A DNA stretch of 64,000 nt from a virus. Location of the stretch: IMG/VR virus record IMGVR_UViG_3300033143_008750, positions 1-64,000 of that record. One strand, 5' to 3'. The notes under the pieces are model-generated. The model did not search any database. It was not told the DNA's origin and was given only the letters and a program-made list of their open reading frames with translations. Shown one piece after another: positions 1 through 64,000 of the stretch; within the stretch, counting starts at the first letter, position 1, and every line of letters starts with the position of its first letter. The translations under genes were made by a program, and so were the position numbers.

Positions 1-291
1 ATGACAACATTTAATTTACCAGTAGAATACGATAACCTTTGCTCACAAGAGCGCAAGGCAGTTCGTGAACAATACATCAAAGAGCAAAACAACCTGTGTT
101 GGCATTGCGGCGAAGATTTGTTTAGTGATCCGCCAGAACGAATTACTGAAAAGAATATCAACTTGAAATTATTTCCAGTTGGATTTTTAAACAGTCCTAT
201 TCATTTACAGCACGATCACTTTTCAGGATTAACTGAAGGTGCAGTTCATGGTTATTGTAATGCAGTACTGTGGCAATATCTCGGGAGATGA
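1..291 (+). CDS. Endonuclease VII-like HNH nuclease (possibly truncated at window edge)
   Basis: This 96-residue protein looks like a recombination endonuclease VII-type HNH nuclease, which cuts branched DNA or acts as a homing-type nuclease. A CxxC knuckle (CWHC, about residue 33) is followed by HLQHDHFSG and then HGYCNAVLW, matching the family layout of zinc cysteines, an H-x-DH catalytic strand and a C-N helix. The second zinc pair is reduced (only one Cys near HGYCN), so zinc binding may be altered. The ATG is the first base of the window, so the true start may lie upstream. Confidence 0.65.
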   Translation: MTTFNLPVEYDNLCSQERKAVREQYIKEQNNLCWHCGEDLFSDPPERITEKNINLKLFPVGFLNSPIHLQHDHFSGLTEGAVHGYCNAVLWQYLGR

Positions 292-357
292 GGGAGTTAA
301 GTGTTGGTAGCGTTGGAAGCGATACTTTTTAATGCCTGCATTCCCTTCATCTCTCGG
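282..357 (+). other. Long imperfect inverted repeat between genes
   Basis: TCGGGAGATGAGGG at 282-295 can pair, with a bulge, with CCCTTCATCTCTCGG at 343-357. The hairpin begins inside the end of the HNH gene and covers the gap before the next gene. It has no T-run, so it is not a standard terminator; it may be an RNA processing or stability element. Confidence 0.35.
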
Positions 358-383
358 TTATCACAAAAATAAAGGAGAACAAA

Positions 384-572
384 ATGTCTTTTAAATGTAA
401 TTATTGTAGTGAACCGCAACCGAATGGCATAAAGCCAAATAGAGTTGTTGTTGAAACTCGGAATGTCACATATCCGAGAACAGGAGATGGGCAACAACCA
501 TCGGGCACGGAAATTGTCAAAGAGGTTATTTTGTGTGCTGATTGTAATGTGGCGGAGTCAGTAGTGTCATAA
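384..572 (+). CDS. Small zinc-ribbon protein
   Basis: A 62-residue protein with two cysteine pairs, CNYC near residue 5 and CADC near residue 51, spaced as in a minimal zinc ribbon. A good ribosome binding site (AAGGAG, 373-378) precedes the ATG. No enzyme motif is visible. It stands alone between an inverted repeat and the tRNA region. Function unknown. Confidence 0.6.
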   Translation: MSFKCNYCSEPQPNGIKPNRVVVETRNVTYPRTGDGQQPSGTEIVKEVILCADCNVAESVVS

Positions 573-607
573 TTACACCGTGTCTACCAATTTTAATAAA
601 TAAGTAT

Positions 608-718
608 ATGTATAATGAAATACCGAAAGGACAATTATGTGATTCAGGCTGCGGTGATACAGCACACTTCTTTAGTGAAGGAACAGGACGATATAGGTGC
701 TTAAAAAGTATTATTTAA
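608..718 (+). CDS. 36-residue cysteine-rich mini-protein
   Basis: The short reading frame encodes CDSGCG near residue 11 and RYRC near residue 28, resembling the small zinc knuckle often found at the start of phage HNH proteins. A late-type box AATAAATA at 595-602 would place its transcription start at the ATG itself, giving a leaderless message. It could also be a remnant of a longer HNH gene. Confidence 0.45.
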   Translation: MYNEIPKGQLCDSGCGDTAHFFSEGTGRYRCLKSII

Positions 719-736
719 ACATAGAATTATAGATTA

Positions 737-821
737 GCCTATATGATGGAATTGGTAGACATGCTTGACTTAGAATCAAGTGCTGCGAGGCGTGGGGGTT
801 CGACTCCCTCTATAGGCACCA
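737..821 (+). tRNA. tRNA-Leu (anticodon UAG, reads CUA)
   Basis: A full cloverleaf is visible. Acceptor arm GCCTATA pairs with TATAGGC at 811-817, and discriminator A and CCA are encoded (818-821). The anticodon stem is CTTGA/TCAAG with loop CTTAGAA. A long variable arm (TGCTGCGAGGCGTG) identifies a class II tRNA, and the T arm is GGGGGTTCGACTCCC. It presumably supports phage codon use. Confidence 0.93.
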
Positions 822-828
822 TTTTAAA

Positions 829-990
829 ATGATTAATTTAATTAAACACACATATAAATTTGATGATGAGACACAAACAGTATCTTATATACTTCAAGAT
901 GCTGATAATCGTCACTCAGTTGGACATCTAGTTAAAGAACATATTAAATGTCCAAAAGAATACGAAGATGCAAAATACGCTGGCAGATAA
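829..990 (+). CDS. Small protein, paralogue of the gene at 1202
   Basis: A 53-residue protein. FDDETQT near the start and HIKCPKEY near the end match FDDKNQT and HIECPKEY in the protein at 1202-1360, so the two are duplicates. Its tail has diverged to EYEDAKYAGR, where the sister keeps EYFKRKLKGI. Its stop overlaps the next ATG (TAATG), implying coupled translation. Function unknown. Confidence 0.65.
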   Translation: MINLIKHTYKFDDETQTVSYILQDADNRHSVGHLVKEHIKCPKEYEDAKYAGR

Positions 991-1199
991 TGACATATAT
1001 TCTTAAAGTAAACAGTCAAGACTTGTACTTAGGTCCAGCTAGGGTTGGACAGATAAGAGGTCCGTTGGCTAATGCATTTGCATTTAACTCATATGATGAT
1101 GCGAACTGGCTAAGAAATAAGTTCGGATTAAAAACTAGATATAGCATAGAGTCTATAACTGACAAAGACTTGTTTACTGCAAGGTTGAAAGGTAAATAA
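990..1199 (+). CDS. Small protein with C-terminal F-x3-L-x-G element
   Basis: 69 residues starting at the ATG that overlaps the previous stop; a longer upstream start at 948 would lie inside the preceding gene and is less likely. It ends DKDLFTARLKGK, the F-x-x-x-L-x-G tail shared by many small proteins here. The codons TTGAAAGGT of that tail provide a Shine-Dalgarno-like sequence shortly before the next gene. No known domain. Confidence 0.7.
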   Translation: MTYILKVNSQDLYLGPARVGQIRGPLANAFAFNSYDDANWLRNKFGLKTRYSIESITDKDLFTARLKGK

Positions 1200-1201
1200 T
1201 T

Positions 1202-1360
1202 ATGAGTTCATACGTACATACATTTTCATTTGATGATAAAAACCAGACAATATGGTGCGTATATCGACATGCATATCATGGCAAGGCGATTGCCCGACGA
1301 ATCAGCGAACATATTGAATGTCCAAAAGAATATTTTAAACGAAAGTTGAAAGGTATATGA
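1202..1360 (+). CDS. Small protein with C-terminal F-x3-L-x-G element
   Basis: 52 residues, a sister of the protein at 829. It ends PKEYFKRKLKGI. The stop TGA overlaps the ATG of the following gene (ATGA), and the tail codons AAAGG sit just before that ATG, so the protein tail also supplies the ribosome binding site. Function unknown. Confidence 0.68.
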   Translation: MSSYVHTFSFDDKNQTIWCVYRHAYHGKAIARRISEHIECPKEYFKRKLKGI

Positions 1361-1587
1361 ATAAAGCATATTTTATAATCAAGGACGAAGGACGAGAAAA
1401 CCAGATGTATCATTGCTGGGGCAATGGCATGGGAAATCAACCTTGGACATTTAACATTTCAAAAGCAAATCACTGGCCTACTGATGAGGGGCCAAAATTT
1501 ATAACAGCAAATCAAGATTATATATCAATAAGTGTCGTAGCGATAACGAAAACGGAGTATTTTAAACGAATATTACAAGGTAAATGA
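1357..1587 (+). CDS. Small protein with C-terminal F-x3-L-x-G element
   Basis: 76 residues. The middle is rich in aromatic and glycine residues (HCWGNGMGNQPW), suggesting a small beta fold, and the end is KTEYFKRILQGK. It overlaps the next gene by ATGA. No homology recognised beyond the shared tail. Confidence 0.68.
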   Translation: MNKAYFIIKDEGRENQMYHCWGNGMGNQPWTFNISKANHWPTDEGPKFITANQDYISISVVAITKTEYFKRILQGK

Positions 1588-1763
1588 TTAATTTTTTTAA
1601 AAATAGAAGGAAGAAAAAGTTTTTGAATCGCTTGAAATATGGACAGGATGAAAAACCTGTGTATACTACAGCAGCAATGACTGATGCCTTAATGATTGGA
1701 GATGAAGAAAAGGCAGAAATAATATTACATGAAATTATTAAGCGTAGGTTAAAAGATATATGA
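1584..1763 (+). CDS. Small basic protein with the element at both ends
   Basis: 59 residues. The N-terminus KKFLNRLKYGQDEKPV matches the N-terminal form of the F-x3-L-x-G element, and the C-terminus HEIIKRRLKDI is a decayed form of the C-terminal type. It is the one protein seen with both. It overlaps both neighbours by four bases or fewer. Function unknown. Confidence 0.62.
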   Translation: MINFFKNRRKKKFLNRLKYGQDEKPVYTTAAMTDALMIGDEEKAEIILHEIIKRRLKDI

Positions 1764-2008
1764 TACAAGAATTTTTCACAATGAGTTCAAACATTACTAT
1801 TATTATAGATCAAAATGCATTATCAAATGCTGATTATAATATATTTTTTGGAACTGGCGGCCCTGATGATCCTCTCGTAGCATTCTATGACAAAGAACGA
1901 TTGATTTCATCAGAACAATATAGTTATCACGGCAGATGGCGGGGCTGGAAGCACGAAGTAATCGAAAATGAGAAAGAATACTTTAGACGTAAGTTGAAAG
2001 GCAAATAA
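1760..2008 (+). CDS. Small protein with C-terminal F-x3-L-x-G element
   Basis: 82 residues from the coupled ATGA start at 1760; an alternative ATG at 1781 would give MSSNITIII and is almost as plausible. It ends EKEYFRRKLKGK. The central part (NIFFGTGGPDDPLVAFYD) looks like a small beta domain. No function can be assigned. Confidence 0.66.
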   Translation: MIQEFFTMSSNITIIIDQNALSNADYNIFFGTGGPDDPLVAFYDKERLISSEQYSYHGRWRGWKHEVIENEKEYFRRKLKGK

Positions 2009-2010
2009 GA

Positions 2011-2187
2011 ATGACTGAAAAAAAGAAATATTGGTTATCTGACTCTAACGATAAACACTATATATTTGAAGCAGAAAATGATAGAGAGGCTTTACGTTAC
2101 TTTTACGAATCAGGTGATCGCGCATATAAGTACGGAAGAGCAGATAAAGCATATTTTATAAAGAGATTAAAAGGTGAAGAAATATGA
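2011..2187 (+). CDS. Small protein with C-terminal F-x3-L-x-G element
   Basis: 58 residues, ending DKAYFIKRLKGEEI. The sequence YIFEAENDREALRYF resembles the strand-helix of small phage SH3/ferredoxin-like proteins, but too little is present to name a fold. The stop overlaps the next ATG (ATGA). Confidence 0.66.
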   Translation: MTEKKKYWLSDSNDKHYIFEAENDREALRYFYESGDRAYKYGRADKAYFIKRLKGEEI

Positions 2188-2567
2188 AACATCCTATACA
2201 ACCACTAACAAAAGACAAGCACGGCACGGTTCGATTCAAACCAAATCTCATCGTTAATCACCTTTTGGATAACGGCGGAATAGATTTGAATGCTCTTGCT
2301 ATGATAGATTTCTCGCAGGAAGATCGTGAGCAGTTTGCACAACTTATTGGATATAGTTTGTGTGGCTTTGGCGAGCTTTCGTATGTATCAGACGCAGCAT
2401 ATGAGACCGCTGATAAGATGTACGAAAAAGGATTAACAGAATCAGATGCGCGTATTGAGCATCTTGAAGAAACACTAGAGGAAGCACGGGAAGGCGTGAA
2501 GCAAGCAGCTACATCGCTGTTTAGAATTCACCCTCACGACCTAGAAGAATCATGCTTGACAAAATAG
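2184..2567 (+). CDS. Conserved phage protein of unknown function
   Basis: 127 residues with the signature RFKPNLIVNHLLDNGG and FSQEDREQFAQLIGYSLCGF followed by ELSYVSDAAYETA. I recognise this as a protein family widespread in phages and never given a function. The C-terminal third (residues 85-115) is a predicted coiled coil. It overlaps both neighbours. Confidence 0.8.
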   Translation: MKHPIQPLTKDKHGTVRFKPNLIVNHLLDNGGIDLNALAMIDFSQEDREQFAQLIGYSLCGFGELSYVSDAAYETADKMYEKGLTESDARIEHLEETLEEAREGVKQAATSLFRIHPHDLEESCLTK

Positions 2568-2740
2568 TATTAAAATTAGAAACAGAAGAGGAGTATCGCA
2601 AAGCACTTGCTGATCTTCTAGAATGGATGAAGTATGAAGATGTTTCTGCGCCTCCTTATGTAGAGAACTTGATTCAAGCATTAGTAAATTACGAGGAAAA
2701 CACTTTCCTATGGAATGGAAAGAATGAAACACTTAGATGA
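2552..2740 (+). CDS. Small acidic protein, unknown
   Basis: 62 residues, mostly helical by composition (LETEEEYRKALADLLEWMKYED). Its start lies inside the end of the previous gene and its end inside the next, so it is part of the same tightly coupled run. Unrecognised. Confidence 0.6.
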   Translation: MLDKIVLKLETEEEYRKALADLLEWMKYEDVSAPPYVENLIQALVNYEENTFLWNGKNETLR

Positions 2741-2915
2741 TGTAAACGAGACATATTGGCAGCACTTTAAATTCGCATTCCGCATAGGACTTATATTTCT
2801 TATCACAGGAGTGCTTGTTATAGCTCACGCCATCTATCCTAACGCTTTCAAGAGTGTAGGATCAAAAGTAGTTAGATATTTACATGATGAATTAGAGAAT
2901 AGAAATAATGAATGA
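2724..2915 (+). CDS. DUF6356-like membrane protein
   Basis: 63 residues: HLDDVNETYWQHFKFAFRIG followed by a hydrophobic segment (LIFLITGVLVIAHAIYP) and a GS-x-V-x-x-L tail. This order (VNETY-QH-FAF, membrane helix with HA-YP, GS turn) matches DUF6356 proteins of alphaproteobacteria and their phages. ATGs at 2715 and 2724 are possible; the second fits the family start better. Confidence 0.7.
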   Translation: MKHLDDVNETYWQHFKFAFRIGLIFLITGVLVIAHAIYPNAFKSVGSKVVRYLHDELENRNNE

Positions 2916-3063
2916 AATTCAACAAATGGATCCGCATCTAGTAGTATTGATGCAGTGGCTCAAAGATAATGACGAATCAGATGCGTCAAAGCGTGAACAT
3001 GCTAACCGTACCGGTCAGTATATTCCTGATTTGCTTGAAGACAGTTCGGATAACTATGACTGA
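2908..3063 (+). CDS. Small acidic protein, unknown
   Basis: 51 residues, helical at the start (IQQMDPHLVVLMQWL) and polar after. It overlaps the preceding and following genes by 8 bases each. Unrecognised. Confidence 0.55.
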   Translation: MNEIQQMDPHLVVLMQWLKDNDESDASKREHANRTGQYIPDLLEDSSDNYD

Positions 3064-3358
3064 GGCCGAGAAAGCAAAATTCTTACGTAAGCTCCGTATC
3101 GGTAAACCGAAAGGCGGACACCTAGAACTATGGGGATCGCATTATTTCCATAACGGTCGATATTCTGGTATCATCACTGATGATCCTAGCGGTCGTTTTG
3201 AAGATGGTGATATTATTACAACATCACGGTGTGTTAAAATGCACAATATCGACAACGAAAAAATCTTAGAAACCGAACAAAGTTATTATACGTTAGGTTG
3301 CGAAGGCACATATGCTGATCGGGAAGATCACAACGAATTAGGAGATGAATATGAATAA
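3056..3358 (+). CDS. Small protein with N-terminal F-x3-L-x-G-like element
   Basis: 100 residues from the ATG at 3056 that overlaps the previous stop. It begins MTEAEKAKFLRKLRIGKPKG, the N-terminal form of the element. The rest (LELWGSHYFHNGRYSGIITDD) suggests a beta domain. Function unknown. Confidence 0.65.
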   Translation: MTEAEKAKFLRKLRIGKPKGGHLELWGSHYFHNGRYSGIITDDPSGRFEDGDIITTSRCVKMHNIDNEKILETEQSYYTLGCEGTYADREDHNELGDEYE

Positions 3359-3620
3359 TATCACAAACACAGCAAATGCATCATGTTTTTGCGTAGGAAA
3401 ATTGCCAGGATGTACTTGCGGCGGCAGATGTCGTTGTGCATGTACTTGTCTTATAGACAAGTCGTTTGGAGGATCAGGTTGGATGACTGTAACTGACAAT
3501 CCCGACTTGATTTCTGAAGGTGGTACGGAAGAGATACACAAAACAAAGAGTGGCAAGGGCGCAGTCGGCCAAGCAATCGCAAAGGACAAGTTACGTAAAC
3601 TTCCACCGAACTGTTCGTGA
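3351..3620 (+). CDS. Cysteine-rich small protein
   Basis: 89 residues with nine cysteines between residues 12 and 34 (CFC, CTCGGRCRCACTC), followed by a glycine-rich region. The pattern suggests metal binding, as in metallothionein-like knots. The start was chosen at 3351 because AGGAG at 3339-3343 is seven bases upstream; an ATG at 3345 is too close to it. Confidence 0.6.
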   Translation: MNNITNTANASCFCVGKLPGCTCGGRCRCACTCLIDKSFGGSGWMTVTDNPDLISEGGTEEIHKTKSGKGAVGQAIAKDKLRKLPPNCS

Positions 3621-4030
3621 AACTTCTCGACTATCATACTGTTACTGACAAAGACATTTTTCTTCTGAATCTACACGGAGAAGATGTTGAATTTAGCATG
3701 GTAGAAAATGATGACATGCCTACGTTCTTTCAAACATGTATGAAGCTTAATTTGTTAGACTTTATGTGTCAAAAAGAATACAGAGGCACACTTGCTACAT
3801 TCAAGATTGTTCGACCATTTATGTTTCGCATGAATCTTGGATATCGAGAATTTACGATTAATTTACTATCAAATGATTTATTGAACATCACTGAAATACT
3901 AATGGCACATGACTACTATCGTGAACCTGATCCAAATGTTAGTGGTTTTCGTTACCTCCACGAATTATATTTTGATTTCTCTAACGAACAAAGAAACAAA
4001 TCGTACAAGAGTTTTAACTATGAAATGTGA
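3617..4030 (+). CDS. Paralogue with N-terminal F-x3-L-x-G domain (1 of 3 in tandem)
   Basis: 137 residues from a GTG overlapping the previous stop. The start TDKDIFLLNLHGEDVEF carries the element, followed by a helix (TFFQTCMKLNLLDF). The next two genes have the same layout (element, short strand, then a helix with a conserved Cys), so the three are tandem paralogues. Unknown function. Confidence 0.66.
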   Translation: MKLLDYHTVTDKDIFLLNLHGEDVEFSMVENDDMPTFFQTCMKLNLLDFMCQKEYRGTLATFKIVRPFMFRMNLGYREFTINLLSNDLLNITEILMAHDYYREPDPNVSGFRYLHELYFDFSNEQRNKSYKSFNYEM

Positions 4031-4415
4031 TTTTCGTAATGGCGAGTTATCAAAGAAAGTCTTGTTTAAATCAAGACTCTCGGGCGAACCGATTCATTTT
4101 GGTTTTATCCCTATATGGGAACTAAGAAAGTTTGTTAGGTACTGCTTAGAGAATAAACTCATAGCGCCGCTCGATCCATCAAACTCAAAAAATCCTTGGT
4201 ACACAGCAGATGTAAATTTTGTGTATGTATCGACATATTCACGGACAACTGTTTGGCCTATTGCGCAAATAATGACATGGCTTGCTGATCTACTTCGTGT
4301 AGAATTTGCAACTGGAGGGCTGTATCAATTACGAACTGCTCAACAAACGATTGATTGCGGGCCGGCCCACAGTGCAAGTCATTACGTAATCAGAAACAAA
4401 ATGTATATTTCATAA
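4020..4415 (+). CDS. Paralogue with N-terminal F-x3-L-x-G domain (2 of 3)
   Basis: 131 residues. SKKVLFKSRLSGEPIHFGF is the element, followed by helix LRKFVRYCLENKLIAP. The start at 4020 overlaps the previous gene by 11 bases; the upstream start at 3909 would overlap it almost entirely and is rejected. Later part: STYSRTTVWPIAQI, unrecognised. Confidence 0.66.
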   Translation: MKCDFRNGELSKKVLFKSRLSGEPIHFGFIPIWELRKFVRYCLENKLIAPLDPSNSKNPWYTADVNFVYVSTYSRTTVWPIAQIMTWLADLLRVEFATGGLYQLRTAQQTIDCGPAHSASHYVIRNKMYIS

Positions 4416-4786
4416 TGAACAAAGAATACAATTTTAAAGAATTTACTTACAAGGATATGTTTGAAATCAAACTCAAAGATGCTATTCCTAACTTTGGATA
4501 TATGTCGTGTTCTAAGAGAAGTAAATTCTTTAAGTTTTGCGTAGATGCAGGATTCATGGAGTTTTCAGGAGCATCATCACAAAGAAAGAGATATGCATAT
4601 ACTGTATTAGTTTCATTTATATACTCTGCAATGGGAAATTATCGTCCTACTGATGTAGAGTGTTATCAAGGACAAATAATAGTTATAGATAGTGCGTTTA
4701 GAGCCCGAGAAAAATTGAATAGTTCTTACGGTTTAGATATACACGAATTCTCGCTGCAACTACCAATTGAGTATAGTGATGCGTAG
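4415..4786 (+). CDS. Paralogue with N-terminal F-x3-L-x-G domain (3 of 3)
   Basis: 123 residues. TYKDMFEIKLKDAIPNFGY is the element, here with the glycine replaced by aspartate, followed by helix SKFFKFCVDAGFMEF. TAATG junction with the previous gene. Unknown function. Confidence 0.66.
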   Translation: MNKEYNFKEFTYKDMFEIKLKDAIPNFGYMSCSKRSKFFKFCVDAGFMEFSGASSQRKRYAYTVLVSFIYSAMGNYRPTDVECYQGQIIVIDSAFRAREKLNSSYGLDIHEFSLQLPIEYSDA

Positions 4787-5048
4787 TTCTAAGAGTAAAG
4801 ACGAATTTTTTCGCAAGATGAAAAAGAAGCCAGCCCAACAAGAGGTCTTGGATAATCTTGCTGATTACAGCATTGAACAACTGGAAAACTTGCGAGGCAA
4901 CGTATTCCCGAAATGGGTTCGACAAGCCCTTGTAAAGTGCAAAGAACAGGAACTGGAATTCATAGCTCGCGGCTGCAAAACACCTGAACAAGTCGCTACA
5001 GAACTTGCTATACGAATGACGAAAGCAAGTCTTGACAATGCGGAATGA
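4779..5048 (+). CDS. Small helical protein with degenerate N-terminal element
   Basis: 89 residues from the ATG at 4779, inside the end of the previous gene. It opens with KSKDEFFRKMKKKPAQQ, a decayed element, then helices (DYSIEQLENLRG). A promoter begins in its last codons. Unrecognised. Confidence 0.6.
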   Translation: MRSSKSKDEFFRKMKKKPAQQEVLDNLADYSIEQLENLRGNVFPKWVRQALVKCKEQELEFIARGCKTPEQVATELAIRMTKASLDNAE

Positions 5049-5060
5049 GGCTGCTATAAT
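5032..5060 (+). promoter_or_regulatory. Sigma70-type promoter
   Basis: TTGACA (5032-5037), 17 bases, TATAAT (5055-5060): a consensus match. It drives the genes from 5088, including the peptidyl-tRNA hydrolase. It sits at the end of an upstream gene. Confidence 0.88.
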
Positions 5061-5087
5061 AGTGGTCTAAAGAATAGGTAAATAGTC

Positions 5088-5591
5088 GTGAACAAGGAAG
5101 AATTCAAAGACAGGCTCGCTGGAAAGTTCTATAATTTAGAGATTGTAGACGATACACACAGCAGAGATACAAGTGAACCCGATCCTAACGATAGTTGGGA
5201 TAGGGCTAGCACGTATACAACTCATAACATTGAGGGCTTTAGAGCCGCTCCTGAGTCTGACGGAAAGTATTATGATATTGTAATTCCGTATGCTCCGCTA
5301 TTCGAGGAGTTGTATTATTTGCTATATGTTGTGTATTCGACAGGTGATAGCTTCGGACACGATGAAGGAAATAGCATTGAATACATCGGATTCTACAAGC
5401 CAAGTCAGCTACATATTGCGCAAGAAAATGAGCGCAAGATTTATGACTTTATGAAAAATGAAAATAGTAATAAATATTCTGTTAAGCTTAAAAGTCCTGA
5501 AGGCAAGGTGTTCGATCAATCTGTGCCTTGGAAAGGATATTTTGAGAGCATGGATACTATGGAAATCATAGAAATTGATAGGATGAACTAA
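5088..5591 (+). CDS. Protein with N-terminal F-x3-L-x-G element
   Basis: 167 residues from a GTG start. It begins MNKEEFKDRLAGKFYNLEI; here the element is the first feature of the protein. The rest is acidic (DDTHSRDTSEPDPNDSW) with a possible beta domain. The first gene after a strong promoter. Unrecognised. Confidence 0.68.
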   Translation: MNKEEFKDRLAGKFYNLEIVDDTHSRDTSEPDPNDSWDRASTYTTHNIEGFRAAPESDGKYYDIVIPYAPLFEELYYLLYVVYSTGDSFGHDEGNSIEYIGFYKPSQLHIAQENERKIYDFMKNENSNKYSVKLKSPEGKVFDQSVPWKGYFESMDTMEIIEIDRMN

Positions 5592-5959
5592 TGAAAAAAG
5601 TTGACCGCAAACAAGTAATCGTCTTACGCAAAGATTTAGGTATGCGTAAAGGCAAGATGGTAGCGCAAGGTGCTCATGCATCTTTGGGTGCTATCTTGCG
5701 TGACGGTAAACTCAAAAAGAGCAAAGATATTGATGCTTGGCTTGAAGGCCGATTCACAAAGATTTGCGTAAGTGTAGATAGTGAGGAAGAATTGCTAGAA
5801 GTCTACGAAGATGCTCGTAGAGCGAAGCTGGCTTGTAGTCTTATCACAGATGCAGGTCTTACTGAGTTTCACGGCATACCTACCAAGACAGCAGTTGCAG
5901 TAGGTCCAGGTATTCCCGCCGAAGTTGATAAAATCACCGGCGATTTAAAATTATTGTAA
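5591..5959 (+). CDS. Peptidyl-tRNA hydrolase, PTH2 family
   Basis: 122 residues, the full length of archaeal/eukaryotic-type Pth2. The enzyme frees tRNA from stalled peptidyl-tRNA. Visible family signatures: VIVLRKDLGMRKGKMVAQGA with the catalytic-site KG-K-xAQ-AHAS block (residues 15-32), the helix DARRAKLACSLITDAG, and the TAVAVGPG motif near residue 98. It overlaps the previous gene by ATGA-type coupling. It fits with the tRNAs, tmRNA and CCA-adding enzyme elsewhere in the window. Confidence 0.92.
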   Translation: MKKVDRKQVIVLRKDLGMRKGKMVAQGAHASLGAILRDGKLKKSKDIDAWLEGRFTKICVSVDSEEELLEVYEDARRAKLACSLITDAGLTEFHGIPTKTAVAVGPGIPAEVDKITGDLKLL

Positions 5960-5969
5960 GGAGTAAATA

Positions 5970-6596
5970 ATGACTGACAGTGCAGATAAAAGAAGTGTTT
6001 CAACTGATGCCCTAGAAACTCTAGGTACAATCATCGGCCCTAACGAGGCGCGTGATGCTATTCACTTGGCAGTTGATCCTGCCGTAGCAGTAGAAGTTTT
6101 GCAGCCAGGACAAGACGTTGGTTTTGTTGTAGGCGGAGTAGGCGTGTGTGATGATCCCGTAGGCATTGTTGACCCGTTCTTGAAAGCACCAGTACAAGTT
6201 GGTGAAATGTTTTGGTTAGTTGTTTACCCAAGAGAAATTACTTCTCTACGTCACGTTTGGTCGCACCCAAAATTTGATGAAGAGGAAGAATGTGTTGTTG
6301 CTGACCAAGAAGCCCGCTTTGAATTCAAAAAAGAACTCGACGGCACAAACGCAGCAGGTCGCTGGATCGAAAGCTATGCAGATAGCGTTGGTTTAGGATT
6401 TGACGAGTTAGTGAATGCTGCTGAGGAGTGGATCGAAACTAGCCATGATACGACATGGGGCGGAGAGTATCTAAACCGTGGTGAACTGCTAGATGGTGTA
6501 CAACTACCGAGTGAGTTTTGGATTCACTATCAGAAATTTACTGGTAAAGTAGTTGAGCCAGAATATCAACAGAACTTCTTTACGTGTAGTTGCTAA
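5970..6596 (+). CDS. Conserved phage protein of unknown function
   Basis: 208 residues, acidic. RDAIHLAVDPAVAVEVLQPG and VGIVDPFLKAPVQVGEMFW form a conserved N-terminal domain that I have seen in many marine and alphaproteobacterial phages. The C-terminal half (AGRWIESYADSVGL) is helical. Ribosome binding site AAGGAG (5959-5964). Confidence 0.75.
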   Translation: MTDSADKRSVSTDALETLGTIIGPNEARDAIHLAVDPAVAVEVLQPGQDVGFVVGGVGVCDDPVGIVDPFLKAPVQVGEMFWLVVYPREITSLRHVWSHPKFDEEEECVVADQEARFEFKKELDGTNAAGRWIESYADSVGLGFDELVNAAEEWIETSHDTTWGGEYLNRGELLDGVQLPSEFWIHYQKFTGKVVEPEYQQNFFTCSC

Positions 6597-6760
6597 TGAT
6601 TAACTTTGAGAGTCCGTGCGTGAGTTTATGCGAGCTTGATGAAACAGGCGAAAATTGTATTGCTTGCAAGCGGACTCAAGAAGAAATTTTTAGTTGGATG
6701 ACTTATACACAAGACGAACGCAATAGAATAATACAAGAGGTCAGAACAAGAAAGCTATGA
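6596..6760 (+). CDS. DUF1289-family small zinc protein
   Basis: 54 residues matching DUF1289: SPCVSLCELDETGENCIACKRTQEEIFSWM with cysteines at 8, 12, 21 and 24, then DERNRI. The family is common in proteobacteria, especially alpha, and likely binds zinc; its function is unknown. It is too short to be found by length filters. It overlaps both neighbours. Confidence 0.82.
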   Translation: MINFESPCVSLCELDETGENCIACKRTQEEIFSWMTYTQDERNRIIQEVRTRKL

Positions 6761-7164
6761 AAGAGAACAGGCCAAGGAAAGGTAATAAAATGCCACCTAA
6801 AAACAAAGACCTGCCTGAGCAAATCCGTAAGAGATTTGATAAAGTAGATTTAACATATGCTTATTGTCCTACAGGCTGGATTGATCTTGTTACTGAGTTA
6901 GATGAAAAACTTGCGGTTCTAGTGCCGCATTACAAGATTCGGCAAATCAAAGAGAAATTTGCTGGACTACGATATTACGTAGATGTACCTTTGTATGGAG
7001 ATGGTTCATCACGAAATCAAGCACACAACCTAATATCTGAGTATGAGAATAAATCATATTCTATATGCGATGTGTGTGGTGAACTTGGAAAAGAAACAAA
7101 CTTAACTGGCTGGATGGCTACACGCTGCGAAGCCCACAATACAAAGGAAAAAGCAGAGAACTAA
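6757..7164 (+). CDS. Conserved phage protein with C-terminal zinc knuckle
   Basis: 135 residues. CPTGWIDLVTELDEKL and YKIRQIKEKFAGLRYY are signatures of a conserved phage protein without known function. CDVCGELG near residue 107 and a later CEAH may form a zinc site. An internal ATG at 6790 (MPPKNK) is an alternative start. Confidence 0.72.
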   Translation: MKENRPRKGNKMPPKNKDLPEQIRKRFDKVDLTYAYCPTGWIDLVTELDEKLAVLVPHYKIRQIKEKFAGLRYYVDVPLYGDGSSRNQAHNLISEYENKSYSICDVCGELGKETNLTGWMATRCEAHNTKEKAEN

Positions 7165-7165
7165 A

Positions 7166-7378
7166 ATGACGTACCCGATGATAACAGAAGAAATGGAAAC
7201 ATTTGTAGGAAAGATTTTTGAGCAAGATTTTACACGCGATGATATAGAACAAGCATTCCCTGAATATAATGTATTCATATCAAATAAGAATGCGTTAGCA
7301 ATAGCAGGTTTACGAACAGATAGACTCCGTGTTTGGTTAGATGATGACAAAACTGTTGTCAAGGTAATAGCAGGATGA
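7166..7378 (+). CDS. I78-like protease-inhibitor fold protein (tentative)
   Basis: 70 residues. The end AGLRTDRLRVWLDDDKTVVKVIAG resembles the I78 inhibitor core (DRL-x-V plus an acidic turn and closing strand), although the usual disulfide cysteine is missing. If correct it may inhibit a serine protease. It overlaps the next gene by ATGA. Confidence 0.45.
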   Translation: MTYPMITEEMETFVGKIFEQDFTRDDIEQAFPEYNVFISNKNALAIAGLRTDRLRVWLDDDKTVVKVIAG

Positions 7379-7524
7379 CTAGTAAGATTTTAAAAGATAT
7401 GCACGAAACTGCCCTAGGCATGTACAAGTGCGGCACCATGGACAAGCAAGCATACATGAATTTCAAGCGTCTTTGTGAAGCTAAAGAAACAAGTGGAAAT
7501 AAAGTTCCAAGAAAAATGAAATAA
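7375..7524 (+). CDS. HigA/XRE-antitoxin N-terminal segment without its HTH
   Basis: 49 residues. KDMHETALGMYKCGTMDKQAYMNFKRLC matches the N-terminal arm of HigA-type XRE antitoxins (HE-A-L-G-MD-x-F-LC), but the protein stops before any helix-turn-helix. It may be a decayed antitoxin, or a mini-antitoxin that neutralises a host toxin without DNA binding. No toxin gene lies beside it. Confidence 0.5.
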   Translation: MTSKILKDMHETALGMYKCGTMDKQAYMNFKRLCEAKETSGNKVPRKMK

Positions 7525-7527
7525 GTG

Positions 7528-7555
7528 TTGACAGAATCACATAAGGTGTTATAAT
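7528..7555 (+). promoter_or_regulatory. Sigma70-type promoter
   Basis: TTGACA (7528-7533), 16 bases, TATAAT (7550-7555). The -10 box overlaps the ATG of the following gene (7554), so a transcript from here would lack that start codon. It more probably serves the structured RNA downstream at 7940-8720. Confidence 0.7.
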
Positions 7556-7937
7556 GATATACTTCATACAAGCAAAGCAGTATGTTAAAATTGGTTATTC
7601 TAAGAATCCCCAATATCGTTTAAAGAAAATGCAAACTGCTAATCCTGTAAAATTAAAATTGCTAGCTACTATGTCTGGTGATTGTAAAACTGAAAAGGGC
7701 TTGCATGAAGCATTCGAGAAAGCACATTATCGTGGAGAATGGTTCCGCTATAATGGCCCTTTAAAAGCTTCTATCATGGCATTTAAAGATAGCAATAACA
7801 AAATATTAATAGAAGATGTACGATCATTCCAACAGGCAGGATTACATCTTAAAGCAAGACAAAGGCTAAACAGATTAACGGCAAGCGGAAAACTTGACCA
7901 TAAATTTGTAAAGCAAATGAAGAAAGATTATAAATAG
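7554..7937 (+). CDS. T5orf172/GIY-YIG-like protein
   Basis: 127 residues. MIYFIQAKQYVKIGYSKN, RLKKMQTANPVKLKLLATM and GLHEAFEKAHYRGEWFRY follow the T5orf172 pattern, a GIY-YIG nuclease-like domain: IGYS corresponds to the YIG part, HEAF-RGEWF to the later conserved block. Its start codon overlaps a -10 box, so it needs upstream transcription. The C-terminal 50 residues are basic and may bind DNA. Confidence 0.72.
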   Translation: MIYFIQAKQYVKIGYSKNPQYRLKKMQTANPVKLKLLATMSGDCKTEKGLHEAFEKAHYRGEWFRYNGPLKASIMAFKDSNNKILIEDVRSFQQAGLHLKARQRLNRLTASGKLDHKFVKQMKKDYK

Positions 7938-7939
7938 AT

Positions 7940-8722
7940 TTGTGCGTGAGACTATAAGCAATGGCAACATTGTGAATGCGGGGAATCCAACAATAACCGC
8001 GCCACCTCTTCGGAGAATGGTAACCCCACGCAAGCCGCGATTCAAACGGCTTCGCTAAGGCGGAGATACTTAGAACGCAAGGCAAAGGGACAGGTCATAC
8101 GCTGGGGCCAACGGTGAAGGCGGAGACTGGATGTTTAACAACATCTTACCTTTGTATGTCAAACTTGCTACTAAGGAGAATCAAATGGTAGTTGTTGTGT
8201 TCGAGTCTTAGCAGGCAAGGGCTATACAGCAGTTCGATAGTTAGCGGGAAATCCTACCGCGACTAGAAGAACAGTCGAAAGTATTCTTAGCCGAAGAAAC
8301 GACAGAAGGCGTGTTGCATTTTGTATTCCAAAAGAGTATGAAACAACAGGAGTAGCACATCTTCGTTGGTACACAATTAATAATGCTCAATGTGGGCATT
8401 TGTTTTAGGAACAAAATTTTGCAGGTTCAAGTCCTGCTATTAATTAAACGTAAAGACTGCTCCAATGTTAGACGGAAATGGCTTAATTCATCACTCTTCG
8501 GAGAATGGTGACTAACAGAAGCTCACAAGGTGGAAGTTAGTTTATGCAAATCTGCTATCGCCAGCGACTCATAAATCGGCAGCCATGTTGTTAGACTGTT
8601 TCGTAGCTTCGGCTTGGGGCAGTGGATAAGTTCTTAACCATCGGGGTTGTACCCAATGGGCAAGGGAGCGAAGGTAATAGCAGGTATGTGTAATCTCAGC
8701 ACACCACTCTTTCTACAACGGA
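7940..8722 (+). ncRNA. Large structured non-coding RNA candidate (GOLLD-like context)
   Basis: This stretch has no supported gene, although the surrounding genome has overlapping genes. It is full of stable hairpins: CAATG-GCAA-CATTG (GNRA loop, 7959-7972), CTC-TTCG-GAG (8006-8015 and 8494-8503), AAGCCG/CGGCTT (8032-8052), CTAAC/GTTAG (8511-8540), AGC-TTCG-GCT, and a nested CCAT-GGG/CCC-ATGG near 8637-8660. A 16-base sequence, CTCTTCGGAGAATGGT, occurs twice. A tRNA-like cloverleaf is embedded at 8376-8445. Size, phage setting and embedded tRNA recall GOLLD RNAs; that identity is inference. Confidence 0.65.
8376..8445 (+). tRNA. tRNA-like cloverleaf, anticodon loop UAG, no CCA
   Basis: All four stems form: acceptor ATTAATA/TATTAAT, D arm GCTC/GGGC with a five-base loop lacking the GG pair, anticodon stem TTTGT/ACAAA with loop TTTAGGA (anticodon TAG), T arm GCAGG-TTCAAGT-CCTGC. 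The variable loop is five bases. CCA is not encoded, which would require the CCA-adding enzyme at 23792. The short D loop makes it either an odd tRNA or a structural mimic within the larger RNA. Confidence 0.55.
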
Positions 8723-8729
8723 CTATAAT

Positions 8730-9866
8730 GTGTTTTTAAACAAAATTTATATCATTTCATGGTTCGGGCAACGCACTGATCCTACTCTGCGTAACAAACG
8801 TAAAGAATTACATCTAAAACAAATTGAATGGTGTTGGTCACATGATCTTGACATCGTTGTATATGCACAAGACTACGATGAAAGTGATTACGTTGATGGC
8901 ATAACATACATCAAACACACAGGCGATGTAATTCCGCCAGGACACGCTCGCAATAAATTGCTTGAGCATTACTATCAAACAGACGACGATTTTGCTGTAT
9001 TCGCAGACAATGATTGTGTTCTCTATGAGCTACCTCAGCACAAAGATTCGATTGACTTCATTGAACGTCTACGCAAACTAGATATGAAAGACTTTGAATC
9101 AGTCGGCATCATAAGTCCTTTGAATCCCGCACGTACAGCATTCTCACAAGACATAGGCAAAGCAAGCTATGATGAGAATTATACCTTCAGACGATATGCG
9201 CGGGTCGGCGGCGGACTTCTGTTTATAAAGAACCTACAGAAACACGCGAACGAAAAGTTGTATTTCGATGAAGTGAATTTCGGTTACGTAGACGGTGAAC
9301 TAATCCCAGGAGAAGACAGCGACTTCGCATACACGCTCTGGAAAGCAGGACACGGAACGTATGCTACAAATCACGCAATCATGCATGAGTATGGCCGCAA
9401 AGCTTCAACGTGGATTGCTGATGATTCGAAACGATACGACAGATACATAGATATATTCGTGCCAATGATGAATGAGAAACACGGACATATATTGCTGTTA
9501 GGCGTTGGCTCTGGTGACTTAGATAAGGGGTACAGCTATTACGGAGTATCTACTCATGTGAACAGCGGAACGCGAGTACGCTTTGCCCGAGACGCAAAAG
9601 ACAGAACCAAAGTATTAACGTATCACGGCCACACAGGTATCGAGTTTCATCCTCTGCCTGAGCCAATGCAGATCACTGAAATGATTCCGATACTGGAAGC
9701 CAGTGACTTGTACAAGACAAACGCAGCATTCAAAAAAGGTGTTGATCGTATGACTGGCAAGGTAGCCAAGAGCGGAAGAGGCCATTCTCCGAAGCTAAAG
9801 ACATTCACAAATTGGTCAGTTCTTGACCCAAATAGCCTCCCTGAAAAAATCCAAATTAAGAAATAA
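8730..9866 (+). CDS. GT-A-type glycosyltransferase-like protein
   Basis: 378 residues from a GTG start. The N-terminus NKIYIISWFGQRTDP begins a Rossmann-like strand; HARNKLLEHYY precedes FAVFADNDCVLY, a DxD-type metal and sugar-nucleotide site near residue 90; a later GEDSDFAYTLW with VGGGLLFIK fits a GT-A acceptor region. It may modify phage DNA or a host glycan; neither can be shown. No ribosome binding site is evident before the GTG, which follows the structured RNA directly. Confidence 0.7.
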   Translation: MFLNKIYIISWFGQRTDPTLRNKRKELHLKQIEWCWSHDLDIVVYAQDYDESDYVDGITYIKHTGDVIPPGHARNKLLEHYYQTDDDFAVFADNDCVLYELPQHKDSIDFIERLRKLDMKDFESVGIISPLNPARTAFSQDIGKASYDENYTFRRYARVGGGLLFIKNLQKHANEKLYFDEVNFGYVDGELIPGEDSDFAYTLWKAGHGTYATNHAIMHEYGRKASTWIADDSKRYDRYIDIFVPMMNEKHGHILLLGVGSGDLDKGYSYYGVSTHVNSGTRVRFARDAKDRTKVLTYHGHTGIEFHPLPEPMQITEMIPILEASDLYKTNAAFKKGVDRMTGKVAKSGRGHSPKLKTFTNWSVLDPNSLPEKIQIKK

Positions 9867-9871
9867 ACAGG

Positions 9872-9899
9872 TTGACATTCTCTGAAAAGGTGTTAAGCT
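9872..9899 (+). promoter_or_regulatory. Weak sigma70-type promoter
   Basis: TTGACA (9872-9877) is perfect but the best -10, TAAGCT (9894-9899, spacing 16), matches poorly. The 26-base leader after it (GAGAGATAGGAGAA) gives a good ribosome binding site for the gene at 9926. Confidence 0.5.
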
Positions 9900-9925
9900 G
9901 TAAGTGAGAGATAGGAGAATACAAA

Positions 9926-10261
9926 ATGGCAATTTCCAAACAGACACGAAAACTCTTAAATGAACGTCTGCTTATGATCGACAAACTCCGCCACGAATTT
10001 GGCCGAGAATTTGGCGACCCCAATAACCCTGACAGTATTTGTGATAAGTGCGGTTTCCGCAAGGATCACAAACTTCATGGCGAACGCTGGAAAGTTCAGT
10101 GTTGGGAATCTGAGGCAGGCTGGGGAACATCCTCGATGGGCACAAGCTACTTCGATACGAAGGCCGCTGCGGACGCGTATGTCCTTGATTATAATAAGGA
10201 TAATACGGCAAAAGCGGTCCCTAGCTGCTATTTCTACGCAGATACGCCAGTTCAAGTATAA
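9926..10261 (+). CDS. Small zinc-binding phage protein
   Basis: 111 residues. A coiled N-terminus (RKLLNERLLMIDKLRHEFG) is followed by CDKCGFRKDHKLHGERWKVQC, a CxxC plus histidine and cysteine likely to bind zinc, and a second domain that may be AP2/DUF1653-like. Function unknown. Preceded by GATAGGAGAA. Confidence 0.62.
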   Translation: MAISKQTRKLLNERLLMIDKLRHEFGREFGDPNNPDSICDKCGFRKDHKLHGERWKVQCWESEAGWGTSSMGTSYFDTKAAADAYVLDYNKDNTAKAVPSCYFYADTPVQV

Positions 10262-10305
10262 TCTTAAACCATTGATTCCTAAAGGAATTTAAGTGTTGAC
10301 GCCAC

Positions 10306-10334
10306 TTGACATAGTGGAAAAGCTACTGTATAAT
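10306..10334 (+). promoter_or_regulatory. Sigma70-type promoter with conserved leader
   Basis: TTGACA (10306-10311), 17 bases, TATAAT (10329-10334). The transcript leader contains GAATTAGGAAAA (10344-10355), identical to the leaders at 23774 and 26498. It drives the run of genes from 10366. Confidence 0.88.
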
Positions 10335-10365
10335 TATACTTGAGAATTAGGAAAAGGCTAAATTA

Positions 10366-10770
10366 ATGACTCACATTAATGACGTAATCGAAGCAGTAAA
10401 AACTGTCAAAGACTTTGTTAGCGACAGCCAGCTTGAAGCAATGGGCAATGGCGTCCGTGGTGAGGAAGGCGAATTCTTCAAGACTCTGTTTGTTAAACTT
10501 GCAGAGCGAATCAATAACATGCCAGTGACTTACAAAACTGATGGTCAGGGTGACGAGGCAATCGTTCACTTGCACTATTTCAGAGATAACATGGATTGGT
10601 ACATTACTGAGAAAGACGTAGGCGACGAGCAGATTCAAGCTTTCGGCCTTGCTGACCTCGGAATGGGATTTCCTGAGTTGGGTTACATCAGCATCGAGGA
10701 ACTCGTTGCAAACGGAATCGAACTCGACCTGTATTGGACTCCGAAGACGCTTGGTGAGGTAAAAGCATGA
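10366..10770 (+). CDS. DUF2958-like protein
   Basis: 134 residues. HLHYFRDNMDWYITEKD, QAFGLADLGMGFPELGYISIEEL and ELDLYWTPKTLGEV match the DUF2958 pattern found in mobile elements and phages. No function is known. Expressed first from a strong promoter, so probably early and abundant. Confidence 0.75.
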   Translation: MTHINDVIEAVKTVKDFVSDSQLEAMGNGVRGEEGEFFKTLFVKLAERINNMPVTYKTDGQGDEAIVHLHYFRDNMDWYITEKDVGDEQIQAFGLADLGMGFPELGYISIEELVANGIELDLYWTPKTLGEVKA

Positions 10771-10967
10771 GCCTCTATCACGCATCATTCAAAGGCCGAA
10801 AAGTCAACGCACATTTCAAGCCACTTCGTCGTATCGCTGTTGTGCTAGAATCAGACAGCATCTATGACGTTAAAGCAAAAGTGAATCAACAGTACGAATT
10901 CATTACTAGCTTGTGCGTCACTAATTGTGAAAGTATCGGCGCAGAATTATTCGAAGTAGCAGCATAA
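10767..10967 (+). CDS. Small basic protein, unknown
   Basis: 66 residues; starts RKVNAHFKPLRRIAVVLES and ends hydrophobic. Coupled by ATGA to the gene before. Unrecognised. Confidence 0.62.
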   Translation: MSLYHASFKGRKVNAHFKPLRRIAVVLESDSIYDVKAKVNQQYEFITSLCVTNCESIGAELFEVAA

Positions 10968-11254
10968 TGCATCAACTTGAAGCAACAGCAACGTCTTATT
11001 GTTTTGAAATCTCAATTCCTGAGTTTGAAGCAATGGAGATGCGCGACGAGGAACGCTACGATGATGGTGAACAGAAACATCTTTTCGAAATCCTCGATTC
11101 GATGGACGGAGTCAATGATACTGAATATAACGGTCATTTCGGCTCATTTGTATATTTCACAGTTAACGCCGAACAGTGTAATGATGGCGAAACGCTCAGA
11201 TTGATCGGCGACATTATTCTCAGGTATGTTCGAGGCGAGGATTTAAGAATATGA
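10967..11254 (+). CDS. Small acidic protein, unknown
   Basis: 95 residues; alternating acidic helices and strands (HLFEILDSMDGVNDTEYNGHF) suggest a compact alpha/beta fold. An overlapping frame of similar length exists at 10977, but the spacing to the neighbours favours this one. Unrecognised. Confidence 0.62.
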   Translation: MHQLEATATSYCFEISIPEFEAMEMRDEERYDDGEQKHLFEILDSMDGVNDTEYNGHFGSFVYFTVNAEQCNDGETLRLIGDIILRYVRGEDLRI

Positions 11255-11457
11255 GCCGTATGACTGACAAAGAAACCAACAGAGCAGCACTTCGATATTC
11301 GCTGACGCTGACAGCAGCAACCGCGTTAGTTATTAGCATGAATGTGTTTGCTGGTGTCAAGCTTGGTTACGATGTACGAAATTTAGAATGGTGGTTGATT
11401 AGCCCTGCGCTGACAATCTTAATCTGTTACATAGCAACAAAGTTGGCAATCAAATGA
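11251..11457 (+). CDS. Small membrane protein with two helices
   Basis: 68 residues with two membrane segments, about residues 17-37 and 47-65. ATGA coupling both sides. Possibly envelope-acting; no family recognised. Confidence 0.6.
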   Translation: MSRMTDKETNRAALRYSLTLTAATALVISMNVFAGVKLGYDVRNLEWWLISPALTILICYIATKLAIK

Positions 11458-11600
11458 CTCCAATAGAAGCAAAATTTGCGCGTGAAGCAAAAGCACATCC
11501 TACACGCTGGATTATTACGCCTAGCGGTCGCGGTACTTTTACGATAGTGCGAATCGCACCTGATCTGAGACCTCGTCCACAACTGAGGTTAGTAACATGA
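11454..11600 (+). CDS. Small protein, unknown
   Basis: 48 residues (MTPIEAKFAREAKAHPTRW), basic, beginning in the stop of the membrane protein gene and ending in the next start. The continuous ATGA coupling supports it as real. Unrecognised. Confidence 0.55.
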   Translation: MTPIEAKFAREAKAHPTRWIITPSGRGTFTIVRIAPDLRPRPQLRLVT

Positions 11601-11734
11601 ATGAACAAGAGAAAGCACTCCGCGAAGCATTTGCGGCAGGAATGGTTGCGCGTGACGCTGGTGCAGAGTTTGACGAAGCTAATGATTGGTTCGATGCTTA
11701 CATCGAAGATGAAACTGAGAGGACAGTAACATGA
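11597..11734 (+). CDS. Small acidic protein, unknown
   Basis: 45 residues (MNEQEKALREAFAAGMVAR), a helix followed by an acidic tail WFDAYIEDETERTVT. Such A-F-x-AG helices with an acidic W-x-Y tail are frequent in short phage proteins of unknown role. Coupled both sides. Confidence 0.58.
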   Translation: MNEQEKALREAFAAGMVARDAGAEFDEANDWFDAYIEDETERTVT

Positions 11735-12075
11735 ATCACCCACTTGACAAATATGCGGAAGATTTGCTGAAAGCTGCCGCCGAAGGTCCAGAAGGAATGG
11801 AGAATTGGCTCAAGGATTTGCAGAAAGAAGTCGGCGCTCCCGACGGACCCGAACTTCCTGATTCAATCGAAATCGAGTACGAAGACGGTACGAAAAAAAC
11901 GTTTGAAGTGCCGACGTTTTATAGTTTCGACAATCCTGCTCCGCAAGAGGTGATCGACAGTTGGAGCGAGGACGAGGATGAGTACTTTGACGGCGACGGC
12001 AACCAAATTAAGCCTTTCGATCACCAAATTCCAATCGTTGATCCTGACTTGCCACACGACGAGGACGAAGAATGA
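11731..12075 (+). CDS. Very acidic protein, possible DNA mimic
   Basis: 114 residues with a strongly acidic C-terminal half (SWSEDEDEYFDGDGNQ, DPDLPHDEDEE). DNA-mimic inhibitors of host enzymes often look so, but this is only composition. Unrecognised. Confidence 0.62.
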   Translation: MNHPLDKYAEDLLKAAAEGPEGMENWLKDLQKEVGAPDGPELPDSIEIEYEDGTKKTFEVPTFYSFDNPAPQEVIDSWSEDEDEYFDGDGNQIKPFDHQIPIVDPDLPHDEDEE

Positions 12076-12209
12076 GCTACATCGAAATGATCGACTATGC
12101 ACTAGAAGAAGCCGCAGGCACAATGTGTTGGGCTTGGTTTAGGCTTATGTGTTTTTATTACTCAATTGTAGTGTATGGTGAATTTCACTATATGCTTCCT
12201 TGGGGATAA
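12072..12209 (+). CDS. Small hydrophobic protein, unknown
   Basis: 45 residues with an aromatic, partly membrane-like stretch (CWAWFRLMCFYYSIVVYG). Starts in the stop of the acidic gene. Unrecognised. Confidence 0.5.
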   Translation: MSYIEMIDYALEEAAGTMCWAWFRLMCFYYSIVVYGEFHYMLPWG

Positions 12210-12224
12210 GGTCCAGGATTGATA

Positions 12225-12392
12225 ATGTTCATCACGAACCAAATTGAGTTTGATGCAGCAGCAGATCAACTTGAAGCATACTTGCTGATAAAAGATCCGA
12301 CTAATGAAGAATACGCACAATTTCAGGCTCTTGCAAGACACATGGAAATCTATGTAGAATCGCAGCCTACCGATCAAGAAACAATGCACTAA
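12225..12392 (+). CDS. Small helical protein, unknown
   Basis: 55 residues (FDAAADQLEAYLLIKDPTNE), probably all helix. A modest ribosome binding site (TCCAGGAT) lies upstream. Unrecognised. Confidence 0.55.
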   Translation: MFITNQIEFDAAADQLEAYLLIKDPTNEEYAQFQALARHMEIYVESQPTDQETMH

Positions 12393-12404
12393 GGAATTAG
12401 ACGA

Positions 12405-12785
12405 ATGAATAATTATGAAAGCAAAGACGTATATACTCGCAGACGCGATGATCGAATATACGGATTATTTGCGAGGGTGTTTATCAGTCAAGGCGACAGA
12501 ATTTTCAGCATCAATGATGGTAATTATCAAGTAGATCCTGACTTCCGAACTATCCAAACGTATCAAGGACACTTCATACATCCTGACGGCATGTTCACGA
12601 ATCACTCTTGCGATCCGTCTGCGGCGGTCGATGCTTCAATTGGCGTATTGTACGCTTTGCGAGACATAAATCCTGATGAAGAAATCACGTTTGACTATAA
12701 CGAAAGCGAGTCAGACATTCAATCCAACTTTGACTGTAGCTGTGGCGCAGAGAATTGTGTCGGCAGAATCGGAGAGGACAAATGA
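12405..12785 (+). CDS. SET-domain protein (lysine methyltransferase-like)
   Basis: 126 residues, a compact SET domain. GLFARVFISQGDRIF is the opening strand-loop, NHSCDPSA (about residue 66) the SAM-binding NHS motif, LRDINPDEEITFDYN (about residue 87) the catalytic DY motif, and CSCGAENCVGRIG the post-SET zinc cluster. All key motifs are intact, so it is likely active on protein lysines. The target, host or phage, cannot be told. Preceded by AAGGAA. Confidence 0.88.
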   Translation: MNNYESKDVYTRRRDDRIYGLFARVFISQGDRIFSINDGNYQVDPDFRTIQTYQGHFIHPDGMFTNHSCDPSAAVDASIGVLYALRDINPDEEITFDYNESESDIQSNFDCSCGAENCVGRIGEDK

Positions 12786-13045
12786 GCATTAAAATACCTG
12801 AGAGTGTGGTTCTACGTACACAAAAAGAAGTGTACGAAATACACAACGAATATGCAGAATCTCGCCGTAAGGTCGAAGAGGCTGAGCGCGCACTTGAACA
12901 AGCAAAGAATGTACTCGAATTTAATAAAGGGAATTTTGTCGAAACTTGTAAATTTTTAGACGAAGTTTCACCGATGGATGCAAACGACGATTGGGATTGG
13001 GTGCAAGAAATCGACCCTAATTTCAGGAGAACAGAAAACGATTAA
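12782..13045 (+). CDS. Coiled-coil small protein
   Basis: 87 residues; residues 10-55 form a clear coiled coil (YAESRRKVEEAERALEQAKN). Overlaps the SET gene stop by ATGA, so it may be its partner, but that is only context. Confidence 0.62.
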   Translation: MSIKIPESVVLRTQKEVYEIHNEYAESRRKVEEAERALEQAKNVLEFNKGNFVETCKFLDEVSPMDANDDWDWVQEIDPNFRRTEND

Positions 13046-13110
13046 GTAATTCGTAACTAAAATCAACAGTTTTCAAGAATAACCTACTGAAATATAGTGG
13101 AATTTACTCC

Positions 13111-13139
13111 TTGACAATGCGGTAAAAAACACGTATAAT
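13111..13139 (+). promoter_or_regulatory. Sigma70-type promoter of DNA ligase
   Basis: TTGACA (13111-13116), 17 bases, TATAAT (13134-13139). Its leader ends TTGAGAAAAGG, giving a ribosome binding site before the ligase ATG. A variant repeat (AAATCAACAGTTTT) lies about 50 bases upstream. Confidence 0.9.
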
Positions 13140-13168
13140 ATACATACAAATTGAGAAAAGGCCCCAAA

Positions 13169-14500
13169 ATGATCTATCAAATTATCGAAGAAATCAAAGC
13201 CGATTCAAGCAAAAACGCTAAAATCGCAATCCTCACGAAACACAAGGATAACAAACTTTTGCAGCGCGTGATCGTTGCATGTTACAGTCCTTACATTCAG
13301 TACTACATTCGCAAAATCCCTTCTTATTCTGCTGCTAGTCGATCTAATCCAATTACGTTGGACAAAGCACTTGATTCGTTGAATGCGTTGACTACTCGCG
13401 CTGTCACTGGTCACGCAGCAATCGACTACTTAGTTGATCTCCTCGAACGTCTTAGTGCAGAAGAGGCATACATTTTGACGCGAATCATCTTGAAGTCGAT
13501 GGACGCTGGTTTCTCAGAATCTACAGCAAACAAAGTCTGGAAGAAACTTGTTCCGACTTATCCTTGTTTGCTTGCAAAAGGTTGTGACGAGAAAACAATC
13601 AAACGTATGTCTTGGCCTGCATTTAGTCAGTTGAAAGCTGACGGTATGCGAATCAACGTACATGCTACTGATACACAGACCAACATTAACATTAACTTGT
13701 GTGGTCGAAGTGGCAAAGCAGTCGATATACTCGGCGAACTTGACACAGATATGATTAAGTTAGCATCACACATTAATCATCCTGAAGGTGACTTTATGAT
13801 TGACGGCGAACTCATATTACTTGAGGATGACGGTTCAGTTATGGAGCGCAAGAAGGGCAACGGTAAGTTGAACAAAGCGATTCGCGGCAAGATGCCTGCG
13901 GACGAAGCAGCAAAAGTACGTATTCGCGTTTGGGACATTATCGGCGCAGAGTCATTCAAAAATGAAAAAGACGAAACTCCGTATAGCGAACGATTCGAAA
14001 TGCTCAAGCAAGCTGTCGAAGCGGCCGGCCCAGGTAAGTACGAATTAATCGAAACAATCGAAGTTGCCGACATTGGCGAAGCACAAGCACACTTCAAGCA
14101 AATGCTCAATCGTGGCGAAGAAGGTTCATTGCTGAAAAGCTTCGATCATGTTTGGGAAGACAAGCGGTCTTACGGTCTGCTCAAGATGAAAGCAATCAAA
14201 GACGCTGACCTCGAAGTTGTTGATTGGGTCGAAGGTACTGGCAAATACGAAGGTATGCTTGGTGCATTGGTCTGTCAGTCTTCGGACGGCAAGGTCGAGG
14301 TGAGTGTTGGTTCAGGTTTCTCAGATGCTCAACGTAGGAAGTTTACGCGCAAAGCGACTGTAGGTCGTGTTATCGAAATTCTGTACAACGAGCGCATTTC
14401 AAGTCGTGATCGTACAGATGTTGATAGCTTGTTTCTTCCGCGATTTGTAGAATTGCGTGAGGACAAGGACGTAGCTAACAGTTCAGCAGAGATTTCATAA
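13169..14500 (+). CDS. ATP-dependent DNA ligase (T4 gp30-like)
   Basis: 443 residues, close to T4 ligase in layout. It seals nicks during replication and repair. An N-terminal helical domain (residues 1-140) precedes the adenylation site SQLKADGMRINV, with Lys about residue 156 taking AMP. DGELILLE, RIRVWDI (motif III region), EEGSLLKS (motif IV) and GLLKMKAIKDADLEVVDW (motif V) follow, then an OB-fold. The start was chosen at 13169 because GAGAAAAGG lies just upstream; an in-frame earlier start lacks a binding site. Confidence 0.93.
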   Translation: MIYQIIEEIKADSSKNAKIAILTKHKDNKLLQRVIVACYSPYIQYYIRKIPSYSAASRSNPITLDKALDSLNALTTRAVTGHAAIDYLVDLLERLSAEEAYILTRIILKSMDAGFSESTANKVWKKLVPTYPCLLAKGCDEKTIKRMSWPAFSQLKADGMRINVHATDTQTNININLCGRSGKAVDILGELDTDMIKLASHINHPEGDFMIDGELILLEDDGSVMERKKGNGKLNKAIRGKMPADEAAKVRIRVWDIIGAESFKNEKDETPYSERFEMLKQAVEAAGPGKYELIETIEVADIGEAQAHFKQMLNRGEEGSLLKSFDHVWEDKRSYGLLKMKAIKDADLEVVDWVEGTGKYEGMLGALVCQSSDGKVEVSVGSGFSDAQRRKFTRKATVGRVIEILYNERISSRDRTDVDSLFLPRFVELREDKDVANSSAEIS

Positions 14501-14649
14501 TGAGTGAAAGTGATTTTATCATTCATCACGTTGAAAAGTGTGACGGCAGGTGGCGCATATCATATGAGCGCCGCAGCGAATGGAAGCCTAAGACGGTATT
14601 TTTAGATGAACTGTTAGATGAACTTAATGTTAACAGTGAGGTGAAGTGA
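14500..14649 (+). CDS. Small protein, unknown
   Basis: 49 residues (MSESDFIIHHVEKCDGRW). TAATG junction with the ligase. The W-R-I-SYERRSEW pattern hints at a small beta hairpin. Unrecognised. Confidence 0.56.
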   Translation: MSESDFIIHHVEKCDGRWRISYERRSEWKPKTVFLDELLDELNVNSEVK

Positions 14650-14903
14650 TGAAATTCGCAATTATGTGGTTTGGCATTGGGACGTTTGTTGCAATTGTAA
14701 ACTTCACTCAGTGGTGCTTCGATGGCTGCTTGATTGGAGAAGGCCCTGAGGATCGGTTTTACTATCTCAGTGGCATGTTGCAGAACGTTTTCTTTGGATT
14801 TGTTTTTGGCCCGATTCTTCTGGTTATACAGATCACACAGGGCATGCCGATTCTTCCGCAGAAGCACACACTTGCTTCAAAAACTTCACGACGATCAGAA
14901 TGA
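14649..14903 (+). CDS. Membrane protein with two helices
   Basis: 84 residues; membrane segments about 3-22 and 45-65. Codes FVFGPILLVIQITQG as the second helix. Coupled to neighbours. Unrecognised. Confidence 0.6.
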   Translation: MKFAIMWFGIGTFVAIVNFTQWCFDGCLIGEGPEDRFYYLSGMLQNVFFGFVFGPILLVIQITQGMPILPQKHTLASKTSRRSE

Positions 14904-15034
14904 CTGAGATTTTTCTCTTAATTATCTTGCCATTCATTCTAGATGAGAATGACATAGTGTTTATTAGCCATCGAAAGCTGCGTAAGACAAAGCAAAAACT
15001 CTTACGTCGCAAAGCAGCAAGAGATTCAAAATGA
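14900..15034 (+). CDS. Small protein: short hydrophobic start, basic tail
   Basis: 44 residues: FLLIILPFILDEND then HRKLRKTKQKLLRRKAARDSK. May sit at the membrane with a nucleic-acid-binding tail. ATGA coupling both sides. Unrecognised. Confidence 0.55.
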   Translation: MTEIFLLIILPFILDENDIVFISHRKLRKTKQKLLRRKAARDSK

Positions 15035-15306
15035 AACTCTACCAAGAAACACGCTTACAAGCATTGATGATTTTATCTACTGCTATCGGTTTAGTTGCAG
15101 CATTAGTATTGCTAGCAGCTGGACTCATACAAAGTCACCTACCGTATTTGATTTATGCAGGTATTGATCTAATAATCGTGTTTATTGTTATCTCAATCGG
15201 TCATCGACGCGCCTTAGCAGTAATGGCTCGCGTGAAAAAGATTGGCGAAGGCAATGGCAATGCAGCAGATGACCTTGAATGGTTAAAGTCGAGGAAAAAA
15301 AGATGA
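15031..15306 (+). CDS. Membrane protein with two helices
   Basis: 91 residues; membrane segments about 10-33 and 38-58, then a charged cytoplasmic tail. Unrecognised. Confidence 0.6.
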   Translation: MKLYQETRLQALMILSTAIGLVAALVLLAAGLIQSHLPYLIYAGIDLIIVFIVISIGHRRALAVMARVKKIGEGNGNAADDLEWLKSRKKR

Positions 15307-15479
15307 TTGCTGTTTTGTGTGCCATTTTGTGTCCTATGCTTGTAATTCTAGGCGTTGTTAGTATTAGCGGAGCGCCGAACATGACTTGGTATGAAAAAGC
15401 ATTTTCGCCGACAATGATTTACGCAGGATTGGCTTGCGGTTTATACGCAATATATTCACTTATTACATTTATTTTCTGA
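15303..15479 (+). CDS. Small membrane protein
   Basis: 58 residues, two membrane helices (AVLCAILCPMLVILGVV and IYAGLACGLYAIYSLITF). The ATG at 15303 overlaps the previous stop. Part of a four-gene run of small membrane proteins after the ligase. Confidence 0.6.
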   Translation: MIAVLCAILCPMLVILGVVSISGAPNMTWYEKAFSPTMIYAGLACGLYAIYSLITFIF

Positions 15480-15488
15480 GGTAATACA

Positions 15489-15758
15489 ATGGATATTCAA
15501 TTTCTTGGTTGGTGCAAGAACGAAAAATCAGACAAAGTTTGGGGTATTGTGAAGAAAGACGATGGCCTCTACGTAACATTTTGGGGCCGGCGCGGTGCGA
15601 AGCTTCAAAAGAAATTGATCGAAATGGAATCTTATGATGCGAGTGCGCTGATCCGTTCAAAAGAGAAGAAAGGCTATCGTGAGGTTCAGAAGGACGACAT
15701 GGAAATGGTTCACGATTCGTTGCGTAAGCACGTTTTCAAAATCGGTTTGTCAATTTAG
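15489..15758 (+). CDS. WGR-domain-like protein
   Basis: 89 residues, nearly the whole being one WGR-like domain: KVWGIVKKDDGLYVTFWGRRG, then an ASALIRSKEKKGYREV helix-turn. WGR domains bind DNA or nucleic-acid ends, best known in PARPs and MolR-type regulators. Freestanding forms occur in proteobacteria. Ribosome binding site GAGGTAAT. Confidence 0.72.
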   Translation: MDIQFLGWCKNEKSDKVWGIVKKDDGLYVTFWGRRGAKLQKKLIEMESYDASALIRSKEKKGYREVQKDDMEMVHDSLRKHVFKIGLSI

Positions 15759-15766
15759 GAATTATC

Positions 15767-15955
15767 ATGCCAAGAGAACCATATTCATACGAAATCGTTT
15801 CGGAGCCGTTACTCGGTTGGCCTACGATTAACCTTATATGCGACGATTTAACAATTCGCACTGTTACAATGCCAATTAATGTAACAGAGGATCTTGTTGC
15901 ATTACTCAACCAAGTGTACCAGAGAGGGTACTTAGAAGGACAAGCAGGGACATAA
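15767..15955 (+). CDS. Small protein, unknown
   Basis: 62 residues: a beta segment (TINLICDDLTIRTVTM) and a helix (DLVALLNQVYQRGYLEGQ). Coupled by TAATG to the next gene. Unrecognised. Confidence 0.58.
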   Translation: MPREPYSYEIVSEPLLGWPTINLICDDLTIRTVTMPINVTEDLVALLNQVYQRGYLEGQAGT

Positions 15956-16248
15956 TGAAAATTGGTGATACAATCTATTTTCTTTACGATTACATGCTTG
16001 AGCGTGGAACAGTAATTGGCATCGGCCCCGTAAACGTTCGTGTACAGTTCGGGTCGGGATACATAACTCGTCAAGTACACGCAAAATGCGCAATGCCTGA
16101 CGAGTCAATTGCAGTCGTTTGGGAATTGCACAAAGGTCGTAATGGCCGTGGCGGATACAGGCTGGAACGCGAATTGTATGCTAACGAACGTGTACCAGCG
16201 AAGGATTGGAAGTATCAAACATACGTATATGAAAAGGTAGCCCCGTAA
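15955..16248 (+). CDS. Small SH3-like protein
   Basis: 97 residues; opens MKIGDTIYFLYDYMLERGTV, the pattern (K-GD-V-x-x-x, G-x-V) of the small SH3-like barrels found repeatedly here, but without the F-x3-L-x-G tail. Unknown function. Confidence 0.58.
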   Translation: MKIGDTIYFLYDYMLERGTVIGIGPVNVRVQFGSGYITRQVHAKCAMPDESIAVVWELHKGRNGRGGYRLERELYANERVPAKDWKYQTYVYEKVAP

Positions 16249-17354
16249 TGGAAACATATTATCTCATATTACTTGTGCCAGTAATTATCGCACTGATCGC
16301 TCGCCTAAAGTTTAAAGTGTCGATCACATGGCCTGAGACGGCAGCGCAAATTGCTATAATGAGTTTAGTCTTATCAATAGTTTGGCTTGCAGGTAGTTGG
16401 AGTCAGACGCACGATACTGAAATTTGGAACGGTGAAATAACAAGTAAGCACAGAGACCATGATACATACGAACAAGCTTATGATTGCTTCTGCACTACTG
16501 ATAGTGACGGCTACGAATCTTGTTCAACTTGTTACGAAACTCATTATACAGTTGATTGGTATTTGAAAAGTACAATCGGCAATATTCGAATTGATTATAA
16601 AGACAGCACATGGAGAAGTGTCTACGATAAGCCTGATCCACAGAATTACAAAGATGCGTATGTCGGCGAAGCATGTTCGGACACTCGCGGCTACACGAAC
16701 TACATCAAAGCTGTGCCTGATAGTCTGTTCAACATGGAAGACGCGGTGTACGAACAATTTGATAGCCTGATTCCATCGTATCCAACTGTATATGGCAAGT
16801 ATCACGTAGATCATGTTATCACAATGGGAATGGGCAGCAATCTTGCAATACGAGATTGGAATGACTACTTAGCAGGAAAGTTGAGAAAACTCGGTCCCGC
16901 TAGTCAAGCAAACGTTATCGTTGTTATTGCAAATACAGCAGACCAGACATATCGCCACGCCCTTGAAACAGCGTGGGTTGGCGGTAAGAAAAATGATGTT
17001 ATTGTTATCGCTGGTGTAACGAACTATCCGCAGATTGATTGGGTGGACATAATTACACTCGGCCAAAACGCTGGCAACGGATTAATGACAGTCAAGATTC
17101 GTGACGATCTAATGGAACTCGGATCAGTTGAAAGCGGCCAAGCATTTATTGATGTAGTTGCGACGAATGTTGGACAGCACTTTGATCGCAAGCCGATGGC
17201 AGATTTTGAATACTTGAAAGACGATATACAACCTGCAACTTGGGTGTTAATAACGGCTTTCATTCTAGCGTTCTTTTTGAGCGCAGGTTTAACATGGGCA
17301 TTTCATGTTTATGATCCGTTCGGCAGTAATTATCGCCGTCGCCGATACTATTAA
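16248..17354 (+). CDS. Large membrane-anchored protein, unknown
   Basis: 368 residues. Two membrane helices at the N-terminus (about 3-20 and 33-50), one near the C-terminus (about 335-355), and a large soluble middle. The middle begins with a cysteine cluster (CFCTTDSDGYESCSTC) then HYTVDWYLKSTIGNIRIDY. Cysteines suggest a metal site or an oxidising compartment. I cannot name it; T4 relatives have unassigned proteins of similar shape. Confidence 0.65.
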   Translation: METYYLILLVPVIIALIARLKFKVSITWPETAAQIAIMSLVLSIVWLAGSWSQTHDTEIWNGEITSKHRDHDTYEQAYDCFCTTDSDGYESCSTCYETHYTVDWYLKSTIGNIRIDYKDSTWRSVYDKPDPQNYKDAYVGEACSDTRGYTNYIKAVPDSLFNMEDAVYEQFDSLIPSYPTVYGKYHVDHVITMGMGSNLAIRDWNDYLAGKLRKLGPASQANVIVVIANTADQTYRHALETAWVGGKKNDVIVIAGVTNYPQIDWVDIITLGQNAGNGLMTVKIRDDLMELGSVESGQAFIDVVATNVGQHFDRKPMADFEYLKDDIQPATWVLITAFILAFFLSAGLTWAFHVYDPFGSNYRRRRYY

Positions 17355-17370
17355 GTTAGTGGAGTAGAAA

Positions 17371-17637
17371 ATGAAAACATTTATGATTATGATTATGATT
17401 GTATTTGTATTGGGTGCATGTGCGCCAGCCTCACAGAAGACACTTGACCTTCGTGAAGAACGAGCATATGACCAGCAAGAACGTGAAATACAGTTCGACA
17501 AAGATACACAACGCTGTGACTTACAAACTCACATGATGGCAATTGATCGTCGGCTCGGCCATGCAACACGCAACCAAGTAGTTAGAAACGTGCCAGGTCG
17601 TGGTGACAAATGGTATTGTGTAAGACGCACACATTAA
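17371..17637 (+). CDS. Putative lipoprotein
   Basis: 88 residues with a short signal sequence and lipobox LGAC (residues 14-17). The mature part is a charged helix (REERAYDQQEREIQFDKDTQ) with two more cysteines. Possibly periplasmic, or superinfection exclusion or spanin-related; unproven. Confidence 0.65.
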   Translation: MKTFMIMIMIVFVLGACAPASQKTLDLREERAYDQQEREIQFDKDTQRCDLQTHMMAIDRRLGHATRNQVVRNVPGRGDKWYCVRRTH

Positions 17638-17664
17638 TAAGTAATTTTAAACAGGAGTAACAAA

Positions 17665-18246
17665 ATGAAGTATCAAAGAGGTGTAGCAGGTTGGGTATTT
17701 TTGGGCATAGTGTCAGCAATTGCATTTGTAATTATTGGCTCATATGTAACAAACGCCAACTATGGTAATCGTGCAGAGCGCGGTCTTGAAGCAGTAAAGG
17801 CCGACAACATGAACATTCGTTCAACTCACTCGCTCAAGATCATGGAACTTGCACAAATTCCAGCGATGTACAAGAATGATATTATTGAGATTTACACAGC
17901 AGCGATCAGTGCGCGCTACGGCGAAGAAGGTTCGCAGGCTATGTTTCAGTTCTTGAAGGAACAGAATCCTAATATCGACGCAAGCGTGTATAAAGCAATT
18001 CAGCAAGAGATTACTGCAGGTCGTAATGAGTTTAAGGTCGCACAGACTCGGCTCGTAGATCAGAAGCGTGTATACGTTACTAATCTCGGTTATGTCTGGA
18101 AGGGCTTTTGGCTTGAGCAAGCAGGTTATCCGATGTTGAATGTCGGCTTCCAAGGCGGATCAGATGATTTCGGAGTTGTCCTCAGTGGCGACACGAATGA
18201 AATCTTTGAATCTGGCATCGACAAGCCTCTCGTACTTAGTCAGTAA
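17665..18246 (+). CDS. LemA-like membrane protein
   Basis: 193 residues. An N-terminal membrane helix (AGWVFLGIVSAIAFVIIGSYV) is followed by helical repeats as in phage LemA-like proteins: NMNIRSTHSLKIMELAQIP, then QQEITAGRNEFKVAQTRLVD and GFWLEQAGYP. Family role is unclear. Preceded by a good AGGAG. Confidence 0.72.
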   Translation: MKYQRGVAGWVFLGIVSAIAFVIIGSYVTNANYGNRAERGLEAVKADNMNIRSTHSLKIMELAQIPAMYKNDIIEIYTAAISARYGEEGSQAMFQFLKEQNPNIDASVYKAIQQEITAGRNEFKVAQTRLVDQKRVYVTNLGYVWKGFWLEQAGYPMLNVGFQGGSDDFGVVLSGDTNEIFESGIDKPLVLSQ

Positions 18247-18247
18247 A

Positions 18248-18598
18248 ATGATCTGGAACCCAATCAAAAATCGTAGGCTTCGCAGGGACTGGCGTCTTGT
18301 CGGTACCCTCGAAGCCATTTACACATGGACAGATTTGGACAATGAAAAAGATACAGCATACTATTATCTAAAAGAGAATGGTATGGGTGAAAGAAAATGC
18401 ATACACGACGGAACTGGTAATCTTGGCAAAGATGGACGAAATTCACCGGCCTGGGCGGAACGTAAACGAGTATCACATCCGATATATTTAGAGAAAATTC
18501 GTCCTTGGCTTGAAGGTAGATACGATCCCGATATTCCAAGTTATGAATCAATCAAAGCAAAAGAATTCAAAGATAAACTTGCAGGAAAAATTACATGA
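18248..18598 (+). CDS. DWRLV/IPSYESI-family paralogue with tail element
   Basis: 116 residues. DWRLVGTL, AYYYLKENGMGERK, IRPWLEGRYDPDIPSYESI and FKDKLAGKIT appear in the same order in the proteins at 30129 and 30482. It is thus one of four related genes (with 30829). The element closes the protein. Start at 18248; the upstream start at 18140 overlaps the LemA gene. Confidence 0.72.
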   Translation: MIWNPIKNRRLRRDWRLVGTLEAIYTWTDLDNEKDTAYYYLKENGMGERKCIHDGTGNLGKDGRNSPAWAERKRVSHPIYLEKIRPWLEGRYDPDIPSYESIKAKEFKDKLAGKIT

Positions 18599-18849
18599 CT
18601 ATTATGACTGTAATATGTGATCCAACAGAATTTATCCGCGTGATTGGTGCTTTCGATCAGCCGTCTGTAAATAAGTATATCGGCAAGGTTGGAAGGACAA
18701 TGTCTCACGGCAAGAATAAGAGAGATTCCGAAGAACTATTTTTTGTTCGGATGCACGGTGAAACAGACCTCAAAGTATTTGCTATTAAACAAGTTGAATT
18801 CATCACTGAAAAAGAATACTTCAAAGGATGTCTTCGTGGTCGGACTTAA
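18595..18849 (+). CDS. SH3-like paralogue with C-terminal element (array 1)
   Basis: 84 residues ending EKEYFKGCLRGRT. First of a tandem set of small proteins with the same tail. Its tail codons TTCAAAGGATGTCTTCGTGG hold a Shine-Dalgarno sequence (AAAGGA) and the next gene's GTG start. Function unknown. Confidence 0.66.
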   Translation: MTIMTVICDPTEFIRVIGAFDQPSVNKYIGKVGRTMSHGKNKRDSEELFFVRMHGETDLKVFAIKQVEFITEKEYFKGCLRGRT

Positions 18850-19063
18850 TAAAAATCGAATTTCGCTCGGCGATATTGTATTCGTAAACATGAATAATGT
18901 CATGGATAATAACTTTGTAGGCAAAGCAGTAAGAATGCATGAAGGAACTAAAGTACGAGTCAATAAAGCAGATAATTTTGGTCGAATCGTATACATAAAT
19001 CGTTGCAGTCATGCTAACGAAACACAGAGAAAACAGTACTTCAAGGATTGTCTTCGTGGATAA
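18836..19063 (+). CDS. SH3-like paralogue with C-terminal element (array 2)
   Basis: 75 residues. The GTG at 18836 lies within the LRG codons of the preceding tail. It begins VGLNKNRISLGDIVFVNMNN, an SH3-like strand pattern, and ends QRKQYFKDCLRG. The longer frame opening at 18689 is mainly out-of-frame overlap and is not used. Confidence 0.66.
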   Translation: MVGLNKNRISLGDIVFVNMNNVMDNNFVGKAVRMHEGTKVRVNKADNFGRIVYINRCSHANETQRKQYFKDCLRG

Positions 19064-19274
19064 ACAAATAAAAGTTGGTGATCTTGTACGAGTAAATTCA
19101 CCTGATGCTAGTTGCAACTTTTTAGGTTACGGCAAAGTACTTAAGTTAAGTGGCCGAGAAGCAAGAATTAAAATTTTTGGGTTTTTTCAAACGTTACCAT
19201 TCTTTATAGATGAATTAGAACCTACTACAGAAAAAGAACAGAAGCGTTATTTCATGGACCGCCTTCGTGGATGA
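19056..19274 (+). CDS. SH3-like paralogue with C-terminal element (array 3)
   Basis: 72 residues from a GTG again embedded in the upstream LRG codons. DKQIKVGDLVRVNSPDAS starts the barrel; EKEQKRYFMDRLRG ends it. Identical junction style to the previous gene, so the array arose by duplication. Confidence 0.68.
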   Translation: MDKQIKVGDLVRVNSPDASCNFLGYGKVLKLSGREARIKIFGFFQTLPFFIDELEPTTEKEQKRYFMDRLRG

Positions 19275-19515
19275 TGATTTCTTGAAACTACATCCGTCAA
19301 TTAGTGTAGGAAGTATCGTTTCTATACGAAGTGCAGACTCCAAAAATATTCCAGGATATATAGGAATTGTAGTAGAAACTAATGTCTGGGAGCCAGGTGG
19401 AAGACGAATCTACATTCCAGGAATAGGAGAGGTTGAAACTGGCCTTGATAAATGCTATAATGCTACAGAAGCAGAACGTAAAGAATACTTCAAAAATGTA
19501 CTAAAATATGAATAA
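19267..19515 (+). CDS. SH3-like paralogue with C-terminal element (array 4)
   Basis: 82 residues from the GTG in the preceding LRG codons. ISVGSIVSIRSADSKNIPG is the barrel start; the tail ERKEYFKNVLKYE has lost the glycine. Next gene overlaps by 8 bases. Confidence 0.66.
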   Translation: MDDDFLKLHPSISVGSIVSIRSADSKNIPGYIGIVVETNVWEPGGRRIYIPGIGEVETGLDKCYNATEAERKEYFKNVLKYE

Positions 19516-19789
19516 CAAACTTCCAAAAGTTCCATTCCAATTTACTCGCCCTGAGGAAATTATCCGCGTTGGCGATCATGTAAGAATTGTAAATTATCTT
19601 GAGGATAGTAAACCTGTCGGCATCGTTGAAAGAAGGAATGGCGGCTACATTTATGTGAATGTCAATCTAGATAATCAAGAGCGCCACCAGTATAAAGGCC
19701 ACTATGAAGTATATGAAAATGAGATCGAAAAGATTACTGAACAAGAATATTTCAAGCTACTTTTAGCAGGTGCAAATGACAGTGACTAA
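19508..19789 (+). CDS. SH3-like paralogue with C-terminal element (array 5)
   Basis: 93 residues. IRVGDHVRIVNYLEDSKPVGI is the barrel; EQEYFKLLLAGANDSD the tail with six extra residues after the glycine. Start ATG at 19508. Unknown role. Confidence 0.66.
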   Translation: MNNKLPKVPFQFTRPEEIIRVGDHVRIVNYLEDSKPVGIVERRNGGYIYVNVNLDNQERHQYKGHYEVYENEIEKITEQEYFKLLLAGANDSD

Positions 19790-20003
19790 GTGGATACTAA
19801 TATTGAAGCTTCTAGGCCAAGATCACGAAACTGGTGAAATAGATTGGCATGAAGCTGTAAGGGTTGAGAACTTATCATTTCAGACTTGCATTGACGAATT
19901 AGTAACGATGGTCAACATATTTCAGATGGAAGGCATAGAGCATGACGTATACTGCAAAGAAATGCCCGAAGAAACAACGGAAAAAGAAACGGTTGATAAA
20001 TAA
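19776..20003 (+). CDS. Small alpha/beta protein, unknown
   Basis: 75 residues from ATG 19776 with AGCAGG five bases upstream; a GTG at 19770 is the alternative. WILILKLLGQDHETGEIDW and a helix with Cys follow. Its last codons overlap the -35 box of the tmRNA promoter. Confidence 0.6.
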   Translation: MTVTKWILILKLLGQDHETGEIDWHEAVRVENLSFQTCIDELVTMVNIFQMEGIEHDVYCKEMPEETTEKETVDK

Positions 20004-20021
20004 CTGTAGTTAATGTATAAT
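19993..20021 (+). promoter_or_regulatory. Sigma70-type promoter of the tmRNA
   Basis: TTGATA (19993-19998), 17 bases, TATAAT (20016-20021), placing transcription start near 20028, just upstream of the acceptor piece. Confidence 0.88.
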
Positions 20022-20027
20022 AATGAA

Positions 20028-20440
20028 ATAGTTGTGTGATAGTGTGTTAGTAGGCTGGGACGGACGCGGCTTCGAAGCCGCCATCTCCACCAATTTCGAA
20101 AGCACTCTCGTAAATCGCAGCAATCTCAGACGGCGCCAAAACGCTATCTTAAGCATAATCTAAGTATGTGGGACCTGTGGGGAGAGTGTTACTTCGGGGA
20201 TGAATTGGAATCGACGTACGGATCGGAAGCACAAAGGACAACTCGCTTGGCAACGTAATTGCTAACTAAAGCAATCGGAAACGAAAACTTTGAAATCATC
20301 GGCATGAGAGAAGCTTCGGCTTCTTTCGCGTAATCTAAACAATTACACCGATCGAGCTATAAGCCAGCTTGTAACCAAATGAGCTAGGAAAGGGGCATCG
20401 ACGTAGCTGAAAACTCTACGTTCGCCCCTTTCTGCTTTTA
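20028..20440 (+). ncRNA. ssrA: Circularly permuted two-piece tmRNA
   Basis: tmRNA frees ribosomes stalled on broken messages and tags the peptide for proteolysis. The acceptor part comes first and ends GGACGCGGC-TTCGAA-GCCGC-CATCTCC-ACCA (CCA 20090-20092). The coding part starts at 20196 with GGGGATGAATTGGAATCGACG, the classic tmRNA 5' sequence. Its first seven bases GGGGATG pair with CATCTCC (20082-20088), one G-U pair, so the tRNA-like end is assembled from two pieces. The stretch between (about 20093-20195) has a CACTCTC/GAGAGTG stem and would be cut out. A likely tag frame at 20263-20316 reads GNENFEIIGMREASASFA then stop. The transcript ends at a strong terminator. Confidence 0.92.
20389..20440 (+). 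terminator. Rho-independent terminator after tmRNA
   Basis: AAAGGGGC (20389-20396) pairs with GCCCCTTT (20424-20431), with an inner ACGTAG/CTACGT stem, followed by CTGCTTTTA. Confidence 0.88.
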
Positions 20441-20443
20441 TAC

Positions 20444-20451
20444 GATAAATA
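20444..20451 (+). promoter_or_regulatory. Late-type promoter box
   Basis: GATAAATA. With T4 spacing, transcription would start at 20457, exactly the ATG of the next gene. Confidence 0.6.
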
Positions 20452-20456
20452 CATGT

Positions 20457-20876
20457 ATGAGATTAGACGAAATCACAAGAACAAACGGTGCAGTCGATAG
20501 GAAGCTTCCTGGGCTATATAATGCTCAAGTTGGCGACATTATCGAAATTGGCTTCGAAGGTTCTAGAATCAAACACAAAGCTAAAATCGCAAAAGTCGTA
20601 GGAAACGATAGATTAGTTGATGCTGACGGCAACATATTTAATCGTAGCGGAATAGTATTTCGTCGCAAATCATATCCCCTAACATCATTTCGTGGCAAGA
20701 TCATATCTGCAAAACAAATGACACAGAAAGCACTAGACAATGACCACGAAGATCGTAAAGTTGATTACTTGAAACGCAATAATTGGGAGAATGTTGATCC
20801 AGAAACAAGAGATAAAATCTTGTCTCTATTACGTGTGTCTTTCACTTCTATGCAAGGCATGAAAGATTACAAATGA
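20457..20876 (+). CDS. Phage protein with MRLxE start, probably leaderless
   Basis: 139 residues. The start MRLDEITRTNG resembles the next protein's MRLHELVEH. A central barrel (AQVGDIIEIGFEGSRIKHKAKI) carries a KOW/SH3-like pattern. The similar short start on both proteins may be a targeting leader such as the capsid-targeting sequence of T4-type phages; this is a guess. Overlaps the next gene by ATGA. Confidence 0.66.
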   Translation: MRLDEITRTNGAVDRKLPGLYNAQVGDIIEIGFEGSRIKHKAKIAKVVGNDRLVDADGNIFNRSGIVFRRKSYPLTSFRGKIISAKQMTQKALDNDHEDRKVDYLKRNNWENVDPETRDKILSLLRVSFTSMQGMKDYK

Positions 20877-21712
20877 GACTTCACGAATTAGTAGAACATA
20901 CCTTTCCTAAGATTAAAACACATGATCGCAAAGGTGCGCACTTGCCTGACTTGTATAACTATGATGATGAAGAGGCATACATAGGTCCAAATGATAATCC
21001 TCCTGGTTCAGGCAATCCTAATCTAGACAATCCTGATATAGATACACTCGGCACTGGCGCATTCGCTACTGCGTATCGACATAAAGATACTCCGCATGAT
21101 GTTACGAAAGGTTCAAAAGCACAATCTGAACCCGATGGCTGGCAGGTACTATTTACTGCATTATCTAAAGATGAAGATGCACAAGCAAATCCATACTTTC
21201 CCCGCTTTCGCAGTATCAACACATTCAAACAGAATGATGATTATGCAGTCGATCCTAAGCAATCATACGTAGTCAAAGTAGAAGCACTTGAGCCATATGC
21301 AAATCTATCAGACAAAGAACGTGAAATGCTAGTCAACAAAATATTCGAAGAAACGGGCGAAGATATAATTAATCATTATTGGGAAGAAGAAACCCGTGAT
21401 CGTTGGAATCCCCGCGGCCAGCCACAGAGCTTCCCAGGGCAAAAGTTTGCATGGGCGATTCGTGCTTGTCTAGAAGGAGACACATGGCAAGATGAATTAC
21501 GCTGGGCAATTCAAGACAAGAAATTTCTACAAGCAATTGAATTTCTACAAAAGACTGCTAAAGAATCAAACTACGAATTTGACCTACATCGAGAAAACAT
21601 GATGATTCGTAGGACATCAGTTGGTGTACAGCTAGTACTCAACGATCCACTAGGATTCAGTACCGACGCCAAGCAAAAACAAGAAGTCGAAGGCCATCCT
21701 GATTGGGAATAA
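20873..21712 (+). CDS. Protein kinase-like protein
   Basis: 279 residues. LGTGAFATAYRH (about residue 62) resembles a glycine-rich ATP loop; SYVVKVEAL (about 135) has the lysine of strand 3; YEFDLHRENMMIRR (about 240) matches a catalytic loop D-x-H-x-x-N; LVLNDPLGF resembles the DFG-type metal motif as DPLG. Together they suggest a divergent kinase fold. Its N-terminus MRLHELVEHTFPKIKTHD may be a leader. Activity and target unproven. Confidence 0.66.
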   Translation: MRLHELVEHTFPKIKTHDRKGAHLPDLYNYDDEEAYIGPNDNPPGSGNPNLDNPDIDTLGTGAFATAYRHKDTPHDVTKGSKAQSEPDGWQVLFTALSKDEDAQANPYFPRFRSINTFKQNDDYAVDPKQSYVVKVEALEPYANLSDKEREMLVNKIFEETGEDIINHYWEEETRDRWNPRGQPQSFPGQKFAWAIRACLEGDTWQDELRWAIQDKKFLQAIEFLQKTAKESNYEFDLHRENMMIRRTSVGVQLVLNDPLGFSTDAKQKQEVEGHPDWE

Positions 21713-21715
21713 AGC

Positions 21716-21744
21716 TTGACAAGTACCACTTTATCGTGTACAAT
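21716..21744 (+). promoter_or_regulatory. Sigma70-type promoter, leaderless transcript
   Basis: TTGACA (21716-21721), 17 bases, TACAAT (21739-21744). Start is expected near 21751, at the ATG (21750). Confidence 0.85.
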
Positions 21745-21749
21745 GAGGC

Positions 21750-22004
21750 ATGGAATACAAGATCAGGCAATTAGACTGGTTCAAGCGCAGAGAGCCTACT
21801 AAAATCCCACAGCCTGTAAAAGTGGAAATCGACAATATTGAACTTGAGAAGAATTCTTACTGTGATATGACAGTAGAATACGATGATGGTGAGGTATTTG
21901 TCTTCGATGGTCGGGTACAGTATAACGACATCAAAGACACATGGACTGTTCATGGATTTTCTAGTGACAGCGGACGACAGTGTTTTGTGGATATAGTAGA
22001 ATGA
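21750..22004 (+). CDS. Small protein, probably leaderless
   Basis: 84 residues. VKVEIDNIELEKNSYCDMTVEYDDGEVFVFDG suggests a beta sandwich. The ATG coincides with the expected transcription start, leaving no room for a ribosome binding site. ATGA overlap with the next gene. Unrecognised. Confidence 0.65.
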   Translation: MEYKIRQLDWFKRREPTKIPQPVKVEIDNIELEKNSYCDMTVEYDDGEVFVFDGRVQYNDIKDTWTVHGFSSDSGRQCFVDIVE

Positions 22005-22261
22005 AATACGAAACAGCAGAAGAAAAATTTGAACGTAAACTCAAGTACGGCAAAGACGAATGGGTACCGCAGCCTTGCAACATGCAAGAAGGTCAGCCTT
22101 GCCCTTATGGATGTATCATAAACAAACGTGTAGCCCCGCCAGTGTATTACAGTCTATCAGGTGATTGTCGCTGTCCTTCAGCAGATGATTGCTGCATGAA
22201 TTTGCAATTCGACAACGAGTATTACAGAACTAGAGAAATAGAAAAGGCAAAATATACGTAA
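22001..22261 (+). CDS. Cysteine-rich protein with N-terminal element
   Basis: 86 residues. TAEEKFERKLKYGKDEWVPQPC gives the N-terminal element with KYG in place of xG, followed by cysteines (CNMQEGQPCPYGC, CRCPSADDCC) likely binding zinc. Function unknown. Confidence 0.66.
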   Translation: MKYETAEEKFERKLKYGKDEWVPQPCNMQEGQPCPYGCIINKRVAPPVYYSLSGDCRCPSADDCCMNLQFDNEYYRTREIEKAKYT

Positions 22262-22310
22262 AAATTCCCTCCAAAACAGGTAAATACTACTATAACAGAG
22301 GAGAATAATA

Positions 22311-22478
22311 ATGTTTGATTTTATTGCATTTACATTACGAGAAGGATTATTTATGCTCGGTGGTGCTTTCATCGCTTGGAACGTTCCCCGTCCACAATGG
22401 GCAAAGGATCTGCAGGCGTGGGTAGTTCTTAAGTATAGTGAAATTTCAGCTAAGATAAAAGCTAAGTTCGCTAAATAA
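22311..22478 (+). CDS. Small amphipathic protein
   Basis: 55 residues. FIAFTLREGLFMLGGAFIAWNV could span or lie on a membrane, followed by a basic helix. Strong GAGGAGAA site upstream; a late-like GTAAATAC lies at 22280. Unrecognised. Confidence 0.6.
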   Translation: MFDFIAFTLREGLFMLGGAFIAWNVPRPQWAKDLQAWVVLKYSEISAKIKAKFAK

Positions 22479-22587
22479 TTCCACTATTTTATGGTCAAGA
22501 TTTCCAGTTAAATCTGTCTGTCATAAAGAAACAGGAAGTTTCGAAAAATATCAGGGACAAGGATGTTCCTGTATTTGCCTGTAAAAC
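22479..22587 (+). other. Intergenic stretch with weak hairpin
   Basis: CAGGGAC (22552-22558) can pair with GTTCCTG shortly after, without a T-run. Otherwise nothing recognisable. Confidence 0.3.
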
Positions 22588-22616
22588 TTGACTTTTCACT
22601 AATGAAACTATATAAT
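22588..22616 (+). promoter_or_regulatory. Sigma70-type promoter, leaderless transcript
   Basis: TTGACT (22588-22593), 17 bases, TATAAT (22611-22616). Expected start 22623 is the A of the next ATG. Confidence 0.87.
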
Positions 22617-22622
22617 ACACGT

Positions 22623-22874
22623 ATGAATACTATTAATGAATTAGAACCAATCTCACCTGAGAAATTACTAGCAGATTTTTCCGATTATACTATTGCAGAG
22701 TTAGTTATGGAAATTAAAGAACTGCGCAATAAGTTAGAACAAGAAAAGAAAATTACCACGGCTAAAGAATTTAGGCTTCAAAAGACATTAGTAGAGTTAG
22801 AAGAATTAACAACTCGTATAAATACTGCTAGAGCTAACTTACGTGGTGATGTAAAAACACCAGAGGAAACTTAA
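22623..22874 (+). CDS. Coiled-coil small protein, probably leaderless
   Basis: 83 residues, acidic start then coiled coil (ELVMEIKELRNKLEQEKKIT). The longer frame from 22563 would start inside the promoter and is rejected. ATG at the predicted transcription start. Confidence 0.68.
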   Translation: MNTINELEPISPEKLLADFSDYTIAELVMEIKELRNKLEQEKKITTAKEFRLQKTLVELEELTTRINTARANLRGDVKTPEET

Positions 22875-22876
22875 TA

Positions 22877-23026
22877 GTGCATTTTTGTCCAGAAGAATTT
22901 AGATTGCTGATGATCTTAGTAGATTATGTGGTCAACACGTATCACTATTGGGTCTGTGGTTTCAAGGTTCGGTTTCTTAATGAAGATAAGCATGACATAA
23001 GCGATCACTACTCGGATAACGAATGA
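22877..23026 (+). CDS. Small protein, unknown
   Basis: 49 residues from GTG (MHFCPEEFRLLMILVDYVVN). Ends in the start of the next gene. Unrecognised. Confidence 0.5.
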   Translation: MHFCPEEFRLLMILVDYVVNTYHYWVCGFKVRFLNEDKHDISDHYSDNE

Positions 23027-23247
23027 GCGGAATTTGTAGTGCGCACCATCCGAGCCTTGGACCCGTAGAAGGCTGTGATCTATGTCATTCAACTATTGAA
23101 GATTTACTCGGCGAAAGTACAGTTGCAATTATGCGAGCCGAAGCAGAAGCAGCAGGTCTATTCACATGTGATTGTGGCTTTGAATATTACAAAACAGTAG
23201 ATGCCTGCCCACTTTGTGATAAAGAACGCAAAATTATACTCCCATGA
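23023..23247 (+). CDS. Small zinc-binding protein
   Basis: 74 residues with two metal knuckles: CSAHHP/CDLC at the start and [17 protein letters not shown] at the end. Probable zinc ribbon, partner unknown. It precedes the iron-sulfur protein gene by ATGA coupling. Confidence 0.62.
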
Positions 23248-23579
23248 ATACAGCCCCGATAATATTCACTGATTCAGCAGCAGAGAAAGTCCTTTCTCTA
23301 CTCCAAGACGAAGAAAATCCAAACATGATGCTCCGCGTATTTGTTCAAGGTGGCGGCTGTTCTGGATTCTCATACGGATTCGCATTCGAAGAAAAAATTG
23401 AAGACGGAGACCTGACTGTAGAGAACAGAGGTGTGACTCTGATTGTTGATCCTATGAGTGTGCAATATCTGATCGACGCCGAAATTGACTACACTGAAAC
23501 CCTTGCTGTATCTCAATTCGTGATCCGAAATCCCAATGCTTCTACAACTTGTGGATGTGGCTCATCGTTCGCCGCTTAA
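23244..23579 (+). CDS. ErpA/IscA-type iron-sulfur carrier
   Basis: 111 residues, full length for the HesB/IscA/ErpA family, which delivers Fe-S clusters to target enzymes. The three ligand cysteines are in place: [11 protein letters not shown] near residue 37 and TTCGCGSSF near residues 103-105. Closest in feel to ErpA. Phages use such genes to keep host Fe-S enzymes running; the target here is unknown. Confidence 0.92.
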
Positions 23580-23735
23580 GGCCAATATACCACTTAAAAC
23601 TCAACAATCGTCACAGAGCCCCTCAGACGGTCTGACAGCGCCTCAGAAACTAGTGTTCTTACGGTCCCGTAATCGGTAACGGACTCAATAAAATCAATGA
23701 CTTATAAGTTGTTGTAAAATAAAGAGATTCAGGTA
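23580..23735 (+). other. Intergenic region with hairpins and repeat
   Basis: Contains CAGA-CGG-TCTG and CCGT-AATCGGTA-ACGG hairpins, then the inverted 14-mer AAATCAATGACTTA (23691-23704) and the variant TAAGTTGTTGTAAA (23705-23718) just before the promoter of the CCA-adding enzyme. Confidence 0.5.
23691..23718. repeat. 14-mer repeat pair upstream of cca promoter
   Basis: AAATCAATGACTTA is the reverse complement of TAAGTCATTGATTT found at 26369; a variant follows in the other direction, forming a palindrome-like pair. Likely a protein-binding site. Confidence 0.6.
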
Positions 23736-23764
23736 TTGACTTTATTCCACTATTTACGTATAAT
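23736..23764 (+). promoter_or_regulatory. Sigma70-type promoter with conserved leader
   Basis: TTGACT (23736-23741), 17 bases, TATAAT (23759-23764); leader has GAATTAGGAAAA at 23774-23785. The spacer includes TTCCACTATTT. Confidence 0.88.
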
Positions 23765-23791
23765 TGTGTTTGAGAATTAGGAAAATCCCAC

Positions 23792-24970
23792 ATGAGAACA
23801 TACATAGTCGGTGGCGCAGTTAGAGACTTTCTGCTCGGCAAGCCTGTCAAGGACTTCGATTATGTAGTCACAGGTGCTACGCCACAGGACATGCTCGACC
23901 AAGGTTTCACACAGGTCGGCGCTGACTTCCCCGTTTTCCTTCATCCTGATACCAAAGACGAGTATGCACTTGCGCGAACTGAGCGCAAGACTGCTGCTGG
24001 ATATCACGGTTTCGAGGTTAACTTCGATCCCACTGTTACCATAGAGGACGATCTGTCCCGCAGAGACCTGACTATAAACGCTATGGCAGTTGCAGTCGAG
24101 GATTGGGAGACTTACAAGTTTACTCTAGATCATCAACTCCTTGTTGATCCGTATGATGGCTTCACTGATCTGAACCGTCGAAGGCTGCATGTTGTTGGTA
24201 AGGATTTCGATACGTACAGTGAGCAAGAGAATCAGACGTTTCATACTGCATTCGGAGAGGATCCAGTTCGGATACTGCGTACTGCACGATTCCAGGCACG
24301 ATACGGCTTTGCACAATCTCGCGAGACCACTGTCGCTATAATGGAGATGGTTAAGAACGGAGAGGTTGACGCACTAGTTCCTGAGAGGGTTTGGACTGAG
24401 ACTGTTAAGGCGATAGCAGAGGATCGTGATCCGCTTGACTTTTTCTTCTTCCTAGACTTCCATGATTGCAAAAAGAAGCTGTTTAAGCAACTGAATCTGA
24501 CTGATGCACTGATATACCATTTTGATAACGTTCGATACATGAACGCGAAGCAAAGAATGGCGCTGCTGACTGTTGGTTTCAAGAACGTCGATCAAGTTGG
24601 TGCTTTCTTCGATAAGCTGAAGGCTCCGACTGACTTCAAGAGACTCGCACAGGCTGTTCACAGACTTGCGAAGCTTGCTAACATGCCTCAGAAGGATTGG
24701 ACTGCTGAGACTATAGTTGATACGCTGGCACTGGTTCACGCAGACGATCTTGATTCTGCTACGTCAACCGTTATGGGTATGCATGAGGATTACGTTAGCG
24801 ACGGTTTTGAGGATCGAGCTACTTTCTCTGGCTACATGTTTGCTATACTTGGCGACATAGGTTTCAAAAACCTGACGCTAGATCAGCAAGCTACGCTGAA
24901 AGGCAAGGCGATAGGTGATGCGCTGCGCGACATAAAGGTTGCTACGACGGGAGCAATGCTAGATGCTTAA
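23792..24970 (+). CDS. cca: CCA-adding enzyme (tRNA nucleotidyltransferase)
   Basis: 392 residues, the usual size of a class II CCA-adding enzyme, which builds or repairs tRNA 3' ends. Visible: [21 protein letters not shown] with the GG loop and the metal aspartates [13 protein letters not shown] (about residue 89); [14 protein letters not shown]; and the nucleotide-selecting [18 protein letters not shown] (about residue 155). All core motifs are intact. It would complete the tRNA-like sequence at 8376, which lacks CCA. It could also repair tRNAs attacked by host defences. Confidence 0.95.
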
Positions 24971-25283
24971 AGACGCGCTATTGAAAGTAAGAAAAGGCTA
25001 TACGCCTAAGGATCTTTTTAAGCTAAAGCTTACTGGCGAAGCTGTTAACGTTTTGCGAGAGACACTAGCAAGAGAGTTAGATAGCTGGCTAATGGAACGT
25101 GAAATTTTTGAACCTGTTGATTTTGATAATGCATATAGCACAGGCAAATGGATTTCATTAGGTAAAGGTGGAGCTACATATCGCTGTTTATATCCTGTAC
25201 GCATTTGGCACGTAAATGGCAGAGGTGGAAACGAACAAATAAATGTAGACCACATGAAGCCAGGCGACATTTGGGGATTCTGA
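24963..25283 (+). CDS. Protein with N-terminal element
   Basis: 106 residues. [18 protein letters not shown] carries the element, followed by helix [17 protein letters not shown] as in the paralogues at 3617-4786. The latter half ([19 protein letters not shown]) is beta. Overlaps the cca gene. Confidence 0.68.
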
Positions 25284-25495
25284 TGAAAGAACTAATATTT
25301 AATCTTGTGAATGGAGTACGTAGCGGAATTCCGCTGTGTTGCAATCTGTTCTTTTCGCATAATGCACTTACGCCTGGGCCAGTCGGAAAAAGAGTATACG
25401 AACAGCGCACAGGAAAAGAATTCGATGTATTCGCTTGTGACGATGATGAAGCACATTACGTCCAATGTAATCGTTGTTGGGTGAAAAGAGAGTGA
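25283..25495 (+). CDS. Small zinc-finger-like protein
   Basis: 70 residues. It starts at the ATG overlapping the previous stop. GIPLCCNLFFSHNAL and CDDDEAHYVQCNRC provide cysteines for a zinc site. The pattern (G-P-CC-F) occurs in other phage proteins of unknown role. Confidence 0.6.
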   Translation: MKELIFNLVNGVRSGIPLCCNLFFSHNALTPGPVGKRVYEQRTGKEFDVFACDDDEAHYVQCNRCWVKRE

Positions 25496-25548
25496 AAGAG
25501 ATTCGCAAAAACGGAGTTATTCTGAAATTTTTGATACTGGAAGACTAA
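25492..25548 (+). CDS. Possible 18-residue mini-protein
   Basis: A GTG reading frame exactly bridging the previous stop and the next ATG (VKEIRKNGVILKFLILED). It keeps the coupled arrangement of its neighbours but is too short to be sure. Confidence 0.3.
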   Translation: MKEIRKNGVILKFLILED

Positions 25549-25805
25549 TGGCCGCTGAACACTACAGACCAAAGATTGGAGTTAAGAAAGCTGGTTACTA
25601 TCAGGGCTACTACTGTGGCCGCTGCGGAGCGCCTGGACTTGCAATGCAAGGTAATCGTAAACACGGAAGCGGCGTGTGTCTTGCTAACCCTCTGATGGTT
25701 AAAAAGTTGCAGGAAGCTAACACAGTCGAAGCAGAAACAAAACGACAGTTCATTCTCGGCCTTCAAAAAGGAAAAGGAGATCACAATTCTCCTAGACGTT
25801 ACTAA
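25548..25805 (+). CDS. Small zinc-binding protein
   Basis: 85 residues. YCGRCGAPGLAMQGNRKHGSGVC forms a CxxC...C zinc motif; the C-terminal part is basic. Overlaps the next gene by TAATG. Unrecognised. Confidence 0.62.
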   Translation: MAAEHYRPKIGVKKAGYYQGYYCGRCGAPGLAMQGNRKHGSGVCLANPLMVKKLQEANTVEAETKRQFILGLQKGKGDHNSPRRY

Positions 25806-26083
25806 TGAGAAAAGTAAAACCTGTTGTTACAAAGAAATACGTATTCGCTCGTAGACTCGACGGCAAACCTATTGTCTTAGATTTCTTCGATAGTGACATG
25901 CGCAAAGAGAAATTCACAGTAACTCGCCAACTCTTATTTGATCTTCGTGTACACGAATGGTTACATGATGAACCTGGTTATTCTTGGGTGTCGAATCACG
26001 AAATTCATTGTATCTTGCCGCGCGACCATGAACCATATACAATGGTGATTGCAGCAGGTACGAAATTCGAATCTAAAGACTAA
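25805..26083 (+). CDS. Paralogue with N-terminal element
   Basis: 92 residues. VTKKYVFARRLDGKPIVLDF is the element, nearly identical in layout to the following gene. The continuing helix and strand pattern (LLFDLRVHEWLHDE) matches the family at 3617. TAATG junction. Confidence 0.7.
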   Translation: MRKVKPVVTKKYVFARRLDGKPIVLDFFDSDMRKEKFTVTRQLLFDLRVHEWLHDEPGYSWVSNHEIHCILPRDHEPYTMVIAAGTKFESKD

Positions 26084-26355
26084 TGAAAATACTGACTGAA
26101 AAATATATTTTTGAATGCAAACTCAAAGGCAAGCCTGTTATGATTCACACTGGTTCGCTATATCACAAAGACATTCTAAAAATGTTAGTCAAAACGGGCA
26201 TATGGAAAAAGGATCCGATCTTCACTGATAAATTTTGGCGTGAATATTCATTTACTATCCTGTATCCGATTCGGTTGACTGATGAAGATTTGGACAAGCT
26301 GCCGACAGACTGGATATATTTAGGCATTGGCGATCATCACACAGTCTGCTTATAA
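26083..26355 (+). CDS. Paralogue with N-terminal element
   Basis: 90 residues. LTEKYIFECKLKGKPVMIHTG is the element, followed by helix DILKMLVKTGIWKKDPIF. A tandem duplicate of the previous gene. It ends at a repeat cluster. Confidence 0.7.
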   Translation: MKILTEKYIFECKLKGKPVMIHTGSLYHKDILKMLVKTGIWKKDPIFTDKFWREYSFTILYPIRLTDEDLDKLPTDWIYLGIGDHHTVCL

Positions 26356-26368
26356 CGGAAATGGTTGG

Positions 26369-26444
26369 TAAGTCATTGATTTATATAGGATTGTAAGTTA
26401 TTGATTTTTAGTAAGAGGTGGAAAAAGTTGTAAGTCGTTGATAT
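26369..26444 (+). repeat. Three copies of the 14-mer repeat
   Basis: TAAGTCATTGATTT (26369-26382), TAAGTTATTGATTT (26394-26407) and TAAGTCGTTGATAT (26431-26444), direct repeats ending 16 bases before a -35 box. Spacings of 25 and 37 bases. They look like regulator sites. Confidence 0.8.
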
Positions 26445-26460
26445 CCTTATGGTTATAAGG

Positions 26461-26489
26461 TTGACAATGCCGCTTTCCACCTGTATAAT
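26461..26489 (+). promoter_or_regulatory. Sigma70-type promoter with conserved leader
   Basis: TTGACA (26461-26466), 17 bases, TATAAT (26484-26489). Leader GAATTAGGAAAA at 26498-26509. Closely resembles the promoter at 61990 in spacer and leader. Confidence 0.9.
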
Positions 26490-26518
26490 TTACTTAAGAA
26501 TTAGGAAAAGGACAAATT

Positions 26519-26797
26519 ATGAGTGACTACATCGTAACAAAGCTAATTTCTCGCAACATGCATAATGTATCTGGTAAGATGCGCCTGTTGCAAATGGAAC
26601 GCGGCAGAAAGTTAGGTGGACACAACATTACTGGTACGGCATACAGTGGTTGGATCGACGGTGTCTACTGCGAAATCACACATGTAGTTACGCGACACAT
26701 GGGCGACTTCATTAAGTTGCATGTTGCTCGTAACGACTTTCCGAGCATGGCAGCACTTGTTCGTCACTATCGCGCAGTCAAGCAGGAATTGGTGTAA
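26519..26797 (+). CDS. Phage protein, unknown
   Basis: 92 residues. First gene of a strongly promoted run. IKLHVARNDFPSMAALVRHYRAVKQ ends in a basic helix. Unrecognised. Confidence 0.65.
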   Translation: MSDYIVTKLISRNMHNVSGKMRLLQMERGRKLGGHNITGTAYSGWIDGVYCEITHVVTRHMGDFIKLHVARNDFPSMAALVRHYRAVKQELV

Positions 26798-27000
26798 TGG
26801 GAATTCGTGAACTTCAAGCACAGAAAGCAGAAGCCCTCGAAATGTATCACGAGGAATGCGCACGTATCGACGCAGAGATTGACGCGATTCGTAAAGCGCG
26901 CGGAACCAAATTGAAAGTGTATACGCCAACTGCGAACGATGCTAAACTAATGAATATCGCTGATGGTCGCACTCGTCAACTGAACCCGCACGGAGAATAA
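26797..27000 (+). CDS. Small coiled-coil protein
   Basis: 67 residues; residues 3-38 form a helix (LQAQKAEALEMYHEECARID). TAATG coupled to its predecessor. Unrecognised. Confidence 0.6.
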   Translation: MGIRELQAQKAEALEMYHEECARIDAEIDAIRKARGTKLKVYTPTANDAKLMNIADGRTRQLNPHGE

Positions 27001-27004
27001 CAGA

Positions 27005-27412
27005 ATGAGTTATGCACTTCCTCAAGTTGGCGACATTATCACTGTCAAGACATATTACAAGAGTCACGTAATTGGTCGGACAGAAGAGGATGACACGACA
27101 ACGTATGAAAAAGTCTGCGTAGCTCCGAGCTTTGCTTGGACGAAGACTAACGCATTCTGCATCCCCGCTGAAGGTGAACCTTACATCACAAAGCGCACAA
27201 TCTCATTGAACTCAGTCGTTGATCTGATCGTTCACAAAGGTAGTGACGCTGAAGGCTGCACAAGCGGTACGAAGTTTGTAAAAGTCCCAGGTAGCAAGGG
27301 TAACGAATATATGGTCACAGTAGTCGATGGATTCGGCACAGAATGCGAATGTCTCGGTTTTCACTATGGCAAGAATTGTAAACATTTGAAAATTGCACAG
27401 GAAGCAGCATAA
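27005..27412 (+). CDS. SWIM-like zinc-finger protein
   Basis: 135 residues. The last 35 hold YMVTVVDGFGTECECLGFHYGKNCKHLKIA, a CxC...CxH pattern like SWIM zinc fingers, which bind DNA or proteins. The N-terminal part (LPQVGDIITVKTYYKS) looks like a barrel. Confidence 0.65.
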   Translation: MSYALPQVGDIITVKTYYKSHVIGRTEEDDTTTYEKVCVAPSFAWTKTNAFCIPAEGEPYITKRTISLNSVVDLIVHKGSDAEGCTSGTKFVKVPGSKGNEYMVTVVDGFGTECECLGFHYGKNCKHLKIAQEAA

Positions 27413-27897
27413 TGAGTAATTCCATGTACAGGACAGGATTTGTATTCAGCGATATTTCTCAAGGTCATCGCGTCGATACTCGCGTAGCAACGGGTGTACG
27501 CAAAACGACCGTTGGGCTTCCTGATGAAAAGAACGGGTTTATTCGAATCAACAAGAATACTCCGTGGAATCATCAGCGCGACAACTTTGAAGACATCCAA
27601 GAAGTCCTAGCCCGTCACGGAAAGAGTTTGACGCGAGTTTCGATGTACACTGATACAGACGGAATTCCTAGCTATCAGGACATTAGCGGACGACGCGCAG
27701 GAAGGAAAGTCAATCTGACTTCGTTTGTTGCACTCTGCACTGATACGCTGGTGTGGCAAAAGTACGAAGGTCGCTGCGCTGGCGGTGGTCAGAATACTAT
27801 TTACGTTGGTGGGGAGAAAATGAAACTCACTACGTTCCTTGAACTGCCGTATTCGGCACAAGACAAGCTTATTCGTGCATCTGGAGATACGAAATGA
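27412..27897 (+). CDS. Phage protein, unknown
   Basis: 161 residues, mixed fold, no recognised motif. RVATGVRKTTVGLPDEKNGF and LTSFVALCTDTLVWQ are distinctive. Coupled to both neighbours. Confidence 0.62.
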   Translation: MSNSMYRTGFVFSDISQGHRVDTRVATGVRKTTVGLPDEKNGFIRINKNTPWNHQRDNFEDIQEVLARHGKSLTRVSMYTDTDGIPSYQDISGRRAGRKVNLTSFVALCTDTLVWQKYEGRCAGGGQNTIYVGGEKMKLTTFLELPYSAQDKLIRASGDTK

Positions 27898-28163
27898 ATT
27901 TTGAATTTGAACTTCGCAGTCCTGTACAAACTACGATTATCGAAGCTGATATTGACCGAATTGTTCGAGGACACATTGAAGCAAGTGATCCGCGTGACGC
28001 AGCAGAGAAGATCGTGAGCGCATGTCGCCCTGATCTTGACGATGGATTCGATTCTCTTACTCCTGACTTTACAATCGAACGCAACCGAGACGGATCGTTC
28101 AGAGTCGAAGTTGACACTCACGGTCTAGTTGATGCGACTATTGAACTTGAGGTAATAGCATAA
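27894..28163 (+). CDS. Acidic phage protein, unknown
   Basis: 89 residues, alternating strands and acidic loops (PVQTTIIEADIDRIVRGHIE). ATGA coupling. Unrecognised. Confidence 0.6.
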   Translation: MNFEFELRSPVQTTIIEADIDRIVRGHIEASDPRDAAEKIVSACRPDLDDGFDSLTPDFTIERNRDGSFRVEVDTHGLVDATIELEVIA

Positions 28164-28384
28164 TGTACTCACTTGCACAGAAACGAATGATGGCTAAAGT
28201 GGCCGGCGAGACAGAAGTAGTTCTCACGATGGAAGAAGTCGAGTACGAACTTGAAAAGTCTCGGGCACTGGATCAACAAATCGTCAAGTACATGGAATAC
28301 GTACCTGAGGATATTCTGAAGGCTGAGGCTGATGAAATGTTTGCTGATTACGCAGACGGCGAAGGCCCCTACGGAGATCGCTAA
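28163..28384 (+). CDS. Acidic helical protein, unknown
   Basis: 73 residues, strongly acidic helix (VVLTMEEVEYELEKSRALDQ) and tail ADYADGEGPYGDR. Coupled. Unrecognised. Confidence 0.6.
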   Translation: MYSLAQKRMMAKVAGETEVVLTMEEVEYELEKSRALDQQIVKYMEYVPEDILKAEADEMFADYADGEGPYGDR

Positions 28385-28845
28385 TGGAAGCTTTGAAATT
28401 ACACGCAGTTTCGATCTTCGCATTTGGCGTAGGACTTTTCATGCTGCAATCACCTAACATTGGTACAGGTTTTCATTGGAGTATCGGCATCTTGACTGTA
28501 ATCGGCTCTATTCTTACGATAGTACAGTATTTGCCTGTTGCTGCTTGGAAACTATTTCTCACACGGCCAGACATATTCGGCCCTGAAGGCGAGAGCCACG
28601 AACGCGCATTGAAGCTGTATGATTGGTCAATTGAAGTTACTCGTCCATACGTGGGCAAAATCGACCTTGGAGTTGCACTGATCGCAGATGTAATCTTAAT
28701 GTCTGGATTGTTAGCTCAAGGTTGGGTAATTCTCTTTGGAATGCAATTTATAGCTTGTGTAATCGGCTACGCAGTTATTCGCTCATTTCTTACTAATTAT
28801 CAAGACATTTATGCATTTGTAAATGGCTCAAAGGATATCGCATGA
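28384..28845 (+). CDS. Membrane protein with about four helices
   Basis: 153 residues. Hydrophobic segments near 7-22, 34-55, 98-115 and 117-135. An inner membrane role is likely; nothing more specific is seen. Confidence 0.65.
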   Translation: MEALKLHAVSIFAFGVGLFMLQSPNIGTGFHWSIGILTVIGSILTIVQYLPVAAWKLFLTRPDIFGPEGESHERALKLYDWSIEVTRPYVGKIDLGVALIADVILMSGLLAQGWVILFGMQFIACVIGYAVIRSFLTNYQDIYAFVNGSKDIA

Positions 28846-29075
28846 AAAACGTAGATCGTACAGGTTTATATTTATTGGTTATCATATGTATAATGAATAC
28901 ATGTGGTACCAATGGCGAACACTCTCGTATACAACGCGATCTTGATGCAACAAAGAATCAGCTAGAGTACGTTGTTCACTTGCTTGAGGGCGGCGAGCCA
29001 AGAACAGTAACAGAGTTGGATTGCAGTGGATCTACAGACGCAATGATTAGTTGCCGTCCTACGGAGAGTCAGTAG
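28842..29075 (+). CDS. Small exported or lipoprotein-like protein
   Basis: 77 residues with an N-terminal hydrophobic stretch ending MNTCGTN, a poor lipobox. The rest is a short coiled coil and two later cysteines. Possibly periplasmic. Confidence 0.55.
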   Translation: MKNVDRTGLYLLVIICIMNTCGTNGEHSRIQRDLDATKNQLEYVVHLLEGGEPRTVTELDCSGSTDAMISCRPTESQ

Positions 29076-29134
29076 TGCTAACTCAAATTGAACGCTGGAA
29101 GAAAGACATTTGGAATAAGCAAGGTCTGATATAG
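29075..29134 (+). CDS. 19-residue mini-protein
   Basis: A GTG frame (MLTQIERWKKDIWNKQGLI) whose GTG overlaps the previous TAG and whose TAG overlaps the next GTG. The two exact junctions argue that it is translated. Confidence 0.5.
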   Translation: MLTQIERWKKDIWNKQGLI

Positions 29135-29421
29135 TGAATTTAAAGAAACGTATCTTTAATGCACGAATCAGTGGCAAGTCTATTGACATCGACCATTTTA
29201 ACTGTCTGCGCACTAGATTTATTAACGAGTTGTTGAAATATAATGTACTCGACGTAGACATTTCACAGCCGCACAATCTAAGTGCAGATGAAGTAGTATT
29301 CAGATTGAATGATTCTGTTTCTTCTAACGGTGCTGAATATGCAGTAGGACAGAGGATATTATTCAATAAGTTAAGCATCAGCGGCATTGTACGAGTAGCA
29401 GAGGACCAGGACAATGGCTAA
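29134..29421 (+). CDS. Paralogue with N-terminal element
   Basis: 95 residues from GTG. NLKKRIFNARISGKSIDIDHF begins the protein, followed by helix RTRFINELLKYNVLDVD, the shared architecture of this family. Unknown function. Confidence 0.68.
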   Translation: MNLKKRIFNARISGKSIDIDHFNCLRTRFINELLKYNVLDVDISQPHNLSADEVVFRLNDSVSSNGAEYAVGQRILFNKLSISGIVRVAEDQDNG

Positions 29422-29617
29422 GGAAAGCAAACGAATTACGCCTTTTGTGCTTACTGAATTAACGGTAGCACAGAAGCAAAAGATACGAGAAGGTATGTAT
29501 GCTATGCACAACTTTACTAACCACGAAGCTAACACAGTAGGTTTAGCAAGTTGGACTAACGATCACAGGCAAGCTTGGGAGCTTGCACGAATGGATGAAA
29601 TGGGTGAAACACAATGA
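29414..29617 (+). CDS. Small protein, unknown
   Basis: 67 residues (SKRITPFVLTELTVAQKQKI). Overlaps both neighbours. The NHEA-x-W region may be helical. Unrecognised. Confidence 0.6.
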   Translation: MAKESKRITPFVLTELTVAQKQKIREGMYAMHNFTNHEANTVGLASWTNDHRQAWELARMDEMGETQ

Positions 29618-30126
29618 ATTACGTAATTTACAATTCAAGTCTAATGACTGTCGAAGGAAGCTTTGATAGCATTGAAGATGCAGAGGCAGCGTTACCTGTC
29701 GATGTTGGTGATTTAGTCGCAGCATTGCGCAGCGATTATGAGCAAGCATTCGCAGCTATGTGCGAACGACGCGACAGTGCTACATCGAACAGAGTTGAAA
29801 GCACAGACGAATCCAGAATGACTGATATAGAACGCTATACGAACATGAGAAAGGTGCTAGCAGAGCGTCCTATATTTGATAGCGAGGAAGATGCTAGAGA
29901 AAATATGCGGGCAAAGGATGGCGAGTGTCGCCGTTTTGTAATTCGTGAATGCGGCTCGCTAGGCATGTACAGAGTTTGTTATTGTTTCTTCTCAACACCA
30001 CGAGGCAGCGACACGCCTGTTTGGTCATTCAACGATGAATACAGTTTCACACACGGCCAAATGTATATGTTAAAGCAACGTGCTGCAACAGCAGTCGGCC
30101 TTGAACTCATTGACAGCATGGAATAA
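29614..30126 (+). CDS. Phage protein, unknown
   Basis: 170 residues, acidic, with SDYEQAFAAMCERRDSAT and a C-terminal domain of strands (VIRECGSLGMYRVCYCFF). Unrecognised. Confidence 0.62.
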   Translation: MNYVIYNSSLMTVEGSFDSIEDAEAALPVDVGDLVAALRSDYEQAFAAMCERRDSATSNRVESTDESRMTDIERYTNMRKVLAERPIFDSEEDARENMRAKDGECRRFVIRECGSLGMYRVCYCFFSTPRGSDTPVWSFNDEYSFTHGQMYMLKQRAATAVGLELIDSME

Positions 30127-30128
30127 TT

Positions 30129-30485
30129 ATGAATTGGCTTACAAAATACTTTGAAAAACCTGATTGGCGTCTTGTTAAAGAGATTCAATCGGGGTACCTG
30201 TTTACTCAATTTCATCACCTTACTCCAAAGGATATAGTCAACGAGCAAGAAGAAGAATTAACGTTCTACTTGTACGAGAATCAATTCGGCGACAGAAAAT
30301 TTGATGCTGTTGATAGCAGAAAAGGTGACATTAACATCAAAACTGCTTCGAAAGATGAGTGGCTATTTCGTTGTGGAGATTATCGTCACACTATTCGTCC
30401 TTGGCTGGACGGAAGTTTGAATCTTGATATTCCAACATACGAATCAATTCCACGTAGAGACTTTAAAAAGGTGTTAGAAGGATGA
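30129..30485 (+). CDS. DWRLV/IPSYESI-family paralogue with tail element
   Basis: 118 residues. DWRLVKEI, FYLYENQFGDRKFDAVDS, IRPWLDGSLNLDIPTYESI and RRDFKKVLEG. Very similar to the next gene, so a recent tandem duplication. Stop overlaps next ATG (GGATGA). Confidence 0.74.
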   Translation: MNWLTKYFEKPDWRLVKEIQSGYLFTQFHHLTPKDIVNEQEEELTFYLYENQFGDRKFDAVDSRKGDINIKTASKDEWLFRCGDYRHTIRPWLDGSLNLDIPTYESIPRRDFKKVLEG

Positions 30486-30829
30486 GTTGGTGGACAAACA
30501 TATTCGGGGGAAAAGATGAATGGCGCATGTGCAAGCAGCTTGATACGACATTTATCAGTAGTGATGCTTATACTCGCGTAGAGACTAAACACAATATCAA
30601 CTACTACTTATACGAGAATCAATTTGGTGAACGCAAATTTGATATTGCTGATTCAAAGCGTGGTGATTGTGAAGTTAAACGTTTAGAAAAAGATGATATT
30701 ACGTTCCGTCTACGACTTTATAGAGAAACGGTGAAACCTTGGCTCGACGGTCGTACTGATCCTGAAATACCATCATATGAATCTATTCCGCGCAAAGACT
30801 TTCAACGCATACTGACGAAGAAAAAATAA
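30482..30829 (+). CDS. DWRLV/IPSYESI-family paralogue with tail element
   Basis: 115 residues. DEWRMCKQL, YYLYENQFGERKFDIADS, VKPWLDGRTDPEIPSYESI and RKDFQRILTKKK, the tail having lost its glycine. Same layout as its neighbour. Confidence 0.74.
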   Translation: MSWWTNIFGGKDEWRMCKQLDTTFISSDAYTRVETKHNINYYLYENQFGERKFDIADSKRGDCEVKRLEKDDITFRLRLYRETVKPWLDGRTDPEIPSYESIPRKDFQRILTKKK

Positions 30830-31218
30830 TGTTGACTAAATTTAAAAATTGGTTTCGAACTAAATTCTGTCATGTTGATTGGCAGCATGTTGGATTATTC
30901 GAACATGTGATGCGATACGACCGCGAAGAATGGATGACATACATTCATTGTTTTGAATCTTTCCGCGGTGATCGCAGAATCGAAATTGTCGGTGCATATA
31001 ACTTACTAAGCGAAGCAAAAAAATACAAAATTGATGACTTCGATGGAAAATTTAAAATTACAAAACTGTATCAAACAGAACTTTATCCTTGGCTGTGTGG
31101 TAGAGCAGATGCAGGAATCCCAGGATACGAACTAGTAAAAAGTCAGAAATTCGACTTCACAAAGAAGTTGAGAGGCGAAACTCCTATCGTATTGAATGAC
31201 GATGAAAAGAAGGCTTGA
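30829..31218 (+). CDS. Divergent member of the same paralogue family
   Basis: 129 residues. DWQHVGLFEHV, LYPWLCGRADAGIPGYELV and FDFTKKLRGETPIVLND: the family order is kept, and the element is followed by a 12-residue extension. Confidence 0.72.
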   Translation: MLTKFKNWFRTKFCHVDWQHVGLFEHVMRYDREEWMTYIHCFESFRGDRRIEIVGAYNLLSEAKKYKIDDFDGKFKITKLYQTELYPWLCGRADAGIPGYELVKSQKFDFTKKLRGETPIVLNDDEKKA

Positions 31219-31244
31219 CACGCGCAGGCGTTTCATAGTATAAT
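31215..31244 (+). promoter_or_regulatory. Sigma70-type promoter
   Basis: TTGACA (31215-31220), 18 bases, TATAAT (31239-31244). A short leader with TAGGGAG precedes the next ATG. Confidence 0.85.
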
Positions 31245-31263
31245 AGAGCCTAGGGAGAATATG

Positions 31264-31542
31264 ATGACAAATATTATCCGCACCACAATATATGCAGAAG
31301 AGGAAAAAGAATTTTGCTTGTTTCTTAAGGACGCAGGATTCAGTAATTTTGACTTGTTCCCAAATAAAGACAAGATTTACCTTAATATTTGTTTTCATAC
31401 TCCTGCGACTATTATGACTTACACATTGCGCGGTGTCGAGAATGACTACAGGGCTTCGCGCAGCAACACGTATTATTACGACCTCGATCAAGATTGGGAT
31501 GATGAGGCCGGCGATTTTTTCGGGGACGAGAATGATTTCTAA
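31264..31542 (+). CDS. Small acidic protein, unknown
   Basis: 92 residues. ATGs at 31261 and 31264 compete; the second is better spaced from GGGAG. YAEEEKEFCLFLKDAGFSNFD, ending acidic (DEAGDFFGDENDF). It overlaps the DHH gene by 11 bases, suggesting coupling. Confidence 0.6.
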   Translation: MTNIIRTTIYAEEEKEFCLFLKDAGFSNFDLFPNKDKIYLNICFHTPATIMTYTLRGVENDYRASRSNTYYYDLDQDWDDEAGDFFGDENDF

Positions 31543-32371
31543 AACAGCACTTGTAATCTACCATCACCCTTGCTTAGACGGATTTACGTCAGCATGGGCA
31601 GCAAAACAAGCACTAGGTAACACAGCAGAATATATTCCAGGTAGTTACGGCAACGACGGCGAACTGCCTGACGTTGATGGACGAGTAGTTTATCTACTTG
31701 ACTTTTCTTATCCGTTAGACGTTATGCTTACTCTTGCTAGTCGCGCATCAAAGGTGATCGTTCTAGATCATCATTTGTCAGCACAAAAAGATTTAGAACC
31801 ATTGCTAGATAACGGAACTATCGAAGGCGAATTCGATATGAACCGTTCGGGAGCAATGATGACCTGGGATTATTTCTTCCCTGATCGTGAAGCACCTGAC
31901 TTTATAAGCTATGTACAGGATCGCGATCTTTGGCTCAAAGAACTTCCTCTCTGTGAAGAAGTGAATCTTGCTATGTTTTCATACACATACACTTTTGACA
32001 ATTGGGATAGGATTTCAGTAACGCCTATCAGTGATTTACAGCAAGAAGGTTTTGCAATTCATCGCAAACACATGAAGGATGTTCACGAACTCATAGAGCA
32101 AGTGCAATACATGACGATTTGTGGCTTTGAAAACGTACCGACTGTAAATGCAAACTACTTCTTTGGCAGCGATCTTTGCGGCTTACTCAGTGAAACATGT
32201 CCGTTCGCAGCTTATTACTGGATCAACAGTGAAGGCGAATACGTATTTGGTATGCGGTCTTGTAAAGACTTTGAGAGAGCAGTAGATGTATCAGTCATAG
32301 CAAAATCTTTTGGCGGTGGTGGTCATGCTAATGCAGCAGGTTTCCGAATCAAAGATTTAAACGAGTTATAA
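31532..32371 (+). CDS. DHH/DHHA1-family phosphoesterase
   Basis: 279 residues from ATG 31532. Family members (NrnA, GdpP-like, RecJ-like) hydrolyse short RNAs, cyclic dinucleotides or pAp. Motifs: VIYHHPCLDGFTSAW (residue 10 area), VVYLLDFSYP, VLDHHLSAQ (the name-giving DHH, about residue 88), and the C-terminal GGGGHANAAGF of DHHA1. All are intact. The substrate cannot be read from sequence; clearing of second messengers or oligoribonucleotides is possible. Confidence 0.9.
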   Translation: MISKTALVIYHHPCLDGFTSAWAAKQALGNTAEYIPGSYGNDGELPDVDGRVVYLLDFSYPLDVMLTLASRASKVIVLDHHLSAQKDLEPLLDNGTIEGEFDMNRSGAMMTWDYFFPDREAPDFISYVQDRDLWLKELPLCEEVNLAMFSYTYTFDNWDRISVTPISDLQQEGFAIHRKHMKDVHELIEQVQYMTICGFENVPTVNANYFFGSDLCGLLSETCPFAAYYWINSEGEYVFGMRSCKDFERAVDVSVIAKSFGGGGHANAAGFRIKDLNEL

Positions 32372-32387
32372 CAGAAAATTTATTGAG

Positions 32388-32395
32388 TATAAATA
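32388..32395 (+). promoter_or_regulatory. Exact T4-type late promoter box
   Basis: TATAAATA, identical to the T4 late consensus. Expected start 32401 lies between two in-frame ATGs (32397, 32403) of the next gene. Confidence 0.65.
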
Positions 32396-32396
32396 T

Positions 32397-32888
32397 ATGA
32401 CTATGCAGCAAACTCATTCACCACAACCGAAAATATTCGGCAAAGGATATGGTCATCATATTTTGTATAACTACAGGCTTATGAAAAAGTTTTTCTGGCT
32501 TGGGTGGAAGATGATGGTTCATATGTTTATCCCCAACGTATTTTATGAACGTGCGCATTGGGAAGTGATCGACCTATATCACAAAATGCGCGGGCTCCGC
32601 CATGGTACGATCAGTGACCATCGCTGTTCAAAGTGCGGTAGCGATCTTATGTCAGCAGATGAAAACTATTGCCGACACAATGAGCTAAAAGATATAGAGC
32701 GAGAACGCGAACGTATCGAACGATGCGATAAAGCATTAGAAGAACTTGATATGTCACCAGAAGAATATCAGTGGTCATTAATTCCGCAAGATGAAAAAGC
32801 AGAAATCATGCAACGCATGGAAGAAATCAATTCTGGCGAAGTCGAGAGCATCGACTGGCACGACCTCGAACCCCAAAACTCAAAATAA
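32397..32888 (+). CDS. Zinc-knuckle protein, unknown
   Basis: 163 residues. CSKCGSDLMSADENYCRH (about residue 77) forms a zinc site; the tail is a coiled coil (IERERERIERCDKALEELD). The start may be 32403 if transcription begins at the late box. Confidence 0.65.
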   Translation: MTMQQTHSPQPKIFGKGYGHHILYNYRLMKKFFWLGWKMMVHMFIPNVFYERAHWEVIDLYHKMRGLRHGTISDHRCSKCGSDLMSADENYCRHNELKDIERERERIERCDKALEELDMSPEEYQWSLIPQDEKAEIMQRMEEINSGEVESIDWHDLEPQNSK

Positions 32889-32930
32889 TAATTCTCGATA
32901 AATACTAGTTTAGTATTGAGGAGAATTATT
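32887..32930 (+). promoter_or_regulatory. Late promoter inside an RBS-hiding inverted repeat
   Basis: GATAAATA (32897-32904) with expected start 32910. AATAATTCTC (32887-32896) pairs perfectly with GAGAATTATT (32921-32930), which holds part of the ribosome binding site GAGGAG; inside, AATACTA-GTT-TAGTATT forms a second stem. Read-through RNA would hide the site, late RNA would not. Confidence 0.75.
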
Positions 32931-33293
32931 ATGGCATTTGAGCCACCAGTATATACTTATAAGGTCGCACTAGTGACCAAAATTGTCGATGGAGACACTA
33001 TCGACGTACACCTAGATGTCGGCTTTGAATCATACGTACACAAGCGTCTACGATTCTTAGGCATCGACACTTACGAAATCAGAGGTGATGAGCGTGAGCA
33101 AGGTTTGCTAGCAAAAGCACGCCTAACCGAGATTATCGAATCAGCCGATAGATTATACGTCCAAACAAAAATGGATGGCGAGGGTAAGTACGGCCGCGTC
33201 CTAGCTACACTATGGACTGAAAAAGACGGCGTTCTAACTGACGTAAATCGTCAATTGATAGAAGAAGGTCACGGCGTAGAATATATGGTCTAG
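32931..33293 (+). CDS. Staphylococcal nuclease-like (SNase) protein
   Basis: 120 residues, a minimal SNase OB-fold, a Ca-dependent nuclease family. VTKIVDGDTIDVHLD, RLRFLGIDTYEIRG and KYGRVLATLW contain the catalytic Arg-Asp-Glu arrangement (R near 44, E near 51, R near 91). No signal peptide, so it acts inside the cell or virion. Confidence 0.9.
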   Translation: MAFEPPVYTYKVALVTKIVDGDTIDVHLDVGFESYVHKRLRFLGIDTYEIRGDEREQGLLAKARLTEIIESADRLYVQTKMDGEGKYGRVLATLWTEKDGVLTDVNRQLIEEGHGVEYMV

Positions 33294-33295
33294 CT

Positions 33296-33355
33296 TTGTT
33301 CCGCTTAGATGCGTTATTGTGATAAATAAGAGCAATAACACGTTAAAAGGAACAA
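33296..33355 (+). promoter_or_regulatory. Late promoter inside an RBS-hiding inverted repeat
   Basis: GATAAATA (33321-33328), expected start 33334. TTGTTCC (33296-33302) pairs with GGAACAA (33349-33355) covering the AAAAGG site; inner stem GTTATTG (33313-33319)/CAATAAC (33333-33339). Confidence 0.7.
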
Positions 33356-33359
33356 TTAC

Positions 33360-33776
33360 ATGGCACTCGTAGTACCCAATAACTCAGAAGTTATCATGCT
33401 TCAATACATCACAAACAACGATGCGCCAGAGAACATCTCGATTCGGCTGTACATAAATAGTGTAACACCAGATGAGAGTTCCACGGTAGCTACATTCACA
33501 GAAGTACTAAATGAAAGCGGCTATACAACAGGCGGTCAATCATTGACACCTGCTAGTTGGAGTATTATCTCTGGAAATCCTTCACAGGCTGAACACACAG
33601 AAATCACTTGGACTTTCACAGGCGCGCTAACAGCACCTGGGGATGTATACGGGTATTACGTTACGCGAGACACGGGTGGCGAACTGATGTGGGCAGAGCG
33701 TTTCACCAATGGACCATTTAACATCACAACTAACGGTGATGAGATTAAAGTCACCCCACGACTAACGCTAGAATAA
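33360..33776 (+). CDS. Virion structural protein, small
   Basis: 138 residues of beta structure. NISIRLYINSVTPDESSTVATFTEV, then SWSIISGNPSQAEHTEITWTF and YGYYVTRDTGGELMWAERF. Such short beta proteins occur beside phage fibre genes. Expressed from a late promoter. Confidence 0.7.
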   Translation: MALVVPNNSEVIMLQYITNNDAPENISIRLYINSVTPDESSTVATFTEVLNESGYTTGGQSLTPASWSIISGNPSQAEHTEITWTFTGALTAPGDVYGYYVTRDTGGELMWAERFTNGPFNITTNGDEIKVTPRLTLE

Positions 33777-33788
33777 TAGGATTTCAAA

Positions 33789-34358
33789 ATGACCAAATCG
33801 TTTAAAGACAACTATGAAGATGCTAATAAAAAACCAAAGCTTGAAGGCATGAATGTTACTGTTGATGAGAACGGAAATACTAGTGTTTCTGTAGCTCTTG
33901 ATCCAAACGCAAAGCCAGTTATTCTTCCACGGCCATCGCCAACTATGACTATCCTAAGCGGCGATGATGCACCTGATCTAACAATCACACCAACTATAAC
34001 TCTAGAAGAAACGATTAAGCAAGACATTAAAGAAGTTCTTACGGAGCAACGTGAGCAATCTGCTAAAGTATTAGAGTCTGTTATGAAGACCAATACAAAG
34101 ATTGCCAATAGTGTAACTAAGCTTGTAAAAAATACTACAGAGACAAATGATAAGCTAGTTGAAGCTATCATATCGTTGACTGATAAAATTTCATTGCTTG
34201 AAGCAAAGCTTGAAGCAATTAAGAATCTAGAGATTCCGACCCCAATTGTACACGTTCAAGCACCGAACACGAAAGTCCTTAAAGAAATTCATCGAGACAA
34301 GAATAATTTAATTACTCATATTGAGGAAGTTGAAGTACCAGTTGACGAGGACGAGTAA
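33789..34358 (+). CDS. Virion-associated coiled-coil protein
   Basis: 189 residues. A variable N-terminal region, a long coiled coil at residues 75-150 (LVKNTTETNDKLVEAIISL), and a C-terminal strand pair KEIHRDKNNLITHIEEVE. The C-terminus is typical of phage proteins handling virion assembly. Overlaps the next gene. Confidence 0.62.
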   Translation: MTKSFKDNYEDANKKPKLEGMNVTVDENGNTSVSVALDPNAKPVILPRPSPTMTILSGDDAPDLTITPTITLEETIKQDIKEVLTEQREQSAKVLESVMKTNTKIANSVTKLVKNTTETNDKLVEAIISLTDKISLLEAKLEAIKNLEIPTPIVHVQAPNTKVLKEIHRDKNNLITHIEEVEVPVDEDE

Positions 34359-36634
34359 TGGCTGTAAAGTCTTTCGATGATACTAACGGCAATGGCATTA
34401 CCCGTGATGCTCCGCTAGACAGTGGTGATGTATTTGATGCGCGTGTGAAGAACCTCAACTATGGTGGTGCAGGTGGCGCAAACATTACATTGCAGTTCTA
34501 TCAAGGGGCTGGGTGTGCTGCGCGTAAAGTTGGTGCGGCAAGCGGCGGCGGATTCACAGTAGGTAGTTACACAGCGAGAGACACGACCACTGCAACGTAT
34601 CGCACTGTCATGGCTAAGATGCAGACAACCAAGCTTGGCACAATGAATCCTGCTGGCATGGACTTTTGTATCGGTTCTGGCGTAGGTGCTGCTATTGGTA
34701 ACGTACAGCATTGGTGGACTATGATTGACGATGGCACGATCCCTGCACCAGGCTGGGAGTTCTCGCCTCAAGGTGGTTGGGTCATCAAGCCTATTGATGT
34801 AACGCTTAGAGCATTCCACAGAGGAACTGCAGGCACACCTGATGAGACAGCGATGCACAACTTCGGCGCTTGGTTAGACCTGAGTGCCGTAAGTGGCACG
34901 GATAGAGATTTATTGATTGATTCGCCTGATTGGGTTGAAAATGGGTTCCATGCTATAGGTGGTGATAGCACTGATCCTGATATTACATTTGATGATTTCG
35001 TAGATGAAGACCAAGGAGCAAGTAGTACTAATTTTGCTCGCACTGGATTATGGCAGGAAAAAGAAGGTATTATTCAGTGGTTTGGCGCAGGCGTTGTAGG
35101 ACGAACATATGCTGGAACTGCTACTGCTTCTGCATTTACAGACAGCTTTAGGACACTTGTATGTCCAGGCGGCTATGTACGCGAAGGATTTAACAATTTA
35201 GAGTTTGATATAACAGTAGCAACAACTACTGTTGCACTAGATAACATTACTATTCTTGGACAAGGACGTTCTGGCATAAAGCGTTTATTTGACGCAACAG
35301 ATTCAGGTTCAGGCGGTGATGTAAATGTCACATTAGACGAAATTGCCTTTACTGCACACGGCTTCTTTACATGCGAACAAGTTTTGTATGATAGAGAAGG
35401 TAATACAGCTTATGTTACTGGTGCAGCACTTAACGGCGAAAGCCAACTTCTTACTGGCACAACAGGTGAATATTATTATGCTATTAATGTAGATGCTGAT
35501 ACATTTGCACTTGCTTCAAGTTTTGCAAACGCACTAGCAGGAACACGACTTGCATTAACAGCACAATCAGGCGAGACACATAGCTTTACTCGCACACCAG
35601 ATACAAGACCAGACGTTATTGTTACTTCCGATGCCGCACCTGGCACGTTCGATATGACAAACAGCACCATTACTAGTGCAAGAGAAATTACAATAGATTT
35701 GGGTGCTGAACTTACTAACACACAGCTTATTACGTCAGGTAAATTATTTCTTAATGAAGGCATCTTAACTGGCTGCACTATTAATGCAGCAACAACATTC
35801 ACTAATGAAGCATTTATTCTATCAGATACATTATTTACATCATCTACTGCGAATGGTGCTATCGCTGGTTGCAACTTTACTGCTGGGCCTGATGGAGGCC
35901 ATGCAATCGAAATTACTGCAACAGGTAGCTACGCATTTGACGGTAACTCGTTCACGGGGTATTTAGGTACGCTAGGTTCAAATCCTACAGCAGACAGTGG
36001 TTCTTCAAGTGCGGCAATTTATAACAATTCTGGCGGCACAGTTACATTAAATATTACTGGTACTGATACTACTATACCATCAGTTCGTAATGGTGCAACG
36101 TCAGATACAGTAGTTTCAGCCTCAGCAACATTGACACTAACAGGTATAGAAACAGATTCAGAAGCACGTATCATAAATCTAGATGATGTTATAAATTTCA
36201 ATAAAGAACTAGCTGGTAACGATCAAATTCACGGCCTAGTAATTGCCGCTACAATTGCAGATGGTGGCTCTGGTTATTCAAACGGTACACAAACATTAAC
36301 AGTAGTTGGCGGCACTGGTACAGCAGCCACAATCGAAGTCACTGTCGCTGGTGGCATTGTTACATCAGTAGATGGCATTACAACTGCTGGTGATTATACT
36401 GCTAATCCTCCTACTCCATCAACAACAACTGGCGGTGGCGGCACTGGCTGTACATTACGACTAACTATTCGTGGTACATTCAGTTATGCATACGACGCCG
36501 CCTCTACCCCAAACGTTGCTATCATTGTGTTTCATCTCGATTTTAAAGAAGTTCGCATCGAACAACTCCTTTCATCATCAGATGCGTCAATCCCAATTCA
36601 ACAGACTACAGACCGAGTATTTAATAATCCATAA
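34358..36634 (+). CDS. Large virion/fibre protein
   Basis: 758 residues. After an N-terminal domain (FDARVKNLNYGGAGGANITLQF), a repeated module IAFTAHGFFTCEQVLYDREG...YYYAINVDADTFALASSF appears (about residues 325-410), then beta-helix-like repeats of TGCTIN/GCNF type, a glycine-rich stretch, and a closing domain FSYAYDAASTPNVAIIVF shared with the next protein. Probably a tail fibre or capsid decoration. Confidence 0.75.
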   Translation: MAVKSFDDTNGNGITRDAPLDSGDVFDARVKNLNYGGAGGANITLQFYQGAGCAARKVGAASGGGFTVGSYTARDTTTATYRTVMAKMQTTKLGTMNPAGMDFCIGSGVGAAIGNVQHWWTMIDDGTIPAPGWEFSPQGGWVIKPIDVTLRAFHRGTAGTPDETAMHNFGAWLDLSAVSGTDRDLLIDSPDWVENGFHAIGGDSTDPDITFDDFVDEDQGASSTNFARTGLWQEKEGIIQWFGAGVVGRTYAGTATASAFTDSFRTLVCPGGYVREGFNNLEFDITVATTTVALDNITILGQGRSGIKRLFDATDSGSGGDVNVTLDEIAFTAHGFFTCEQVLYDREGNTAYVTGAALNGESQLLTGTTGEYYYAINVDADTFALASSFANALAGTRLALTAQSGETHSFTRTPDTRPDVIVTSDAAPGTFDMTNSTITSAREITIDLGAELTNTQLITSGKLFLNEGILTGCTINAATTFTNEAFILSDTLFTSSTANGAIAGCNFTAGPDGGHAIEITATGSYAFDGNSFTGYLGTLGSNPTADSGSSSAAIYNNSGGTVTLNITGTDTTIPSVRNGATSDTVVSASATLTLTGIETDSEARIINLDDVINFNKELAGNDQIHGLVIAATIADGGSGYSNGTQTLTVVGGTGTAATIEVTVAGGIVTSVDGITTAGDYTANPPTPSTTTGGGGTGCTLRLTIRGTFSYAYDAASTPNVAIIVFHLDFKEVRIEQLLSSSDASIPIQQTTDRVFNNP

Positions 36635-36636
36635 TC

Positions 36637-36705
36637 TTAATTTTTCCTTAATTTTGATAAATATAAGCTATAAGCAAGTACAAAATCAAATTTGAGGAGA
36701 ATTAA
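36637..36705 (+). promoter_or_regulatory. Late promoter inside an RBS-hiding inverted repeat
   Basis: GATAAATA (36656-36663), expected start 36669. TTAATTTTTCCT (36637-36648) pairs, with one bulge and one G-U, with AGGAGAATTAA (36695-36705), which contains the ribosome binding site. Confidence 0.65.
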
Positions 36706-36709
36706 ATAA

Positions 36710-39700
36710 ATGGCGATTGTCACAGACCCTGATCTGCTTTCACGCGCAGATGTAATTTTTGGCACAGCAGCCCAGCAAATATCAATTTACCCAGTAGGCG
36801 ACATAGAAAGAAACGGCGCTGGTGTAGAATATATTGATTGTTGGGTCGGAACGACAGGAACAATTGTGTCTACACAAAACTTTGCAACTGATTCAGTTGT
36901 AGCAGGCGATGTTGTAGCTGTACAGAATAACTTAGATGCTGGTCACTATTACGTGCAAGGTATTGCAACAGTAACTTTAACACTAGCTACGATTGATTCT
37001 GGTACAGGTGGCGCAGCAATGACTACGCTAACAGTTCAAACTTCCGCAGCATGGGACGGTACATCAGACCTTGATGATACTGCATCAGTAGAACAAATTA
37101 CGCTAACTACACACGGATATGTAACAGGTGACGCACTTATTTATGACAATGGCGGCGGCACAACGGTTACTGGCTTAACAGACGGCACACCGTATTACGT
37201 TATTCGTGTTGATGCAAACACAATAGCACTTGCAACAACATATGCAAATGCAGTAGCAGATACAAGAATTGACTTAACAGATACGGGCACATCAGCAGCT
37301 AATATATTCCATGATCGACTAATTATTCAAGTATTCAATAACGGTGCTAACACCGTTGAAAACATTGTTGGTCTTGACACTTCAGGTGACGGCGACGGCG
37401 ACGTATCAGACGGTATTACACAGCAGGCCATTTACTCTTTCGGTAAGGAAGAGTGGCGTGTTGACTCACAGATTACAGACGTTGATACTAACTCATACAA
37501 CGATGATTTGATTAGACACCAATTTCCTTTCGAAGCTATTACGTCGGAGCAATTCGAGGTAGGTGGCGGTACTTCACATGACAATTGGAGTTGGTTCAAC
37601 TTGTACACTCGTAAGAAAGTTCGTACAGCTGGTTGGGCTGAGAAGACAGATGTTGGTACAGGCGATCTAGCAAGAGAGACAGGTGTTATTACACTGGGCA
37701 GCATTGACGCTGACGCGCAAGTATACTATCAGCAGACTTCTATTGTAACAGCAAAGGTTGACTTTACATTCTTAGGACCAGTAAACGAAGCACTTAAGGT
37801 TTATGATGATGCATCAGCAGACAACACTCCAGAAGATGACTTTACAACATTCCTAAAATTGTTTGTACGAAAGAAAGGACGATCATATACTGGATCAACT
37901 ATTTCAGATATTGGTGTAACAACAATTCAAACGATTGTAAACCGATTCCCGCTAGCTCACACAGTTGATACAGGTATTACTTTGACTGACGCTAACTTAC
38001 TTGGCCTAAATCCATACAAGTTTGCAGCAGCGCCAGTAGCAATTGAATCAGGTTCAGACGGTGACAAGACAATTACACAAGCAACATTTACCTCTACAGC
38101 GGTAGGTGATTTTGCAGCAGCAGGTGTTATTGCAGGCGACATTCTACGTATTACGGAAGCTGACGCTGACGTAGGCTACTACGAAATTCTAACTGTAGCA
38201 ACAACAACAATTACTATTAAAGAAACAGAAAGTGTTACTGGTAATGACTTCACGTTTGGTACAGGTTGGGCAGTAACCAACGCAACATCAGACTTTGAGA
38301 TTTACACAAGTGTACTATCTCCAACTCCAGGATTAGCAACATTACGTAATTCGGGTGTACTAGTTGACGCAACAGCAACAAGTCTAATTGATGTATCAGG
38401 TATAACTGGTACTCTAACTGACGGCGGCGGTGTTAACTTTACAACAGACGGTGTAGCAATTGATGACATTTTGATTATCTCACAATTCTATGACATCAGC
38501 TTTAACGCATCAACAGACGTTGACGTTACAACAGCAGATACAATTCAAAATGCGACTCACAACTTGCGCACTGGTGATCGTATAGAATATGATGATGAAG
38601 GTCTTACAACTATCGCAGAATTAACAAGCGGTAGAGTGTATTACGCAGCAGTAGAAACTACTGGTCGATTCTGGCTTTGTAACACTCTAGCAGATGCATG
38701 GGCAAGAGCAAATGGTGACTCAACTGAGATTACGCTAACCCCAGGCGTTTCAGAATCACATACTTTCCACGTACATGAAGGCGACGGCTGCTACCCAATC
38801 ACTACTGTTGCAGCAACAGTTCTAACTATAGATACAGCAGACTATCAATTCCCAACAACAGCTAAGACAATCGGTACTAACTACCGTGTTGTAGAAGCTG
38901 GCATGTACTTGCAGTATAAAGATAAGACTGTACAAGAAATGAACGATACACAAACAACAACTCCAGTCACAGACTTAGACTTCTCTGGCGGTAATACAAT
39001 TACTATTGTTGGCGGACCTGCAATTGGTTTCGACTATCTTGACGATGCCGGCGCAACAGTTTCTATACAGGCTGGTGATATGCTTGAGATTTCAGGATCA
39101 ACAAGTAACGATGGTCGTTATACTGTATTAACTCGTACTAGTTCATTAGTGCTTGTTATCTTTGAAACATTCCCAGCTAATGATCTAAACGATCAGGCTG
39201 GTGTAACACTATCAGTTAAGCATGGCTTTGAGCGAACACTAGGTACAGACGATGTATCGTTCAATTGGAAGGTCTCTGGCAACGGTGGTTCACTACAGAA
39301 TGTATATGAATTTGTACAAGAAGAATTACGTTCAGATACTACAATTGACTGTGGTGCAGGCACATTTGTTCCAACAGCTAACACTGGTCTAGTTGGATTT
39401 ATTGGCGACATTAACGATCTGTTGATGACATTTGCTGCTCCAACAGGCACAGGTCTTAATCTGTTTATTGATGATCTTGACAGTAACGACATTAACAACG
39501 CGACGTTTAACGATCACGCTGGCAATGCTCAGAACTTCCCATTCACATCTGCTGGATCACTAGTATTCAACCCGAACTTAACAAACGACGACAATTCCAA
39601 GTACTGGTTGTTCTTTACTGACGATAATGCCCCAGGCGACAACTTAGGTAGAGATTATGGTTCAGAGAATGCTATTATTGTTGATGACGCAACAACACCA

Positions 39701-39985
39701 ACAGCAAATCCAATCACTGGTTTTGTTAACGCAGCAGGTGGTGCAACTCACGGTGGTACACGATCAGTAGCAAGTGGTACAACGTCTATTACGTTTACAT
39801 ACGCTTACGATACTAACGTACAGCGAGGCTCAGGTTCAGGTAGTTCAACTGCTCCAGTAACGCTTGTTGCTATCGGCGCACCAACAGCACAGTTCGTTAT
39901 CGCGACAGGTAGCATTACTAATGCTACTGGTATTACGATTTCAGCGGTTGCTGCTCTAGAACGTAACTACAACGGCGCGCTATAA
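36710..39985 (+). CDS. Very large virion protein
   Basis: 1091 residues, the largest gene here. At least two copies of the virion module (ITLTTHGYVTGDALIYDNGG...YYVIRVDANTIALATTYANA, about residues 125-195; and NLRTGDRIEYDDEGLTTIAELTSG, about 615-680). C-terminus ITFTYAYDTNVQRGSGSG...VAALERNYNGA. Rich in T, G and D, typical of tail or head fibres. Confidence 0.78.
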   Translation: MAIVTDPDLLSRADVIFGTAAQQISIYPVGDIERNGAGVEYIDCWVGTTGTIVSTQNFATDSVVAGDVVAVQNNLDAGHYYVQGIATVTLTLATIDSGTGGAAMTTLTVQTSAAWDGTSDLDDTASVEQITLTTHGYVTGDALIYDNGGGTTVTGLTDGTPYYVIRVDANTIALATTYANAVADTRIDLTDTGTSAANIFHDRLIIQVFNNGANTVENIVGLDTSGDGDGDVSDGITQQAIYSFGKEEWRVDSQITDVDTNSYNDDLIRHQFPFEAITSEQFEVGGGTSHDNWSWFNLYTRKKVRTAGWAEKTDVGTGDLARETGVITLGSIDADAQVYYQQTSIVTAKVDFTFLGPVNEALKVYDDASADNTPEDDFTTFLKLFVRKKGRSYTGSTISDIGVTTIQTIVNRFPLAHTVDTGITLTDANLLGLNPYKFAAAPVAIESGSDGDKTITQATFTSTAVGDFAAAGVIAGDILRITEADADVGYYEILTVATTTITIKETESVTGNDFTFGTGWAVTNATSDFEIYTSVLSPTPGLATLRNSGVLVDATATSLIDVSGITGTLTDGGGVNFTTDGVAIDDILIISQFYDISFNASTDVDVTTADTIQNATHNLRTGDRIEYDDEGLTTIAELTSGRVYYAAVETTGRFWLCNTLADAWARANGDSTEITLTPGVSESHTFHVHEGDGCYPITTVAATVLTIDTADYQFPTTAKTIGTNYRVVEAGMYLQYKDKTVQEMNDTQTTTPVTDLDFSGGNTITIVGGPAIGFDYLDDAGATVSIQAGDMLEISGSTSNDGRYTVLTRTSSLVLVIFETFPANDLNDQAGVTLSVKHGFERTLGTDDVSFNWKVSGNGGSLQNVYEFVQEELRSDTTIDCGAGTFVPTANTGLVGFIGDINDLLMTFAAPTGTGLNLFIDDLDSNDINNATFNDHAGNAQNFPFTSAGSLVFNPNLTNDDNSKYWLFFTDDNAPGDNLGRDYGSENAIIVDDATTPTANPITGFVNAAGGATHGGTRSVASGTTSITFTYAYDTNVQRGSGSGSSTAPVTLVAIGAPTAQFVIATGSITNATGITISAVAALERNYNGAL

Positions 39986-40032
39986 TAAATAGCCACTATG
40001 TTCAGGAACAGTGCCAATTACGGCATAAATAC

Positions 40033-40060
40033 AAGGGAGCATCACGCTCCCTTTTATTTT
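40033..40060 (+). terminator. Rho-independent terminator
   Basis: AAGGGAGC (40033-40040), loop ATCAC, GCTCCCTTTT (40046-40055), then TATTTT. Ends the fibre transcript. Confidence 0.88.
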
Positions 40061-40078
40061 ATATACAGGAAATCATAG

Positions 40079-40498
40079 ATGAGTGACCAATTTACAGACG
40101 AACAACTCCTAAAAATGGCAATGGGCGTCCCCGATGAAGATACAAAAGAAATTTCTGAATTGATGAAATTAAAATCTGAATGGGAAATTGTGCCTACGCG
40201 TGGAAGAGACATACTTACAAAACGTAAGAAAATGCGCCATAATATGTTTAAAATAATCAAAAGAATGAAGCGTGAACTAGAATTGCTTCCTGAATTAGAA
40301 GCAATCAAACAAATCATAGATCCGCAACTAAACGCGAACCATCAAATTAACTGGGCTACATTTACATTCTATTGGGATATTCATCCTAAGGATCATACAA
40401 AAATCATCACAAAAGATCGCTGGTTTGCTGAAGGCGGAAGCTATGATGATCTAGGTGCGTTACGACCTACAGCATTCACAGAACAAGAAATTGATTAA
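40079..40498 (+). CDS. Phage protein, unknown
   Basis: 139 residues. DEQLLKMAMGVPDED, then a basic helix region (RDILTKRKKMRHNMFKIIKRM), and WATFTFYWDIHPKDH at the end. Adjacent to the following gene without gap. Unrecognised. Confidence 0.65.
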   Translation: MSDQFTDEQLLKMAMGVPDEDTKEISELMKLKSEWEIVPTRGRDILTKRKKMRHNMFKIIKRMKRELELLPELEAIKQIIDPQLNANHQINWATFTFYWDIHPKDHTKIITKDRWFAEGGSYDDLGALRPTAFTEQEID

Positions 40499-41065
40499 AT
40501 GAAAATACTGTACACGCTAGGCAATTACATCTATTGCGGCCATCAAGTCTTATGTTATATGATAAACAATAAGAATGAATGTGTAGAAGATTTTCAAAAA
40601 GAAACTGAAAAATGTTTTGCAGCATCTATGCAGCCAAAGAATCACATGTTTCATGGTCACTCAGAATTAGAAGGAATGGATGCTGAACCTCCGATTGTAG
40701 GTGATGTTATTTGGACGCACACCTCAGGAAATCAATATATCGCAGCAGGAATTTGGCAAGAGTCTCCTACAGCGCCAATCAATTTTGACGCATTGCGACT
40801 TATCATGCGTAGTCTACAGCGCAAAGCGATAGAACTAAAGCAATTACAAGTGTCTATCCCACTATTAACAAGAGACCACGACCTTAATCTATGGAACTTC
40901 ATCTATCCTATAATCGAAGAAGAATTCAAAGATGTTGATGTACAAGTAATCGTTCATATTCCTACAGAGGAAGAACTGCTGACCTTGTTAGATAACATAG
41001 GCGGTACGTTTAACGAACTCCAACGCAAGTCACCCGAGATACGATTCGCACAATCTAAGAAATAG
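40499..41065 (+). CDS. Macro-domain-like protein (tentative)
   Basis: 188 residues. VGDVIWTHTSGNQYIAAGIWQESPTAPINFDALRLIMRSL resembles the phage macro-domain core, where a helix after a GN-x-x-x-A-G-W segment precedes LQVSIPLLTRDHDLNLWNFIYPIIEEEF. The usual N-terminal ADP-ribose motif is changed (NKNECVED). If macro-like it may bind or process ADP-ribose. Weak identification. Confidence 0.45.
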   Translation: MKILYTLGNYIYCGHQVLCYMINNKNECVEDFQKETEKCFAASMQPKNHMFHGHSELEGMDAEPPIVGDVIWTHTSGNQYIAAGIWQESPTAPINFDALRLIMRSLQRKAIELKQLQVSIPLLTRDHDLNLWNFIYPIIEEEFKDVDVQVIVHIPTEEELLTLLDNIGGTFNELQRKSPEIRFAQSKK

Positions 41066-41066
41066 T

Positions 41067-41102
41067 GATAAATAAGGGTATACGTTAAACGAGACCTTTA
41101 TT
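41067..41102 (+). promoter_or_regulatory. Late promoter inside an inverted repeat
   Basis: GATAAATA (41067-41074), expected start 41080. AATAAGGGT (41071-41079) pairs with ACCTTTATT (41094-41102, one G-U), immediately before the ATG at 41104. Confidence 0.62.
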
Positions 41103-41103
41103 A

Positions 41104-42672
41104 ATGCCTCACTTCAATGGCCCAAGTTTGTTAATCACACAAGATGCACCTACAGCAGGTGTATTGAACCTTAGTGTGGAAATAGATATGTACAGCAAAT
41201 GGAAAGAGTGGACTATTGGTAGATACTTTTTCGATACAGAAACAGATGTAAATGGCACAACAGAACGTATTTCCTACACAGACCATAGTCTATATACAGG
41301 ACAAGCGGTAACTTATCGTAAAGATGGTGGCACCGAAAATATTGGACTAGTTAATGATACAGAATATTTTATTCGCGCAGATTTTAATCCTGGGCCTGCT
41401 TATAATAGAAATGAGTTTGAGCTATACGATACAAAAGTAAATGCAGAAGCAGGCCCCGTAACTACAACTGGCCGTATTGACTTAACTGCATCAGGCGGCG
41501 GTAGCGGCGAAACACACAGACTCACAGCAGATAATTCAAAATTTATTAATGCGTTTCGTACAATTGGTGGTGACCCTTTGACTCCAGGCGTAGAAGCTGG
41601 ACCATATTTCTTCCTCCAAAATCAAGATGTTTTTGGTGGTGATGGTTGGCGTATCATTAGCACAGACGAAAATCAAACTCTTAACTATCAAGGCAACTTA
41701 GTTGGTGAAGATTCAGCAAAAGAGCTTATTATTCCTACCCCTACCAGAACTGTACTTCACTTAGGATTGCAGCCAATTACGCAGCGTGTAGATGAAATTT
41801 TAACACAGACCCAGCTTGGTCTATTTAATGGTGCAGTTCACATTGACACAACTGGTGCTGGTGTTGCAGGAACAGAATTCCCTACAGGAACAGAAAGCGT
41901 TCCTGTAGACAATCTAACAGATGCACTTTCGATTGCAGCTACACTTAGTTTTCACAGATTCGTTGTTCGAGGAACAATCACTTTTGGAAGTGCAGCAGGT
42001 GAAACTAGTTGGATTGGTAACAGCACCGATGCTGCTATCAATATCAACAATCAAGATATTTCTGGTACACACTTTGAAGGTGTAACATTATCAGGAACAC
42101 TCGCAACAGTTACAGACCATATCATAATTAATAATTCTACAATCAATACATTAACAGGATTCCGTGGGACAATAACTAGTTCTTCTATTGCAGGCCCAAT
42201 ACAATTAGTGTCTGGAGATACTAAACTTTTCAATTGTGTTTCAGATATTGCAGGCGCATCATCATTTATAATTGATGCAAACGGACAAACAGGCATTATT
42301 TTAGCAGTACGAGGTCTTAATGGCGGTATTGAATTAGAAAACTTTACGCAAAGTGATACCATTTGTACACTCGGAATAAATACAGGAAAAGTTACGATTG
42401 CAGCTAGTTGTACTGATTTTAGTGATTTACAAGTACGTGGTGTAGCAACATTGAATAATTTATCAGCAGTGGTAGCAGGGTTAGGTAAGACCATTGATAC
42501 AAGTGCGCTCGTAGATGCTACGGATCTTATGATAACAAGACAAATGGTTGCTGGTAATGTAGTAGTCTCTCTTGACGATCTTACTGTAACTGTCTATGAT
42601 GAAGATGGTACAACTATACTAGTAGTACTCGACGTTAGTGCAGACGGTAGAATCAGAACGAGAACAACTTAA
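41104..42672 (+). CDS. Virion protein with the shared module
   Basis: 522 residues. RISYTDHSLYTGQAVTYRKDGG...NDTEYFIRADF (about residues 55-110) is another copy of the module. Then a domain with repeats IAATLSFHRFVVRGTITF and a beta-helix-like middle (TGFRGTITSSSIAGP). Its last codon overlaps the next gene. Confidence 0.74.
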   Translation: MPHFNGPSLLITQDAPTAGVLNLSVEIDMYSKWKEWTIGRYFFDTETDVNGTTERISYTDHSLYTGQAVTYRKDGGTENIGLVNDTEYFIRADFNPGPAYNRNEFELYDTKVNAEAGPVTTTGRIDLTASGGGSGETHRLTADNSKFINAFRTIGGDPLTPGVEAGPYFFLQNQDVFGGDGWRIISTDENQTLNYQGNLVGEDSAKELIIPTPTRTVLHLGLQPITQRVDEILTQTQLGLFNGAVHIDTTGAGVAGTEFPTGTESVPVDNLTDALSIAATLSFHRFVVRGTITFGSAAGETSWIGNSTDAAININNQDISGTHFEGVTLSGTLATVTDHIIINNSTINTLTGFRGTITSSSIAGPIQLVSGDTKLFNCVSDIAGASSFIIDANGQTGIILAVRGLNGGIELENFTQSDTICTLGINTGKVTIAASCTDFSDLQVRGVATLNNLSAVVAGLGKTIDTSALVDATDLMITRQMVAGNVVVSLDDLTVTVYDEDGTTILVVLDVSADGRIRTRTT

Positions 42673-43541
42673 TGGTTTCACGTTGGTCTAACTTTCCTAT
42701 CTTTACTGCTCGTAACGGGCAGATCAAAGTTCTACCTATTTACATGGATCCGCCTATTGCAGTAGGTGTTACTTCTGATATTGTTATGGGTGGTTGCGCT
42801 CCTGTCACATTTATTGATGTAGGCGCAGGCGCAAGTACTTTCTGCTACTTCCCAAGTTCAATACACAGTGTCAATGTACTCAGTGATGCACACATCATTG
42901 TTAGTACAGGCGGTGTGTTATGTGCTACATATATCGTCCCGCCTTACGGAGTTGAACTTGAAGGCACAGCACCAATCACAGTTACACTTGGTGGTGTTAC
43001 AGAGTTTTGCTATCCAGCAACGGGTGGCGTTACAATGGGCGGCGCCGCAAATGCTACGTTTACAGAAGGCGCAGGCCGCGGCGGCAAGGGTACTCCATAT
43101 TGGAAGCGCCAACGTCAAGCACAGCCTACACATCACTTCTATTCAGCAGAAGCGTTTTTCGAAAACACGCTACAGTTGGGTGGTGCAGCAGACGCAAGAT
43201 TCAGTCCAGCACCCTATCAGTTCATCAAGTCGCTACCAAAAGTACCTTATACTCCACCAAGGAGAGATTCAGAGTTTGTTGAGTTATTCAAGGAACTTGA
43301 AGCGCAGCCGCGAACGACTACGTTTAGCTATGAAGCTAGTGGTGGTGTAGTTGCTGCAGGTAACGCAAAGGATAAACACTTTGATTTTAGAAACTTCATC
43401 ATTATGAATGATGAGGATATACTCATTTCTGATGTTTTATCAACAAACGGCAGCCCGTTTATTACAACCACCTTCGATAAAAACTTAGCACAAGCAAGAC
43501 GAGAGGATGAAGAAGTTATAGAGATTTTCGAATTACTATAA
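42672..43541 (+). CDS. Virion structural protein
   Basis: 289 residues. Repeats of the type VTMGGAANATF, LQLGGAADARFS and ITVTLGGVTEFCY indicate short beta repeats; a basic linker (GRGGKGTPYWKRQRQ) sits in the middle. It lies upstream of a bidirectional terminator. Probable fibre or collar protein. Confidence 0.66.
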   Translation: MVSRWSNFPIFTARNGQIKVLPIYMDPPIAVGVTSDIVMGGCAPVTFIDVGAGASTFCYFPSSIHSVNVLSDAHIIVSTGGVLCATYIVPPYGVELEGTAPITVTLGGVTEFCYPATGGVTMGGAANATFTEGAGRGGKGTPYWKRQRQAQPTHHFYSAEAFFENTLQLGGAADARFSPAPYQFIKSLPKVPYTPPRRDSEFVELFKELEAQPRTTTFSYEASGGVVAAGNAKDKHFDFRNFIIMNDEDILISDVLSTNGSPFITTTFDKNLAQARREDEEVIEIFELL

Positions 43542-43545
43542 CAAA

Positions 43546-43565
43546 AAAGCCCCTTTCGGGGCTTT
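43546..43565. terminator. Bidirectional rho-independent terminator
   Basis: AAAGCCCC (43546-43553), TTTC, GGGGCTTT (43558-43565), flanked by A- and T-rich sequence on both sides; it separates the + strand fibre genes from the only convincing - strand gene. Confidence 0.9.
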
Positions 43566-43595
43566 AGTATTATTACTTATTGAAATATTAAAGTA

Positions 43596-44228
43596 TTAGC
43601 TTCCTTGTAGATCAGCTTCCGTGCGACCACTTGGGCCTGCGCCGTCGTCAACTCCAACAATCGGCCATAGGTAAGTATTTCCACCTACTGCAGGGAATGT
43701 CTTAACTGTTCTAGCGTTAATAATTCTAGCATTTTGTAGTGGCGGATCAGCATCTGGTGCATCACCGATATTCTGTGTACTATCTGAGTAGCCTGTACCA
43801 GCACCGTTAAGTGCGACAGATGCTAGTGAACCATTTGATACTGTGTAATCAAGCGTACCAGCCGTGCCACCTGCAATTGATACTGCTGTGCCAGCAGCCC
43901 AATAACCGTAGCCTGCGTTAGCAATTACTACTGTATCAATTATGCCGCCCGTTTGTGTGATTGTCACTGTAGCTTGTACAACTGACTGAGCATTCTCAGG
44001 CTGTACAGTTACCTGCATCTCGCCTACTGCGCTAGGTGTTGCATTTACTAATGTGCAAACTAAATTATTTGCTGGTGTTGCTGTTTCAGCAACCAAATAC
44101 TTAGAATTTGATCGTTGTGAAACAATGTGTGCTGTAACATTACCAGAACCTACATCGGCTGTGCAAGCGATCTGAAAACCGCCGCCTACAGGGTCACCGA
44201 AAAATTTCTTATTTAATGGACGTCCCAT
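43596..44228 (-). CDS. Virion protein of the MGRPLNKKFFG type
   Basis: 210 residues, the sole - strand gene. The start MGRPLNKKFFGDP is a signature of structural proteins in T4-type marine phages. The body repeats beta segments (GIIDTVVIANAGYGYWAAGTAVSIAGG). Ribosome binding site AAGAGGAAA upstream. A late box GATAAATA on the - strand at 44339-44332 is about 100 bases before the start. Confidence 0.75.
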   Translation of the reverse strand: MGRPLNKKFFGDPVGGGFQIACTADVGSGNVTAHIVSQRSNSKYLVAETATPANNLVCTLVNATPSAVGEMQVTVQPENAQSVVQATVTITQTGGIIDTVVIANAGYGYWAAGTAVSIAGGTAGTLDYTVSNGSLASVALNGAGTGYSDSTQNIGDAPDADPPLQNARIINARTVKTFPAVGGNTYLWPIVGVDDGAGPSGRTEADLQGS

Positions 44229-44459
44229 TTTAATTTCCTCTTCTTATATCGAGAGCTACATTGCTCTACGAGTCAGTGGTCGTCGCTTTTCGAAAAACGA
44301 CTTACTGAACAGAATACTTTATCTGCAACGTTATTTATCATTATACTAAATAAAAGCATAGACACAAAGAAAAAGAAACCACTAAATGAATGGAAAGCCC
44401 AAACATACCTCAAAAGTAAGTAAAAAAATAAAAAGAAGATAAATACTTGCTGAAAGAGG
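44229..44459. other. Divergent control region
   Basis: Holds the leader of the - strand gene with its late box (44332-44339), a perfect 20-base near-palindrome GTCGC-TTTTCGAAAA-ACGAC at 44282-44301, an AGAGC/GCTCT hairpin, and a second late box GATAAATA on the + strand (44438-44445). Confidence 0.55.
44332..44339 (-). promoter_or_regulatory. Late promoter box on the - strand
   Basis: GATAAATA read on the - strand, the only late box for the - strand gene. Confidence 0.65.
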
Positions 44460-44488
44460 TTGACAAATTGAGTTAACTCCGCTATAAT
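44460..44488 (+). promoter_or_regulatory. Sigma70-type promoter
   Basis: TTGACA (44460-44465), 17 bases, TATAAT (44483-44488). Leader of about 11 bases with GAGGA before the ATG at 44506. Confidence 0.88.
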
Positions 44489-44505
44489 ACACGAGGATTA
44501 AACGA

Positions 44506-44778
44506 ATGAAAAGTTTCCTGATTACACTATTTTTGCTTTCACCACTGGCGATTGCAGATGAAATACTTATCACAGATGTAGCGATAAAAGCAGGAGATCA
44601 AGTCATAGTATATGTAGATGATATTGGTCGGTTCGTGACAGTTACAACAGAGAACGATGTAAAAATCGTATTTGATGCAGAAGACGTACTACCTGGAAGA
44701 CATGAAGTTTTAGTTCGCGTAGTAAATGGTAAGTTAAGAACAGTTAAAGAAATAAAGAAAACGATTGAAGTTGATTAA
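44506..44778 (+). CDS. Small periplasmic protein
   Basis: 90 residues. Signal peptide MKSFLITLFLLSPLAIADE with cleavage after ALA-like PLAIA. The mature part is a beta protein (TDVAIKAGDQVIVYVDDIGR). Possible envelope effect; unrecognised. Confidence 0.65.
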   Translation: MKSFLITLFLLSPLAIADEILITDVAIKAGDQVIVYVDDIGRFVTVTTENDVKIVFDAEDVLPGRHEVLVRVVNGKLRTVKEIKKTIEVD

Positions 44779-44869
44779 TTTCAACAATACTAACACAACA
44801 CAGGAGGCACACGCATGGCACTCACTATCTAGACTATATTAATATCAATATAGTTAAAATGGAGTTATT
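44779..44869 (+). other. Leader with mini-ORF and hairpin
   Basis: A strong CAGGAGG site precedes a five-residue frame MALTI (44815-44832), followed by hairpin ACTATATT-AATATC-AATATAGT (44833-44854; first arm begins at ACT) and then the next gene. It looks like an attenuator-type leader peptide; untested. Confidence 0.35.
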
Positions 44870-45322
44870 ATGCGTGGAAGAGGAGATCGACGGTATCTCA
44901 CAGAGAAATACCAACGGAAGCAAGTCAGACTAGCATATACATTCGTATATGATAAACCATATGACCAAGAACGATATATTCGAACGGAGTTTGCGCGAAA
45001 GCGAAGATTCTACGATATATTGCGCGAGAATTATGTACAGCACAAATACTGGCATTCAGAAAAATGGATGCTGAGTCAAAGCGGGAACGAACATACGATT
45101 TCGCGAGAGGAGTTAGGACGTTACAGGAATCATTCTTTTGATGATTGCGGTAAACCAAAATGTCCAGGATGCAGTAATCCTCGACGGGGTTATGGATGGT
45201 ACGACAAAGCGGATGAGTTAATAACAATGCAGGAACGAAAAGCAGAGTTACATTTGAAAGAAGAATTGAAATTTTATAAGGAGAGAAAAAATGAAAAGGT
45301 TAAAAGCATTATTGCAAGATGA
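44870..45322 (+). CDS. Basic zinc-knuckle protein
   Basis: 150 residues, very basic (RKRRFYDILREN). CGKPKCPGCSNPRRGYG near residue 101 gives a probable zinc knuckle with NPRR. Similar phage proteins exist without known function. Overlaps the next tiny gene. Confidence 0.62.
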   Translation: MRGRGDRRYLTEKYQRKQVRLAYTFVYDKPYDQERYIRTEFARKRRFYDILRENYVQHKYWHSEKWMLSQSGNEHTISREELGRYRNHSFDDCGKPKCPGCSNPRRGYGWYDKADELITMQERKAELHLKEELKFYKERKNEKVKSIIAR

Positions 45323-45407
45323 TCTGACAGTCGCGGTGCTAGTATTCGTAGCAACGTGGTCAGCAGTTGTTGCCGCAGTAGCGATCCCATTGTCGCCTTT
45401 GTTTTGA
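45291..45407 (+). CDS. 38-residue single-helix membrane protein
   Basis: KRLKALLQDDLTVAVLVFV then WSAVVAAVAIPLSPLF: one membrane helix. The good site AAGGAGAG precedes it within the previous gene. Confidence 0.58.
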   Translation: MKRLKALLQDDLTVAVLVFVATWSAVVAAVAIPLSPLF

Positions 45408-45413
45408 TGGAAG

Positions 45414-45491
45414 TAAGTCCTTGATTTATAAAGAAATTTATAAGTCACTGATTTAAGAATAACACATGAAACCCTCGTAAGTCTTTGATTT
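45414..45491 (+). repeat. Three copies of the 14-mer repeat
   Basis: TAAGTCCTTGATTT (45414-45427), TAAGTCACTGATTT (45441-45454) and TAAGTCTTTGATTT (45478-45491). The last forms the loop of a terminator. Confidence 0.8.
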
Positions 45492-45504
45492 GCGAGGGTT
45501 TTTA
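45469..45504 (+). terminator. Terminator with the 14-mer in its loop
   Basis: AAACCCTCG (45469-45477) pairs with CGAGGGTTT (45493-45501), followed by TTTA. The loop is exactly TAAGTCTTTGATTT plus one base. A protein binding this sequence as RNA could affect termination. Confidence 0.8.
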
Positions 45505-45508
45505 GTGC

Positions 45509-45537
45509 TTGACTTTAGGAAAGATTTTCCGTATAAT
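45509..45537 (+). promoter_or_regulatory. Sigma70-type promoter
   Basis: TTGACT (45509-45514), 17 bases, TATAAT (45532-45537), placed five bases after the terminator. Leader TAGTTAGGAGAG. Confidence 0.88.
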
Positions 45538-45565
45538 GTACGTAATAGTTAGGAGAGAGACCCAC

Positions 45566-45844
45566 ATGTCCGCATATATTTCAACTCGCGATCTGCATTT
45601 TCAAAGTGTTGGTCGTAGTTTCTTTCAAGAAATTTCTTGCCTGCCCGATAAACGTATTCCGTTGATGCAAGTGTATCCTGATTCGTGCGACGTAGGTTTT
45701 TATCTCGTTTCACATTCCACTGGAATGAAAATCAAAATGGTCGAAAGCGAAGTGAAGCGTGTTGGTGGCGAGATTATTTCGTGGACGTTTCGTCCAGTTG
45801 ACAAGAACGCTCCGATCAATAACGTCGTTATCGTAAACGATTAG
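45566..45844 (+). CDS. Small beta protein, unknown
   Basis: 92 residues from ATG 45566 with AGGAGAG upstream; the longer TTG frame from 45509 would begin in the -35 box and is rejected. YISTRDLHFQSVGRSFFQEI. Unrecognised. Confidence 0.66.
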   Translation: MSAYISTRDLHFQSVGRSFFQEISCLPDKRIPLMQVYPDSCDVGFYLVSHSTGMKIKMVESEVKRVGGEIISWTFRPVDKNAPINNVVIVND

Positions 45845-45852
45845 GAAATCAA

Positions 45853-46020
45853 ATGACTCTCAAAGAAATGATTGAACAGCATCCTGAGTGGGCTGATTTA
45901 GACGTAGTCCTTTATACTGACAGCGGCGACTACGAATACGTAGGTGCAAGCGCAAGTGTTTACGCTGTCAAAAGCAGCCCGAACCTACCGCATCCAGTTT
46001 TGGTTTTCTCGGCGAATTAA
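45853..46020 (+). CDS. Small conserved phage protein
   Basis: 55 residues. MTLKEMIEQHPEWADLDVVL and DYEYVGASASVYAV match a small phage family of unknown function. GGAAATCAA upstream. Confidence 0.62.
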   Translation: MTLKEMIEQHPEWADLDVVLYTDSGDYEYVGASASVYAVKSSPNLPHPVLVFSAN

Positions 46021-46023
46021 ATA

Positions 46024-46140
46024 ATGAGTAATATAATCTTGTCCTGTATTTGCATCCTTAGTGTCATTGTCCATGTTTGGCTAATGATACGATCAAATAG
46101 AAAAGCTGGATTGCTCCTAACCGAACAGGTAATGCGATAA
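46024..46140 (+). CDS. 38-residue single-helix membrane protein
   Basis: IILSCICILSVIVHVWLMI is a membrane helix; basic tail follows. Stop overlaps next ATG (TAATG). Confidence 0.52.
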   Translation: MSNIILSCICILSVIVHVWLMIRSNRKAGLLLTEQVMR

Positions 46141-46349
46141 TGAGTGACCAAACGACAATTATTGAAGTTGATACCGAATTCGGTTGCTTGGTTGTAAATC
46201 ATGTTATTGAATCTACACTTACTAAATTTGATTTGGTGCGTGTCACTTCTCATTATGAAGTACTTGTTGATGATGTAGTAAAGCATACATCAAATGATCC
46301 AGAGGATATCATGCGGGCACTTGGACATTACATTGCAGGACTCTCATAA
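46140..46349 (+). CDS. Small beta protein, unknown
   Basis: 69 residues. TTIIEVDTEFGCLVVNHVIE. Coupled to its predecessor. Unrecognised. Confidence 0.6.
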   Translation: MSDQTTIIEVDTEFGCLVVNHVIESTLTKFDLVRVTSHYEVLVDDVVKHTSNDPEDIMRALGHYIAGLS

Positions 46350-46350
46350 C

Positions 46351-47052
46351 ATGCCTAAAATTATAGCTAGAAAATGTCCGTTCACGAAAAAGCTTTACGA
46401 AACCCGAAGCGGGTATCGTAGACATTTATTGAAGCTGCGCAAAGAGCGCAATGCTGAACGATCAATTTGGATCACGCAGCGCGATGCACGAAACAAGGCT
46501 CTAGATGCTCTTGGTAAGGTGACTACGATCTCCGAACTTAAGAAAGCTGTGATGGCGCAGTACACGAATATGATGATTGCATCATGGGGAACTGACACTA
46601 AGAAAATTGCAATCGCGAAGAAAATTCGTATGGTCGATTTTGATTTGACAAAGTTACGTTATGAAGAACGGACAAGCAACACACATGCTTGTCCACGCAA
46701 TGGTGTAACAAATTGGGGTTGCAAGGATGAGGATGGACCGAGAGGATATCCTGGCTTTTCTGGCCGCATTAATTATGCGCTGATAGTTCCGAAGGGCTTT
46801 GATGGTTGGTTTGCAGACTTTAGCAATACACTCCAAAGCTTCGGCATTCACACTGGAACAGGCGGTTCAGGAAGCATAGGTCCAAAGAATTCAGACAAGT
46901 ACAGTTACGATGTGAGAATTTTTGTTGATGATTTCTCAGGTATTGATGCGCACGTTGATGAATTACTTGAAGTCTATAAAAAGATTGTGTTTACAAAGAA
47001 ACTCAAGAATGAACGAATCCATGATCCTGTTTTTACTTCGGTATTGGCTTGA
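46351..47052 (+). CDS. Phage protein with C2H2-like start
   Basis: 233 residues from ATG 46351. RKCPFTKKLYETRSGYRRHLLKLRKE resembles a half zinc finger with a basic helix. The C-terminal domain (INYALIVPKGFDGWFADF and YDVRIFVDDFSGID) is alpha/beta. Unrecognised. Confidence 0.65.
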   Translation: MPKIIARKCPFTKKLYETRSGYRRHLLKLRKERNAERSIWITQRDARNKALDALGKVTTISELKKAVMAQYTNMMIASWGTDTKKIAIAKKIRMVDFDLTKLRYEERTSNTHACPRNGVTNWGCKDEDGPRGYPGFSGRINYALIVPKGFDGWFADFSNTLQSFGIHTGTGGSGSIGPKNSDKYSYDVRIFVDDFSGIDAHVDELLEVYKKIVFTKKLKNERIHDPVFTSVLA

Positions 47053-47055
47053 AAT

Positions 47056-47340
47056 ATGAAACTTACTAAACATCAAGAAAATATTATGACTTTCCTTGCG
47101 TCTCGGCATAAAACTAGCTCTAAGTGGGTAACTGCCACAGATGCATCACGCGCATGTGGCTCTAATTATAGTCAACAATCAAGTACTTCTTGGGCTTTGC
47201 CTAAATTGCGAACTCTTGTTAAGAAAGGCTTACTTATTAGTGCTACATATACAAATCCTATAAGCGGCAATGATGCATATATGTTTTCATTGAATCCTGA
47301 AACCAAGACTGCGTTTCGGTTATTGCTTAAGGTAGAATGA
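47056..47340 (+). CDS. Winged-helix regulator-like protein
   Basis: 94 residues. HQENIMTFLASRHKTSSKWVTATDASRACG, then PKLRTLVKKGLLISATYTNP: a helix-turn-helix with a wing, the pattern of small transcription regulators. Could bind the 14-mer repeats; speculation. Confidence 0.6.
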   Translation: MKLTKHQENIMTFLASRHKTSSKWVTATDASRACGSNYSQQSSTSWALPKLRTLVKKGLLISATYTNPISGNDAYMFSLNPETKTAFRLLLKVE

Positions 47341-47672
47341 TGAATGAATTTCACCTTTTAATTGACGATTTTCGCACGTATGACATGGATCATACAGCGC
47401 GAACAGCGCAGGATGGCCGACAGGCTCTCTTGTCGTTTCCTGTGACTCACTTGTACATGGATCACGATTTGGGTGAACATAGTGACACAGACGGATATAA
47501 AGTAGTCGTTTGGGCATTAGAGCGAGGCGTGTGCCCTGCTCATGTTCAACTAGTTACATCGAATCCTGTTGGCCGTGACAACATGGCAGCAGCACTTGAA
47601 AATGCTGGCTATACAAAAACAGTTATAGTAAGCGGCATACAATATGTACAAGGAATTATAACAGATGTCTAG
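47340..47672 (+). CDS. Cyclic-phosphate processing receiver-like domain
   Basis: 110 residues. LLIDDFRTYDMDHTARTAQDG, MDHDLGEHSDTDGYKVVVW and VTSNPVGRDNMAAALENAGY match the cPPR-type receiver fold (LDD-R, DHDLG, GY-vv, S-NPVG). In that family the role is thought to lie in RNA repair with cyclic phosphates. Start at 47340 is better spaced than 47337. Confidence 0.75.
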   Translation: MNEFHLLIDDFRTYDMDHTARTAQDGRQALLSFPVTHLYMDHDLGEHSDTDGYKVVVWALERGVCPAHVQLVTSNPVGRDNMAAALENAGYTKTVIVSGIQYVQGIITDV

Positions 47673-48222
47673 ATTACGCATTTCAAAAAACGGCATGCAC
47701 GAAGACTTTAACAAAGTCGCAGCTATCAAAGCTGTTCGACAGTTATGTGGAATTGGCTTGAAGGAAGCTAAGGATGCAGTAGAGGAAGCTATGACAGGTA
47801 CAGTTGTGGTCATAGCAGATTTAACTCCGCATTCTTCATCACAAATGTCTAGTCAGGATGCGCATGAAAATCTCCGCGCGCAAGGAATGGAATTGCTCAG
47901 AGGCACTTCTAAGACTGAATTTATTGTACAAGCAATTCGTGAATCTGCAAAGCTGGCCGCAGACGAAGAAGAAAATAATCTTGCAATCTTGCTCCTTGAC
48001 GTATTGCGTCAACACGAAATTGACGTAGCTGAAAAAGAAGAAAATTGGAGGATTGCGCAAGAACAAAACAAAATGAGAGCGCACAACGAAAAAGTACGCA
48101 GAGAGGAACAAGATAAAATCCGCGATCAGCAAGAGCGACGTTTTCAAGAATCGAGGAAACGTAAGCATGATGAAGAAGTAAACATAGGAGCATACCAACC
48201 ATCAGAGGATAGCTTTCGATGA
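47665..48222 (+). CDS. Ribosomal L7/L12 C-terminal-like protein with coiled coil
   Basis: 185 residues. NKVAAIKAVRQLCGIGLKEAKDAVEEA (about residues 16-42) closely follows the L7/L12 C-terminal domain (K-V-IKAVR-GLGLKEAKDLVE), which recruits translation factors to the ribosome. The rest is a long charged coiled coil (QEQNKMRAHNEKVRREEQDK). It may bind or divert elongation, release or rescue factors. Confidence 0.8.
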   Translation: MSRLRISKNGMHEDFNKVAAIKAVRQLCGIGLKEAKDAVEEAMTGTVVVIADLTPHSSSQMSSQDAHENLRAQGMELLRGTSKTEFIVQAIRESAKLAADEEENNLAILLLDVLRQHEIDVAEKEENWRIAQEQNKMRAHNEKVRREEQDKIRDQQERRFQESRKRKHDEEVNIGAYQPSEDSFR

Positions 48223-48542
48223 AAGTCTATTACATAACAACCTTCGGAAATAACGTATTTTATGTTCACGCTCCGAGCGGCGAGGAAGCAATAGCGCATC
48301 TTGTTGAGCAGGTAACGAAATACTATTTCAAGCACAATCTTAAAGGCGACGATGTTGCTACGCCGCCAACAACACTTGGAAAAAATATCATTGTCGAATT
48401 AGGAATGCACAAAAGTATTATTACTGACAAGGATATAGTTGCTGAGGATGTAACTGCGGTTGCATACATATTTTCATCTGCTGGCAAACCTTATTGGAAG
48501 GATTGGGATTTATCAGTTAGCAATGTATTACAAGACGCATAA
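48219..48542 (+). CDS. Phage protein with internal element-like sequence
   Basis: 107 residues. VTKYYFKHNLKGDDVATPP (about residues 32-50) resembles the F-x3-L-x-G element in the middle of a protein. ATGA coupled. Unknown role. Confidence 0.6.
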   Translation: MKVYYITTFGNNVFYVHAPSGEEAIAHLVEQVTKYYFKHNLKGDDVATPPTTLGKNIIVELGMHKSIITDKDIVAEDVTAVAYIFSSAGKPYWKDWDLSVSNVLQDA

Positions 48543-48802
48543 TGTATATCGTCGGACAAGCACGTAATCCTGAGGATGACAACGACGCTGATCGTTGGAC
48601 ACTTGAAATACACAGGGTGTCAGATACAGACATAAATGATATTGAGCATTACTGTTGCATAGAGATACACGAAGATACACTTGATTTGTGTTTGTTGAAA
48701 GCTAAAATCATCTGCAATGTCTTTAATGACAAAGGATTTGTAGGTGCAGAAACAATGGTCAAGAAATTGAATTCAGAACAGAAAAATATACCACAAATTT
48801 AA
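48542..48802 (+). CDS. Small acidic protein, unknown
   Basis: 86 residues, DDNDADRWTLEIHRVSDTDIN. Overlaps the previous gene by TAATG. Unrecognised. Confidence 0.6.
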   Translation: MYIVGQARNPEDDNDADRWTLEIHRVSDTDINDIEHYCCIEIHEDTLDLCLLKAKIICNVFNDKGFVGAETMVKKLNSEQKNIPQI

Positions 48803-48820
48803 CTAAGAAGTGAGATCCAC

Positions 48821-51160
48821 ATGAAACTTGAAACACCGAGTGTACCAGTCGAAATATGCGGCGAAATTGCCTCTGGCGACTTTCACATTAAAAACTCCGC
48901 AACAGCATTTGCAATTCTGTCTAGCGGTCTGTATTCAAACAAGTATGAAGCGATCTTGCGTGAACTAGGTTGTAATGCATACGACAGCCACGTAGAAGCA
49001 GGATGTGTAGACAAACAATTCACAGTTCATCTTCCTACAAGGCCCAATCCTATTTTCAGTGTCCGTGACTATGGCATCGGCCTAGATCACGAACAAGTAA
49101 TGGGATTGTACACGACGTATTTTGAATCGACTAAGAATAACAGTAATGATTTTGTTGGTTGCATGGGACTCGGTTCGAAGTCTCCTTTCAGTTACACTAA
49201 GAATTTCACAATCACCGCTATCAAAGACGGCATCAAAGGCCAGTACTCAGCATTCATCGGTGAGAAGGGCGTTCCTGCAATAGTTCAATTGCTTGATGAG
49301 AAAACTGACGAGGGCAATGGTGTAGAAATTTCGTTTGCAGTTGAAAATCGCAGCGATATGCGCCAATTTCAGCATGAAGCCAAGAAAGTCTACAAATGGT
49401 TTCAACTACGACCAGAATTCACTGGTGCTGAACTAGATATTCCTGAATTAGAATATGCAGAAATGGATATTATTCCAGGAACGCACATGGAAGAATCTCG
49501 TGGTTGGAGTAACAAATCAGTTGCTATCATGGGAAATGTAGCATATCCGATTGACGTTCCTGACGGTGAGGAACTTCCTGAAGGGATTCGTGAACTTATG
49601 CATGACAATAGTTTTGCAATCCGCTTCGATATTGGTGAACTTGACATTGCTGCTTCCCGTGAAGAATTGAGCTACGTTCCTCACACGATAACAAACCTCA
49701 TCAAGAAAGGTGAGGAAATTATGGCAGCACTAGAAGTTTATGTTGTCAATAAGATCAAACCAGCCAAGACAAAGTGGGAGCGTAACATACTTGCTGCTGA
49801 ATTGATTAACAGCAATGAAAAGTTATTTGGCGGAATCGTAGAGAATTATCTCAGCAAACACAGAGCGCAGTTCGTCAAAGGAACGAAACGTCAATATAGT
49901 CGCTTAGAAATTACTGTTCCAGTTTCCGAAATGGATAAGATCAACGGTATTAAATATACGATGAAAACTATTCGTAAAAATTACAACGATTATTCAAAGA
50001 CTCAACTTGTGAATATCAAAACAACTTCACAAGCGAAGCCGAAGCGTCTACAGAAGAATCCTAAGCTACATGGATACGATTCTCAAAATCGTTGGGAAGT
50101 TCATCAAGTCGATGCTAATAAAACTCAGATCATTTTCAATGACGAAAGTGGTAATATCTTAAAGCGAATCCGTCAAGCATATCTTGATCCTGATTACAAA
50201 GACTTGTTCACCAATGCGAATATCCTTATCTTTCAAGCACAGAATAAAGATACTGATAAAAAAGCCATCCTGAAATTCATTAAATCTCGATTTGGTAAGT
50301 CTCCGATTCTGTACGCTTCACAGCTACCGAAAGTATTGACAATCTCTGGCGCGCTAGGAAACACGAATGTAACTGTACAGCGGTTCATCGGCAAGCGCAC
50401 AGGCCGCTATGGTCGCGACGAGCATACATTCGATGCTGTCAATGGTAAGATGAAAGATATTCCGCCAACCATTGAGAAAGGGAAGAAAAAGATATTTTTG
50501 TATCTTAAGTTGTCGCACAAGTCAATTTTAAAACCTGATGGCACTGGTAATGTATGGAGTGCAACATCCATGATGGACTTGCTAGATAATAGTGAGATTG
50601 CTAAGATCGCAGGTATTAATCTTAACAAAGTCTACGGTGTAAACAAAACGAGTTTGAAAACTGTCACCAAAGATAAGCGTTGGGTTAACTTCTTCGATTA
50701 CATCAACAAAGAATTTGATAAGATCGACTGGAAGACTGCAAGAATTGAAACAGAACACAAAATCATTGGTCAGCAGTTCAATGACTCAGATTACCTTCTA
50801 TCAAAGGTCGATGATTCTACTCTGTTGAAAATGGCTTCGACTAAGACTCCTGTAGGAATCATGTTCACTCACTGGAATAAGTGGAAGGCATCGACTCCAG
50901 CGAAAGCGAAGAAAGGAATCAAGATTGAATATGATCGCCTGATTCGTGTTATGCAAGAATTTTTCCCGCAAAAAGATTTCACAAAAACATCTGCGAAACT
51001 GGATGTGGCAAAGATTGAAAAAAAGTACGAGAAGATTTTTGAAAATGTGAAAAATGCGTATCCAATGCTAGATTATCTCACTCTTAGTGAAAACTATCAT
51101 TCAGATCATCATTGGAGAGATGCACTTAATTATATCAAACTTATTGACAACGCACGATAA
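48821..51160 (+). CDS. rIIA: rIIA-like protein
   Basis: 779 residues, close to T4 RIIA length. RIIA influences lysis timing and exclusion. The N-terminal GHKL ATPase fold shows AILRELGCNAYDSH (N box, about residue 45), VRDYGIGLDHEQV (G1), and CMGLGSKSPFSYTKNF (G2). Ribosome binding site is weak (AGAAGTGAGA). Next gene is rIIB-like, as in T4. Confidence 0.9.
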   Translation: MKLETPSVPVEICGEIASGDFHIKNSATAFAILSSGLYSNKYEAILRELGCNAYDSHVEAGCVDKQFTVHLPTRPNPIFSVRDYGIGLDHEQVMGLYTTYFESTKNNSNDFVGCMGLGSKSPFSYTKNFTITAIKDGIKGQYSAFIGEKGVPAIVQLLDEKTDEGNGVEISFAVENRSDMRQFQHEAKKVYKWFQLRPEFTGAELDIPELEYAEMDIIPGTHMEESRGWSNKSVAIMGNVAYPIDVPDGEELPEGIRELMHDNSFAIRFDIGELDIAASREELSYVPHTITNLIKKGEEIMAALEVYVVNKIKPAKTKWERNILAAELINSNEKLFGGIVENYLSKHRAQFVKGTKRQYSRLEITVPVSEMDKINGIKYTMKTIRKNYNDYSKTQLVNIKTTSQAKPKRLQKNPKLHGYDSQNRWEVHQVDANKTQIIFNDESGNILKRIRQAYLDPDYKDLFTNANILIFQAQNKDTDKKAILKFIKSRFGKSPILYASQLPKVLTISGALGNTNVTVQRFIGKRTGRYGRDEHTFDAVNGKMKDIPPTIEKGKKKIFLYLKLSHKSILKPDGTGNVWSATSMMDLLDNSEIAKIAGINLNKVYGVNKTSLKTVTKDKRWVNFFDYINKEFDKIDWKTARIETEHKIIGQQFNDSDYLLSKVDDSTLLKMASTKTPVGIMFTHWNKWKASTPAKAKKGIKIEYDRLIRVMQEFFPQKDFTKTSAKLDVAKIEKKYEKIFENVKNAYPMLDYLTLSENYHSDHHWRDALNYIKLIDNAR

Positions 51161-51172
51161 TTGTGCTAACAT
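51144..51172 (+). promoter_or_regulatory. Sigma70-type promoter of rIIB
   Basis: TTGACA (51144-51149), 17 bases, TAACAT (51167-51172), inside the end of rIIA, as expected for separate rIIB expression. Confidence 0.8.
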
Positions 51173-51197
51173 GTAACAACAACTGAGAGGTACTAAA

Positions 51198-52076
51198 ATG
51201 AAATTTCCACATATTTACCAAGGCAATAGCCTGACTATCTTTATCGAAGGGAAGCAGCACACAATTAATCGTGAAACGCATCCAAATTTCGATAAGGTTA
51301 TCGCAGCGATGCGCGATGAGGATTGGGATGTAATTCCAGACCTTGTTGATATGACCCGCGCAATTGCAAACTTCACTTCCGACAACGGCGACATCGAAGT
51401 TAAAAACGGCGATGTTTATTACTTGGGACGGCCTTTTCACAATGCAATGACAGATCGTTTGTTAGCAATGCTTGAAGAAGGTTTTCCAGTAGATGCTCTC
51501 TGTAACTTCCTGTCTCGACTGAAAGAGAATCCGTCGAAACGTGCAGTTGACGAACTTTACGGTTTTCTTGAGAACAACGATTTGCCGCTGACCGAAGATG
51601 GTTACTTTCTTGCGTACAAGAAAGTACGCGAAGATTATACAGATATTCACAGCGGCACGTTCGATAACAGCATTGGTCAGACTTGCTCAATGCCTCGCAA
51701 CGAGGTAAACGAGGACAAAGATCAAACTTGTTCTTCGGGCTTGCATTTCTGCTCACTTGATTATCTTCCGCATTTCGGCGGACGTTCAGGCTATCGCGTT
51801 ATGATCCTTCAGATCAATCCGCGTGATGTTGTAAGCATTCCGTCTGACTACAACAACGCTAAGGGCAGAACTTGCCGTTACGAAGTTGTTGCAGAGCATA
51901 ATGCTGAGAATCGGGATACGACTTCTGCGTTTAGCTCAGTTGTTGTTTCTGCTAGCTCAGGCGCACCGCGGGAAGTTCGTGATTATGGCAACGGTCAGTA
52001 TCGGTATGTAGATAACGGTTACTACGCTTCACAGGAAGATGTGATGGCGTGGAACGACTATCTAGATAACAAGTAA
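51198..52076 (+). CDS. rIIB: rIIB-like protein
   Basis: 292 residues. ELYGFLENNDLPLTEDGYFL followed by AYKKVREDYTDIHSGTFDN, then CSSGLHFCSLDYLPHF and VVSIPSDYNNAKGRTCRYEVV are the RIIB hallmarks. Works with RIIA. Followed by a strong terminator. Confidence 0.9.
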   Translation: MKFPHIYQGNSLTIFIEGKQHTINRETHPNFDKVIAAMRDEDWDVIPDLVDMTRAIANFTSDNGDIEVKNGDVYYLGRPFHNAMTDRLLAMLEEGFPVDALCNFLSRLKENPSKRAVDELYGFLENNDLPLTEDGYFLAYKKVREDYTDIHSGTFDNSIGQTCSMPRNEVNEDKDQTCSSGLHFCSLDYLPHFGGRSGYRVMILQINPRDVVSIPSDYNNAKGRTCRYEVVAEHNAENRDTTSAFSSVVVSASSGAPREVRDYGNGQYRYVDNGYYASQEDVMAWNDYLDNK

Positions 52077-52084
52077 GTACAACG

Positions 52085-52149
52085 GGATGCGGCTGGCGTC
52101 GCAATGATGTGGGTCCTTGCTTCTTCTCAGCGCCAGTCGTATCCTTTTT
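52085..52149 (+). terminator. Rho-independent terminator after rIIB
   Basis: GGATGCGGCTGGCG (52085-52098) and CGCCAGTCGTATCC (52131-52144) form 14 pairs with two G-U, followed by TTTTT. Confidence 0.88.
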
Positions 52150-52228
52150 GAATTTGTGTGATCCGTTTGGGGATCGGTAGAGCACCTAGACGAAGATTGT
52201 GCAGTCACTTCTTGTTAACATTGTTGAT

Positions 52229-53080
52229 ATGAATACTGCCAAAATTTGTAAACGACTGGCTCATAAGTCCAACACTTATGATGAACGTCGGTGGATGGCT
52301 ATTAGTTTGCTAAATAGTTCAGCTAGGATGGGGACTTCGGGTGGGGAATTCGAGGGCACAGACACATACAAGGCAAATATGGCATATACGAAAAAGATTA
52401 AAAAAATAATAGACGATGGCATAATTACTTATATCAACGATTACGGAATAGATCCTGAACATCGCGAAATCTATCTATTTCCAAGAGAAGAATACATGTA
52501 CGGCGGCGGCGACGAAGGCCTCGCAGAACCAGGCGTCGAATTCAGTCTCGCAAATCAATTCATCCGCAACATCAGAATCTTATCAAATATCTCACCTGAT
52601 CCTATTCTCATACACCTAAAATCTTGTGGTGGAGAATGGCACGAAGGTCTTGCGATGTATCAAGCAATCAAAGCTTGCAGATGCCACGTAACAATCCTAA
52701 ACTATGCAAGCGCACGTAGCATGAGCAGCATCATATTCTCAGCAGCAGATCATCGTGCAATGATGCCATTTTCAACATTTATGATTCACACAGGTACTCT
52801 GGTGCTACTCGGCACAGGCACACAAATTCAAACTGAATATGAAGAAGCTAAGAAAGCAGATAAAATTATGCTTGATATTTACGTTGACTTACTCAAAGAA
52901 TCTGAACTAATGAAAAGCTGGACACGTAAACGTATTAACACATGGCTTGTCAAGAAAATGAAAGACAAAGAAGAGGTCTACTTCACAGCAGAAGAAGCAG
53001 TAGAGCATAATTTTGCAGATACGATCTTCGGCGCCGACGGAACCTACGACTGGAGTGCATTAACTAATTCCTCCACATAA
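52229..53080 (+). CDS. ClpP-like serine protease
   Basis: 283 residues from ATG 52229; a GTG at 52199 is also possible. A core ClpP fold: PILIHLKSCGGEWHEGLAMY, NYASARSMSSIIFSAADHRAM with the nucleophile Ser (about residue 162), STFMIHTG with the catalytic His. The N-terminal 100 residues are extra relative to ClpP, with RREWM-type helices. It could degrade tagged peptides with host Clp ATPases, or act in head maturation. Its position before late genes allows either. Confidence 0.87.
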   Translation: MNTAKICKRLAHKSNTYDERRWMAISLLNSSARMGTSGGEFEGTDTYKANMAYTKKIKKIIDDGIITYINDYGIDPEHREIYLFPREEYMYGGGDEGLAEPGVEFSLANQFIRNIRILSNISPDPILIHLKSCGGEWHEGLAMYQAIKACRCHVTILNYASARSMSSIIFSAADHRAMMPFSTFMIHTGTLVLLGTGTQIQTEYEEAKKADKIMLDIYVDLLKESELMKSWTRKRINTWLVKKMKDKEEVYFTAEEAVEHNFADTIFGADGTYDWSALTNSST

Positions 53081-53120
53081 TTGATAAATACAGTTATAAC
53101 TATAACTGGAGATTTATCAA
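53081..53120 (+). promoter_or_regulatory. Late promoter inside an RBS-hiding inverted repeat
   Basis: GATAAATA (53083-53090), expected start 53096. TTGATAAAT (53081-53089) pairs with ATTTATCAA (53112-53120), directly before the ATG; inside, CAGTTAT-AACT-ATAACTG (53091-53108). The promoter is part of the 5' arm, the T4 gene e arrangement, at an endolysin gene. Confidence 0.8.
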
Positions 53121-53732
53121 ATGGGCATGGAAGATTTTCTAGGTTCTGTAATAGACGAGAACGAGAAAGACAACGATAGCACAGACCACTTTGACAAAGC
53201 AATACTAATCACGCTGAAACACGAAGGCGGTTTCGTTAATGATCCAGTTGACCCAGGCGGCGCAACTAATTGGGGTATGTCCATTCGTTTTCTAAAAGGT
53301 GCAGGTGATTCGGATGGCGACGGCTTCGATGATGGTGACCTAGATCACGACGGCGATATTGATGTTGATGATATTAAGAATATGACTGTTGACCAAGCAC
53401 GTAAACTCTACCGTACTCATTTTTGGGACAAGTATAACTACGATACAATTTCTGACTTTATTGTAGCTGCACGTTGTTTCGATATGACAGTCAATATGGG
53501 TGCAAAGCAGACAGGCAAAATTGTACAACGCGCATTAAATAACTTGGGTAGCTCACTTAAAGTTGACGGCGCGATCGGCAAGAATACGTTTGCAACAATT
53601 AACTGCACTAACTCTGAAATGTTGATGGCAGAAATTCGTCAGGAACATGCGCAATTTTACCTAGACCTTATAGCAGCCAAACCAAAGTTTGAAAAATACA
53701 GAAAAGGTTGGTTACGACGCGCTGCGGCGTAA
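53121..53732 (+). CDS. GH108 endolysin with Ca-binding insert
   Basis: 203 residues. The muramidase motif LKHEGGFVNDPVDPGGATNWG holds the catalytic Glu (about residue 36). Between it and the helical part sits DSDGDGFDDGDLDHDGDIDVDD, two DxDxDG-like loops resembling EF-hand or dockerin calcium sites. The C-terminal part is a peptidoglycan-binding helix bundle (GAIGKNTFATIN). No signal peptide, so a holin is needed for release. Confidence 0.9.
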   Translation: MGMEDFLGSVIDENEKDNDSTDHFDKAILITLKHEGGFVNDPVDPGGATNWGMSIRFLKGAGDSDGDGFDDGDLDHDGDIDVDDIKNMTVDQARKLYRTHFWDKYNYDTISDFIVAARCFDMTVNMGAKQTGKIVQRALNNLGSSLKVDGAIGKNTFATINCTNSEMLMAEIRQEHAQFYLDLIAAKPKFEKYRKGWLRRAAA

Positions 53733-53755
53733 GTAATGCAACTGTTTAATCATAG

Positions 53756-53821
53756 GTGTAACACAGATAAATAACCTTACATAGAGAAATACTCTGTGAA
53801 TACAATAAAACTGTGTTACAC
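53756..53821 (+). promoter_or_regulatory. Late promoter with an 11-base inverted repeat
   Basis: GTGTAACACAG (53756-53766) and CTGTGTTACAC (53811-53821) are perfect complements. GATAAATA (53766-53773) overlaps the first arm; expected start 53779. It lies 40 bases before the next ATG, so it may be an operator or a read-through terminator. Confidence 0.6.
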
Positions 53822-53860
53822 ATTATGGTAAACTCAAAAGAATATACTCAGGAATGAACA

Positions 53861-54424
53861 ATGAATAAAGCACTAATCATACTTACAGCATTAATATTAA
53901 TTCCCTTCACTTCTCTAGCAGGAGAAGTGGAACAGACAGCAATGGACAAACTGTTAGATCAGTATGAACTAAAACAGCAAGTAGCTAACGCATCAGCACC
54001 ATTAGACTTATTATCAGAAAATCGCAGATTAAGAAATGAGATTATTGATCTACGAGTTGAGAAAGACGGACTGAGTGAACAAGTATCATACTTGCAAGTT
54101 ACAATTAACAATATGGTTTCATCAGAAGGTGAACAATCAGGTTGTGACGTTGTAGAATGCGTACCGTTAGAAGATGTAATGAATGAGAAACTTATTACAT
54201 ACGTTATTACTTCTTTAGGAATGTATAGATTAGCAGAAATACTAGATCAAGCAGCCCCAGTAGAAAACGTTGAAGCACATACCAAAGCACAGAAAATAAT
54301 GAAAGGTGTGAAATCAGACTTAGATGTGCTGGGCTTCGATACTTCGAATATGTCAGAAGTTCCTGAATTAGATGAATTGCTGGAACAGTTAGAAATAACT
54401 CAAGGCTCAAGGCTAGCACGATAA
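53861..54424 (+). CDS. Exported coiled-coil protein, possible spanin
   Basis: 187 residues. A signal peptide (MNKALIILTALILIPFTSLA) precedes a coiled coil (RRLRNEIIDLRVEKDGLSEQ) and a CDVVEC pair. Location after the endolysin and before a membrane protein fits a lysis role as outer or periplasmic spanin part; unproven. Confidence 0.58.
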   Translation: MNKALIILTALILIPFTSLAGEVEQTAMDKLLDQYELKQQVANASAPLDLLSENRRLRNEIIDLRVEKDGLSEQVSYLQVTINNMVSSEGEQSGCDVVECVPLEDVMNEKLITYVITSLGMYRLAEILDQAAPVENVEAHTKAQKIMKGVKSDLDVLGFDTSNMSEVPELDELLEQLEITQGSRLAR

Positions 54425-54462
54425 GTTGCACCACTAAAATATAATCAATTAAGGTGTAAATT

Positions 54463-54855
54463 ATGGTACCCAAAACAGAAGAAACAAAACTTACGGTAAA
54501 GATGCTAGGAATAATAGCAAGTATAATATTAGCGATATTAGGTTCAGTCGCCAGTAGCTTTGTCTTTGTTGATAATAGATATGTCAACAAAGATATTTAT
54601 GATGTTCATGTAACACAAAACGATGAAGACTTTGCAGAAATGGATGAGAAAACAGCACTATTAATAAGTGCAATGCAGACTCAAAGTGAGCAAGACTTAA
54701 ATCGTGTTTATAAAGCTATCAAAGACGCATCAGCATTGCCCCTCATTGTTCGACGCGATCTACTACAGGCACGAAGAAGTACACTAACTCCCGTAGAAAG
54801 TGATGAACTAGAGATTTTGAACACAAAGCTAGATGAACTGAATATAGAACAATAA
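54463..54855 (+). CDS. Membrane coiled-coil protein, possible inner spanin or holin
   Basis: 130 residues. A single N-terminal membrane segment (MLGIIASIILAILGSVASSFVF) with a coiled coil behind, the layout of an i-spanin. Ends before a terminator. Role inferred from the lysis neighbourhood. Confidence 0.58.
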   Translation: MVPKTEETKLTVKMLGIIASIILAILGSVASSFVFVDNRYVNKDIYDVHVTQNDEDFAEMDEKTALLISAMQTQSEQDLNRVYKAIKDASALPLIVRRDLLQARRSTLTPVESDELEILNTKLDELNIEQ

Positions 54856-54879
54856 GAACATACAACAATCATAAGCTTA

Positions 54880-54901
54880 GGGGCGTTTTCGCCCCTTTTT
54901 T
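54880..54901 (+). terminator. Rho-independent terminator after lysis genes
   Basis: GGGGCG-TTTT-CGCCCC followed by TTTTTT. Confidence 0.92.
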
Positions 54902-54905
54902 ACGG

Positions 54906-54934
54906 TTGACAAGTGGTAAAAGAGGTGCTAAAAT
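54906..54934 (+). promoter_or_regulatory. Sigma70-type promoter, leaderless transcript
   Basis: TTGACA (54906-54911), 17 bases, TAAAAT (54929-54934). Expected start 54941 equals the A of the ATG. Confidence 0.87.
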
Positions 54935-54940
54935 ATCGTA

Positions 54941-55402
54941 ATGAAAATTGGATTCACAGGAACACAGACAGGAATCACTCCTCCGCAGTTTGACTTACTT
55001 GTAGAAGTGTTGCAAGAGCTCCACGAAGTCACAGAAGCGCATCACGGAGATTGTCTTGGTGCTGATAGAGAATTTTCTATAATTGTTGATTGTATTTTCG
55101 GTACCGGTAAGATACATTGTCATCCTCCAGAGGACGGTAAGAAACGAGCATTTTGCAGAGTAGATGTAATGTATGAGGCTCTTCCGTTCTTGGTTCGTAA
55201 TCATAATATCGTAAATAAAACAGATATATTGATTGCTTGCCCGAAAGGAATGAATGAAGAAGTACGATCAGGAACATGGGCAACAGTACGATTTGCACGA
55301 AAGCAGAAAGGCATCATTGTAATCCTTTGGCCAGATGGTAAATACACATATGAGGAACATAAAATTCCTACTTACCCAGATGAGGACGTAGATGAGGATT
55401 AA
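54941..55402 (+). CDS. SLOG/LOG-like nucleotide-binding protein, probably leaderless
   Basis: 153 residues. MKIGFTGTQTGITPPQFDLL, HHGDCLGADREF, CHPPEDGKKRAFC and RSGTWATVRFARKQKGIIVI match a conserved phage family of the SLOG/DprA-like superfamily, Rossmannoid folds that bind nucleotides. The ligand is unknown. It precedes a set of NAD-related genes. Confidence 0.8.
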   Translation: MKIGFTGTQTGITPPQFDLLVEVLQELHEVTEAHHGDCLGADREFSIIVDCIFGTGKIHCHPPEDGKKRAFCRVDVMYEALPFLVRNHNIVNKTDILIACPKGMNEEVRSGTWATVRFARKQKGIIVILWPDGKYTYEEHKIPTYPDEDVDED

Positions 55403-55685
55403 AGCAAGAGCAAGCTTAGATCGTTTGAAAACGATGAAAAACAAGAAACGAAAGTTTGTTGCAACATCAGAATTAGATCGTGAGACTTGGATTGAATGTG
55501 ATGTATCAGAAACAAAAATCGGTCTCAGGAATACAGCGACAACAAATCGCTACATTGAATTGATTGCATGGACTAACAAAGCAGCAATAGGAAGATACAC
55601 AAGAGTAGATGGATCGTTTTGGTTTGAAAACGAAAAAGATGCATTTAAATTTAAGTTGAAGTGGGGCGAACCCGATGGCAAATAA
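55392..55685 (+). CDS. Small phage protein, unknown
   Basis: 97 residues. ELDRETWIECDVSETKIGLR and SFWFENEKDAFKFKLKWG form a beta-alpha domain found in several phages, no name. Overlaps both neighbours. Confidence 0.62.
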   Translation: MRIKARASLDRLKTMKNKKRKFVATSELDRETWIECDVSETKIGLRNTATTNRYIELIAWTNKAAIGRYTRVDGSFWFENEKDAFKFKLKWGEPDGK

Positions 55686-56034
55686 CAGACGACCACAAGC
55701 GCCGAAGCGCAGAAATTTTGTAGCGAAGAATGCTAATAAGGTTCATCGTCCGCAGACTTTCCGCGACCGTACCAAGTATGATAGGTACGAGGATTATTTG
55801 AGCGATCAACTTGACGATTATATTGCTGACATTGAGCCTGTCGGAGATGTAATGAGCAAGGAAGAATTTGTAGCAAAAATCTCAGGAGAAGAATACGATC
55901 CTGACATGCGCAAAGATTATGAAGATTGGCTTGCCGCACAGAACGATGGCGGTACAGAAACGTGGGAAGATTACACCGACGATTACACCGATGATGATTT
56001 TGCTGACGAAAGATTTGATGATTATGACTACTAA
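55675..56034 (+). CDS. Acidic protein with internal element
   Basis: 119 residues. VMSKEEFVAKISGEEYDPDM (about residue 60) contains the F-x3-I-x-G form. The C-terminus is heavily acidic (DYTDDYTDDDFADE). Function unknown. Confidence 0.64.
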   Translation: MANNRRPQAPKRRNFVAKNANKVHRPQTFRDRTKYDRYEDYLSDQLDDYIADIEPVGDVMSKEEFVAKISGEEYDPDMRKDYEDWLAAQNDGGTETWEDYTDDYTDDDFADERFDDYDY

Positions 56035-56311
56035 GCAAAAAATGCTACTGATGTACATGCCGAATGGCGGACAAGATGGACAGATGAACGTCTGGTATCA
56101 AGGCGATCATAGTCACGTTGAGTTCCGCGGGCGTCCGTACACAGATTGGGATAGCGAATTCACTGACGATTGGTTTCAGCGTTCCCATGATGTACTTGAG
56201 GGATGGCATTCGTGCGTCCTGCACACAGATCAAACACTAGCGATACTGCCTAATCATCCTGATTACGCAGGTCTGGTTTCACTGATGGCTGAGGCACAAA
56301 CTACTTCCTAA
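56024..56311 (+). CDS. Phage protein, unknown
   Basis: 95 residues from ATG 56024. VWYQGDHSHVEFRGRPYTDW resembles a small beta-rich domain. The upstream start at 55919 overlaps the previous gene too far. Unrecognised. Confidence 0.62.
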   Translation: MTTKQKMLLMYMPNGGQDGQMNVWYQGDHSHVEFRGRPYTDWDSEFTDDWFQRSHDVLEGWHSCVLHTDQTLAILPNHPDYAGLVSLMAEAQTTS

Positions 56312-56312
56312 A

Positions 56313-56356
56313 TATCTCCTAAAGTTAGATAAATACTAGCACTATAAGAGGAGATA
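56313..56356 (+). promoter_or_regulatory. Late promoter inside an RBS-hiding inverted repeat
   Basis: GATAAATA (56328-56335), expected start 56341. TATCTCCT (56313-56320) pairs exactly with AGGAGATA (56349-56356), the ribosome binding site of the next gene. Confidence 0.75.
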
Positions 56357-56360
56357 GTAA

Positions 56361-56897
56361 ATGACATTTATACACATGGGAGCTATGACTGCCGCTGCGG
56401 CAGACCAATTCACAGTTTCACTTAACGGTGCTAATATTTCAGCCACTGGCGGATTCGGCTATGACTGGGGCTGGTCTTTTAAAACAGACGGGCACGTTGA
56501 AGAATATCGTAATGGGTTTACTAATAATATTCACTCCTTAACAGATTGGATTGATCCTAAAATGGGGTTTACTGCCGCAGATTATGAAGTACGCGGTGGC
56601 TTGCAATCAGATTCATCGAGCGAAGCAAAATCTACAACTGGTTCTAATGCGTTTATACCTACTACGGTTGGCCTTATTGGTTCTTGGTACGGCCTAGGTA
56701 TAACTCGCGTTTTCAGGTTCGGAATCGACACATTCCATGATAATGAATTTTCTAATGGATGGATGCGCTTTGAAATAAGAAACATTACCAATCCAAGCCT
56801 CAATACACTATCAAGCGCAGTTGACGCAGCGGCAATCATGGCTGTCGGGGAAACTGCTACAGCATACTACTATAATATCGAAATTGGCTTTGAATAA
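56361..56897 (+). CDS. Virion/fibre-like protein
   Basis: 178 residues. TVSLNGANISATGGFGYDWGW, TDWIDPKMGFTAADYEVRG and a beta sandwich follow; such sequences occur as virion decoration proteins. Late expression supports this. Confidence 0.66.
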   Translation: MTFIHMGAMTAAAADQFTVSLNGANISATGGFGYDWGWSFKTDGHVEEYRNGFTNNIHSLTDWIDPKMGFTAADYEVRGGLQSDSSSEAKSTTGSNAFIPTTVGLIGSWYGLGITRVFRFGIDTFHDNEFSNGWMRFEIRNITNPSLNTLSSAVDAAAIMAVGETATAYYYNIEIGFE

Positions 56898-56937
56898 GCT
56901 AACCTACTGATTATCTCAACAAGTGGAAATGTAGTGG

Positions 56938-56966
56938 TTGACAAACCGCCTATAGGCGTGTATTAT
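56938..56966 (+). promoter_or_regulatory. Sigma70-type promoter of the NMNAT gene
   Basis: TTGACA (56938-56943), 17 bases, TATTAT (56961-56966). Followed by a structured leader of about 87 bases. Confidence 0.85.
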
Positions 56967-56991
56967 ACTCATGTAAGCTAAATACTAGTAC

Positions 56992-57057
56992 GAGAAAGGT
57001 GGACTTTCTCAAGCAGCAAGGGATTCTTGCAGCAAGCAGACGATACGGAGGGTATCG
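56992..57057 (+). promoter_or_regulatory. Three-hairpin leader, RBS in the last loop
   Basis: GAGAAAG-GTGGA-CTTTCTC (56992-57010), GCAAG-GGATT-CTTGC (57016-57030) and CGATAC-GGAGG-GTATCG (57041-57057). The ribosome binding site GGAGG is the loop of the third. Candidate riboswitch or protein-bound control element; no known class recognised. Confidence 0.65.
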
Positions 57058-57059
57058 AA

Positions 57060-58133
57060 GTGAGTGAAAGAAAATACGATTTAGCCGTGTTCATCGGCCG
57101 TATGCAGCCCTTACACAACGGGCATGTACAAAACATCCAAAACGCCCTCGAAATTGCAGACAATGTTCTGGTTATCGTAGGCTCAGCAAATCAACCCCGT
57201 ACTCCCAGAAATCCGTTCACGGTAAATGAACGTGCTGAAATGATATATTCAGTTTTCGGCGAAGATTGTGACCGTGTACAAGTCGAAGGAGTTGAAGATT
57301 ATTACCCTGACGCACTCTGGCTCAAAGATGTCCAGACTGTAGCGCACAAGCACATTATCGGCGCGGATATAGAACACTTTACTGATGCAAAAGTAGCAAT
57401 TCTCGGCCACGACAAAGATCACACAAGTTTCTATCTGAATGAGTTTCCTACCTGGGATTTCATTGAGATTGGTCATCGACTTCGACAAGCAAAGTTTCCT
57501 AGAATTATTGATGCGACTAACATTCGCAATGCATATTTCGACGGTGATTTCGACCACATTGTCGATCAAATTCCAGCAGAAGTTTCTGCCTTCATGCAGA
57601 AATTCTACAAAACTCCAAAATACAATATGCTTGTTGAAGAACAAGCATACATCACTCGTTACAAAGAAGAATGGTCAGCAGCACCTTATGCGCCAACTTT
57701 CGTAACGACTGACGCAGTTGTTGTACAAAGCGGCCACGTACTTTTAGTCAAAAGACGCACCGCACCTGGAAAAGGTCTTTGGGCACTCCCAGGCGGCTTT
57801 TTGAATCAAACTGAACGTTTAGAAGATGGCGTGATTCGCGAGCTACGTGAGGAAACAAAATTGAAAGTTCCCGTCAAAGTCTTAGAGGGCAGCATACAGC
57901 ACAAGCACACGACAGTATTTGATGCGCCTAACAGAAGCTTACGGGGCCGCACAATCACAAACGCATTTCTCATTGATCTTGCTGCGCAGCCTAAGCTGCC
58001 TAAGGTCAAAGGCGCTGACGATGCAGAAGAAGCCAAATGGTTTCCTCTAAATGTAGTTGACGCAATGGGAAGTATTCTTTTCGAAGATCACAAGCTAATC
58101 ATCCAAACGATGGTTGCGAAGTTGGAGAACTAA
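57060..58133 (+). CDS. nadM: Bifunctional NMN adenylyltransferase / Nudix hydrolase
   Basis: 357 residues from GTG 57060, eight bases after GGAGG. The N-terminal nucleotidyltransferase (VFIGRMQPLHNGHVQNI with the H-x-GH motif; later IIDATNIRNAYF) joins NMN and ATP to make NAD+. The C-terminal Nudix domain has GGFLNQTERLEDGVIRELRE, with all box residues, and may hydrolyse ADP-ribose or related dinucleotides. This domain order is known for NadM-Nudix proteins. With the NAMPT gene it completes salvage from nicotinamide. Confidence 0.93.
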   Translation: MSERKYDLAVFIGRMQPLHNGHVQNIQNALEIADNVLVIVGSANQPRTPRNPFTVNERAEMIYSVFGEDCDRVQVEGVEDYYPDALWLKDVQTVAHKHIIGADIEHFTDAKVAILGHDKDHTSFYLNEFPTWDFIEIGHRLRQAKFPRIIDATNIRNAYFDGDFDHIVDQIPAEVSAFMQKFYKTPKYNMLVEEQAYITRYKEEWSAAPYAPTFVTTDAVVVQSGHVLLVKRRTAPGKGLWALPGGFLNQTERLEDGVIRELREETKLKVPVKVLEGSIQHKHTTVFDAPNRSLRGRTITNAFLIDLAAQPKLPKVKGADDAEEAKWFPLNVVDAMGSILFEDHKLIIQTMVAKLEN

Positions 58134-58135
58134 TC

Positions 58136-58435
58136 GTGGAATTCGGCGATAAAGTATTTGTAGTAACCTCTGATAAAGTTGTTGAAGGAACAATATGTCA
58201 TCACATTTCTCACAGAGGAGTTGTGACAGGATACTCAGTTCGCAGCGAAGAATTACAGTCATTCCCAGAGACTACAAATTTTGCAAAGAGAAGCATTTTT
58301 GTTGACGAGAAAGACGCGAACAAAGCACTATTCAAGAAAAAATTGAAGGCAGACAAAACAATAGTAATACCTGCCTCAGACAAAGTAGGTGACAGGCACT
58401 GGATAACAGCCCACAAAAGAGGCGCGCACAGATAA
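58136..58435 (+). CDS. SH3-like paralogue with element (NAD island 1)
   Basis: 99 residues from GTG. MEFGDKVFVVTSDKVVEGTI starts a barrel; DANKALFKKKLKADKTIV is the element, glycine missing, with a 30-residue extension. One of three similar genes in a row between the two NAD genes. Confidence 0.66.
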   Translation: MEFGDKVFVVTSDKVVEGTICHHISHRGVVTGYSVRSEELQSFPETTNFAKRSIFVDEKDANKALFKKKLKADKTIVIPASDKVGDRHWITAHKRGAHR

Positions 58436-58707
58436 TGAATAAAGGTGACACAGTATTTGTAATTCATCACTCGCAAAACGTTTTTTCTGGCGTACTCGGT
58501 GATGAGGTTGACGCAGGAGCACAAGGATTTTATACTCGCTGGGGTTCAGGACACATGATTTATTTTCGTACAGGGGCCATTTCAGGGCCTGAATCAGTAA
58601 CAACAAGTCTTTACAGCGATGAAAATATTTTCTGCACAAAGGACGCTGCGAAAAAAGAAATATTTATGAGAACCTTACGCTGGCCACGATTGAGAAATAT
58701 AGCATGA
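58435..58707 (+). CDS. SH3-like paralogue with element (NAD island 2)
   Basis: 90 residues. NKGDTVFVIHHSQNVFSGVLG then DAAKKEIFMRTLRWPRLRN; the glycine has become tryptophan. TAATG coupled to its predecessor. Confidence 0.66.
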   Translation: MNKGDTVFVIHHSQNVFSGVLGDEVDAGAQGFYTRWGSGHMIYFRTGAISGPESVTTSLYSDENIFCTKDAAKKEIFMRTLRWPRLRNIA

Positions 58708-58973
58708 AATTTCCAATTGATACTAAAGTATATGCAATCTTCGGCGGCAAGGTTCATATGTCATACGTGAGAGCGCAGAGCAGGCAGTACAAAGAATTTA
58801 TGAGACTTCATTTGTTTGCTAAAATAACAGTGATTAATGAACACGATGTTCCGATGATTATTGACTTACATCCAGATGATGTTTACAAGGACAAAGTAGT
58901 AGCACAAAAAGTTTTATTTGAAAGAAGATTGAGAGGAATTCCCGAAAACACAAGATATGAATTGGAGGATTGA
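58704..58973 (+). CDS. SH3-like paralogue with element (NAD island 3)
   Basis: 89 residues. PIDTKVYAIFGGKVHMSYV then KVVAQKVLFERRLRGIPENT, the classic element plus a short tail. ATGA coupled. Function unknown. Confidence 0.68.
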   Translation: MKFPIDTKVYAIFGGKVHMSYVRAQSRQYKEFMRLHLFAKITVINEHDVPMIIDLHPDDVYKDKVVAQKVLFERRLRGIPENTRYELED

Positions 58974-58974
58974 C

Positions 58975-59172
58975 ATGAACAATTTACAGCTTATCAGAGA
59001 AGTAGCATATCAGGAACGCATTCATCGTGAGCTACATGGTGTTGAAGCTAGCAAAGCTTATTTGAGGGTTTTGCGCAAGGCAGCATCGGTAGCAGACGTT
59101 GAAGGCGTATTTGCTGATGTAACATTTAACGACTACGGATTGGCCGAAGGCGGCCCCTTCGTAAAACACTAA
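58975..59172 (+). CDS. Small helical protein, unknown
   Basis: 65 residues. NLQLIREVAYQERIHRELHG, mainly helix. GGAGG (58964-58968) upstream. Unrecognised. Confidence 0.6.
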   Translation: MNNLQLIREVAYQERIHRELHGVEASKAYLRVLRKAASVADVEGVFADVTFNDYGLAEGGPFVKH

Positions 59173-59194
59173 GTCCTGCAGTGGAGCGGGCATA

Positions 59195-59213
59195 ATTGTA
59201 AGGAGATTACAAT
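59195..59213 (+). promoter_or_regulatory. Hairpin presenting the NAMPT ribosome binding site
   Basis: ATTGTAA (59195-59201), loop GGAGA, TTACAAT (59207-59213). The ATG begins in the second arm at 59212. It has the same plan as the hairpin of the NMNAT gene. Confidence 0.75.
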
Positions 59214-60744
59214 GAGCATTATTCAAGAAATTAGAGAAACATACGGAGTAGCTGGTGACACAGATAGCTACAAATTCTCACACCCTGACCAGTATCCAGT
59301 AGGAACGACCAGGTTGATGAGTCACATTTTTGCACGAGGCAGTACAAAAGGTGCAGACGGCCTTCCGCTGTTTACGAAAGTGCAGTGGGCTGGAATGCAG
59401 CTAGTAATCAAAGAGCACCTCGACCGTCAGTTGACGCACAGGCAGGTTGACAACCTTATTGCTTTCCAAAGAGAACACATGTTCGGACTTGAACTAAATG
59501 CACTGGAAGTTGCACTTCGCGCAGTAGTTGACGATTACCTCGGCTACATGCCTGTCAGGATCCGCGCAATTCAGGAAGGTCTGGTCGTTCCGATCGGTCA
59601 AATCCTTGCTACAGTTGAAACTACTGTAGAAGATGCGCGTGTAATTGCACTAACAACGTATATCGAAACAATGATTATGCGTGTCTGGGCACCTACAACA
59701 GTTGCAACAACATCCTACCACATCAAAGAAATCATTTACGATGGTTTGCTGAAATCAGCAGATGAGCCAGATTTTGAGATCCCGTTCAAGCTACATGACT
59801 TCGGTTCTCGCGGTGTGTCAAGCATGGAGAGCGCAGCATTCCTTGGCGCAGCACACTTGTTCAATTTCCAAGGCAGTGACACGACAGTTGGTGTTATGGC
59901 AGCAAACATCGGGTACCATTCTGATATGACTGGCCGCAGCATCTTTGCTACGGAGCACAGCACAACGACAACGTTTGGTCGTTACGGCGAAGAAGCATTT
60001 GTTAAGCAGGTGTTTTCCAAGGCTGCAAAGCCAGGCGCGATCTTTGCTACAGTAATAGATAGTTACGATCCTATTAACTTTGTTGATGTTATCGCACCGA
60101 AGTTCAGGGATCGCCTACGCAAATCAGGTGCAACATGGGTGCTTCGTCCAGACAGTGGTGATCCTGTCATCACACCAGTAGAAATGGTACGCAGGCTTGC
60201 AAAAACATATGGATTCACTTACAATAGTAAGGGCTACAAGGTTCTTGACAACGTGCGTGTACTCCAAGGCGACGGCATTGATATTAACGATGTTAGAGCA
60301 ATCATTAACCTGCTACTTGAAGAAAACTGGAGCATAAGCAACATTGCTTTTGGAATGGGTGGTGGTCTGTTACAGAAGAACAACAGAGACACGCTCAAGT
60401 TTGCAATGAAGGCTTGCGCAAGGTATGAAGATGGTCAATGGATCGACGTTTACAAAGATCCTATCATTTACGACGCAACGACCTGGGAACCAATTAGCTC
60501 TAGCTTCAAGAAATCAATGGCTGGACGCTTAGAGTTGGTTCACAACGAGGTAACTGACGACTACAAAACCGTACGCATTGAGGAAGTTAACGACTACGTA
60601 GTACAGGGTTACAAGCCAATGCTTGAGACGGTTTGGGATGCAGGCGAACTCATACGCGATATGACTATGGATCAGGTGCGTGAAAACGCTAAACTTCCAG
60701 CAGAACGTATTGCAATTGAGAAAGTAGTAGCCGAAACTGCCTAA
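59212..60744 (+). CDS. nadV: Nicotinamide phosphoribosyltransferase
   Basis: 510 residues, typical NAMPT length. It makes NMN from nicotinamide and PRPP. Recognisable: AGDTDSYKFSHPDQYPVGTT at the start, LHDFGSRGVSSMESAA (about residue 195) carrying the His region near the active site, GVMAANIGYHSDMTG, ATVIDSYDPINFVD, RKSGATWVLRPDSGDPV (PRPP phosphate site). Complete and likely active. It follows four small genes after the NMNAT gene, so the two form an NAD+ salvage route. Confidence 0.96.
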   Translation: MSIIQEIRETYGVAGDTDSYKFSHPDQYPVGTTRLMSHIFARGSTKGADGLPLFTKVQWAGMQLVIKEHLDRQLTHRQVDNLIAFQREHMFGLELNALEVALRAVVDDYLGYMPVRIRAIQEGLVVPIGQILATVETTVEDARVIALTTYIETMIMRVWAPTTVATTSYHIKEIIYDGLLKSADEPDFEIPFKLHDFGSRGVSSMESAAFLGAAHLFNFQGSDTTVGVMAANIGYHSDMTGRSIFATEHSTTTTFGRYGEEAFVKQVFSKAAKPGAIFATVIDSYDPINFVDVIAPKFRDRLRKSGATWVLRPDSGDPVITPVEMVRRLAKTYGFTYNSKGYKVLDNVRVLQGDGIDINDVRAIINLLLEENWSISNIAFGMGGGLLQKNNRDTLKFAMKACARYEDGQWIDVYKDPIIYDATTWEPISSSFKKSMAGRLELVHNEVTDDYKTVRIEEVNDYVVQGYKPMLETVWDAGELIRDMTMDQVRENAKLPAERIAIEKVVAETA

Positions 60745-60750
60745 ACTGAA

Positions 60751-60784
60751 CGGGACGGTGCTCACATAGCATCGTCCCTTTCTT
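60751..60784 (+). terminator. Rho-independent terminator after nadV
   Basis: GGGACGGTGCT (60752-60762), CACAT, AGCATCGTCCC (60768-60778), then TTTCTT. Confidence 0.9.
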
Positions 60785-60796
60785 AGGAGAAAAGTA

Positions 60797-61027
60797 ATGA
60801 CTGTTTATCAATTATTGATAGAAAATATGACAACGCTAGGCCACATGGGTTCTAGCCCGACAACTATTTCTCGTAATCTTTACTCTAGTCTTGGCACAGC
60901 ACAGGCTCATGCCAAACTTAATTACCAGAAAGATATTATTTGGACGAAATTGGGAGCGATGTCTTGGTCAAGTGGTGATCTTATACATGTTATGTACACA
61001 ATCCGAGCAATCGAAGTTATTGATTGA
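60797..61027 (+). CDS. Small phage protein, unknown
   Basis: 76 residues. SPTTISRNLYSSLGTAQAHAKLNY; AGGAG precedes it. It is read through past the terminator or from an unseen promoter. Unrecognised. Confidence 0.6.
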   Translation: MTVYQLLIENMTTLGHMGSSPTTISRNLYSSLGTAQAHAKLNYQKDIIWTKLGAMSWSSGDLIHVMYTIRAIEVID

Positions 61028-61036
61028 GAGAACAAC

Positions 61037-61747
61037 ATGAAATATACATTCACACCTAATATAAGAACAGTTGCTCAATTCAAACCTGTATGGACAACTG
61101 ACATTATCAAAAACGAACCGATGATGTTTTCAGCCGATCCTGCATTTGCGCATACACACGGTCGCTCTCTAACTAGAGAGATTACAAGAATGTTGCTCCA
61201 CAGCAAAGAATACAAAGAAATTGTAATGTTTGCACCGCAAGATGATTTTTTCACAGTAATCGACACCCGCGTTACTATGACGATGAAGGGCATGTATCCT
61301 TCAATCCCAGGATGGCACTGTGATGATATACCTCGCAGCAGAACAACAGGCCAGCCCGTGTTGCACGGTGTCAATCCGTTTGTACAACATTTCATGGTGA
61401 TTCTCTCCGATCAGGAAAGCACAGTCTCCGCTACGGAATTTCTAAATATGACGGTTGAGCTAGACATTGACCTTGCAAACGTATGGCAGAGCGTAGACCA
61501 TGGAATCAACGAGAGAATGGATACTTATCGTATACACCAGAAAGAAACTGATAACCATATGAATCCAATGACGAGCTTTATCAAACCAGGTGACATTGTT
61601 CGATTCAATCAGGAAGCGATTCACAGAGCCTCTCCGACAATCACCCCAGGATGGCGATTCTTCTACAGACTCAGCATAACGCACAGAAAGCCCGCTAACG
61701 AAGTCCGAAATCAAGTACAGGTGTATGCATCAGAAAATGGTTGGTAA
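61037..61747 (+). CDS. 2OG-Fe(II) oxygenase-like protein
   Basis: 236 residues. YPSIPGWHCDDIPRSR gives H-x-D of the iron site, AIHRASPTI the distal His, and GWRFFYRLSITH the 2-oxoglutarate Arg. Spacing fits the dioxygenase jelly roll. Phage members may modify DNA, protein or small molecules; the substrate is unknown. Confidence 0.72.
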   Translation: MKYTFTPNIRTVAQFKPVWTTDIIKNEPMMFSADPAFAHTHGRSLTREITRMLLHSKEYKEIVMFAPQDDFFTVIDTRVTMTMKGMYPSIPGWHCDDIPRSRTTGQPVLHGVNPFVQHFMVILSDQESTVSATEFLNMTVELDIDLANVWQSVDHGINERMDTYRIHQKETDNHMNPMTSFIKPGDIVRFNQEAIHRASPTITPGWRFFYRLSITHRKPANEVRNQVQVYASENGW

Positions 61748-61989
61748 GAGCTTAGAGGAGCTTACAGACGGTCATATAATTTTTGACCCCTCTGCAACCG
61801 CTTGATTTCATTGAGGTTTCTGATACCTGAATAGAGGAAAAGGTCTGTTATAGACTGACTGATACACTGACCTGCCTTGCGATCAATTAAAACGTAAGTT
61901 ATTGATTGTATTACAATGAACCGTAATAAAATCAACGACTTAAGTGCAAAAATTAATTCTAACTGACTGATATCCTTAGGATTAAAGAT
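61748..61989 (+). other. Intergenic region with repeats
   Basis: No gene. Contains TAAGTTATTGATTG (61895-61908), inverted AAATCAACGACTTA (61929-61942), variant TAACTGACTGATAT (61959-61972) followed by CCTTAGG, matching the order at 26.4 kb. Confidence 0.65.
61895..61972. repeat. Three copies of the 14-mer repeat, one inverted
   Basis: Two near-consensus copies and one variant in the order direct, inverted, direct, ending 17 bases before the -35 box at 61990. Confidence 0.7.
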
Positions 61990-62018
61990 TTGACTTTTTC
62001 CTTCCACATCTGTATAAT
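61990..62018 (+). promoter_or_regulatory. Sigma70-type promoter
   Basis: TTGACT (61990-61995), 17 bases, TATAAT (62013-62018). Leader TTACTTAACGATCAGGAAACAGG is a diverged copy of the one at 26490. Confidence 0.88.
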
Positions 62019-62049
62019 TTACTTAACGATCAGGAAACAGGACAACACT

Positions 62050-62439
62050 ATGTCGATTACCAAAGCAAGTCTCCCGCAAATTCGCAAAGACATTAATGCT
62101 GCACTCGCAACAATCGAAAAAAAGCATAATCTCAGATTCAGTATCGGCGCCATCACGTATGAGGTAGGCGCAAGCTTACGCACGAAGCTTGAAGCAGTAT
62201 CGACTGCTGACCATACAGGCAACGCGATCAATCCTGACAAAATCAAATTCGAAAAGAATGCTTGGAGAGTTGGCGTGAAGAAAGACGCTTTCGGCCAAAC
62301 GTTTACGTCGAATCGCAAGCACTTCACGATTACGGGACTCAACACTCGCGCTCCGAAATATCCCATTCAAGCAGTAACGGCCAGTGGAAAGCGTTACAAG
62401 TTTCCAGTGAGCCATCTTCCTTCTAGCCTGCAAGCTTAA
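62050..62439 (+). CDS. Conserved phage protein, unknown
   Basis: 129 residues from ATG 62050 (MSITKASLPQIRKDIN). AALATIEKKHNLRFSIGAITYE is a recurring phage motif of unknown role. Strong promoter suggests high early expression. Confidence 0.72.
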   Translation: MSITKASLPQIRKDINAALATIEKKHNLRFSIGAITYEVGASLRTKLEAVSTADHTGNAINPDKIKFEKNAWRVGVKKDAFGQTFTSNRKHFTITGLNTRAPKYPIQAVTASGKRYKFPVSHLPSSLQA

Positions 62440-62441
62440 TA

Positions 62442-62813
62442 ATGCCTAGCATTTCACCGCTCTCTAGTTTGAATAACGACGCCGATGTCCTCAGGGATCT
62501 TCGGCGTCGTGTTAGAGAAATGAAAGCCGCAGAAAAGGATAGTAAACAAGGATATAGTGCTTGCATCAAATTCTATGAACGAATTCTAGAATGCGTCCCT
62601 GACATAGACTATGAGAGCATTTATCGCGCCGCTGCCGCAGGCGTTACTATGCGCAATACTGAAATTGATCGTTTGCAAAGAATCATTTATGACAATGTTC
62701 CTAATGCAGTAGAACTAATAAATGAAGCTCCGCAAGCGTTAGGACGCAATGTAGTGAGGGAACACGAACTTAAACTCAAAACGTTTAAGAATAAATTGAA
62801 AGATGGAGATTAA
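62442..62813 (+). CDS. Helical phage protein, unknown
   Basis: 123 residues, helical with a coiled start (DVLRDLRRRVREMKAAEKDS). Follows its predecessor by two bases. Unrecognised. Confidence 0.62.
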   Translation: MPSISPLSSLNNDADVLRDLRRRVREMKAAEKDSKQGYSACIKFYERILECVPDIDYESIYRAAAAGVTMRNTEIDRLQRIIYDNVPNAVELINEAPQALGRNVVREHELKLKTFKNKLKDGD

Positions 62814-62815
62814 CA

Positions 62816-63088
62816 ATGAAAATCACAGATTGTAAGGATTTTGAGGACGATGATTCGACTGTAACTGTGAGAACTATTCTCGGAGTAACTTCTGAGGGTT
62901 GCGGAGTTATAGAACGCGAATTTGAGTACGAGGATGAGGATGAGAACAGCAGGACTTTCGGCGAAACATTGACGGGTCTTGAAACAATCCTCGAAATGGT
63001 TGATCTTGACGAGCAGGTTCTTCGCACGTTGGAGGAACTTTCGGAAGAGATTACCGCAGACGATTTAACTCTGGTTGAGGACGAATAA
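62816..63088 (+). CDS. Acidic phage protein, unknown
   Basis: 90 residues, acidic throughout (FEYEDEDENSRTFGETLTGL). GGAG site upstream. Possible DNA mimic by composition only. Confidence 0.62.
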   Translation: MKITDCKDFEDDDSTVTVRTILGVTSEGCGVIEREFEYEDEDENSRTFGETLTGLETILEMVDLDEQVLRTLEELSEEITADDLTLVEDE

Positions 63089-63089
63089 C

Positions 63090-63305
63090 ATGGCTAAGAA
63101 AACCCCGACAGATGTACGCGGGTATATCTATGAAGTAGGCCAAGAGATTGCAATGGCTAAAAGTTCGTACAGCATGGCCTCAGGCGCTCATGTAGAGATT
63201 CGTACAATATCAAAGGTCGATGGTGAAAAGGTCTATGTTGCAGGTTCAAACGGAACTGGCAATTACTGGCTCAGAAATCACGACAATGCAGCTATTTTGG
63301 ACTAA
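63090..63305 (+). CDS. Small basic protein, unknown
   Basis: 71 residues. GYIYEVGQEIAMAKSSYSMA then a barrel-like stretch (EIRTISKVDGEKVYVAGSNG). The ATG at 63090 was chosen over an in-frame TTG at 63075. Unrecognised. Confidence 0.62.
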   Translation: MAKKTPTDVRGYIYEVGQEIAMAKSSYSMASGAHVEIRTISKVDGEKVYVAGSNGTGNYWLRNHDNAAILD

Positions 63306-63307
63306 TC

Positions 63308-63679
63308 ATGTCTGATTATTATAATACAATCGGCCAGCGGTTCGAAAAAGAAAAGAACGCCCTCGTTCCGAAGCGCGACTACATAGACGGTCATCCTCTT
63401 GAGGATAAGATTCGTAGAATCGTATTCAAATCTGGCCTCAAGTACCCAAATCACGATGCCGCAGGACAATTCAATCTCAAAATACAGACTGCAATCAGAA
63501 CTATCACATCTAAAACGTATTCAGATATGTTCGGCGCGATCAAGTACACAGCAAATGAAATATTATGCGGCGAAGAGGTTGAACAGCATCTTGACTACAT
63601 TTTTGCAGAACTGGAAGAATATCAAAAAGACGTTAAAGCATTGGTTCTCAAGCATATTAAGGAATTGCAAGACTTGTAG
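63308..63679 (+). CDS. Helical phage protein, unknown
   Basis: 123 residues. LEDKIRRIVFKSGLKYPNHD and HLDYIFAELEEYQKDVKALV. Two bases after its predecessor. Unrecognised. Confidence 0.62.
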   Translation: MSDYYNTIGQRFEKEKNALVPKRDYIDGHPLEDKIRRIVFKSGLKYPNHDAAGQFNLKIQTAIRTITSKTYSDMFGAIKYTANEILCGEEVEQHLDYIFAELEEYQKDVKALVLKHIKELQDL

Positions 63680-63722
63680 AATTGTGCTATACTAAATACA
63701 TCCATTGATTGGAGAAACAGAC

Positions 63723-64000
63723 ATGGCCAAGCCCAAAAAGCGGAAAAGCAAATACTTCGTAAACGTTCCTGATATGAGCATCATTCAGAGGACGCACAAG
63801 AATCACGGGCATATGGTGTGGCAGGCGCTGCATTATGCACAGTACGAAATGACAGACAAAGGTCTCAAGAAAGCTGCAATCGAGTATGCTAAGAAAAGCA
63901 AGCTTGATTTTAAACTTCTGAATGTCTTGACAGACAAGGAATTAACTATGTTCGGCAAGTACGCACTGATCCTGAATGGCGGTGGCGAATTGACCGAAGA
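63723..64000 (+). CDS. Conserved phage protein, partial at window end
   Basis: At least 92 residues, running off the window. A basic start (MAKPKKRKSKYFVNVPDM), then VWQALHYAQYEMTDKGLKKA. I have seen this family in phages but it has no assigned role. TGGAG precedes the ATG. Confidence 0.7.
   Translation, partial: MAKPKKRKSKYFVNVPDMSIIQRTHKNHGHMVWQALHYAQYEMTDKGLKKAAIEYAKKSKLDFKLLNVLTDKELTMFGKYALILNGGGELTE

Follow-up and report, generated by a model that had tools for sequence, protein, structure and literature searches.

A divergent circularly permuted two-piece tmRNA gene with an unusual tag end in an uncultured phage

Circularly permuted tmRNAs, in which the acceptor half is encoded ahead of the coding half, are known from both bacteria and phages, and a two-piece tmRNA has been proven to work in Caulobacter, in research cited in PMC3985003. 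A 2022 report described methylophage Melnitz and, in a set of 133 unique phage tmRNAs, 53 of two-piece form; in its authors' proposal, a phage tmRNA either sustains the hijacked machinery or puts tags on host proteins early (PMC9004378). A curated database of 2025 covers every form of tmRNA in bacteriophages, with 79 unique members, and is the source of the Rfam model RF04321, tmRNA_permuted (PMC11915505). An initial sequence-only reading of the locus described here took phage copies not to be well described; with two-piece phage tmRNAs already published and a phage tmRNA database in existence, this does not hold, and the gene is therefore a divergent addition to a known type.

The gene lies in a window of 64,000 nucleotides, the whole stretch of DNA analysed, taken from an uncultured phage contig (virus record IMGVR_UViG_3300033143_008750; 72,565 bases, classed linear). 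The contig encodes RIIA, RIIB, NAMPT, a cytidylyltransferase-NUDIX fusion, a CCA-adding enzyme, DNA ligase, a DHH phosphoesterase, a GH108 endolysin and a ClpP-like protease; the cytidylyltransferase-NUDIX fusion and the nicotinamide phosphoribosyltransferase (57027-58133 and 59212-60744) form an apparent phage NAD salvage pair. A 368-aa protein encoded 3 kb upstream of the tmRNA gene has its best matches in Xanthomonas phages XacN1 and X1, followed by Burkholderia FLC9, Aeromonas Straboviridae and Sinorhizobium Phosso (33-37% identity), so that the contig probably belongs, as a fragment, to a large T4-like or jumbo phage without a close sequenced relative. No near-identical DNA was found in annotated phages, and no relative of the downstream neighbour protein (20457-20876) in viral contigs. 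At its C-terminal end, the 279-aa protein encoded just downstream (20873-21712) weakly matches phage protein kinases (T7 0.7-like). The window also carries a tRNA-Leu(UAG) of normal length at 737-821 and an ARAGORN-called tRNA-Leu(UAG) at 8375-8446 of only 72 nt, without the long variable arm expected of tRNA-Leu.

Anatomy of the permuted gene

The sequence-only reading had proposed a phage-borne circularly permuted two-piece tmRNA gene, to be checked by a covariance search with a permuted tmRNA model. That search, a whole-window Rfam scan, matched RF04321 at 20030-20333 on the + strand with 82.8 bits (E 2.4e-14; cut-off 47 bits), covering positions 1-213 of 213 in the model, and gave no other tmRNA match; a repeat with permissive filters found the RF04321 match again. 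Score and anatomy together bear the proposal out. The features are as follows.

19993..20021, + strand: sigma-70-like promoter, TTGATA-17 nt-TATAAT, 11/12 matches (promoter scan and coordinate check)
20030..20092, + strand: acceptor piece with P2 5' strands, T arm, acceptor 3' strand and encoded ACCA (RF04321 alignment)
20030..20062, + strand: 5' strands of the P2 helix (alignment and coordinate check)
20066..20081, + strand: T arm, 5-bp stem and 6-nt loop TTCGAA, GCGGC-TTCGAA-GCCGC (coordinate check)
20082..20092, + strand: acceptor 3' strand CATCTCC, discriminator A and encoded CCA (coordinate check)
20093..20195, + strand: intervening segment of 103 nt, predicted to be excised
20196..20388, + strand: coding (mRNA-like) piece, its 5' end the predicted RNase P site (RF04321 alignment to 20333; remainder, up to the terminator-like hairpin, presumed)
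20277..20333, + strand: tag frame with resume codon GGA, encoding GNENFEIIGMREASASFA, stop TAA at 20331-20333 (homology with the conserved GCAAACGA-resume region)
20305..20328, + strand: hairpin of 10 bp and a UUCG loop, where the tag frame ends (z -3.8, 0/200 shuffles as stable)
20390..20439, + strand: terminator-like hairpin (20390-20430), then CTGCTTTT (folding against shuffles)
23792..24970, + strand: CCA-adding tRNA nucleotidyltransferase (PHROG 2244, PF01743)
52199..53080, + strand: ClpP-like protease, beside the endolysin (PF00574)

The coordinates agree with the order first read from the letters, an acceptor half ending CATCTCC-ACCA (20082-20092) ahead of a coding half that begins GGGGATGAATTGGAATCGACG at 20196. 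The predicted seven-pair acceptor stem is formed by GGGGATG (20196-20202) and CATCTCC (20082-20088), with 7/7 standard pairs by coordinate check, followed by A-CCA at 20089-20092; A73-CCA is thus present in the sequence, its CCA at 20090-20092. The AlaRS-type G-U sought at acceptor pair 3 is there as G20198:U20086 (G3:U70), a pair shared by 183/183 of the permuted tmRNA matches collected. In the P2 helix, strands 20030-34, 20043-46, 20055-57 and 20060-62 pair with 20243-39, 20233-30, 20221-19 and 20217-15, giving 15/15 standard pairs in four runs. With 5/5 in the T stem, all 27 pairs of the tRNA-like domain are standard (7 acceptor, 5 T stem, 15 P2), and a D-like loop is present. Of the two pseudoknots expected on either side of the tag frame, PK1 is shortened and no PK2 was assigned. 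Several P2 pairs are unlike the RF04321 consensus on both sides with pairing kept, and such compensatory changes go beyond what chance would give. The CCA-adding enzyme of the contig could possibly maintain the tmRNA acceptor end.

The stem said to close the removed segment is present, with CACTCTC/GAGAGTG as the core of a longer, 9-bp stem (20101-20109 / 20182-20190, 9/9 pairs); in other viral copies the intervening segment is mostly 80-110 nt long. The promoter, called perfect at first, is near-perfect at 11/12 matches, and from its -10 element (20016-20021) transcription is expected to start near the first P2 base. Sixteen sigma-70-like promoters with at least 11/12 matches occur in the window, all on the + strand, the tmRNA promoter among them. 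The claim of an own terminator stands as to a strong hairpin at 20390-20430 (-18.5 kcal/mol, z -3.5, 0/200 shuffles as stable), but the run after it has only four T, and a simple terminator scan called nothing at the tmRNA gene.

ARAGORN did not call the tmRNA gene in the window. The T loop of 6 nt, against the usual 7, is probably part of the reason; since ARAGORN calls some relatives with the same 6-nt loop, other divergences must contribute. The same T arm occurs in 11 other viral contigs, all RF04321 matches, and a 6-nt T loop in 45 of the 176 parsable viral permuted matches, a count that takes in the eleven loci selected for this loop and some duplicates. A similar T arm with the loop TTCGAA was also seen in nine GTDB genomes, all alphaproteobacterial, where the matches are alpha_tmRNA genes. 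Degeneration, which the short loop had suggested, was rejected because the same loop is found in these viral and alphaproteobacterial genes.

Relatives in phages and bacteria

Like Melnitz and the other marine phages (PMC9004378), the window carries a phage-encoded, permuted, tag-encoding gene of the kind found in large tailed phages; the Melnitz gene, however, is associated with a glutamine riboswitch, and none was detected in the window Rfam scan. Permuted tmRNAs, unannotated in their GenBank records, were found in five isolate phages, DLP6 (136.8 bits with RF04321), RpAliso (129.5), XacN1 (123.2; two copies), Phosso (113.3) and X1 (76.6). These share the architecture of the window gene, and XacN1, X1 and Phosso have one large-phage protein in common with the window. 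They differ from it in the T loop, which is of 7 nt where read, and in the tags, which in DLP6, XacN1, X1 and RpAliso are ANDDSFAPMAIAA, ANANTFDYALAA, VAANDADYSVARYA and ANENFAPVEMAVAA. No tag was called for Phosso (tmRNA at 1097-1699, - strand, of the examined locus), where the intervening segment is about 450 nt long, far above the others.

The tmRNAs of alphaproteobacteria (RF01849; Aliihoeflea, Mesorhizobium) are likewise permuted, some with the 6-nt TTCGAA T loop, but differ in tag, intervening segment and 3' region, and the permissive-filter Rfam scan reported no match of RF01849 (cut-off 50 bits) to the window copy. The betaproteobacterial RF01850 was the best of three clade-specific models in the window, at 44.3 bits (E 2.3e-12), below its 84-bit cut-off.

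Pattern scans of IMG/VR recovered 28 contigs in which the intervening segment is long, 36 in which it is short and, for a single acceptor variant, more than 120 among the matches listed; with well over 140 viral contigs in all, the permuted architecture is common in viruses. A record with a weak match (46.6 bits) was rejected as a standard one-piece tmRNA, and another with a fragmentary 19.5-bit match was left out of the count. The nearest tRNA-like domains are distant by alignment score (44 vs 129 for self), and the exact T-arm/acceptor sequence TTCGAAGCCGCCATCTCCACCA was not found in other viral contigs; no close relative of the window copy was thus found, and the gene is a divergent member of the phage two-piece tmRNAs. 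Its RF04321 score, lower than that of most phage copies (about 100-140 bits), counts against the two-piece tmRNA reading.

The tag and its possible fates

The frame set by homology gives a tag of 18 codons and a stop (GGA AAC GAA AAC TTT GAA ATC ATC GGC ATG AGA GAA GCT TCG GCT TCT TTC GCG TAA), the encoded peptide being preceded by the alanine carried on the tmRNA. GGA-AAC-GAA-AAC aligns with the resume region conserved in the RF04321 family, the start GNENF parallels the ANDNF-type starts of relatives, and the tag ends in SFA, as had been read. The second frame, giving ETKTLKSSA and then a stop, and the third, with an early stop, were rejected for lack of alignment with the resume region.

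ARAGORN calls in 122 of 149 viral loci yielded 79 distinct tags of viral permuted tmRNAs. AA ends were found in 71 of these, and VA, AV, YA, MA, NA or LA in the others; the FA end of the window tag falls in this small non-AA minority and is shared by no collected tag. The missing -AA end counts against an ordinary working tmRNA. Several viral permuted tmRNAs were called with very long tags of up to 31 aa (e.g. ANADTYDFSAMSFTGNTVRGAANESRFALAA), some with a second tag-like start inside.

ClpX and ClpA recognise a C-terminal ALAA, and Mycoplasma, which is without ClpXP, ClpAP and Tsp, has tags ending AFA (PMC3985003). The window tag resembles those of Mycoplasma in its length and in a Phe-Ala end replacing Leu-Ala-Ala, a likeness of two or three residues only. 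In one reading the tmRNA works but its -SFA tag has changed protease, and tagged products would escape ClpXP, to be taken by Lon or stay stable. The departure from the AA ends of 71 of the 79 tags suggests this, and the single-Ala ends of other phage tags (RYA, MVA, LVA, VLA, VMA, ANA) speak against it; we consider it a possible but rather unlikely reading. Slightly more doubtful is the proposal of a rescue RNA specialised for infection, which would free ribosomes as the host tmRNA does while its -SFA end would not be a normal ClpXP signal. Delivery of tagged peptides to a phage ClpP, raised in the sequence-only reading beside a possible escape from host proteases, is a weak suggestion, since the protein at 52199-53080 is closer in its matches to head-maturation proteases than to true ClpP; its best NCBIfam model is ClpP-related head maturation protease, with a score below that model's cut-off. 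Inspected by eye, this protein has the Ser and His motifs, and the usual catalytic Asp position is apparently Glu.

The RNA could instead be a decoy or degenerate, its mRNA-like part no longer working; with the tRNA-like domain retained, it would titrate SmpB or block host trans-translation, as has been proposed for the tRNA-like-domain-only RNA of mycobacteriophage DS6A (PMC4131195). Besides this precedent and the atypical tag end, the contrast between a perfect tRNA-like domain and a poorly conserved PK1 region (4 nt shorter than in RF04321, with two non-standard pairs and a fold no better than shuffles) fits such a decoy, but an in-frame tag begins at the conserved resume site, has its stop codon and ends in a stable hairpin, and most other phage copies found have ordinary AA-ending tags, which makes it improbable. 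The tRNA-like stems could also have come together by chance, or the gene could be a pseudogene being lost. This would agree with the score under most relatives and the missing ARAGORN call, but is largely refuted and of very low probability given the E-value of the match, the 27/27 domain pairs with compensatory P2 changes, the promoter 9 nt upstream and a T loop common to other phage and chromosomal alphaproteobacterial tmRNAs.

Proposed action and significance

The locus is thus very probably an early-expressed, phage-encoded, circularly permuted tmRNA (ssrA) gene that performs ordinary trans-translation with host proteins. The RF04321 match, the intact pairs of the tRNA-like domain with their compensatory P2 changes, G3:U70, the aligned resume region and the GNENF tag start all argue for a two-piece tmRNA, as do the permuted tmRNAs of the related large phages XacN1, X1, Phosso, RpAliso and DLP6 and the Caulobacter precedent. 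The divergence of PK1 was counted against it, as was the lack of an SmpB gene, which was not found in the contig (a fragment) or in the 20 other phage records among the 21 searched; host SmpB is therefore assumed.

The DNA and its homology directly show that the gene belongs to the family, how it is built and paired and where its tag frame lies; by analogy with the family, the RNA would be expressed, cut, charged and used with SmpB to the benefit of the phage. Early transcription from the gene's own host-type promoter would give a precursor of about 400 nt. RNase P would cut at 20195/20196, before G20196, and the 3' end would be trimmed or cut at the CCA (20092), so that the 103-nt intervening segment would be lost and two pieces would remain, held together by the acceptor stem and P2. 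The alanyl-tRNA synthetase of the host would recognise G3:U70 and charge the tmRNA, and host SmpB would take it to ribosomes stalled on broken mRNAs, which are expected to accumulate in infection. The ribosome would resume at GGA (20277), add (A)GNENFEIIGMREASASFA and be released at TAA.

The unlabelled copies in five isolate phages indicate that phage two-piece tmRNAs are under-annotated. Copies can also escape ARAGORN, and genes with a 6-nt T loop are probably among them. With its rare non-AA end, the tag is a natural case in which to ask whether phages retune what becomes of rescued peptides. If the -SFA end were indeed specialised, rescued fragments would go to another protease or be spared, and ribosome recycling would be separated from degradation.
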